A program made the position numbers and the translations under genes. A DNA stretch of 26,506 nucleotides, from positions 1 to 26,506 of IMG/VR virus record IMGVR_UViG_3300006920_000200; one strand, written 5' to 3'. How positions within the stretch are numbered: the first letter of the stretch is position 1; every line of letters starts with the position of its first letter. Positions 1-26,506 of this stretch are shown here, piece after piece. This DNA is from a virus. The notes beneath the pieces are model-generated. The model did no database searches, was not told the DNA's origin, and saw only the letters and a list, made by a program, of their open reading frames with translations.

Positions 1-1065
1 GGGTGGGCTAATGCTTCAAACATAATCCACATAGATAGATTTGTATTTTGGCAACCAACAGGTAATTATTGGAAATATCTCTATGAGACTTGGTTTAATA
101 AAGGAGTTAAGACTAACTGGATAGCTGAGCCAGACGGAGGCAATTTCTTTACAGGCAAAAAGATGATGATGCACAGCATCCCGTTAAAAGGTAAAACATA
201 CACAATAGGGAGAAAATACAACCAAGAGGGTAGAACGATTAAAGAATTAATACCTAATCAGATTAAAGGTATGGTTAGTTGGGGAGCTGTTCAAGGCGTG
301 GATTTTGGAGAAGTATTAGGTATTCCTACCAATGCCGAAAACATTCAATTTCAACCTAACGATAAGTTTAAGATTAAAGGGAGTGAAGAAGTACACACAG
401 TAATAAAGACCGAGAGAGAAATTTATCCGTTATTTGAAAAAGAAGTATTATATTTTGGTGGTCACGATTCTGTTGTAAGTTATTTCCCTGTTTATACCTT
501 AGATAAACAGTTGCCACCTAACACACAATTATCTTTTGAAATTGAGATGGTTGAGAGTTCTGCTGAGTACTTATTAAATGGAGAAGAATTTGAATTTTAT
601 TCTGTTTACAAGTCAAACAAAAATCTTAACTCACATACAATAGATACTCAATTTGGTGATCCTGACATATTACTCTCCAATCCATTTGGGCACGTAAGTT
701 ATAACCACGATCAAATAACTATCTGGGCTAAGAATTGGATACATAATGGATTCTATCGTCAGTCATCAAACAATTATAACAACTTTCCTAGTTTTCAAAT
801 TCCAGAGGGTAAAACAGAAGCGTTGAGAAGATTTTCTAAGCTACACACTTACATTAATTGTCATGGGTTTGATGGACAATTTGATCCAACGTCCAACTTT
901 ATAATTAGAGAGCTTATTTATAAATCACTCGGTATTATTAGACCTGAATCTGAAAAAGTTAGACTATACGGATGTACCAACATGAATGGACTTGAAAAAA
1001 GAAATGATGAATTTGTTATAAATTTATCTCTTGACCAAGCGCCAGACTCACCGCTAATTATGTAA
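1..1065 (+). CDS. Probable phage virion protein, C-terminal part (5' end outside window)
   Basis: The reading frame is open from the first base and stays open through 1065, so this is the C-terminal ~354 residues of a longer protein. The first in-frame ATGs (from position 163, three in a row) are unlikely to be the true start, because the codons before them read as ordinary protein (aromatic- and Asn-rich). No signal peptide, membrane segment or catalytic motif is visible. The Asn/Tyr/Trp-rich, probably beta-rich composition, and the position directly upstream of the lysis genes, fit a tail or receptor-binding component. I do not recognise the family, so the virion role is inferred from context only. 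About 100 nt with a weak hairpin (CTACC/GGTAG near 1120-1146) separate it from the next gene. Confidence 0.75.
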   Translation, partial: GWANASNIIHIDRFVFWQPTGNYWKYLYETWFNKGVKTNWIAEPDGGNFFTGKKMMMHSIPLKGKTYTIGRKYNQEGRTIKELIPNQIKGMVSWGAVQGVDFGEVLGIPTNAENIQFQPNDKFKIKGSEEVHTVIKTEREIYPLFEKEVLYFGGHDSVVSYFPVYTLDKQLPPNTQLSFEIEMVESSAEYLLNGEEFEFYSVYKSNKNLNSHTIDTQFGDPDILLSNPFGHVSYNHDQITIWAKNWIHNGFYRQSSNNYNNFPSFQIPEGKTEALRRFSKLHTYINCHGFDGQFDPTSNFIIRELIYKSLGIIRPESEKVRLYGCTNMNGLEKRNDEFVINLSLDQAPDSPLIM

Positions 1066-1164
1066 AAACTAAACTAATAAACTTAGCATAAAATGATAGA
1101 ATAACTTATCTATACTAAACTACCACAGCTATTTATTTGTTAGGTAGCAAAGAAACTAATTATT

Positions 1165-1482
1165 ATGGAGAACATACTAGGAATTTTAGGCTTGCTCCTC
1201 GGTGGTGGGGGAGCAGGTTTTTACTTTAACTATTTGATTAACAATCGAAAGGCAGACCATGATGAATTCAGAATTTTATTAGAAACTTGGAAGGATGAAA
1301 ACAAAGCACTTAAAGAGCGTGAAAAAGTAAATAGTGATAGAATTTATCACCTTACTGCTGAGATTATGAGACTAAAGAGTAGACTTATTTTATTATCAAT
1401 TCAAGCAGGTGTGCCCGTAGCAGATTTACTTGCTGACATAGAGGGGGAGACCGTAAAAAAAGATACAACAGATGAAAGTTAA
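1165..1482 (+). CDS. Small membrane protein, candidate holin
   Basis: This 105-aa protein has one glycine-rich hydrophobic segment at residues ~3-25 (GILGLLLGGGG then an aromatic stretch). A charged, probably coiled-coil region follows at ~35-75, and then a short hydrophobic helix. It lies directly upstream of the endolysin gene and overlaps its start by 11 nt, the usual place for a holin. Holins open the inner membrane so that endolysin reaches the cell wall. A single N-terminal membrane helix with a cytosolic coiled coil also fits other small phage membrane proteins, so the call rests on position and topology, not homology. Translation starts after an A-rich leader ending in ATTATTATG, with no Shine-Dalgarno site. 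Gene confidence is high; the holin role is moderate. Confidence 0.6.
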   Translation: MENILGILGLLLGGGGAGFYFNYLINNRKADHDEFRILLETWKDENKALKEREKVNSDRIYHLTAEIMRLKSRLILLSIQAGVPVADLLADIEGETVKKDTTDES

Positions 1483-1948
1483 TAAAGAAGGAATAACACT
1501 AATACACGAATTTGAAGACTTTGAAGCAGAAGCATACTTGTGCCCCGCAGGAGTTCCTACAATCGGATGGGGTAACACAACCTATGCTGATGGTACTTCG
1601 GTTAAGCTAGGGGATAAGATAACGCTCGTACAGGGAAACAGGCTATTCGAGATCGTACTGGCTAAGTTTGAAGCGATGGCACGTAAAGCAATAACGAGTA
1701 GCGTAACCGAGAATCAATTTAGCGCATTCGTCTCAGCGCTATATAACATTGGTCACGGTAATTCAAGAAAGTCAGGACTGATCAAGTTAAAAGATGGTAG
1801 TCCTTCAACACTATTAACGCTAATCAACAACGATCCAAACGACAAGCTTATTGGTGCGGAGTTTAGGAAGTGGATTAGTAAAGGATCATCATTTGAAAAG
1901 GGTCTGTTAAGAAGAAGAACGGCAGAAGTAGTACTATACTTCAGTTAA
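1472..1948 (+). CDS. Endolysin, T4-type lysozyme (GH24)
   Basis: This 158-aa muramidase should cleave the MurNAc-GlcNAc bond of peptidoglycan at the end of infection. The N-terminal active-site block reads HEFEDFEAEAY..CPAGVPTIGWGNT. It fits the GH24 spacing E-x8-(D/C)-x5-T, with Glu15, Cys24 and Thr30 as catalytic residues, so Cys stands where T4 lysozyme has Asp. The usual mid-domain signature FSAFVSALYNIGHG is present at ~88-101, followed by the C-terminal RRRTAEVVLY helix. Length is normal for a compact phage lysozyme. There is no signal peptide, so export would depend on a holin. The start overlaps the upstream membrane protein by 11 nt, and the next gene begins one base after the stop, making a three-gene lysis cassette. 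Confidence 0.93.
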   Translation: MKVNKEGITLIHEFEDFEAEAYLCPAGVPTIGWGNTTYADGTSVKLGDKITLVQGNRLFEIVLAKFEAMARKAITSSVTENQFSAFVSALYNIGHGNSRKSGLIKLKDGSPSTLLTLINNDPNDKLIGAEFRKWISKGSSFEKGLLRRRTAEVVLYFS

Positions 1949-1949
1949 T

Positions 1950-2441
1950 ATGAAAAAGATACAGCTTATTATACTCTTATTCTTTATAGTGGTGTCCTGC
2001 AAAACAAAGAAGGATATTTCTAGCAACACCTCGCTCAGTACAAGTGCGGAGACCTCAGAGTATGCCGAGGTTGATAAGGGTATTACAACTAAGGGTATTA
2101 GCGAGGTGTCAAAACTAAAAGAGATTCAACTTGAGGGGGTCACCATAAAACCAATTGGAACATTCATCTTTTACAATGGTAAATTTGAAGGGGGAGCTGA
2201 GAGTGTGATCATCCACAGGAAAAATACAAAAAAAGTCGTTGTAACATATAACGACACAACTAAAGTAAGCAATGACGTGGTGATACTACAAGACTTAAAC
2301 AAAGCTGATTTAGACACAGCAGAAGTTAAGATTAAAAAGGTAGATAGGAAAGTAAGCTTGTTTTCAATAATAGGAATTATAGTTACTAGTTTGATCGTTA
2401 TCTTCATACTAAATAAAATAAAAAATAAGAGTAGGCTATAA
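1950..2441 (+). CDS. Lipoprotein with C-terminal membrane anchor, candidate unimolecular spanin
   Basis: This 163-aa protein has an N-terminal signal of lysines then Leu/Ile/Phe, ending in the lipobox VVSC with Cys17 as lipidation site. A Ser/Thr/Lys-rich periplasmic region of ~115 residues with predicted beta character follows. It ends with a hydrophobic helix at ~137-156 and a basic tail (NKIKNKSRL). An outer-membrane lipoprotein end and an inner-membrane helix in one chain is the architecture of unimolecular spanins such as phage T1 gp11, which disrupt or fuse the outer membrane in the last lysis step. The gene begins one base after the endolysin stop, exactly where a spanin is expected. 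The role is inferred from topology and position. A lipoprotein with another function is the alternative. Confidence 0.68.
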   Translation: MKKIQLIILLFFIVVSCKTKKDISSNTSLSTSAETSEYAEVDKGITTKGISEVSKLKEIQLEGVTIKPIGTFIFYNGKFEGGAESVIIHRKNTKKVVVTYNDTTKVSNDVVILQDLNKADLDTAEVKIKKVDRKVSLFSIIGIIVTSLIVIFILNKIKNKSRL

Positions 2442-2456
2442 CATAGCCTACTCTTA
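2426..2456. terminator. Bidirectional hairpin terminator between convergent operons
   Basis: A perfect 14-bp stem (2426-2439 with 2443-2456, core AGAGTAGGCTAT) has a 3-nt loop. The left arm overlaps the last codons and stop of the spanin-like gene. A-rich sequence precedes it on the + strand, giving a U-rich tail when read from the minus strand. It sits between the rightward lysis cassette and the end of the leftward operon and should end both. Confidence 0.8.
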
Positions 2457-2458
2457 GC

Positions 2459-2566
2459 CTAATAAATATAAACATTGTACTTGATAACCTCTAGCATAAA
2501 TAGTACGCTGATAACAAACACAATTGCTATTCCTACGATAAATATAACTTTTTCTGTCTTACGCAT
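2459..2566 (-). CDS. Small membrane protein (35 aa)
   Basis: This short ORF starts with ATG at 2566, overlapping the end of the DUF3310 gene by 8 nt, and ends with TAG at 2459-2461. The peptide begins MRKTEK and then has one hydrophobic helix (VIFIVGIAIVFVISVLFML). It ends in a short aromatic tail, so it should be a single-pass inner-membrane protein. It is the last gene of the leftward operon and stops 2 bp from the bidirectional terminator. I do not recognise a family. The overlap with the upstream gene and the clean membrane helix make it likely real. Confidence 0.55.
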   Translation of the reverse strand: MRKTEKVIFIVGIAIVFVISVLFMLEVIKYNVYIY

Positions 2567-3245
2567 CTTTTACAGTTTTTAAAAGTTTATTGAGATACAC
2601 AAGAGCTTTTTCAATATCATTGACCCCACCCTTCTCCTCATATCTCCACAAGTATTTAATTACGTTGGCGACCTGAACTGCTTCAAACGGTTTCTTACCA
2701 ACAACAGCACTTTCAATGGCGTCCCAACATTCTACCTTACCATTCTTGTAGTGGGATGGGTTTGAAGGGGTATCTGACATAAATGCAATAGCTTGTTCTA
2801 CAATACCCTCATTTGATAAAGTACTTGAATCATAACCAACTGTAATATTTCCACCACCAAGATAATACTTTGATGTAGGATCATAATGTGGGGTAAGAGG
2901 CATTTTCTTAGCCAACTCCCACTCTTTACGTATTTGAAAATTTTGATTAGTGGCAAAATGTTTTACCTCACATCCACCAACCTCATCAAACTCAGAATAA
3001 ACTTTTCCTAACTCAGGTAAATCTTCTTCATATTCATCTGCATCGTCTTGTGTGCCAACGAATTTGTAATGTTTAATAAGTTCGTATTCATCCTCTTCCA
3101 TAAACCAAGAATCAACCTTTCCAGAAGCTAAAAATTCATAGCCGTCTTTACTCCTTTCTGAATCAACACACTCCACAACCTCACCAATTTTAAAATCGTG
3201 GAGGGTTCTATTATTTAACACCCTAACCTTCTGTCCTACTTCCAT
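2559..3245 (-). CDS. DUF3310 protein with two N-terminal accessory domains
   Basis: This 228-aa protein appears modular. Residues ~1-57 look like a small SH3/KOW-type barrel (VGQKVRVL...HDFKIGEVVECV...ASG). Residues ~58-110 form a second unit starting HYKFVG with a later LGKVYSEFDEV and a KEWE block. Residues ~160-222 match DUF3310 (NPSHYK, W/Y-rich helix ANVIKYLWRYEEKGG, then KAL.YL..LL). DUF3310 proteins are common in phages and sit among nucleotide-metabolism or replication genes; their activity is not established to my knowledge. The start overlaps the previous gene by 23 nt. Related N-terminal units occur in the + strand gene at 19465-19917 in the opposite order. Confidence 0.8.
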   Translation of the reverse strand: MEVGQKVRVLNNRTLHDFKIGEVVECVDSERSKDGYEFLASGKVDSWFMEEDEYELIKHYKFVGTQDDADEYEEDLPELGKVYSEFDEVGGCEVKHFATNQNFQIRKEWELAKKMPLTPHYDPTSKYYLGGGNITVGYDSSTLSNEGIVEQAIAFMSDTPSNPSHYKNGKVECWDAIESAVVGKKPFEAVQVANVIKYLWRYEEKGGVNDIEKALVYLNKLLKTVKDA

Positions 3246-3510
3246 AATAATTTTTTATATTTATTGGTTTAACACTCTCTTTTAAATAATCACTGGTTTT
3301 AACACCGCTACGTCCTTTTTTACAAAGTACCCCACCCTCAAACAAGACATAAAATTCGTTCTCACATAGTATGTCATGGCGTTCTAAGTAACCCACCATA
3401 TACTCAAAGGATTGCTTATTCTCATCAAATACACGATTAATACTATCAACGTGTACTTTGTTCTTGTCGTCGTAATAAGTCCCGAATGGATTAGCTGTTG
3501 TTTGATTCAT
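3223..3510 (-). CDS. Hypothetical protein (95 aa)
   Basis: I do not recognise this protein. It begins MNQTTANPFGTYYDDKN, is moderately charged, and ends with a basic segment (GRSGVKTSDYLKES...YYGSRTEG). No membrane segment or known motif is visible. I prefer the ATG at 3510, since it gives a 20-nt overlap with the upstream 59-aa gene. An ATG at 3534 would add eight residues and lengthen the overlap to 44 nt. It lies between the sigma-like and DUF3310 genes in the leftward operon and overlaps the latter by 23 nt. Confidence 0.6.
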   Translation of the reverse strand: MNQTTANPFGTYYDDKNKVHVDSINRVFDENKQSFEYMVGYLERHDILCENEFYVLFEGGVLCKKGRSGVKTSDYLKESVKPINIKNYYGSRTEG

Positions 3511-3670
3511 ATCTTTTTTGTGCAAGTTCGTCATTACCTACCATATTAGCAAGCGTTTGTCTGATTTTAATTTGGTGACTCGTTAATCTTTCTGTTAACT
3601 CTGGGTACTCGTGCATAATATACACAAGTTCTCTCGATAAAGCACTCACTGCCGATAGTAATTCGATCAT
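3491..3670 (-). CDS. Small hypothetical protein (59 aa)
   Basis: The ORF starts with ATG at 3670 in an ATGA overlap with the stop of the sigma-like gene and ends at 3491. The peptide starts MIELLSAVSALSRELVYIM and continues as a charged, mostly helical sequence with ...YPELTERLTSHQIKIRQTL, a likely amphipathic two-helix protein. No family is recognised. The translational coupling on both sides supports it as a real gene even though it is short. Confidence 0.6.
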   Translation of the reverse strand: MIELLSAVSALSRELVYIMHEYPELTERLTSHQIKIRQTLANMVGNDELAQKRYESNNS

Positions 3671-4140
3671 AGTATTCTTGAAATTTTTTGTTTAAAATCA
3701 CTAAATTTTCTATTAAAAGTGGTAGGGGAGATTTGATACATCTTGATTAGTTCTCTCACAGAGTAACCCTGCAACCTCAACTCGATACAACGTCTTAATG
3801 TTGGATCACTAATCGATTTAACACAGTCATCAACAAGTCCTTCGTCATAGAGATTATCATTAGCACCCTCTCGTAAAGACGTATCCTTTAACTCAGAAGT
3901 TTGTCTTAGCGTATCATTCTTTTTCGTATACCTCTTGTATGCCTTTGTCTTGGCGATCATGTAGATATAAGCTGATCCATTATCCATGCTCTCAAAGTTC
4001 TCCATCTTGTTAGCGAGTATGTAGTAGAATGCTTCTTGTAGGTCATCCTCTGTAATGCTCGTCTTATAACCTATACTCCCTCGCCTCTTCCAAAGTTTTA
4101 AGTACTCACTCTCAAGTCTACTCAAGCTCATTTTCTGCAT
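3667..4140 (-). CDS. Sigma-70/ECF-like transcription factor
   Basis: This 157-aa protein looks like a minimal sigma factor. Residues ~28-75 resemble region 2, with an acidic DDLQEAFYYILANK helix, a later YIYMIAKTKAYK helix and basic residues. Residues ~108-157 resemble region 4, with a helix-turn-helix (LRRCIELRLQGYSVRELIKMYQIS followed by SPTTFNRKFSDFK; split here only for description). Such proteins direct host RNA polymerase core to phage promoters, so a role in late transcription is plausible. Similarity is by pattern, not by search. The start (ATG 4140, or a second ATG at 4131) overlaps the previous gene, and its stop overlaps the next start as ATGA. A stand-alone HTH regulator is the alternative. 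Confidence 0.6.
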   Translation of the reverse strand: MQKMSLSRLESEYLKLWKRRGSIGYKTSITEDDLQEAFYYILANKMENFESMDNGSAYIYMIAKTKAYKRYTKKNDTLRQTSELKDTSLREGANDNLYDEGLVDDCVKSISDPTLRRCIELRLQGYSVRELIKMYQISPTTFNRKFSDFKQKISRIL

Positions 4141-4279
4141 AATAATTTCCGTCTAATAATTCGTACCAGTGTGTTCCTCCTGCATAATACATCGAAACTA
4201 CTTTGGATATAATGCTTTTTGATTTTACCGTCACCTCCTGATGCTTCTTGTACTTTGGTTTTTTAAAGTTTAAGTTCAT
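4118..4279 (-). CDS. Small basic hypothetical protein (53 aa)
   Basis: I place the start at ATG 4279 (MNLNFKKPKYKKHQEV), one base after the stop of the upstream gene; a longer in-frame ATG at 4309 would run into that gene. The N-terminus is Lys-rich. The remainder (VTVKSKSIISKVVSMYYAGG, then a WYELLDGNYY block) has the look of a small beta-barrel with a conserved-looking terminal aromatic strand. No family is recognised. It overlaps the start of the sigma-like gene by 23 nt. Confidence 0.55.
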   Translation of the reverse strand: MNLNFKKPKYKKHQEVTVKSKSIISKVVSMYYAGGTHWYELLDGNYYAENELE

Positions 4280-4280
4280 A

Positions 4281-4493
4281 TTATTTTCTTTTCTTATAAA
4301 CGTGAGCACCTATAACGATAATAAATAGGTCAATACTAAAACTAAATATTGCATCGGATGGTGGGTGTATCATCAAAGAAAGCCCAATAGATATATGTCT
4401 TGGTGTACATATTAAATAAAATTCAGTTGTACCAATAGTCCAATCAAATCCATCCTCAATAAACTCTCTCCACTTTGACCTAAAATTTTTCAT
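4281..4493 (-). CDS. Small membrane-associated hypothetical protein (70 aa)
   Basis: The start at ATG 4493 (MKNFRSKWREF) overlaps the end of the upstream 57-aa gene by 14 nt. A longer ATG at 4538 would run deep into that gene. The protein has two hydrophobic stretches: a moderate one around residues 17-35, and a stronger one near the C-terminus (SFSIDLFIIVIGAHVY) followed by KKRK. This suggests a membrane protein with a basic cytosolic tail. No known family is claimed. Confidence 0.55.
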   Translation of the reverse strand: MKNFRSKWREFIEDGFDWTIGTTEFYLICTPRHISIGLSLMIHPPSDAIFSFSIDLFIIVIGAHVYKKRK

Positions 4494-4653
4494 AGTATTT
4501 ATATTCAAATGTAACATCGCTCTTGATAATACCACCAAGACAACTTAGTATTACGGAGTGGTTGCTGATACCATACTTCTCAGCAAATCCAGACCACTTT
4601 GATGCCTCTAGTCTATTACCATTAGCATCAATCATATAATATATTCTAGTCAT
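4480..4653 (-). CDS. Small hypothetical protein, possible DNA-binding helix (57 aa)
   Basis: The ORF starts at ATG 4653, one base after the polymerase stop, and ends at 4480-4482. The sequence begins MTRIYYMIDANGNRLEASKW and continues with GFAEKYGISNHSVILSCLGG. That segment resembles a helix-turn-helix like those in small phage or NUMOD-type proteins. Spacing with both neighbours is operon-like. Function is not known; DNA binding is an inference from one short motif. Confidence 0.55.
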   Translation of the reverse strand: MTRIYYMIDANGNRLEASKWSGFAEKYGISNHSVILSCLGGIIKSDVTFEYKYYEKF

Positions 4654-4654
4654 A

Positions 4655-6610
4655 TTATTTACTCCAAAAATAACCTATTCCACTTTCAATTTCCATCTTG
4701 ATACCGTCTAGGAAATAACTCCCTGCGTCTTGCATAAGAGTACCAAAGTTTTCACAATGCTCCTCTTCACCATCCCTAACCAAAACTACAATCTCATCGT
4801 AAACTGTTAGAACGATCTGACTTTCCAAATTATTATTCTCGATATATTTGTCAATATCAACTACTGCTTTCTTAATCATCTGCCCATTTACTCCTTGCAT
4901 TGGGCTATTCTTAGATGCTCTTTGTGCTGAACTAATATTTGCCTTTGTGCGAATACCCTTTAACAAATCTGGAAACCATCTTCTCTGATTCAACTTGTTA
5001 TCAAAGACGATACATCCATCACGTGCACCAATGTCGGCATTCTTTTCGAGAAATGCAAATGCTGATGGAAAAATATCAAATAATAATTGATAAACATTTT
5101 CTGCCCTAGCCCTACTGATATCGAGTAGTTCGGCAATTTTACCAACACCCGCACCGTAAGACAAACCAAAGATTACGTTCTTCATCGCAGTCCTGAACTC
5201 AGAATGGTTATGCTTGTCAACAACAGCACTCTCATCGTCATACAAATATCGATAGACCCTAGTAGCACAGTAACCATGTAAGTCAGCACCACGAGATAAC
5301 AAATCAAGCATAATCACATCACCCGACAAAGAAGCCATTATACGTAACTCAGCACTGGCATAATCGGCAGTCCATAGCTTGTACCCATCTGGTGCTTCAA
5401 AACAATCCCTGTAGGCAGTCAATCGTGGTATCTGTTGTAGGTTTGGGTCAGAACAACTTAAACGTCCTGTAGTAGTGCTATTGATCTTAAAACTAGCTCT
5501 AATACGTCCGTCTATCTCAAGGTGTGTATCAATCCACTTCTTACCAAACGTATTAGCTCTCTTTGATACCTCCTTGTACTCAAGAAGCTTATTCAGAAAT
5601 GGTATGATATTACTCTTTTTGTACTTAATCATATATTGCCTAACCGAAGCTTCACCCATCGAATCTTTGTCTTCCTTATCTTTTTGGGGACGTGGTATAT
5701 TCAAGGTGTAAAATACGTCAAGAAGTTGTGCTGATGATCCGTAGTTGATATTACCTATGTTTTTGTTTACCACCTCAACGTCATCAACTATACCAAGCTG
5801 TAGCGTTCTCTCCTTTACACGTTTCCTTTGTTTAAGCCCAATCTTTGTTAACTCATTATCAAGTTCAACCTCAAGTTCGTCAGATCGTTTTATGTGCTCT
5901 CGATACAAACTCATCCACTTGTCTTTATTAACAGGCATACCAGCTACTTTCATCTTTGAATTCACATAAACCATCTGATTGTTTAGTTGAACTAGCTCTC
6001 TCATGTCAAACTTGTCAATGTAGTAAGCTTGTGCCTCGACTATCTTTGGAATCCATGCTAAGTCCTCACAGGCATACTTGATGTGACGATCTGAGAAAGT
6101 GGGATTAGTTGGAGACATTAGCGGAAACTCCTTTCGTATCTCCTTATCAAGTGGTCTCACATTACACCTTCGATCGATTGTGTTTAAAAGTGATACGGAT
6201 AAGTTTGTACCTTTTGTCAAGGTCTGTTCAACAATCATGGTATCATAAATCCCCTCAGCACTAAACTTAAAACCTCTCTCCATCATAAATGGTACGTCAA
6301 ATCCAAGATTGTGACCAAGAAAGTAGCTATTTCTTAGTTGGCTCTTTATCATCATCAAGTTATAAGCTTCTTTAGATAAACTCACCCAATCAAGCACAAA
6401 GTAAACCGAGAGATCGATTGGTGCAAGAGCGATTAGTAGTATCTGATTTTTGTTGAAGGTTAATCCAGTTGTTTCGAGATCAATGATGAAGGGTTTGACT
6501 AAGCTATGGCTCTGGCACTCATGTAACTCTTCCTTAAACTGGTCAAAGCCAATCGTAGGATATGTGACAAAGTGATTATCCTTATTTTCTGTTACAAATA
6601 TTATGTTCAT
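4655..6610 (-). CDS. DNA polymerase family A with 3'-5' exonuclease
   Basis: This ~651-aa replicative polymerase has a DEDDy exonuclease at residues ~38-205: ExoI FIIDLETTGL, ExoII LGHNLGFDVPF and ExoIII YACEDLAW. The family A palm and fingers show TGRLSCSDPNLQQIP, motif A DYASAELRIMASLSGD, motif B R-TAM-K-NVI-F-GLS-YG (the Arg, Lys, Phe and Tyr of the O helix all present) and motif C VYDEIVV. Motif C has Tyr where most family members have His before Asp-Glu. There is no 5'-nuclease domain, as is usual for phage enzymes. I choose ATG 6610 because it makes an ATGA overlap with the upstream stop; ATG 6622 is four codons longer. It should replicate phage DNA with the primase, helicase and SSB encoded nearby. 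Confidence 0.96.
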   Translation of the reverse strand: MNIIFVTENKDNHFVTYPTIGFDQFKEELHECQSHSLVKPFIIDLETTGLTFNKNQILLIALAPIDLSVYFVLDWVSLSKEAYNLMMIKSQLRNSYFLGHNLGFDVPFMMERGFKFSAEGIYDTMIVEQTLTKGTNLSVSLLNTIDRRCNVRPLDKEIRKEFPLMSPTNPTFSDRHIKYACEDLAWIPKIVEAQAYYIDKFDMRELVQLNNQMVYVNSKMKVAGMPVNKDKWMSLYREHIKRSDELEVELDNELTKIGLKQRKRVKERTLQLGIVDDVEVVNKNIGNINYGSSAQLLDVFYTLNIPRPQKDKEDKDSMGEASVRQYMIKYKKSNIIPFLNKLLEYKEVSKRANTFGKKWIDTHLEIDGRIRASFKINSTTTGRLSCSDPNLQQIPRLTAYRDCFEAPDGYKLWTADYASAELRIMASLSGDVIMLDLLSRGADLHGYCATRVYRYLYDDESAVVDKHNHSEFRTAMKNVIFGLSYGAGVGKIAELLDISRARAENVYQLLFDIFPSAFAFLEKNADIGARDGCIVFDNKLNQRRWFPDLLKGIRTKANISSAQRASKNSPMQGVNGQMIKKAVVDIDKYIENNNLESQIVLTVYDEIVVLVRDGEEEHCENFGTLMQDAGSYFLDGIKMEIESGIGYFWSK

Positions 6611-6897
6611 GCCGTCCCCCAACTATCAAGTACAAATGTCAATCTCACAAAGTTGTTCTCATAATCAAACTCAAACTCAAAGCCACAAGTACCTCCACGA
6701 ATAGTTTTGTTTTGATAAGCATCTTTAAGTATCTTACGTACCTTCATTCTGATCTCACCCTCTTCTGGTACACGTGCACCATATTCTCCATCAATATACC
6801 ACTTCCACTCTAAAAGCTCCATCGATCTGGCAACCCGATCAAACTTGAAGTAATCCATAATTTGATCGAGACTATCATTAAATTGTTGTTGTGTCAT
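6607..6897 (-). CDS. Conserved phage hypothetical protein (96 aa)
   Basis: This is a small soluble protein. It has a helical N-terminus (FNDSLDQIMDYFKFDRVARSM), a WKWY...VP..GE motif, a helical middle (RMKVRKILKDAY), a Gly-rich turn (GGTCGFEFEF) and a final beta strand LTFVLDSW. From memory, small phage proteins with this order of elements are common next to replication genes, but I know no function. Its stop overlaps the polymerase start as ATGA, and it begins one base after the preceding gene, so it is translationally linked to the polymerase. Confidence 0.75.
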   Translation of the reverse strand: MTQQQFNDSLDQIMDYFKFDRVARSMELLEWKWYIDGEYGARVPEEGEIRMKVRKILKDAYQNKTIRGGTCGFEFEFDYENNFVRLTFVLDSWGTA

Positions 6898-6898
6898 A

Positions 6899-7174
6899 TC
6901 AATTATCTCCTAGTTGATAAACCTCACCACCAAATGCTACTTCTTGGATCGTATCTTTGTTGACACTTCTGTAACCCTGATTCACCATGTCATACACCAC
7001 CAAGAACTTATCCTTGTCAACTAAAGTAGCTCCACCTTTAAGACGAGATACCACACCGATCCGTCCATTCAAATCACGTACACTACCATCCTTCTTTAAA
7101 AAGGTAACTCTGAAGAACTTACCCGCAGAGGATAGAATCTTTTCTGTCAATTGTTGTTTTGTTAGCTTTTTCAT
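6899..7174 (-). CDS. Small SH3-like phage protein (91 aa)
   Basis: The start at ATG 7174 (MKKLTKQQLTEK) lies just downstream of a consensus promoter. An ATG at 7234 would begin inside the promoter and terminator and is rejected. The core has FRVTFLKKDGSVRDLNGRIGV, then LVVYDM and GYRSVNKDTI, a pattern I associate with small SH3-fold phage proteins found across unrelated phages. Its function is not known; nucleic-acid or protein binding would fit the fold. It is the first gene of the polymerase sub-operon. Confidence 0.75.
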   Translation of the reverse strand: MKKLTKQQLTEKILSSAGKFFRVTFLKKDGSVRDLNGRIGVVSRLKGGATLVDKDKFLVVYDMVNQGYRSVNKDTIQEVAFGGEVYQLGDN

Positions 7175-7198
7175 GTCATTTGTTTTTTTAAGTAGTCC

Positions 7199-7228
7199 CA
7201 AATATAAAAAGAAAAATCGGATATGCAA
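7199..7228 (-). promoter_or_regulatory. Bacteroidota-type promoter for the polymerase sub-operon
   Basis: Read on the minus strand there is TTG (7226-7228), exactly 19 nt, then TATATTTG (7199-7206). This matches the Bacteroidota -33/-7 consensus TTG-N19-TAnnTTTG. The first start codon is 24 nt downstream at 7174. The -33 element lies inside the loop of the preceding terminator hairpin. Confidence 0.75.
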
Positions 7229-7243
7229 GAGCACACCCGATTT
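7207..7243 (-). terminator. Rho-independent terminator after the VRR-NUC-like gene
   Basis: On the minus strand a 7-bp stem AAATCGG/CCGATTT with a 16-nt loop is followed by a T-rich run. It starts 7 nt after the stop of the gene at 7250. It overlaps the promoter of the next sub-operon, so ending one message and starting the next share the same bases. Confidence 0.65.
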
Positions 7244-7249
7244 ATTTTT

Positions 7250-7729
7250 TTATTTTAAAAGATACTCAAACTTGCCCACGTCGATCCATTGGTTGATCTT
7301 ACTGATCGTATCCACGTAGCCAATACTAAAGTCTGCTATCTTATTGCAGGTTCTAAGAAAAGCTAGGCTATTTGCTTGTTTCTTGATGTGCTCATTTGAT
7401 ACCATTGTCCCTTTCTTGGTGTAGATTGAGACTGATAGCTTCTTTAGTTCGAGGCATAGGTCTGGCTTTACCCCCTCACCAAAGAACATCATGTCAGGCA
7501 CTTTAAAATCATCTGCTCTCATTGATGCAAATTTAGTGGCTTGTTTCTTGGAGAGGTGTGCACCAGACATGTCGGAGAAGAATTTAATATTTGGGTGATT
7601 TTCCTTCATATAACTACAAATCTCAAGCTGTAACTTATCTTCGCTCCAACCTGCCTCCCGTTCTGCCTTTGTTCGATAACCACCCCTCTTTTTGAAATAC
7701 TGGTCGAGTTGTTCTTTAGTGTGTGTCAT
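7250..7729 (-). CDS. VRR-NUC-like PD-(D/E)XK nuclease
   Basis: This 159-aa protein has the outline of a stand-alone VRR-NUC domain. An N-terminal acidic/helical part (SEDKLQLEICSYMKENHP) is followed by FSDMSGAHLSKKQATKF, then the catalytic core VPDMMFF....KPDLCLELKK with Asp79, Glu94 and Lys96. A helix HIKKQANSLAFLRTC and a final strand FSIGYVDT complete it. Phage VRR-NUC proteins cut branched or recombination intermediates and often sit beside polymerase and SSB genes, as here. The start overlaps the upstream stop as ATGA. The nuclease fold is fairly sure from the spaced catalytic residues; the substrate is inference. Confidence 0.8.
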   Translation of the reverse strand: MTHTKEQLDQYFKKRGGYRTKAEREAGWSEDKLQLEICSYMKENHPNIKFFSDMSGAHLSKKQATKFASMRADDFKVPDMMFFGEGVKPDLCLELKKLSVSIYTKKGTMVSNEHIKKQANSLAFLRTCNKIADFSIGYVDTISKINQWIDVGKFEYLLK

Positions 7730-8181
7730 TCTACGTGATATCTTTGGTTATTATATTTTACAACAATGTCATCAAACTCATCAAATGGTAATTCAACCAC
7801 TACGCAAGAACGATCTGTAAAAGAGATATAGGTGCAATTTAAACTAACACTACCACTCTCTGCTGTATCTGTCGTGTACTCGTGGTATGCCTTAATTGTA
7901 TCTAAGTCTATAGTGTACCTAATGTTTACGATCTTTTCTGTCTTTGCTGGTTTATCGTCAATATTTGAAGCTTTTAGTATCCTACGTATTTCTGGATCGC
8001 TGTATTCATCTTCATCTTCACTATCATTATCACTTGGAAACTTTAGGTGCGCAGGTACGGTGACAAAACGTGTACCCTTGATTCTTTCCATGTAGAGTAT
8101 GAATGTTACAACGTCGTAAACCTTGTACGCACCAAATCCAATAAAGATCATCCAAAATATTTGTTGTATTGTTTCAATCAT
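7726..8181 (-). CDS. Membrane-anchored hypothetical protein (151 aa)
   Basis: One N-terminal hydrophobic helix (residues ~5-30, IFWMIFIGFGAY...VVTFILYM) is followed by a basic patch. An acidic linker comes next (SDNDSEDEDEYSDPE). A soluble domain of ~80 residues with alternating beta character (IVNIRYTIDLDTIKAYHEY; CTYISFTDRSCVVVELPFDEF) ends the protein. The family is not recognised. It lies between two nuclease genes, with ATGA overlaps at both ends, so its synthesis is coupled to theirs. Confidence 0.7.
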   Translation of the reverse strand: MIETIQQIFWMIFIGFGAYKVYDVVTFILYMERIKGTRFVTVPAHLKFPSDNDSEDEDEYSDPEIRRILKASNIDDKPAKTEKIVNIRYTIDLDTIKAYHEYTTDTAESGSVSLNCTYISFTDRSCVVVELPFDEFDDIVVKYNNQRYHVE

Positions 8182-8975
8182 TTCTTTATAAGTTTAACGG
8201 ATGATGGGAAAATTTTAATCTCTGGCATTAACTCTTTCTTTCTAAATTTGTCCATCAAGAGCGTACTAGCACAATTCCAGATAGCTTCATCACGTTCATC
8301 ATCCTCGTGCATATATAATTGCCACCCCCTGCCCTGTATTTTCTTACCACTCTTGTCAGCACCTCTTACTTTTGCCTTAAGCCACAGATTAGCCCTGAAG
8401 TCAATCTCAAGACCGTAATTTTCAACCACCATGTTCTTGTAAGCCCAAGTCTGAACGGAATAGGTATCTGACATGCCATTAGCAAATTTGTGATCAATTA
8501 CACCAACGCCGAGACCCTTTACTCTAGCCACAAGATCAACAGTACCACCAGTAAATAGCTTCTTGCCTATTAGCTTCTGTTCCGTTAAGATTATTTCTTC
8601 TACGAAATTTTCATAGAACTCGACAAACCTTAAAACACCTTCCCACTCATGTGCCTTCAGCTTCTTCTTACCGAATTCATCTAACCAATCAAATTGAGCA
8701 ACATCGCCTGTAATTAATTGTTGACACAGATCATCGATTACATTGTGAACTTTAGTACCTGAACTAGCGGCTTCGTAGGCTACTTGATCAGCTACTTTTG
8801 CTCCTACCTTATCTCTCCAAAATTCTAAGTCTTTATTTGGTATATAGTCGAGATATGTGGTGACTGATGGGTAGTGTACACCCTCTATGTGGTCGGTGTA
8901 GAATCTCACATCATCCTCAGTGATCTGTTGTATGTAATCCTCGTGGGTGTTATTTAGTTTTGTTCCTTTTTTCAT
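8178..8975 (-). CDS. RecB-like PD-(D/E)XK exonuclease
   Basis: This 265-aa protein carries the RecB/Cas4-type nuclease motifs in order: GTKVH with His77, FTGGTVDLVA with Asp147, VIDHKF with Asp161 and Lys163, and SVQTWAY with Gln175. The N-terminus has PSVTTYLDYIPNKDLEFWRDK, which fits the 'substrate-gate' start of phage RecB-like nucleases. These enzymes degrade or resect double-stranded DNA and work in phage recombination with an SSB, which is the gene upstream. The ATG at 8975 lies 9 nt after the poly-T run of the SSB terminator, so expression probably depends on readthrough. The stop overlaps the next gene as ATGA. Confidence 0.85.
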   Translation of the reverse strand: MKKGTKLNNTHEDYIQQITEDDVRFYTDHIEGVHYPSVTTYLDYIPNKDLEFWRDKVGAKVADQVAYEAASSGTKVHNVIDDLCQQLITGDVAQFDWLDEFGKKKLKAHEWEGVLRFVEFYENFVEEIILTEQKLIGKKLFTGGTVDLVARVKGLGVGVIDHKFANGMSDTYSVQTWAYKNMVVENYGLEIDFRANLWLKAKVRGADKSGKKIQGRGWQLYMHEDDERDEAIWNCASTLLMDKFRKKELMPEIKIFPSSVKLIKK

Positions 8976-8983
8976 ATTTTAAT

Positions 8984-9011
8984 AAAAAAGGGAGGGTTTT
9001 TATGCCCTCCC
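8984..9011 (-). terminator. Strong intrinsic terminator after the SSB gene
   Basis: Read on the minus strand, GGGAGGG pairs with CCCTCCC across an 8-nt loop and is followed by six T. It lies between the SSB-like gene and the RecB-like gene. It would leave more SSB message than downstream message (attenuation by partial readthrough). Confidence 0.85.
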
Positions 9012-9030
9012 AGTGTATTTAAAAATTTAT

Positions 9031-9762
9031 TTAGAATGGAAGATCGTCTTCATCCGTTTCACCTACTGGTTCGTGTACTGGTGCATTACCAATAAAGTCC
9101 ATACTCTCAGGCAGATCGTTTGGTTTAGAGGCAGTATTTTTTGTCTCTTTCTTACTAAGGAAGTAATCGTCAACACTATCAAATGCTTGATTGGCGATAT
9201 CCTTCTCACCTTGCGTCAACTGAGCACCCCAAGCGAATACTGGAACACTCCACTTTGTAGCACCCTTCTTTCGATCCTCAGCACTCTCAATCACAAAGCT
9301 ATTGTTTAGCCATAGTGGATTATTCTTTTTAAAAGCATTGGTAAAGTTGATCCACTGAGAGAACGTATCACCTTTAAACACAATATTTACAATCTCACCA
9401 TCCAAGATAGCATAGATTCTTTTGGCATAACTTGCTCCAAGATCACCAACATTTGTCTTGATACTTGAATACATACCACTTACTAAAATACCACCCTTAG
9501 ATCTCACTGTAAATGCTTCATCGTTGATAAACTCTACGTCATTCGAATAGATTCTACTATTTGTCTTGTCATCAAATCCAACAATGGTAGATCGTTCTGT
9601 CAAGTAAACTAACTTGATTGGGAGTTTGAGCGTAACATTCTTTGCTGTATCCTTATCGTAATAGCGTAGTCCTTTGTTGTTGCTATCCCACTCTAACCAC
9701 TTTGCTGATGGATTTGAAACACCACCACTTGTCATTGCTTGTTCTCTTCTAGAATTGCTCAT
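9031..9762 (-). CDS. Single-stranded DNA-binding protein (phage type)
   Basis: This 243-aa protein ends with an acidic tail, ETDEDDLPF. This is the typical C-terminal tip of SSB proteins, used to recruit partner enzymes. The body (~15-190) is a beta-rich sequence that could be an OB fold but does not resemble bacterial Ssb. The middle contains aromatic segments (FKGDTFSQWINFTNAF, NPLWLNNSFVIE) that could stack on bases. Position supports the call: it is next to the RecB-like nuclease and in the polymerase operon. A strong terminator follows, as expected for a protein needed in large amounts. It should coat single-stranded DNA during replication and recombination. The start overlaps the upstream stop as ATGA. 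Confidence 0.75.
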   Translation of the reverse strand: MSNSRREQAMTSGGVSNPSAKWLEWDSNNKGLRYYDKDTAKNVTLKLPIKLVYLTERSTIVGFDDKTNSRIYSNDVEFINDEAFTVRSKGGILVSGMYSSIKTNVGDLGASYAKRIYAILDGEIVNIVFKGDTFSQWINFTNAFKKNNPLWLNNSFVIESAEDRKKGATKWSVPVFAWGAQLTQGEKDIANQAFDSVDDYFLSKKETKNTASKPNDLPESMDFIGNAPVHEPVGETDEDDLPF

Positions 9763-9959
9763 CGCTTTCTTAATTTTTTGGTTTTACTTTCGAACGTATA
9801 TGTACTAACGTAACTGTTGTATAAGCGTTGTCCTGCTATTGCTTGGACTAGGCTTATCACCTTATCTCTCATTTCGAAGAACGTCTTCCAATCTTCGAAG
9901 TAATCTGCGGAGGGCTTAACTACCTGAGTCGTCCCATCCATATACTTAATCGTAATCAT
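9759..9959 (-). CDS. Small hypothetical protein (66 aa), first gene of the leftward operon
   Basis: I choose ATG 9959 (MITIKYMDGTTQVVK) over an ATG at 10007. The longer version adds 16 residues that read through the candidate promoter and look non-coding. The protein is small and basic at the end (ESKTKKLRKR), with a strand-rich start and a helix FEDWKTFFEMRDKVISLVQAI. No family is recognised. Its stop overlaps the SSB start as ATGA. Confidence 0.6.
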   Translation of the reverse strand: MITIKYMDGTTQVVKPSADYFEDWKTFFEMRDKVISLVQAIAGQRLYNSYVSTYTFESKTKKLRKR

Positions 9960-9964
9960 TGAGA

Positions 9965-9994
9965 CAAACTTAGTAAAAAATAATGAGAAAAGAA
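9965..9994 (-). promoter_or_regulatory. Candidate promoter of the leftward replication operon
   Basis: On the minus strand TAAGTTTG (9965-9972) matches the -7 consensus TAnnTTTG. A pyrimidine-rich TTTC lies about 19 nt further upstream instead of TTTG. The start codon follows the -7 element after only 5 nt, so the message may be leaderless. No other clear promoter was seen on this strand between here and 10340. Confidence 0.5.
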
Positions 9995-10048
9995 AGGGAT
10001 CACCCAAGTTTATTTTTAGCTCTCAAATTAGCCTGGTTTATCCTTAGT

Positions 10049-10262
10049 GGTGTAGGGGTACTAAGAAATGAAACTTACACTATAATCATATAATATATAT
10101 TATTATTATTATTTTTAGGGTACTAAGTCCCCCAACGAGATAAGATGTTTTGTTTTGTTGTTTTATACAGAATATTATTTGGTTTATTTGATGATTTGTT
10201 TATGTTTATTCTTAACTAATTTTATCGACATGGGGGACTTAGTGCTATTTTTTGGGTACTAC
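10049..10262. repeat. Duplicated intergenic element, copy 1
   Basis: About 214 bp are repeated in the same orientation at 22684-22907. Shared parts, in order: a GGTGTAGGGGTACTAAG block; an AT tract with ATAATCATATAATATAT; CTAAGTCCCCCAACGAG; an identical 74-bp core (10166-10239); and GGGTACTAC. In this copy ACTAAGTCCCCC (10122-10133) is the exact reverse complement of 10232-10243, giving a 12-bp stem around 98 nt. It sits between the divergent leftward and rightward operons and is followed by an early-type promoter. No gene is supported inside it. Confidence 0.85.
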
Positions 10263-10284
10263 GTTTTTTATTCTTGGCATTTAT

Positions 10285-10315
10285 TTGGAAATATTAATCT
10301 AATCTGCTATGTTTG
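10285..10315 (+). promoter_or_regulatory. Promoter of the primase-helicase operon (early cassette)
   Basis: TTG (10285-10287), a 20-nt spacer, then TATGTTTG (10308-10315) fit the Bacteroidota promoter. It is followed by GTGTACTTAAAAACAAAG and an AAATTATG start. The same downstream GTACTTAAA box recurs at three other + strand promoters in the window (19411, 20948, 22931). Confidence 0.8.
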
Positions 10316-10340
10316 TCGTGTACTTAAAAACAAAGAAATT

Positions 10341-10469
10341 ATGAGACAGCACGAATTTAACCCCGACGATCTTCTTCAGTGGGACAATCCAATATATAAC
10401 ACGTTGGAGCAGAAGTCGATGACACGTGATATCACCAAACTTAAAAATCTAAGGGATGAAAAGTCGTAA
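10341..10469 (+). CDS. Small hypothetical protein (42 aa)
   Basis: The start is ATG 10341 (MRQHEFNPDDLLQWDNP), directly after the promoter leader. The frame is open further upstream to 10155, but that part translates the repeat element and promoter and is rejected. The peptide is short, charged and ends LKNLRDEKS. Function is unknown. It overlaps the primase start by 14 nt and may serve as a leader gene coupling its translation. Confidence 0.55.
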   Translation: MRQHEFNPDDLLQWDNPIYNTLEQKSMTRDITKLKNLRDEKS

Positions 10470-11493
10470 GGTAGGGTGTTATGCTAATATGAGTTCAACA
10501 GATGTTTACATAGTCAACCTTAAAACTGTTTGTACCTTCACAAAAGAAGGTGCATGGAAGGAGAAGATCAACACGCTACCAAAAGATCAACTACCATGTT
10601 TTACTGTATCTGGCGTATTCAAAGGAGCTAAGGCACAGGACAACTTGGAGACTAATTCAAACATATTATCTCTCGACATTGACAACTTTACTAATCTCGA
10701 CGGGGTGATGGGTGTGCTGGCGAGGATAAGACCACACATATATAGTTACTTTAAGAGTGCGAGTGGAAAGGGCTTATGTGTGCTAGTTGCAATTGATGAC
10801 TTTGATGGTATAGATGACTTCAAACAAATCTATGAAGCTATTTATGATGAGGTGAGAGATTTAAATGAGCACTCAAAGTTTGACTACCTCCCCAACCTTA
10901 ATCGTCTAAGATACGTCTCCTATGATCCCGACCTTTATATTAATGAGGAAGCAGTACCCTACACAAAACGTAAAGAGATACCTTACAAAATTGAGGTGAA
11001 AGAGGGAGCTAAACTAATCAATATCAAACTAGAAGTAAATAAGCTTCAAGGTAAGGATCGTATTGAGGCTATCGATAAGATTTATACAGGCCAATCAGGC
11101 AACTTTGGAGCAAATGGTAAGCCACGTCACGATTGGGTGCTAGGATTATCGAGGTGGCTTTGTCGTGGAGACGTAGATCAACAAGACGCACTTAGTTATA
11201 TCTTGACAAACTACCACAACCCAGATAGAGGGGCTGTGTGGACAAGTGAGGTGGGAAGGTGTGTAAGGGATAGCTATCGTAATTACGCAACTGAGAGAGG
11301 TACTTATGTGCCGACTAAGCCATTTGATTATAGAGACATAACAAGTGCGACTGACCTAGAGCAGGTTCGTGAGAGTTTCTTGGCTTATATCGGGAAAGAG
11401 GAGGAGTATGTTGAGGGTTTGAGTGATGAGAAGATTAAGAGCTTTTTAAGGCAAAAAGTGGTATTTTTGAAAACAATTTATAGATGGCTATGA
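10456..11493 (+). CDS. Primase-like protein, BT4734/VirE N-terminal type
   Basis: This 345-aa protein fits the BT4734/BF3469-type N-terminal domain (VirE_N), an archaeo-eukaryotic primase-like fold common in Bacteroidota mobile elements. Visible motifs are LPCFTVSGVFKG at ~46-57, LSLDIDNF with Asp74 and Asp76 as candidate metal ligands, and SASGKGLCVLVAI at ~101-113. A helical C-terminal part includes HDWVLGLSRWL and a W/N-rich segment. It should make primers for phage replication with the VapE-type helicase four genes downstream. The start may be ATG 10456 or ATG 10489 (MSSTDVYIV); the longer form overlaps the leader gene. Its stop overlaps the next start as ATGA. Confidence 0.82.
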   Translation: MKSRKVGCYANMSSTDVYIVNLKTVCTFTKEGAWKEKINTLPKDQLPCFTVSGVFKGAKAQDNLETNSNILSLDIDNFTNLDGVMGVLARIRPHIYSYFKSASGKGLCVLVAIDDFDGIDDFKQIYEAIYDEVRDLNEHSKFDYLPNLNRLRYVSYDPDLYINEEAVPYTKRKEIPYKIEVKEGAKLINIKLEVNKLQGKDRIEAIDKIYTGQSGNFGANGKPRHDWVLGLSRWLCRGDVDQQDALSYILTNYHNPDRGAVWTSEVGRCVRDSYRNYATERGTYVPTKPFDYRDITSATDLEQVRESFLAYIGKEEEYVEGLSDEKIKSFLRQKVVFLKTIYRWL

Positions 11494-11870
11494 TAGACGT
11501 AAAAGAGTTGAGGATCGGTAATTTGGTTTGCTTTATAGATGAAACAGGGGCAAGTCCTGACTATATTGAAACCACTGTTGATATGATGGTAATCCAACAC
11601 GCAATTAAGCAAGATGACTTTTTCCAAGGTATTCCAATAACAGAAGAAAGACTTATTGAGATTGGTTTTGTTGAGGTTATGGGTAATGATTACTATAAAT
11701 TCTTTGATTTTGGTGAGTTTAGGGTATTTATACAACGGAGTGGTGATTCTGTTTTTATTCATTGGAGGGGTTGTGAAATTGACCACTTAATAAATAATTG
11801 TTTTATTCATTCTATCCAAAACCTGTTCTACGCTCTCACACGGCAAGAACTAGACGTATCAAAGTTATGA
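11490..11870 (+). CDS. Conserved Bacteroidota phage protein, unknown function (126 aa)
   Basis: The start at ATG 11490 forms ATGA with the primase stop; ATG 11484 gives two extra residues. The protein begins MIDVKELRIGNLVCF, has GIPITEERLIEIGF in the middle, and ends IHSIQNLFYALTRQEL. I know this pattern (ELRIGN, then P(I/L)TEE..L..GF, then a C-terminal helix like LQNLYFALTG.EL) from many Bacteroidota prophages and phages, but it has no assigned activity. It ends as ATGA with the next gene. Confidence 0.8.
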   Translation: MIDVKELRIGNLVCFIDETGASPDYIETTVDMMVIQHAIKQDDFFQGIPITEERLIEIGFVEVMGNDYYKFFDFGEFRVFIQRSGDSVFIHWRGCEIDHLINNCFIHSIQNLFYALTRQELDVSKL

Positions 11871-12010
11871 TAAAAATGATCAAACAAATATTTGGAAAAG
11901 AAGAAAGTAATGACGATCTTCGTCCAAGAGGAATACGTTCAACCTATCAGGAGGAACGTGCTGGTTTTAACGAAACATTTGTACACTTATTTAAAGAGAT
12001 AAGACGATGA
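11867..12010 (+). CDS. Small hypothetical protein (47 aa)
   Basis: The start at ATG 11867 overlaps the upstream stop as ATGA, and the stop overlaps the next start in the same way. A longer ATG at 11798 would overlap the previous gene by 73 nt and is rejected. The sequence (MIKMIKQIFGKEESNDD, later STYQEERAGFNETFVHLF) is charged and helical. No family is recognised. Confidence 0.6.
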   Translation: MIKMIKQIFGKEESNDDLRPRGIRSTYQEERAGFNETFVHLFKEIRR

Positions 12011-12297
12011 AACGATTTAAGTTTATTGGTAGGGAGGAAGAATACGGGAACGTAATTAAATATTCAACTTACAATCAAGACCACATTCCTTGGACATCTA
12101 AATTTTTAGGTACTATTGCTGAGTGTGTAGGTGATTATCCTCAAGATTGGCAAGAAGTGTTTGAAGCAGCACCTGACCTAGAAACTGCTTCAACTCAGTA
12201 TGTACACGAATATTTTGATGTGGATTATATTAATCTTCAACGTGATATTAAAAAAGCATTCAAAGCGGGTGCTAATTGGGCTAATGATAACAAATAA
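12007..12297 (+). CDS. Small hypothetical protein with a recurring phage domain (96 aa)
   Basis: The N-terminal ~55 residues (MKRFKFIGREEEYGNVIKYS, then a W-rich part and YPQDWQEVFE) resemble the start of the protein at 19465, which has YPNDWEEVIE at the same place. They also resemble part of the DUF3310 protein at 2559. The C-terminus is a helix (YINLQRDIKKAFKAGANWAND) like those in many phage hypothetical proteins. Function is unknown. It is linked by ATGA to the previous gene and by TAATG to the helicase gene. Confidence 0.7.
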   Translation: MKRFKFIGREEEYGNVIKYSTYNQDHIPWTSKFLGTIAECVGDYPQDWQEVFEAAPDLETASTQYVHEYFDVDYINLQRDIKKAFKAGANWANDNK

Positions 12298-13670
12298 TGT
12301 CTAAAAATAACTTGCCACAGAAGGCACAAATTACAGGTCTTACACAGTATAAGGAAGAGATGTTGAAGCATGAGGTTATTTCACGAACCTATAATCCAGT
12401 TATGCTTACCCTTAAGGATTATGAGCAGTGGTTCAGGGCAAACTATGAGTGCAGATACAATATCATTAAGGTTGATTACGAGGTAGCACAGACTTACTTT
12501 AACGAGGATGGTGTGGAGGTTACTGACTATAATCAGATGGTCTTTGAGGAGATTATTAATGATATGAATCGTGCTGGTGCAAAGGATCGTGGGAGGAAAG
12601 AAGTGAGTGATCAGGACTTGACTAGGATTATAAAAGATCGTAGGTTAGTTCCAGAGTATGATCCCATTATCGATTACTTCAATGGTTTACCAAAGTTTGA
12701 AGAAGCAGATCAGGGACATATTGACGACCTTGCAAGATATGTCACAATTGAAGGTGGGGAAGATGAACAGGCTAGGTGGAAGGAGAATTTTAAGAAAGCA
12801 CTCGTTAGAACGGTCAAGTGTGCACTCAATCCACTCTACTTCAATAAGCACTGTCTCGTTCTTTATTCTTCCACGCAAAGTAAGGGCAAAACTTCGTTCC
12901 TTCGTACCTTGTCACCACCTACATTAAGTGAATACTATTATGAGGAGATGATTGGTACAGACAAAGATAGTCAGATCATGCTTGCCAAGTCGTTTATTAT
13001 CCTACTCGATGAACTGGCTAATCTCTCAAAGATGGACATAAATAGTTTGAAAGCTGTTTTGTCTAAGCGAGAAGTAAACGTCAGAATACCCTATGAGAAA
13101 CGACCTGAGATATTTGCAAGAAGGTGCTCATTCTTTGGTACTACAAATAGGAATGACTTCTTAGTTGATAGGGAGAATGTAAGATGGCTCGTATTTGATG
13201 TAGCTGATATCGATATGAGTTATGGAAATATCTTTACAGGTGAGTATAACTTCGAGATTGATAAGGTATGGGCAGAAGCACTTTACTTGTACCGTAGTGG
13301 TTTTAATCCTGAGTTGTCTGTGACAGAATTAAGTTTGAACGAGGATAGCAATGAGATGTATACGACCAATAATTCAGAGCGTGACATAATTGATGAGCTA
13401 TTTATTCCTGCTAGTTCTGAAGATAAGGACAAGAAGGGTTACTACAGAGGTCAGCCCACACAGGTTTATGAGAAAGCGATTGAGTTGTTGCTCTCCACTG
13501 GTAGGGATACCGTTGTGAAAGCACTTGAGAAAAATCCAAGGATGTTCTATCAGGAATTGGGTAGGATGAAGGGCTGGAAAAAGATGAGTGTGAAGCTTGA
13601 GGATGGAAGAGTGGTTACGGGCTACCACTATTTAATTAGGAAAGAAGTAGATAAAAATGAGTTGTTTTAA
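12297..13670 (+). CDS. VapE-type AAA+ replicative helicase
   Basis: This 457-aa protein fits the virulence-associated E (VapE) family of helicase-like ATPases. Walker A is STQSKGKTS at ~192-200 (Lys198), with Ser/Gln in place of the first glycine. Walker B is FIILLDEL at 233-240. The sensor region is FFGTTNRNDFLVD at ~279-291, followed by an arginine-finger candidate in ENVRWLVF. The N-terminal third (LTLKDYEQWFRANY onwards) is the usual helical lead-in, and the C-terminal ~110 residues look like a winged-helix tail. With the VirE_N primase upstream it forms a split primase-helicase module typical of Bacteroidota elements. It starts in a TAATG overlap with the previous gene. Confidence 0.88.
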   Translation: MSKNNLPQKAQITGLTQYKEEMLKHEVISRTYNPVMLTLKDYEQWFRANYECRYNIIKVDYEVAQTYFNEDGVEVTDYNQMVFEEIINDMNRAGAKDRGRKEVSDQDLTRIIKDRRLVPEYDPIIDYFNGLPKFEEADQGHIDDLARYVTIEGGEDEQARWKENFKKALVRTVKCALNPLYFNKHCLVLYSSTQSKGKTSFLRTLSPPTLSEYYYEEMIGTDKDSQIMLAKSFIILLDELANLSKMDINSLKAVLSKREVNVRIPYEKRPEIFARRCSFFGTTNRNDFLVDRENVRWLVFDVADIDMSYGNIFTGEYNFEIDKVWAEALYLYRSGFNPELSVTELSLNEDSNEMYTTNNSERDIIDELFIPASSEDKDKKGYYRGQPTQVYEKAIELLLSTGRDTVVKALEKNPRMFYQELGRMKGWKKMSVKLEDGRVVTGYHYLIRKEVDKNELF

Positions 13671-13691
13671 TTTAAACTAAACTAAATAATT

Positions 13692-14162
13692 ATGAGAGTA
13701 TTAATAGAAGAATATAGAGGTTGGGAGATTTATTTTAATACGGAGATGGAAGACTTTTACGTGATGTCAGAGGGGTATGATTATCAGGAGTCTAAAAGAT
13801 CGTATGCCTCAGCTAAGAAGCATATTGATGACTATATAAAAGCAAACTTTAAGTTTAAACCAGTTATGGTTATGAGAGACTCTTCATGGAATCAAAATAA
13901 TCCTGTTATTAAGTTAGTTGGAATAAGAAAGGACAAAAAGTTTACTTATGAGGATGCTGATGGGTCAAAACATATTTTAAGTGAGTATAGTGAAAAAGAT
14001 TATTATGTGGTTAACCCTATTAATGATCCAATATTAGGAGAAATAAGTAAAATTGATCAGCGTATTAATCTTCTTAGGAAGGAAGTGAAAGAATTGGAAG
14101 CAAGGATTATAAAAGTTAATGTAAAAGATATGAAAAAAGACTTATTGGCTTCTTTTGATTAA
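13692..14162 (+). CDS. Conserved hypothetical protein with C-terminal coiled coil (156 aa)
   Basis: The N-terminus reads VLIEEYRGWEIYFNTEMEDFY and then YASAKKHIDDYIKANFKF, a block I associate with small proteins in Bacteroidota phages and mobile elements. The middle is beta-like and polar. The last ~45 residues (ISKIDQRINLLRKEVKELE...) form a likely coiled coil, suggesting an oligomer. No activity is known. The leader AAACTAAACTAAATAATTATG is the A-rich type used across the window. The next gene starts on the base after its stop. Confidence 0.7.
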   Translation: MRVLIEEYRGWEIYFNTEMEDFYVMSEGYDYQESKRSYASAKKHIDDYIKANFKFKPVMVMRDSSWNQNNPVIKLVGIRKDKKFTYEDADGSKHILSEYSEKDYYVVNPINDPILGEISKIDQRINLLRKEVKELEARIIKVNVKDMKKDLLASFD

Positions 14163-14522
14163 ATGGAACCATGCCAGATAGGTGATATTGGTGAGACGAT
14201 TTTACTTACTGAATTAAAGATGAGGGGGCTAAGTGTAGCGATACCATTCGGGCACTTAGACCCCTACGATCTGATTGCGGTAACTAAGTGTGGCAAGTGT
14301 CTCAAGGTGCAGGTAAAGAGTTCAAAGTCACCAACGAGAGGTAGTTTTACTTTCTACAAGGTACGCAACTTCGAGATGAATGATATCTTTGCCTTTCTTT
14401 TGCTAGATCGGTGGGTGTTTATGAAAAGTTCTGAGGTTAAAAAAGCTGTCACAAAAATGGGTAGACTAACTTTAAATAAAAAAACTTGTAATTTTGATGA
14501 TTATGGCTTGTTTGGTTTGTAG
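14163..14522 (+). CDS. PD-(D/E)XK endonuclease-like protein (119 aa)
   Basis: This compact nuclease fold shows the motifs in order: GDIGETILLTEL with Glu11, a basic turn, PFGHLDPYDLIAV with Asp36, and LKVQVKSSK with Gln50 and Lys52 (the variant (D)..QxK core). This spacing matches the small PD-(D/E)XK group that includes phage and group I intron endonuclease-like proteins. An aromatic part (SFTFYKVRNFEMNDIFAFLLLD) continues the sheet. It could be a resolvase or a debranching nuclease for replication intermediates; the substrate is unknown. It is the last gene of the primase-helicase operon and has no clear hairpin immediately after it. Confidence 0.78.
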   Translation: MEPCQIGDIGETILLTELKMRGLSVAIPFGHLDPYDLIAVTKCGKCLKVQVKSSKSPTRGSFTFYKVRNFEMNDIFAFLLLDRWVFMKSSEVKKAVTKMGRLTLNKKTCNFDDYGLFGL

Positions 14523-14628
14523 TTTTGATAGAGAGATAGTTAGATTAGCACCAAATAGCTTTTCTGCCGATGTTATTATGCTTAGATTAGCTGTTTTGAG
14601 ATTTAAGAGAGAAATATCTAAAAATTAT

Positions 14629-14665
14629 TTGTTGTCACAAATAAGTATTATATTTGTGACAACAA
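14629..14665 (+). promoter_or_regulatory. Promoter overlapped by a perfect inverted repeat (probable operator)
   Basis: TTGTTGTCACAAATA (14629-14643) is exactly repeated in inverse at 14651-14665, around a 7-nt centre. On the + strand a promoter fits inside it: TTTG (14628-14631), 17 nt, TATATTTG (14649-14656). Both elements fall in the repeat, so a dimeric repressor would block it. Downstream is only ATG 14678 with a 12-codon ORF (MKGLQSVRYVDV, stop at 14716), 2 nt before the end of the convergent gene at 14718. The rest of 14523-14717 shows nothing else I can support. Confidence 0.6.
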
Positions 14666-14717
14666 AACGATAAAGACATGAAAGGATTACAATCTGTTAG
14701 ATATGTTGATGTTTAAA

Positions 14718-15866
14718 CTAAACATTCCACCTAATACCAGTTCGTGCGTTTGGTAGGCAATATTTGTCAAGTCGGCTAAAGTCAAAACTAGCTGACTTGA
14801 TGAATTGTTCGTAGTCGTGGATTAGCCCTCTCACTTTGATAAAATTGTTCTCACTGATGATACCATTGATTCTAATTGATGCTTCCTTTGCACTTGAGTC
14901 AGCTACCTTGTTGTTACGTGTTGGCGAAGTTTCGATGTAGCGCATTAAGTCCATAGCTATCCTTGTTTGGATTGCCTGACTAAACATATTTTTGTGACTG
15001 ATTATAAAGTCAGTTAGGTCACAACCGATACTGAAATAAAAGTTTAGTCCAAAGTTTGTTTTAGTTGCATTCTGGATGTGGTCTAAGTTAGGCATATCTG
15101 TCCCGCTAAGATTCTGAGAGTCCACGTAGACTGCCTTTGTCTTTAGATAGTTGTTCCACTTTTTGTAATACTGTTTCATCCAAGGGTCACAGCTTGAACA
15201 TGGTAAGTCACCAACTACTATCTCTTTGTAGATTGCATTAGTCGTTGGTGCTAGATCGTCTTCGTAATAGCCTATCATGTAGAAACCGCCCACGTCTGTA
15301 GCGTCAGTCATATATTGGAGTACTTCTGGTATCTCTAGTGTGACTGTACTTACTGAAGGTGCGTTGGTCGTGGTGACGAGGATCGTGTTGATTGGATCGA
15401 CTTGGCTACTGTGATAAACGTGTAACGGGAGATTAGATACGTTCTCACTGAATTGTAGCATCACTTTTTGTATGGTGTGCCTGAGGTTGATTGATTCTGG
15501 CAACCTGAATAGCCACCCCACAAATCGTCCCTTCTTGTTTTCGATATTGGAGGGATTAGCTGTTCCGTTTATGATAGGGGTCTCCTCTAGCACACTTTTT
15601 TGAAACTCCTTTCCTATCTTTGTTGATACAATGTCAGCAATTACCTTCTGGACTGACTGTTTTCTAACCTTGATTAGAAAGTCATCAAGTGAAAGGTTGG
15701 ATGGTTTAACTGAATCAAGAGTTTGAAGCGTTAGAAGAGCCTCATAACCATTTACAATCAAGGTGCTGTCAGGTGAGGTTAAAGGTGCAGATAGTGGGTA
15801 CCCTGTTTCGTCGTTAAAACCAACCAAATTTTCTAGTGCTGAGGTAATTGTGCTAATATTATACAT
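14718..15866 (-). CDS. Hypothetical phage protein, possibly virion-associated (382 aa)
   Basis: This is a lone minus-strand gene among + strand genes. The protein has a helical N-terminus and a conserved-looking block RFVGWLFRLPESINLRHTIQKV at ~115-136 (split by description). A beta-rich middle with Thr/Pro/Val runs (ILVTTTNAPSVSTVTLEIPEV) follows, then a CSSC pair in LPCSSCDPWMKQYYKKW. It ends with a helical part, ARTGIRWNV. No signal peptide or membrane helix is present. I do not recognise the family. The composition and size fit a tail, head-completion or adaptor protein, but that is inference. It has its own upstream region, shared with a divergent + strand promoter. Confidence 0.7.
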   Translation of the reverse strand: MYNISTITSALENLVGFNDETGYPLSAPLTSPDSTLIVNGYEALLTLQTLDSVKPSNLSLDDFLIKVRKQSVQKVIADIVSTKIGKEFQKSVLEETPIINGTANPSNIENKKGRFVGWLFRLPESINLRHTIQKVMLQFSENVSNLPLHVYHSSQVDPINTILVTTTNAPSVSTVTLEIPEVLQYMTDATDVGGFYMIGYYEDDLAPTTNAIYKEIVVGDLPCSSCDPWMKQYYKKWNNYLKTKAVYVDSQNLSGTDMPNLDHIQNATKTNFGLNFYFSIGCDLTDFIISHKNMFSQAIQTRIAMDLMRYIETSPTRNNKVADSSAKEASIRINGIISENNFIKVRGLIHDYEQFIKSASFDFSRLDKYCLPNARTGIRWNV

Positions 15867-15882
15867 TTATTTTGTCTTTTGC

Positions 15883-15913
15883 TTGCTATTCTCGTTAGAA
15901 CGTATTATGTTTG
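15883..15913 (+). promoter_or_regulatory. Promoter of the 15938 gene
   Basis: TTG (15883-15885), a 20-nt spacer and TATGTTTG (15906-15913) match the Bacteroidota consensus. The A-rich leader ends GAAGATTATG at 15938. The -7 element overlaps a minus-strand motif (CTTTAA, 10 nt, TACGTT) that may drive the divergent gene at 15866. Confidence 0.75.
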
Positions 15914-15937
15914 CTTAAAGTTTAAATAAAGAAGATT

Positions 15938-16180
15938 ATGAAAATCACAATCGAGTATGATCCATTTGAGCCAGAGGATTTAGATGAACTAAAGAAGCAT
16001 AGTTTGAATAATAGTGCTCACGAGGTAGCCTTTGATCTGGCACGTAACTTTAAGAACACAGCAGTTCGAATGGGCTTTGTTGACTATGACGATGATGAGT
16101 TTAGTTTAACCTCTGAGCAGATTTATAAGGTGATTGAGGTTATTCTTGATGGGGCTGAATATTATGGCGGTGAGAAATAG
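15938..16180 (+). CDS. Small acidic hypothetical protein (80 aa)
   Basis: The protein begins MKITIEYDPFEPEDLDELKK and is acidic throughout. Its central helix is AHEVAFDLARNFKNTAVRMGF and its C-terminal helix is LTSEQIYKVIEVILDGAEYY. A first strand followed by helices, with no membrane segment, suggests a small cytosolic protein, perhaps a host-takeover or inhibitor protein given its own early-type promoter. That role is a guess. It starts after a clear A-rich leader, 24 nt from the -7 element. Confidence 0.65.
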   Translation: MKITIEYDPFEPEDLDELKKHSLNNSAHEVAFDLARNFKNTAVRMGFVDYDDDEFSLTSEQIYKVIEVILDGAEYYGGEK

Positions 16181-16228
16181 CGTCTGATGATGTGTTAAGT
16201 GCGAATTTTAACTACAAAAACATAACCC

Positions 16229-16393
16229 ATGAAAAACGAAAATAAAAGTACAGAACCTAAAAACACGGATAAAAAATTAATTATATCTGATGTTATGGTT
16301 GAGTTGCCTGAATATGAAATTGATTTTTGTGATAAGTGTTTTCAGATGACTAACCACTTAAATAGTATTTGCCAGAAATGTAAAGGCAATTAA
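16229..16393 (+). CDS. Small zinc-ribbon-like protein (54 aa)
   Basis: The ORF starts at ATG 16229 and ends TAA 16391-16393. The N-terminal half is Lys/Asn-rich. The C-terminal half has CDKC followed after 11 residues by CQKC (FCDKCFQMTNHLNSICQKC), a four-cysteine pattern fit to bind zinc. Ribbons of this size are common in phage accessory genes and may contact nucleic acid or host proteins. It lies in the row of small + genes after the 15938 gene. No partner or family is recognised. Confidence 0.6.
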   Translation: MKNENKSTEPKNTDKKLIISDVMVELPEYEIDFCDKCFQMTNHLNSICQKCKGN

Positions 16394-16462
16394 CCACAAC
16401 GGTTCGAGTATTGGCGTTGTTGCCATCACAGAATTTAATTAATAATACTAAAAATTAAAATT

Positions 16463-16711
16463 ATGACAAAAGTTTCAAAAAACCACGAAGGCAATAATGC
16501 TAATACTGTGTTAGCAACTGGCGTTTTTATTATTCAAGGTAATAAAATAACTTTTCAAAGAGCGACATATATTGAAGCTGGTTGGTATGTTGAGCAAATA
16601 GATGAAGATATTGTGCTGTGGGAAATACCTTACGGAGGTGGAGAAAATCAAAAAGTATGTAGCTACCACGATTTAATAAGTGCAATAAAAGCTGGTACGG
16701 AGTTGTCTTAA
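16463..16711 (+). CDS. Small hypothetical protein (82 aa)
   Basis: It starts after an A-rich AAAATTATG leader. The sequence begins MTKVSKNHEGNNANTVLATG, and then has a beta-rich part with FIIQGNKITFQRATYIEAGW and DEDIVLWEIPYGGG. It ends with a helix (YHDLISAIKAG). The aromatic-rich small sheet could be an OB or SH3-like fold, but I cannot assign a family. The preceding 70 bases (16394-16462) hold no further gene. Confidence 0.6.
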   Translation: MTKVSKNHEGNNANTVLATGVFIIQGNKITFQRATYIEAGWYVEQIDEDIVLWEIPYGGGENQKVCSYHDLISAIKAGTELS

Positions 16712-16729
16712 CGCTTGTTGCTAACGGAC

Positions 16730-17023
16730 ATGGATAAAAGCAGTAGCGATATGGAAGACGAAATATTTGATATAGTAACAGACCTACTCAGGGATGACAT
16801 AAGCAAGACCGAAGCAATAGACAAGCTATTGGTTTTATCTAATGTTAGCTATTGGGTGGCGTTTGATTGGAATAAACCCGAAACAAGACCAACTAAGTAC
16901 GGCAAATACTTCGTACACCGAAAAGATGGCAAAGTGCATTGGGAAACTTGGAACGGTAGCGGATGGGCTTATAATGGTAATGTGATAACCTACTGGATGG
17001 AAGTTAAGCCACCTTGCAGCTAA
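16730..17023 (+). CDS. Small hypothetical protein resembling DUF551-type phage proteins (97 aa)
   Basis: ATG 16730 (MDKSSSDMEDEIFDIV) is preferred; 16715 and 16751 are in-frame alternatives. The N-terminal half is an acidic helix bundle (LLRDDISKTEAIDKLLVL). The C-terminal half has a Trp-rich beta part, KYGKYFVHRKDGKVHWETW then GNVITYWMEVKPP. The YWM..PP ending recalls DUF551-type proteins of phages, whose role is unknown. It ends ~20 nt before the bidirectional terminator. Confidence 0.6.
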   Translation: MDKSSSDMEDEIFDIVTDLLRDDISKTEAIDKLLVLSNVSYWVAFDWNKPETRPTKYGKYFVHRKDGKVHWETWNGSGWAYNGNVITYWMEVKPPCS

Positions 17024-17043
17024 CATAATATATAGGCAACTGC

Positions 17044-17080
17044 AAAAATACCCTTTAGATTAGGTTTAAAGGGTATTTTT
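17044..17080. terminator. Bidirectional terminator between small + genes and terminase genes
   Basis: A perfect 14-bp stem (AAAAATACCCTTTA at 17044-17057 with 17067-17080) has a 9-nt loop. The arms supply an A run and a T run, so it works from both sides. It separates the + gene ending at 17023 from the minus-strand terminase ending at 17115. Confidence 0.85.
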
Positions 17081-17114
17081 GTGTTTTAGCTGATAAAAGA
17101 TATATACGCAACTG

Positions 17115-18659
17115 CTACCTAACCATTCTTGGTGTGAAGCTCTTACCACGACTATCTATGTAGTGGCATCTGAGTGCACCCATTACCATACAATCCACTG
17201 CTTCATCGTGGGTTGCTAGTGGAAAGGATGTGATTTGACTAAGAAATGGATCGTTCCAATTACCCTCAACGAGCACGATCTTACCTGCCTCTGCTAAGGG
17301 AACTACAGGATCAGCTCTTTCTTCTTTACTCATATTTATGTTTACCTTGGCACTCTTTGGATACTTATATTCAGTAACATTTAGTTCTGTGTGTCTTTTT
17401 AGTAACGAAACTGCTACTTTACCTGATCCTTTTGGCTCGATTGTGATTAAGCTCTTTCTTCTGTCATAGCCATTAGCCACGACAAACTTCTTTACAAAGT
17501 CTGGTATGTATGCACTATCAACGTGTTCTGCCTTATAACCACTGATGTACATTGTGCCATCGTGGTAGGTGTACGCCATCATTCCAGTCGGATCATTCAT
17601 CGTTTTGGTGGTGTATGCTGTATCGGTGATGAAGGTTGGACGTAGGTGGTACTGACGTGCAAGTGCTTCATACTCAGAACGTGGTATGATGGTAAACCAG
17701 TCCTTTTTAAAGATAATACCGTCTGGTGGTAATGGGTCTTGCATATATTGTGTGTTGAAATATATAGCTCCCATCTTTTTTAGTTGAGCGATGAACGTGT
17801 CATCAAATCTGTTACCAAATAGATAGTTGTTTTTGTAGACCTTACCAACTTCTTCTGGGTACTTCTTTAGGAATAGATCGATCAGTGGTAGCTTCTCTTT
17901 CCCATTTCTTTGTACAGGAAGATTTATGTGGAGGAATTTCTTGTCGTCGCTATAGTTCTCGATTAGATAACCTGCCAAGTCGCCCTCAGCTACTCGTTGC
18001 ATGATGATGATCTGTACCGCTACCTTTGGATCGTTGGCTCTATTATAGAAGGATTGTGTGTAGAACTCAATTGCGTCATCCAACATAACCTTTGACTTAG
18101 CGTCCGAGACCTTAATTGGATCATCTGTTACTCCGATCATAAGGTTTTTTCCTGTTACTGTTCCAGAGGTTGATGTGATAAAGCGTGATCCTCCAAGTGT
18201 GTTAATTGTTTCAACTATACTCTCTTTACCCCCTTCGCCACGACCTATTTTTATATCGTCGCCAAATAATTCTTGAAACCAAGCTGAGTTGATAATTAAC
18301 TGTGATTTACGTGCAAATGTTTCAGATAGTGGTCTTGAGTAGGATGATGTGATCAGTGGTAGTGATGGATTTAATATCCAAGCATACACTGGTAGTGCGA
18401 TATTGAAAATCCAGCTCTTTAGTGAACGTGGAGGTACGTTGATGAGTACTTGATTGAACACAGATGGTTGACTGTTGGCTACTCTTGTGGCAAGTAGTTG
18501 GGCAATGAAACACTGATATTTGATGTGCCAGTTTGACTCGAGTTCTGTGTATGGGTCAACTATTTCCCAACATTTAGTTAAGAAGTAGTACATATCACTC
18601 TTACACCTTCTTCGTTCTGCCTCAAGGAGTAGTAGGTATTCTTCGGTAGCTTGAGCCAT
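17115..18659 (-). CDS. Terminase large subunit
   Basis: This 514-aa DNA-packaging motor has the ATPase part at ~40-250. The Walker A-like loop is NVPPRSLKS with Lys81 (the PPR..KS form common in phage terminases). TSTSGTVTGKN comes next, followed by Walker B LMIGVTDDP with Asp179/Asp180. The RNase H-like nuclease part at ~340-495 shows FITDTAYT with Asp346, ITIEPKGSGK with Glu408, and THDEAVDCMV with Asp485/Asp489. This set should pump DNA into the prohead and cut the concatemer. The start overlaps the upstream 44-aa gene as TAATG. The probable small subunit lies just upstream. Confidence 0.93.
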   Translation of the reverse strand: MAQATEEYLLLLEAERRRCKSDMYYFLTKCWEIVDPYTELESNWHIKYQCFIAQLLATRVANSQPSVFNQVLINVPPRSLKSWIFNIALPVYAWILNPSLPLITSSYSRPLSETFARKSQLIINSAWFQELFGDDIKIGRGEGGKESIVETINTLGGSRFITSTSGTVTGKNLMIGVTDDPIKVSDAKSKVMLDDAIEFYTQSFYNRANDPKVAVQIIIMQRVAEGDLAGYLIENYSDDKKFLHINLPVQRNGKEKLPLIDLFLKKYPEEVGKVYKNNYLFGNRFDDTFIAQLKKMGAIYFNTQYMQDPLPPDGIIFKKDWFTIIPRSEYEALARQYHLRPTFITDTAYTTKTMNDPTGMMAYTYHDGTMYISGYKAEHVDSAYIPDFVKKFVVANGYDRRKSLITIEPKGSGKVAVSLLKRHTELNVTEYKYPKSAKVNINMSKEERADPVVPLAEAGKIVLVEGNWNDPFLSQITSFPLATHDEAVDCMVMGALRCHYIDSRGKSFTPRMVR

Positions 18660-18793
18660 TAGTATTTATAGATTAGTTTGCATAATGTACATGAGAAGCT
18701 TTGGTTGGTCTGGTCGTATTGTGCCTGACATTCAGCTATTTGTGTACACTTTGGGGGGGAGTATATTGGTGGGATCGTTGTTGATTTATTCAT
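18659..18793 (-). CDS. Small Cys-containing protein between terminase genes (44 aa)
   Basis: I choose ATG 18793 (MNKSTTIPPIYSPPKC), which overlaps the small terminase end by 8 nt; ATG 18841 would overlap it by 56 nt. The peptide has Pro-rich and Cys/Gln parts (CTQIAECQAQYD, SFSCTLCKLIY) with four cysteines that could bind metal. Its stop overlaps the large terminase start as TAATG. The tight fit suggests a real gene, or at least translation through to the terminase. Function is unknown. Confidence 0.5.
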   Translation of the reverse strand: MNKSTTIPPIYSPPKCTQIAECQAQYDQTNQSFSCTLCKLIYKY

Positions 18794-19373
18794 CTGGTAC
18801 TTCGAAAGAGTTATAAATATCTTCGTCAGAGAGTTGTCCAAGGTCTAGGAGTTGTGTTGAGGTATCGATATTTATAGTTTGTTGGACTGAGTTTTGTAAT
18901 TTTTTGATTCGGTCAATAAGCTCGTCATCTGTCATACCATTTACTGCAATGAGTGTCTTGGATGCTTTTGATTCGTTGTGTTTTGAGAAGCCATTTAGGT
19001 GTTTGAGGAGTACTTCACCAGATTTTACCCTGACACGTCCATCCTGACCTTCTCTGTCACGTATCATGTCTGCTAGTTCTTCTACTACCTCTGCTACAGT
19101 TATGATTGCTTCACCGTCATTCTTTTTAGCTACTTCGTTAGCACGTTTGATTGAAATGGCGATGTATTGTTTTACCTTAGTTTTATTTGGATAATTTGGT
19201 GTGCCCTCAAGATCATGCTTTTTTGCTGTTTTTAATCTTGCTTCACCATCTGATATTCCAGAGAGATAGAAGGTAACAAATGTCTTCTCCTCGTCGTTAA
19301 GTAGTAGTATGTCAGCGAGTTCCACGTCTAGTATGTGCTCTAATACTTTTTGGTAGGGCTGTTTGTTTCTCAT
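18786..19373 (-). CDS. Probable terminase small subunit
   Basis: This 195-aa helical protein lies directly upstream of the large terminase. The N-terminus (LNDEEKTFVTFYLSGISDGEARLKTA; quoted in part) resembles the helix-turn-helix that small terminases use to bind DNA. A long helix follows (VAEVVEELADMIRDREG), then VRVKSGEVLLKHLNGFSKHN. This last pattern matches the 'K..AlelLgkhlGmf' segment common to phage small terminases. The C-terminus is acidic and may contact the large subunit. Assignment rests on gene order and these motifs. The start ATG 19373 lies close to a divergent + strand promoter. Confidence 0.75.
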   Translation of the reverse strand: MRNKQPYQKVLEHILDVELADILLLNDEEKTFVTFYLSGISDGEARLKTAKKHDLEGTPNYPNKTKVKQYIAISIKRANEVAKKNDGEAIITVAEVVEELADMIRDREGQDGRVRVKSGEVLLKHLNGFSKHNESKASKTLIAVNGMTDDELIDRIKKLQNSVQQTINIDTSTQLLDLGQLSDEDIYNSFEVPDE

Positions 19374-19410
19374 GTTTTAGTTAACGTAAAAAAATATTTT
19401 AAAGTTTTGT

Positions 19411-19441
19411 TTGGATTTGTTGATTAGACGTTGTAAGTTTG
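19411..19441 (+). promoter_or_regulatory. Early cassette promoter before the 19465 gene
   Basis: TTG (19411-19413), 20 nt, TAAGTTTG (19434-19441) are followed by TAGTGTACTTAAAAAC and AAAATTATG. Sequence from about 19395 to the start codon is nearly identical to that at 20932-21003, so this promoter was copied as a block. Confidence 0.82.
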
Positions 19442-19464
19442 TAGTGTACTTAAAAACAAAAATT

Positions 19465-19917
19465 ATGAAAAAGTTTAGATTAGTGTCAGGGCAATACGGT
19501 GACTATGTTAAAGGGCAGGTTTATAGTGAAGACTTTAAAATGCCCAGCTGTTTAAGTGTAAAAGATTGGGTGTATACGTATCCTAACGATTGGGAAGAGG
19601 TGATTGAGAATACAACTAAGTTTAATGTTGGTGATCAGGTGCGTATTACTTGTGTGCTTAGCGGACACGAGTTTGAGATTGGTGATATTGTTACAATTAA
19701 TAAGGTTGATCATTATGATACTAATGATTCTCATTACTATGCTAGTGGTTGGTGGTTTTGTGATTCTGAGTGTGAGAGTGTTGACGAGAAGAGTGTTGTC
19801 GCTGATCCGTTTGAGGTGTGGTTGGATGAAAAGATTGTTACGTTGATACAATTGGATGCTAAAACTGAGAAGCTCCAGGAAGTTAAGAGAATTTATAGGT
19901 TGTTTAAACATAAATAA
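19465..19917 (+). CDS. Two-domain small phage protein with SH3/KOW-like part (150 aa)
   Basis: The start is ATG 19465 (MKKFRLVSGQYGDYVKGQVY), after the AAAATTATG leader; the frame upstream of it is promoter. Residues 1-50 share KFxFvG, GxVY and YPNDWEEV features with the proteins at 12007 and 2559. Residues ~51-110 (KFNVGDQVRIT, HEFEIGDIVTI, YYASGWW) look like the SH3/KOW-type unit that starts the DUF3310 protein, but here it comes second. A helical tail with VTLIQLDAKTEKLQEVKRIY follows. Role unknown; binding to nucleic acid or to host proteins would fit. The coding strand is G- and T-rich and C-poor, like its neighbours to 22.5 kb. Confidence 0.72.
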   Translation: MKKFRLVSGQYGDYVKGQVYSEDFKMPSCLSVKDWVYTYPNDWEEVIENTTKFNVGDQVRITCVLSGHEFEIGDIVTINKVDHYDTNDSHYYASGWWFCDSECESVDEKSVVADPFEVWLDEKIVTLIQLDAKTEKLQEVKRIYRLFKHK

Positions 19918-19924
19918 TAAAGAC

Positions 19925-20152
19925 ATGATTAAGAGCGAAGTTAAGGAAGAAAGTAAGGTGTCACGTATTGCTTTTCCAAAGTTGATGAAGCTAAAGATTG
20001 ACAACAAGATAGTTTTGTTTTTAAACGAACATAAAGGTACTGTTGTGAGTAATAACGATCCTTTTGGTGATCATACTGGATATTATTCTGAGGGGTGGAT
20101 AATTGATTATTTTGAGGACTTTAAAGGTCAGGTCACTTTAACTAACGTATGA
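19925..20152 (+). CDS. Small hypothetical protein (75 aa)
   Basis: ATG 19925 (MIKSEVKEESKVSRIAF) lies 7 nt after the previous stop, in an AAAGACATG context. The longer frame from 19856 would overlap the previous gene. The protein has a Lys-rich middle (KLMKLKIDNKIVLFLNEHKG) with a beta hairpin and ends GWIIDYFEDFKGQVTLTNV. No family is recognised. Its stop overlaps the next start as ATGA. Confidence 0.6.
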   Translation: MIKSEVKEESKVSRIAFPKLMKLKIDNKIVLFLNEHKGTVVSNNDPFGDHTGYYSEGWIIDYFEDFKGQVTLTNV

Positions 20153-20382
20153 TGTATCAATATAAGATTTGGTTTAGTTTGGGAGATAGTGAGCAATTTG
20201 GGACTTATGAGGAGATGGTCAAAGGTGCTGAGGCAGAGATATGTGGGGATGTTGACTGTGTTAATAGTGATCTTGTTGAGATTGTTGATAGGAACGAAGG
20301 TAGGTTTAATCGATATAACGAGGTAACTGTTAGGTCTGATGCAGGTCAGTATGTTGTTGGATATTTTTGGTGGGAGGTATGA
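20149..20382 (+). CDS. Small acidic hypothetical protein (77 aa)
   Basis: Translation starts at ATG 20149 in ATGA coupling (ATG 20152 is an alternative). The protein has a strand-turn-helix start (YQYKIWFSLGDSEQFGTYEEM), an acidic middle and a final aromatic strand (AGQYVVGYFWWEV). It could be a small ubiquitin-like or ferredoxin-like fold, but that is only an impression. It ends in ATGA with the next gene. Confidence 0.6.
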   Translation: MMYQYKIWFSLGDSEQFGTYEEMVKGAEAEICGDVDCVNSDLVEIVDRNEGRFNRYNEVTVRSDAGQYVVGYFWWEV

Positions 20383-20831
20383 GAACAAGTACACGTAAAG
20401 GCAAGATAGGTAAGAGGAGGATATTCTTGAACGATGACGAGGTAGCAAAAGAAAGTGGTTGCGATAAACTATTTAGAATTCCAGTATGGGGGAGTAAGTT
20501 GATTGCTGGTCACTGGTATGCTGATGTGTTTTATCGGGTGGACGGACTTCGCAATGATCGGGATTTGTTACCTTCTGATAGGTGGAGGCATCCTGTGTAT
20601 TTACACTTTTGTGGTTATGGTAGTGCGGTGAGTGCTGGTGAGAGAGTTTTGGTGTTGTTGTTTGATGAGATGATTAATGATAGTGGTACTGCCTATAAGA
20701 CTAGGAGGTGGGGTGACAAGTTTAGTCTGAGTGGTGTTGATGCTGAGACTCCTTTGTTTCAACCCAGTGACTATGAGTTGTTAAAGGTGGTCAAGAGGGC
20801 GAGTGAAAAGAGGCACAATTGGAGTAAGTAA
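20379..20831 (+). CDS. Hypothetical basic protein (150 aa)
   Basis: I choose ATG 20379 (MRTSTRKGKIGKRRIF), which makes ATGA with the upstream stop; ATG 20367 is four codons longer. The N-terminus is Arg/Lys-rich and could touch nucleic acid. The rest is aromatic and basic, with WGSKLIAGHWYADVFY, LLPSDRWRHPVYLHFCGYG and a C-terminal helix YELLKVVKRASEKRH. No family is recognised. The stop lies 6 nt before the tRNA, so the tRNA is likely cut from the same transcript. Confidence 0.6.
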   Translation: MRTSTRKGKIGKRRIFLNDDEVAKESGCDKLFRIPVWGSKLIAGHWYADVFYRVDGLRNDRDLLPSDRWRHPVYLHFCGYGSAVSAGERVLVLLFDEMINDSGTAYKTRRWGDKFSLSGVDAETPLFQPSDYELLKVVKRASEKRHNWSK

Positions 20832-20837
20832 TTGTGA

Positions 20838-20927
20838 TGTAGGGTGTTGGAATTGGCAGACAAGCCTCCCTGTCCCGGAGGTGTGGTGATTAGTCGCCAC
20901 GTGGAGGTTCGAATCCTTCCCTTACAG
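20838..20927 (+). tRNA. Class II tRNA (long variable arm), apparent anticodon GUC
   Basis: A full cloverleaf fits. The acceptor is 20838-20844 with 20920-20926 (7 bp, one G-U). The D-stem is TTG/CAA around GAATTGGCAGA. The anticodon stem is CCTCC/GGAGG around loop CTGTCCC, giving anticodon GTC at 20872-20874. The variable arm is GTGGTG/CGCCAC (20883-20900). The T-stem closes loop TTCGAAT. The discriminator is G20927 and no CCA is encoded. The D-loop and long variable arm are Leu/Ser-like, whereas GUC would read Asp codons. First pair T1-A72 and C37 are unusual. Charging identity is therefore unsure. Confidence 0.85.
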
Positions 20928-20947
20928 CAACTATTTTAAAGTTTTAT

Positions 20948-20978
20948 TTGGATTTGTTGATTTCGTGTTGTATGTTTG
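20948..20978 (+). promoter_or_regulatory. Early cassette promoter before the 21004 gene
   Basis: TTG (20948-20950), 20 nt and TATGTTTG (20971-20978) are followed by TAGTGTACTTAAACAAA and ATTATG. It is a near copy of the promoter at 19411, starting with TATTTTAAAGTTTT in both, and lies right after the tRNA. Confidence 0.82.
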
Positions 20979-21003
20979 TAGTGTACTTAAACAAAAAAAT
21001 ATT

Positions 21004-21498
21004 ATGGAAGATCAAAAAGTATATCGTTATTTTGAGTGGGTTAGGAATGCTAGTAGTGCTAAAAAGTTTGTAGTTGGTAAGATTTATCGTGAGGATGAGG
21101 GTGATGGTGACACTAGTGAGTTTAAGGAGTGGACTATGGGCAGATGGGTAGATTGTACTCTTCCTAATCCCTATACCAAAGAAGTGTTTGGGGATTTTGT
21201 GTTGAGTGGGGATGGGGTTAGTTATGTTAGGGCTGAGTCTGTTGTAACATTCAAATGTGGTGACGTTGTTGAGGTGAGTGATACTAAAGATGATGACGAT
21301 TGGCAGAAGATGGTATTTGTTGCTGAGCATGCTAAAAAGTATATTGTTGTAGGTGATGATGATTTTGAGGAGGGTATTATGATGAATAGCTATTTCGGTG
21401 CTTATGCTTACAAGTATTGTCGTGCTGTTGAGGTTGAGTTAGTTGAGACTGATGTGATGGTTGATGGGGTTTGGGTTAGAGGTTTTGTTAAAAAATAA
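21004..21498 (+). CDS. Hypothetical protein related in outline to the 19465 protein (164 aa)
   Basis: The start is ATG 21004 (MEDQKVYRYFEWVRN) after the promoter leader. The first part has KKFVVGKIYRED then RWVDCTLPNPYTKEVF. A second part follows with VTFKCGDVVEVSD and a beta-rich stretch, so the order [GKIY unit][GDVV unit] follows the 19465 protein. The C-terminus is acidic, with VELVETDVMVDGVWVRGF. Very low C on the coding strand (for example 25 G against 3 C in 21421-21480). Function is unknown. It is likely an early protein, given its promoter. Confidence 0.68.
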   Translation: MEDQKVYRYFEWVRNASSAKKFVVGKIYREDEGDGDTSEFKEWTMGRWVDCTLPNPYTKEVFGDFVLSGDGVSYVRAESVVTFKCGDVVEVSDTKDDDDWQKMVFVAEHAKKYIVVGDDDFEEGIMMNSYFGAYAYKYCRAVEVELVETDVMVDGVWVRGFVKK

Positions 21499-21508
21499 AT
21501 AGATAGAT

Positions 21509-21727
21509 ATGAAAACAATTAGAGAGTGGTTAGAAAGTCTTGATGAGCCTTATAGGAGTCAAGCGATTAAGAATGCTGAGATCGATGAAACTAGAGGAGA
21601 TGTTACACCTAACGATACCGCAGACTCTGCTATTAGTGCGCTATATTATGCTTTTGTGTGGGACAAAAGTAAGCAGGGACATGATTATTGGAGTGATTTG
21701 GTGGATAAATTAGACGAGACATTATGA
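21509..21727 (+). CDS. Conserved small phage protein (72 aa)
   Basis: The sequence MKTIREWLESLDEPYRSQAI, followed by ISALYYAFVWDKSKQGHDYW and DLVDKLDETL, matches a pattern I know from many phages (IREWLE.LP..YR.qAl, then a W..S..G.dYW ending). It has no known function. The protein is acidic and fully helical in outlook. It starts in an ATAGATATG context and overlaps the next gene as ATGA. Confidence 0.78.
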   Translation: MKTIREWLESLDEPYRSQAIKNAEIDETRGDVTPNDTADSAISALYYAFVWDKSKQGHDYWSDLVDKLDETL

Positions 21728-22191
21728 AAAGGATGATAAAGTATAGGGGTGTTGAGGCATACCTTGTTGAGGGTAGGAATAAGCTTCAGTTTGAGTTAGA
21801 TGGAATTGGTTATTTTGCTGAGTTCAGTGAATTCTGTGATATGGTTGATCAGGACTTAATTGATCAGTTTGATAAGGCTGAACATAAGAGTCGGAGTCAG
21901 AGGGTTGCAGAGGAGCTTGTGGGGAAGAAGGTTGTAGCGGTGTGTGATGGAGGATATTTTGAGGGTGTGTTGAGTCGCTATGATGGTAAGTTCTATGTTG
22001 GCATTGCTATATTTCTGGATCGTGAGGTTAATGATTGTGAGGTTTTTATTGTTGGTGAAAAGCTGTTTGTTGACGATCTTGCGTCCTATCAAAATTTAGT
22101 TGGTACGGTTGAAGGTGCTCGGTTAGTTTATGAGGAGACGAAGAGTGAGTGTAATGAGGCTTGGGGTGTGCTAAAAGGATTATTGTTATGA
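21724..22191 (+). CDS. Hypothetical protein (155 aa)
   Basis: Start ATG 21724 is in ATGA overlap with the previous stop. A short beta unit (IKYRGVEAYLVEG, LQFELDGIGYFAEF) is followed by a helix. A second beta unit comes after it (VGKKVVAVCDGGYFEGVLSRYDGKFYVGIAIF). The protein ends with a helix with ARLVYEETKSE. The central part resembles a small SH3-type barrel. No family is recognised. It ends in ATGA with the next gene. Confidence 0.62.
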   Translation: MKRMIKYRGVEAYLVEGRNKLQFELDGIGYFAEFSEFCDMVDQDLIDQFDKAEHKSRSQRVAEELVGKKVVAVCDGGYFEGVLSRYDGKFYVGIAIFLDREVNDCEVFIVGEKLFVDDLASYQNLVGTVEGARLVYEETKSECNEAWGVLKGLLL

Positions 22192-22487
22192 AAGATATGA
22201 AAGTTAGTGAGATGTTGGAGGCTATTGAGAAGCTTGCAGAACTTGAAAGAATTTTTGATGCGTTCCACTACAAGAATAAGCGTGCTGACGATCCCATTTT
22301 ACCTGTTAAGAACCAGCTTATTATGGTGAAGGATACAAATACTCAGGAGTGGTTTGTAAGAGAGTTTCTTCATTTTAATGGTAAATCTGTTGCGTGTAGG
22401 GTGGATTATGCGACTACCAATATTATTAAAGGTAAACCAGCTACTGGGAATTATACAGTATGGGAAGAGTGGAAATTTATTGATTAA
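22188..22487 (+). CDS. Conserved small phage protein (99 aa)
   Basis: ATG 22188 makes ATGA with the previous stop; the longer frame from 22161 is not needed. After a helical start (MKDMKVSEMLEAIEKLAEL) comes a beta part. It has LIMVKDTNTQEWFVREFLHF, NGKSVACRVDYA and NYTVWEEWKFID. The 'V.D.....W..R.F.hf..G...C' followed by a terminal 'W...k' strand is common in small phage proteins; no function is known. It is the last gene before an intrinsic terminator. Confidence 0.72.
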   Translation: MKDMKVSEMLEAIEKLAELERIFDAFHYKNKRADDPILPVKNQLIMVKDTNTQEWFVREFLHFNGKSVACRVDYATTNIIKGKPATGNYTVWEEWKFID

Positions 22488-22505
22488 TTTGGTATTAGTT
22501 TGTTT

Positions 22506-22538
22506 AAAGGTACGTTCCTCTGGTGCGTACCTTTTTTT
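22506..22538 (+). terminator. Intrinsic terminator of the 19.4-22.5 kb operon
   Basis: AAAGGTACG (22506-22514) pairs with CGTACCTTT (22526-22534) around an 11-nt loop and is followed by a run of T to 22538. It lies 18 nt after the last stop codon. The bases from 22539 to 22683 show no gene I can support. Confidence 0.88.
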
Positions 22539-22683
22539 GTGTCGTGGGTGGAGGCGTACTTTGTCGCTACGCTTCTTTTAAGGGGGTGTGGTGGCGTTAT
22601 ATATGTTGGGGCATATACTTGGTAGGGTTGGTTTGTTTAGGAGGCTTAAATTAGCTCTTTAGGCTTTTCGTTAATTTCTTGGG

Positions 22684-22907
22684 GGTGTAGGGGTACTAAG
22701 AAAAGCTTTCTACTCTATAATCATATAATATATATATATATTATTATTATTAGTATACTAAGTCCCCCAACGAGGTAGAATGTTTTGTTTTTTGATGCTT
22801 TACAGAATATTATTTGGTTTATTTGATGATTTGTTTATGTTTATTCTTAACTAATTTTATCGACATGGGGGACTCAAGGTGTTTTTCGTAGTGGTCATGG
22901 GTACTAC
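22684..22907. repeat. Duplicated intergenic element, copy 2
   Basis: This is the second copy of the element at 10049-10262, in the same orientation. The block 22801-22874 is identical base for base to 10166-10239. GGTGTAGGGGTACTAAGAAA, the AT tract (here with a longer TA run), CTAAGTCCCCCAACGAG and GGGTACTAC are also kept. The inverted repeat is weaker here: only AGTCCCCC/GGGGGACT (22761-22768 with 22867-22874) pairs in full. No gene is supported within it. Confidence 0.85.
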
Positions 22908-22930
22908 TTTTGATTATTTTTTGTTTTTAT

Positions 22931-22961
22931 TCGGTGGTTTCGATTTTTCCTCTTATGTTTG
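22931..22961 (+). promoter_or_regulatory. Early cassette promoter before the 22986 gene
   Basis: TATGTTTG (22954-22961) is followed by TGGGGTACTTAAATGAAAG and AAATTATG, as in the cassette at 10285. At the -33 position, 20 nt upstream, TCG replaces TTG, so this copy may be weaker. Confidence 0.65.
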
Positions 22962-22985
22962 TGGGGTACTTAAATGAAAGAAATT

Positions 22986-23156
22986 ATGAAAGACGCTAAA
23001 AAGATTGAGACGAGATTTAATCCACCACCTATTCCGATTAGACAATTTGATTGGGAAGCTGTTCGTGAGGGGTGGGATTTAGGTGATCCAGTTGGGTTTG
23101 GGGCAAGTGAGGAAGAAGCTATTCAGAACTTATTAGAATTAGAAGATAATGATTAA
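22986..23156 (+). CDS. Conserved small phage protein (56 aa)
   Basis: Alignment of the promoter leaders puts the start at ATG 22986 (the AAATTATG position), not at the in-frame ATG 22974 that lies within the leader. The sequence PPPIPIRQFDWEAVREGWDL followed by GDPVGFGASEEEAIQNLLE is a well-kept pattern in small phage proteins of unknown role (a W-rich loop, then G.G.T..EAI..L). It is the first gene of the last + strand group before the repeat-rich locus. Confidence 0.75.
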   Translation: MKDAKKIETRFNPPPIPIRQFDWEAVREGWDLGDPVGFGASEEEAIQNLLELEDND

Positions 23157-23211
23157 TACAGAAAGGTTTAGCACGTATCAAGCTGTTGTTTGGTATAAGT
23201 TAAACGATTAA
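23149..23211 (+). CDS. Very short ORF (20 aa), doubtful
   Basis: ATG 23149 overlaps the end of the previous gene. The ORF runs 20 codons (MINTERFSTYQAVVWYKLND) to TAA 23209-23211. It fills the gap between two real genes and has plausible amino acid use, but nothing else supports it. It may be a translational bridge or just chance. Confidence 0.25.
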   Translation: MINTERFSTYQAVVWYKLND

Positions 23212-23221
23212 ACAATCAGAA

Positions 23222-23464
23222 ATGAGACTATTATCAACTATTGCTTATGAGATTGAGCGAGACTGGATTACTGGCAAGGGTCAGCGAATCGTCACAAGTG
23301 CCTTCCCCTACCTAGTTGCCATGAAAAGCCTCGGTGGTATTGATGAGATGTATGGATGTGATTCTGGGCGTAGTATTGTTCTCTACTTTCTTGCTAATGC
23401 TGGTCAGTGGAGAGGTGAGTGTGCTAGAGAGATAAAGAAAGAGTTAAACTTAATGTTGAAGTAG
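23222..23464 (+). CDS. Conserved small phage protein (80 aa)
   Basis: This all-helical protein has LSTIAYEIERDWITGKGQRI, then PYLVAMKSLGGIDEMYG, then a C-terminal block with IVLYFLANAGQWRGECAREI and KKEL. I recognise the pattern 'PYL.AM..L......Y..D....IV.YFL.NA..WRGE.AR.IK.EL' from many phages, where it has no known role. The start follows a CAGAAATG context. The next gene begins 2 nt after its stop. Confidence 0.8.
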   Translation: MRLLSTIAYEIERDWITGKGQRIVTSAFPYLVAMKSLGGIDEMYGCDSGRSIVLYFLANAGQWRGECAREIKKELNLMLK

Positions 23465-23466
23465 TT

Positions 23467-23685
23467 ATGAGATCACGTAAGACAGTAGACGTAGAAGCGG
23501 TTAAGCTAATGGCAAACGATATGCTTGCTAGAGAGGATAAGTATGCAACCTACAAGTTTAAAGCAGGTGTGTGTACGATGATTGAAGGTGTATTGCATGC
23601 ATCTGGTAATTATAATGGATTCTACTTTATAAATCCAGAAGCTAGACCTAATGATGAGGACTACTATGCGAGGAGATACTTTTGA
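23467..23685 (+). CDS. Conserved small phage protein (72 aa)
   Basis: The sequence has RKTVDVEAVKLMANDMLARE, then YKFKAGVCTMIEGVLHASGNYNG (quoted in part), then a charged C-terminus with EDYYARRYF. This family (KTVDVE..K..vN..La, F..G.c..lE.vLh.tGNY.GF) is frequent in phages. It has no established function to my knowledge. It ends just before a hairpin and C-rich tract. Confidence 0.8.
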   Translation: MRSRKTVDVEAVKLMANDMLAREDKYATYKFKAGVCTMIEGVLHASGNYNGFYFINPEARPNDEDYYARRYF

Positions 23686-23705
23686 TGTACAGGGAGAATT
23701 AGGTG

Positions 23706-23776
23706 GAGAGACAAGAGCGCTATGCCCGTCTCTCTTCCCCACCCCTCCCCCTACACCCCCCCCCTCCCCCTCCCCC
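23706..23776 (+). other. Hairpin followed by a C-rich tract (G-quadruplex-prone on the minus strand)
   Basis: GAGAGAC (23706-23712) pairs with GTCTCTC (23728-23734). From 23737 to 23776 there are six C runs of 4 to 9 bases separated by one to four bases, so the minus strand has six G runs. This is striking, since the surrounding + strand is G-rich and C-poor. It may form a G-quadruplex, act as a rut-like site for Rho, or pause replication. It lies about 230 bp from the DnaA-box array. Confidence 0.8.
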
Positions 23777-23812
23777 TTGTTTTAAAATAGTTTAATGTAA
23801 AAATAGATCGTT

Positions 23813-24004
23813 ATGAAAAAGATTGTTAGAAGTTTAGTGAATGGGTTACTAATGTTGATTCAGTTTATCCTCGTGATAGCATTAAACGAGACGCTTAGAG
23901 ACCAAGATAGTTTAGTGGAGGATAAGCTTGTTGGAACATTATGTACTTTGATTATTATGTTCTCGCTTGAGTATGTGAAGATTGATAAGAATGATTTGGA
24001 GTAG
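23813..24004 (+). CDS. Small membrane protein with two hydrophobic segments (63 aa)
   Basis: The sequence starts MKKIVRSLVNGLLMLIQFIL, with a first hydrophobic helix at ~8-24. A polar loop follows (NETLRDQDSLVEDK), then a second helix (LVGTLCTLIIMFSLEYV) and a charged end. It could be a holin-like or host-membrane protein. There is no second lysis gene nearby, so I leave the role open. Its stop lies 4 nt before the first DnaA box. Confidence 0.65.
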   Translation: MKKIVRSLVNGLLMLIQFILVIALNETLRDQDSLVEDKLVGTLCTLIIMFSLEYVKIDKNDLE

Positions 24005-24008
24005 TAAA

Positions 24009-24092
24009 TGTGGATAACTTGTGGATAACTACTAATAAAATGTGGATAACTTGTGGATAACTACTAATAAAATGTGGATAACTTGTGGATAA
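24009..24092 (+). repeat. DnaA-box array (six perfect boxes in three 32-bp units)
   Basis: TGTGGATAA, the reverse complement of the DnaA box TTATCCACA, occurs at 24009, 24020, 24041, 24052, 24073 and 24084. Pairs lie 11 bp apart (one helical turn) and the pair repeats every 32 bp, with CTACTAATAAAA between. All six match perfectly and point the same way. This should bind host DnaA, as at a chromosomal or plasmid origin, or titrate it. Confidence 0.9.
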
Positions 24093-24174
24093 CTTTTTTG
24101 GTGGGTTTAGTTCGGATATCTGGCTCACAAAAATAAAACGGTACACTCGTTCAAGCATAAAACCGCCTAAACAC

Positions 24175-24224
24175 ACCATACTTCCACAAAAATATGTCAA
24201 AACTTACCATACTTCCACAAAAAT
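24175..24224. repeat. 19-bp direct repeat, two copies
   Basis: ACCATACTTCCACAAAAAT is found at 24175-24193 and 24206-24224, 31 bp apart. It lies between the DnaA array and the parS-like site. It could bind a regulator; nothing shows which. Confidence 0.75.
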
Positions 24225-24285
24225 TTCGACAAAGTATTACGTACTTACATAATATTTTTAGACAAGATTATGTTTGAGCGTGAAG

Positions 24286-24301
24286 TGTTCCACGTGGAAC
24301 G
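24286..24301. promoter_or_regulatory. parS-like palindrome
   Basis: GTTCCACGTGGAAC (24287-24300) is a perfect 14-bp palindrome and matches the near-universal ParB site GTTyCACGTGrAAC. The 5' T also fits the 16-bp form; only the last base (G) differs. It directly abuts the 14-bp iterons. No parB gene is visible in the window, so host ParB is the likely binder, if any. Confidence 0.7.
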
Positions 24302-24366
24302 TCTGGATACAGCGGTCTGGATACAAGCGTCTGGATACGGAGCTCCGGATACGTGGGTCTGGGCTA
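24301..24366 (+). repeat. Five 14-bp iteron-like tandem repeats
   Basis: GTCTGGATAC plus four variable bases repeats every 14 bp from 24301, 24315 and 24329. A degenerate copy (CTCCGGATAC) starts at 24343 and a partial one (GTCTGGGCTA) at 24357. Exact spacing and a kept core are typical of initiator-binding iterons. Confidence 0.85.
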
Positions 24367-24414
24367 TTTAGGTGGTCAACTACACGTTTCGACACACCTT
24401 GTCTACGATCGTTT

Positions 24415-24506
24415 CGTAACTAAAAATATGGTCTCAATTACGTAATGTTCGTAACGTAACTAAAAATATGGTCTTAATTACGTAATGTTCGTAGCATAAC
24501 TAAAAA
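24415..24506 (+). repeat. 40-bp tandem repeats (2.3 copies)
   Basis: Units start at 24415 and 24455, with a partial copy at 24495. Each holds CGTAACTAAAAATATGGTCT and the palindrome ATTACGTAAT followed by GTTCGTA. The first two copies differ by one base over 40. The palindrome could be a protein-binding site repeated at fixed spacing. Confidence 0.85.
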
Positions 24507-24530
24507 ATAAAGGGCTATACTAGGCCCCTT
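24502..24530 (-). terminator. Terminator of the 56-aa minus-strand gene
   Basis: On the minus strand AAGGGGC and GCCCTT pair across a short loop (one bulged G), followed by TATTTTTTA. The stem overlaps the last codons and stop of the gene at 24515-24685. Confidence 0.6.
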
Positions 24531-24685
24531 AATTTACAATAGTTAAACATTGCAGTTACGTTGTACTGCCAGTTTTTCCCGCATTTTTGTAATTGTTTTG
24601 CAGTTCCAGTCTTGCCCTCATATTTGCAAATTGCTAATGCCAAACTAGGTAAATCGTTTTCGAGTACTTTTGCGTTTTTTTCCAT
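24515..24685 (-). CDS. Small hypothetical protein in the repeat-rich locus (56 aa)
   Basis: The ORF runs from ATG 24685 to TAG at 24515-24517. The protein (MEKNAKVLENDLPSLALAIC, then KYEGKTGTAKQLQKCGKNWQ, ending CKLRGLV) is basic and helical, with three cysteines. It is the only gene I can support between 24005 and 24928. A hairpin with a T run at its end supports it as real. It could be a small regulator acting on the repeats around it, but that is only position-based. I saw no full-consensus promoter upstream; TAGTTTG around 24717-24723 (minus) is a weak candidate. Family not recognised. Confidence 0.55.
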   Translation of the reverse strand: MEKNAKVLENDLPSLALAICKYEGKTGTAKQLQKCGKNWQYNVTAMFNYCKLRGLV

Positions 24686-24847
24686 GCCTAAAAGTACGAA
24701 AAAAATTGGTTAATGCAAACTATTACAAAAAATAAATAAATAAAAAATAAATATGTTTTTACTTGTTTTATTTGATTAAATTGTTATAACACGGGCGCGC
24801 GTTATTTTTAAAGGTGTAAAAATAAATTGATTATTTTTTACAAAAGT

Positions 24848-24877
24848 TTGTACCTAATTAAAAAAATCGTACATTTG
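24848..24877 (+). promoter_or_regulatory. Consensus promoter of the right-end operon
   Basis: TTG (24848-24850, as TTTG from 24847), exactly 19 nt, then TACATTTG (24870-24877) match the Bacteroidota consensus. Upstream, 24700-24847 is a strongly AT-rich stretch with a single GCGCGC island (24794-24799) and no gene that I can support. The first ATG (24929) is 52 nt downstream. Confidence 0.8.
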
Positions 24878-24928
24878 AAAAGTCGGAAGGAACAAACCAA
24901 AAAGACTCAAAACTAAAAATATATTAAC

Positions 24929-25024
24929 ATGAAAAATTATCAATTTGTAATCGTACTAGCAGTAAGTTTATTAATAGTTACTTTTGGAGTTTATTTTGCC
25001 AGTCAAAATTTATACATATATTAA
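24929..25024 (+). CDS. Tiny membrane protein (31 aa)
   Basis: ATG 24929 to TAA 25022-25024. The peptide starts MKNYQF, continues with one hydrophobic helix (VIVLAVSLLIVTFGVYF) and ends ASQNLYIY. It is the first ORF after the consensus promoter, with an A-rich leader (ATATTAACATG). It probably spans the inner membrane. Role unknown; it may also act as a leader for the next gene, 9 nt away. Confidence 0.5.
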   Translation: MKNYQFVIVLAVSLLIVTFGVYFASQNLYIY

Positions 25025-25033
25025 ACTAAAATT

Positions 25034-25525
25034 ATGAAAAACATTAATACCAAGTTAGGGCTAATTCAAAGATACAAAGTATCAATTCCTTTCAGTATCA
25101 CTTTAAATAGGTTTATTGAAGACCAGTTCAATAAACTGCCTTTTGAAACTCAATTTGTAGATTTTGAACCCTACAAAGATTTTAATGATATGGTTAAACA
25201 GTTTGAAAGTACACACATACTTAAAATTAGTACTCTACATTGCGAAAAAACAATTTTTGGAGATCCAGTAATAAACCAAAAATTTAGAGCGTTTCACGAT
25301 TTTATTCACATTACTGAAAATTTAGATTTCGAATTCGAATCTGAATTATTAGTTAATTATGCCCAGACAAAAATTGGTTTAAAGTATGGTTTAAACCGAT
25401 GGGACTTGCAATTACTTAATATTGAAACAGCAGGTCAAATTGCATATTTTAGAATTAATGGTTTTTTTCCTGAAGACCAAAGGGCATTTGCAGTTACCGA
25501 ATTATTAAATTCATTCAGATACTAG
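25034..25525 (+). CDS. Unrecognised phage protein with HDFIH motif (163 aa)
   Basis: After an AAATTATG leader, the protein has a strand-rich first half (IQRYKVSIPFSITLNRFIED, ISTLHCEKTIFGDPVIN). Then comes FRAFHDFIHITENLDFEFES, a His-Asp-x-x-His cluster that could bind a metal. A helix follows (ELLVNYAQTKIGLKYGL), and the C-terminus ends in a helix (FAVTELLNSF). I recall phage proteins with a similar 'FRAxHD.xH..' block but no assigned function. The coding strand is A-rich, unlike the G/T-rich genes left of the repeat locus. It is followed after one base by the next gene. Confidence 0.65.
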   Translation: MKNINTKLGLIQRYKVSIPFSITLNRFIEDQFNKLPFETQFVDFEPYKDFNDMVKQFESTHILKISTLHCEKTIFGDPVINQKFRAFHDFIHITENLDFEFESELLVNYAQTKIGLKYGLNRWDLQLLNIETAGQIAYFRINGFFPEDQRAFAVTELLNSFRY

Positions 25526-25526
25526 T

Positions 25527-26213
25527 ATGAAAAACAACCTAACAATTCAATTGGCCGAAAGTAGTGATTACTTTCGGGCAAATATCGAAAACTTTATTAA
25601 TAGTGAAAATTTCAATATTAATTTTGGCGTTAATTGGTATTCCTTTGCCAGAAAGGAGTTATTAGATGAATTACAAAAAGTTTACATGCCTACCCAGTGG
25701 CATTTTAGCGAAAGTGAGATACTATTATTTGCTTCTATTTTATCCCCGGCAAACCGTTGGGACAAAAATATAGAAGACGTAATAAATTTTATTAAGTGGT
25801 ACCACGCAAACTTTGATGAGTCCTGTAAGCCAAAATTTTGTACCTATGGTCAGAATGTTAATAAGTGTATTGACTTAATACAAACTAGAGATAAATATAA
25901 GATACTTAATCAATGGTATGTTAAAGGTTTGATTGTTTGGATTAATACAAATATGAAAGCTCATAAAACTCTAAATTTCTTCAAGCATTTGGACAACCCT
26001 AAAGATAGTAAGTGGTTTACAATTGACAGGCATATGCTTAAAATATCAGGCATTGAATCTTTAAGCATCACTCCAAAGCAGTATATATTGCTTCAAGAAA
26101 TATACTTGGAAGCATTTGAGTCTATGAAAGATAAATTTAAATATAGCTCAGAATTTCAGTCTATTTTATGGTCTAACTTTGTTTATCAAAGGCATGGTAT
26201 TTTACACTATTAA
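25527..26213 (+). CDS. Unrecognised protein with helix-hairpin-helix/glycosylase-like outline (228 aa)
   Basis: This all-helical protein begins MKNNLTIQLAESSDYFRANI. Around 63-80 it has SEILLFASILSPANRWDKNI, then after a stretch with several Cys the block KTLNFFKHLDNPKDSKWFTI and DRHMLKISGI. The order 'LSP...W..N', then 'K...F..nL', then '(F)TIDRHM' resembles phage proteins of the DUF7178 kind and, more distantly, HhH-GPD DNA glycosylases, whose conserved Asp follows a short loop. The similarity is from memory and not tested. If true, it would bind DNA and possibly remove modified bases. It lies one base after the HDFIH gene, so the two are probably partners. Confidence 0.6.
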   Translation: MKNNLTIQLAESSDYFRANIENFINSENFNINFGVNWYSFARKELLDELQKVYMPTQWHFSESEILLFASILSPANRWDKNIEDVINFIKWYHANFDESCKPKFCTYGQNVNKCIDLIQTRDKYKILNQWYVKGLIVWINTNMKAHKTLNFFKHLDNPKDSKWFTIDRHMLKISGIESLSITPKQYILLQEIYLEAFESMKDKFKYSSEFQSILWSNFVYQRHGILHY

Positions 26214-26223
26214 ACTATAAGCT

Positions 26224-26295
26224 ATGGCATTATTACTAATAGTCTGGTATATTCTTCTGATCATTATAGGCTTAGCTATAATAAATAAGAAGTAG
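26224..26295 (+). CDS. Tiny membrane peptide (23 aa)
   Basis: ATG 26224 to TAG 26293-26295 encodes MALLLIVWYILLIIIGLAII plus NKK, a single hydrophobic helix with a basic end. It sits 10 nt after the previous stop and just before a terminator hairpin, so it is in a transcribed place. It is too short to be sure. Confidence 0.4.
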   Translation: MALLLIVWYILLIIIGLAIINKK

Positions 26296-26309
26296 TTTAG
26301 CTCAAGCAT

Positions 26310-26343
26310 AATAAGTCCTAGCATTAATTTGTTAGGACTTATT
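26310..26343 (+). terminator. Hairpin terminator of the right-end operon
   Basis: AATAAGTCCTA (26310-26320) pairs perfectly with 26333-26343 around a 12-nt loop, followed by a T/G-rich stretch. It lies 14 nt after the last small ORF. From 26344 to 26506 I see no gene I can support. A 16-codon minus-strand ORF (26438-26488) and an ACGTGGAAC half-site at the right edge are the only things of note. Confidence 0.7.
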
Positions 26344-26506
26344 TGTGTTTAGTTGTGATATGTAATTAGTTAATTGATTGATGTAGTTACGTTAGGAAAT
26401 AGTTGTGATTGAGATTAGTTATGTGAAAACGACTCCCCTAGTTCACCGGGTCACAGCCTCCTTTCAACCCTCTCAAACAAAATTCCATATCTTTTACGTG
26501 GAACTA

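Follow-up and report, generated by a model that had tools for sequence, protein, structure and literature searches.

Phages that partition as plasmids are known to bring their own ParA and ParB. Phage-plasmids of the P1, P7 and N15 type encode Rep, ParA and ParB, carry longer iterons of about 19 bp and have a parS unlike that of the host. In the extrachromosomal mycobacteriophages RedRock and Miko, which also encode ParA and ParB, parS consists of short direct repeats (PMC7157519). In the Bacteroidota, the chromosomal parS consensus is TGTTTCACGTGAAACA (Livny et al. 2007, as quoted in PMC10197239), and the biology of the ParB-CTP clamp has been summarised elsewhere (PMC12704722). Within the part of the open-access literature that was covered, we found no report of phages that use a chromosomal-type parS with host ParB.

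The locus described here lies in a viral contig of 26,506 bp, the whole of which was analysed (the window), and contains a perfect 14-bp palindrome, GTTCCACGTGGAAC, that occurs nowhere else in the record (Table 1). It is like the chromosomal ParABS of the Bacteroidota in the identity of the palindrome and in its non-coding location, but the phage site is single and borne on a virus contig, DnaA boxes and an array of 14-bp units take the place of ybeY and mnmG, and within this incomplete contig there is no complete ParABS system with parA and parB encoded alongside the site. With P1, P7 and N15 it shares an iteron-type array near the putative partition site and DnaA boxes at the candidate origin. 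Similarly, RedRock and Miko have a phage partition site near an origin-like region with direct repeats (PMC7157519), whereas the present contig has a palindrome of host type and no visible ParAB.

The gene content of the contig points to its host. The best matches of TerL are Croceibacter phages and phage PJN03, at 32-37%, while a 382-aa phrog_8189 protein matched 77 records, nearly all of them phages of Flavobacterium, Bacteroides, Parabacteroides and Croceibacter. The contig also encodes a BT4734-like primase domain and a VapE-like helicase that is closest to those of Cellulophaga phages. On the basis of these relatives, the host is very probably a Bacteroidota bacterium, resolved to the level of the phylum. 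When the main ORFs were scanned with Pfam and PHROG, the matches comprised, along with the helicase and primase, a DNA polymerase A, an exonuclease, a PD-(D/E)XK nuclease, a lysozyme, DUF3310 and DUF7178; TerL and TerS are present, and the lysis genes lie at the left end of the contig. Portal, capsid and most tail genes were not recognised in the contig, which indicates that the linear record is incomplete. In the same scans of this incomplete contig no ParA, ParB, Rep or integrase was found, and ParB_N had no match in the whole record, in agreement with the original prediction that no parA or parB is visible. Two genes at the right end match phage families of unknown function (phrog_7806 and phrog_3842/DUF7178). 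The right-end genes, including that for the DUF7178 protein, had no match in 395 Bacteroidota genomes in a search run without a positive control, and so yielded no host genus; predicted structures of two right-end proteins had a pLDDT of 38 and were discarded.

The match of the palindrome to a ParB site, as first proposed, is exact. With a T bordering it on the left and a G on the right, GTTCCACGTGGAAC agrees with the canonical 16-mer TGTTCCACGTGGAACA at 15 of 16 positions. Markov models of orders 0-3 predict 2.5e-4 to 4.6e-4 occurrences per window for the parS family GTTYCACGTGRAAC and 3e-5 to 6e-5 for the exact 14-mer. Perfect palindromes of at least 14 bp arose in 295 of 2,000 shuffles of this A+T-rich region, so that the identity of the sequence with parS, and not its palindromy, carries the significance. 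A chance of about 3e-4 for GTTYCACGTGRAAC is not negligible by itself, because a genome scan covers very many windows. The 9-bp right half of the palindrome, ACGTGGAAC, is found again at 26496-26504, which is within chance expectation. A coding role for the palindrome was rejected, as the longest ORFs crossing it are 33-49 aa and the 14-bp period of the adjoining array does not hold a reading frame.

The same sequence is widespread in the chromosomes of the likely host phylum. Among 99 Bacteroidota genomes drawn evenly, 93 contain the GTTNCACGTGNAAC family, with up to nine sites per genome, and among the matches listed nearly all are GTTYCACGTGRAAC. T and C forms coexist within one genome, which suggests that host ParBs accept the GTTCCACGTGGAAC form. 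The exact 14-mer is present in 37 of 198 Bacteroidota genomes, compared with 1 of 198 for a reversed control (Fisher p about 5e-11), often as 2-4 copies that cluster within 40-250 bp or lie on either side of a 1.9-kb gene. The outer flanks of host sites are T/A on 83 of 112 sides (~74%), and all 16 of the site-positive Bacteroidota genomes tested encode ParB_N proteins. By its sequence, then, the palindrome is a host parS at the level of the phylum, and the concern that the host site might differ in sequence falls away at that level.

The layout around the site, on the other hand, is not that of the host. In the host loci that we read, the sites adjoin YbeY (L218, L228) or MnmG/GidA (L212, L213, L214, L237), and consensus DnaA boxes are absent from the 3-kb host parS pieces, where CTGGATAC is also almost missing. 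The phage layout is therefore its own rather than a host copy, which weakens the suggestion in the original prediction that the locus mimics a host origin-partition region.

Table 1 Features of the palindrome locus and of other notable stretches in the window.
Feature	Position	Strand	Description
Strong cumulative GC-skew minimum	9500-10150		At a divergent-gene junction; second candidate origin
40-bp C-rich tract	23737-23776		CCCCTC repeats; follows the final gene of the long cluster on the + strand
Non-coding stretch, 510 bp	24005-24514		No convincing gene; houses the palindrome, array, DnaA boxes and repeats
Three 32-bp repeats	24006-24101	+	Six consensus DnaA boxes, TGTGGATAA (TTATCCACA on the - strand), starting at 24009, 24020, 24041, 24052, 24073 and 24084; boxes span 24009-24092
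Direct repeat, 16 bp	24177-24192 and 24208-24223	+	CATACTTCCACAAAAA, two exact copies
Perfect 14-bp palindrome	24287-24300		GTTCCACGTGGAAC; identical to chromosomal parS of Bacteroidota in its exact-14-mer form; site at which host ParB is proposed to load
Array of 14-bp units	24301-24352	+	GTCTGGATACNNNN; proposed initiator- or DnaA-type binding array; GTCTGGATAC exact at 24301, 24315 and 24329; degenerate fourth unit CTCCGGATAC at 24343
Doubtful fifth unit	24357-24366	+	GTCTGGGCTA; 5/9 core letters kept
40-bp repeat, ~2.3 copies	24409-24506	+	Includes the palindrome ATTACGTAAT
Low-GC right end	24500-26506		GC drops to about 0.28-0.31 (vs 0.35-0.40); GC skew flattens
Possible small gene, 56 aa	24515-24685	-	Terminator-like hairpin behind it; right bound of the non-coding stretch
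A+T-rich stretch	24710-24949		Candidate unwinding region; 0.72-0.88 A+T in 60-bp blocks

The array begins at the base directly after the palindrome, as originally described, and of the five iterons then claimed three are exact, a fourth carries two mismatches and the fifth is doubtful. An equally spaced triple of any 10-mer arose in none of 2,000 shuffles of the region; this ordered arrangement is not the product of chance. The TCTGGATAC of the array agrees with the DnaA box TGTGGATAA at seven of nine letters. Tandem TCTGGATAC pairs gave eight viral-contig matches in about five unrelated contexts, none of them near parS, and the array was rejected as a marker of a known phage family. The six consensus DnaA boxes lie 195 bp upstream of the palindrome, close to the distance of about 200 bp first given. 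Iteron-controlled theta plasmid origins are recognised by directly repeated iterons of 17-22 bp together with a cognate Rep gene; here the units are 14 bp long, three exact and one degenerate, and no Rep family was matched. The A+T-rich stretch lies beyond the small ORF, at least 360 bp from the array and at least 600 bp from the DnaA boxes, and the only strong GC-skew minimum of the contig is near 9.7 kb, away from the palindrome locus. An Rfam search of the interval 23.0-26.5 kb returned no match.

By blastn, the tandem DnaA repeats align with microviruses, Lactococcus phages, Escherichia phage P483 and a Palibaumannia plasmid. These carry TGTGGATAACT repeats of the same kind, with the repeat stretch alone aligning (6-7% of the query), which suggests that tandem DnaA boxes recur among unrelated small replicons. 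We know of no parS in the tandem DnaA-box arrays of microviruses or other phages.

The palindrome was absent from all 31 TerL-related viral records and from 14 phage records, of which one is crAss-like and the other 13 come from Bacteroidota phages or their relatives; many of these records are fragmentary and distant. It is thus not kept in relatives at roughly 23-37% protein identity, and single-sequence DNA polymerase and TerL scans of viral contigs yielded no close relatives. Given these absences, the site looks lineage-specific and may be a local acquisition, or else the relatives may be too distant to tell.

Host-type parS without ParB nevertheless recurs in other contigs classed as viral, often in intergenic positions and sometimes in clusters. 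IMG/VR viral contigs were scanned for the 14-mer and the 16-mer, with all counts referring to the matches listed, and the comparison rests on intergenic fraction, flanks and clustering. Among the matches listed, the viral 14-mer has the T/A outer flanks that complete the full parS 16-mer on 103 of 162 sides (binomial p about 1e-18). Of the 120 distinct 16-mer sites among the matches listed, 57 fall outside long frames, compared with 3 of 82 for the control palindrome; expressed the other way, 52% of the 16-mer sites and 96% of the matched control lie inside long stop-free frames (Fisher p about 6e-13). Two or more exact family sites occur in 17 of the 181 viral loci among the matches listed and in none of 0.98 Mb of control loci. 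ParB_N was found in 0 of 34 parS-bearing viral records and Terminase_6N exceeded the cut-off in at least 7 of them. Of the parS-bearing viral contigs as a whole, some may include host sequence, many are fragmentary and most are not Bacteroidota phages. DnaA boxes stand beside none of 55 other viral parS sites, and a general origin-plus-parS rule was rejected on these grounds.

Nine of the viral contigs (L104, L290, L252, L265, L107, L256, L284, L293 and L294) carry 2-5 exact parS-family sites each, with several site pairs exactly 23-24 bp apart, and are the strongest cases of phage-borne parS clusters. The palindrome followed within 20 bp by CTGGATAC gave three viral-contig matches, two of them the same coding sequence and one intergenic; these numbers are near chance and the matches were set aside as evidence. 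In the intergenic case, a GC-rich phage contig (L003; 3727-4582 and 11293), the palindrome again lies in non-coding DNA and is followed 11 bp later by CTGGATAC; one strand carries four CTGGATAC, compared with 0.12 expected.

The observation behind the original prediction is therefore essentially right and its parS identity well supported, with fewer iterons and a weaker case for mimicry of the host layout. We propose that the locus is a cis-acting maintenance or replication region of the phage with one host-type parS that would be read by host ParB, and assign this reading a probability of about 0.5. Because the site is the parS of the host phylum and the contig shows no partition gene, the borrowing of host ParB raised in the original prediction is the natural reading, and the virus probably does so. 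Host ParB, as a dimer with CTP, would recognise GTTCCACGTGGAAC, close as a clamp and slide onto the phage DNA; judged from the sequence, its binding to the site is likely. Through ParB, the phage molecule would be linked to host ParA and SMC, and could be positioned or partitioned in the manner of a chromosome origin. Host DnaA would be recruited by the DnaA boxes, while the 14-bp array may bind DnaA weakly or bind some other initiator, which would set the start of replication next to ParB loading; origin activity of the locus is plausible. The benefit to the phage may be segregation or positioning while it is extrachromosomal, or tethering in the course of lytic growth. Against this proposal stand the single site, the lack of a match in the relatives examined, the location of the GC-skew minimum elsewhere, the chance expectation over a scan of very many windows, the absence of DnaA boxes beside other viral parS sites and the possibility that ParAB, Rep or integrase are encoded in the portion of the genome that the contig lacks.

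That last point leads to a phage-plasmid whose parS and array serve a ParAB or Rep encoded outside the fragment. Known phage-plasmids and extrachromosomal mycobacteriophages do carry parABS by the origin, and a linear record lacking recognised portal, capsid and most tail genes leaves room for such genes, but the parS reported for those phages is an array of short direct repeats rather than a chromosomal palindrome (PMC7157519). ParB_N is, moreover, missing both from this contig and from the 34 other parS-bearing viral records, and we regard an unseen ParAB as quite unlikely. An assembly join or captured host DNA, which would make the right end foreign and the site an arrival with host origin DNA, is very improbable: from about 24.5 kb GC declines and the skew levels off, but the palindrome, the array and the DnaA boxes all lie to the left of this drop, the right-end genes match phrog_7806 and phrog_3842 and were not found in the 395 Bacteroidota genomes (searched without a positive control), and the host parS neighbours ybeY and mnmG are absent here.

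The site could instead titrate host ParB, or spreading ParB could repress neighbouring early genes or alter origin firing, with no role in partition. One site is enough to load many ParB clamps (PMC12704722), the nearby DnaA boxes could titrate DnaA likewise, and tandem boxes of a similar kind are found in small single-stranded DNA phages; yet a single site is a weak sink relative to host genomes with up to nine, and six DnaA boxes with ordered repeats resemble an origin more than a sink, which makes a decoy or regulatory role a distinctly doubtful account. The palindrome might also be fortuitous, or serve as the operator for some regulator, of phage or host origin, with an affinity for GTTCCACGTGGAAC. 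Its absence from distant relatives, the frequency of some 14-bp palindrome in shuffles of this region, the very many windows scanned and the second occurrence of ACGTGGAAC are all compatible with this. We consider it unlikely in view of the low expectation for the parS family and the position of the site against a repeat array in a non-coding region, and we know of no regulator with GTTCCACGTGGAAC as its operator.

Host-ParB borrowing, if true, would mean that a virus joins the chromosome segregation machinery of the cell by 14 bases, with a host-type site alone. More tentatively, virus-borne host centromeres may form a real and repeated class, in which diverse ParB-less phages use host ParB, ParA and SMC to hold, position or partition their genomes, and in which the present phage would couple the site to a DnaA-box origin. 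Since the ParB-less site recurs in viral contigs, cultured phage-host pairs offer a way to test the question, and a host-type parS could be a simple marker, readable from sequence, of viruses that pass through an extrachromosomal or nucleoid-tethered stage.
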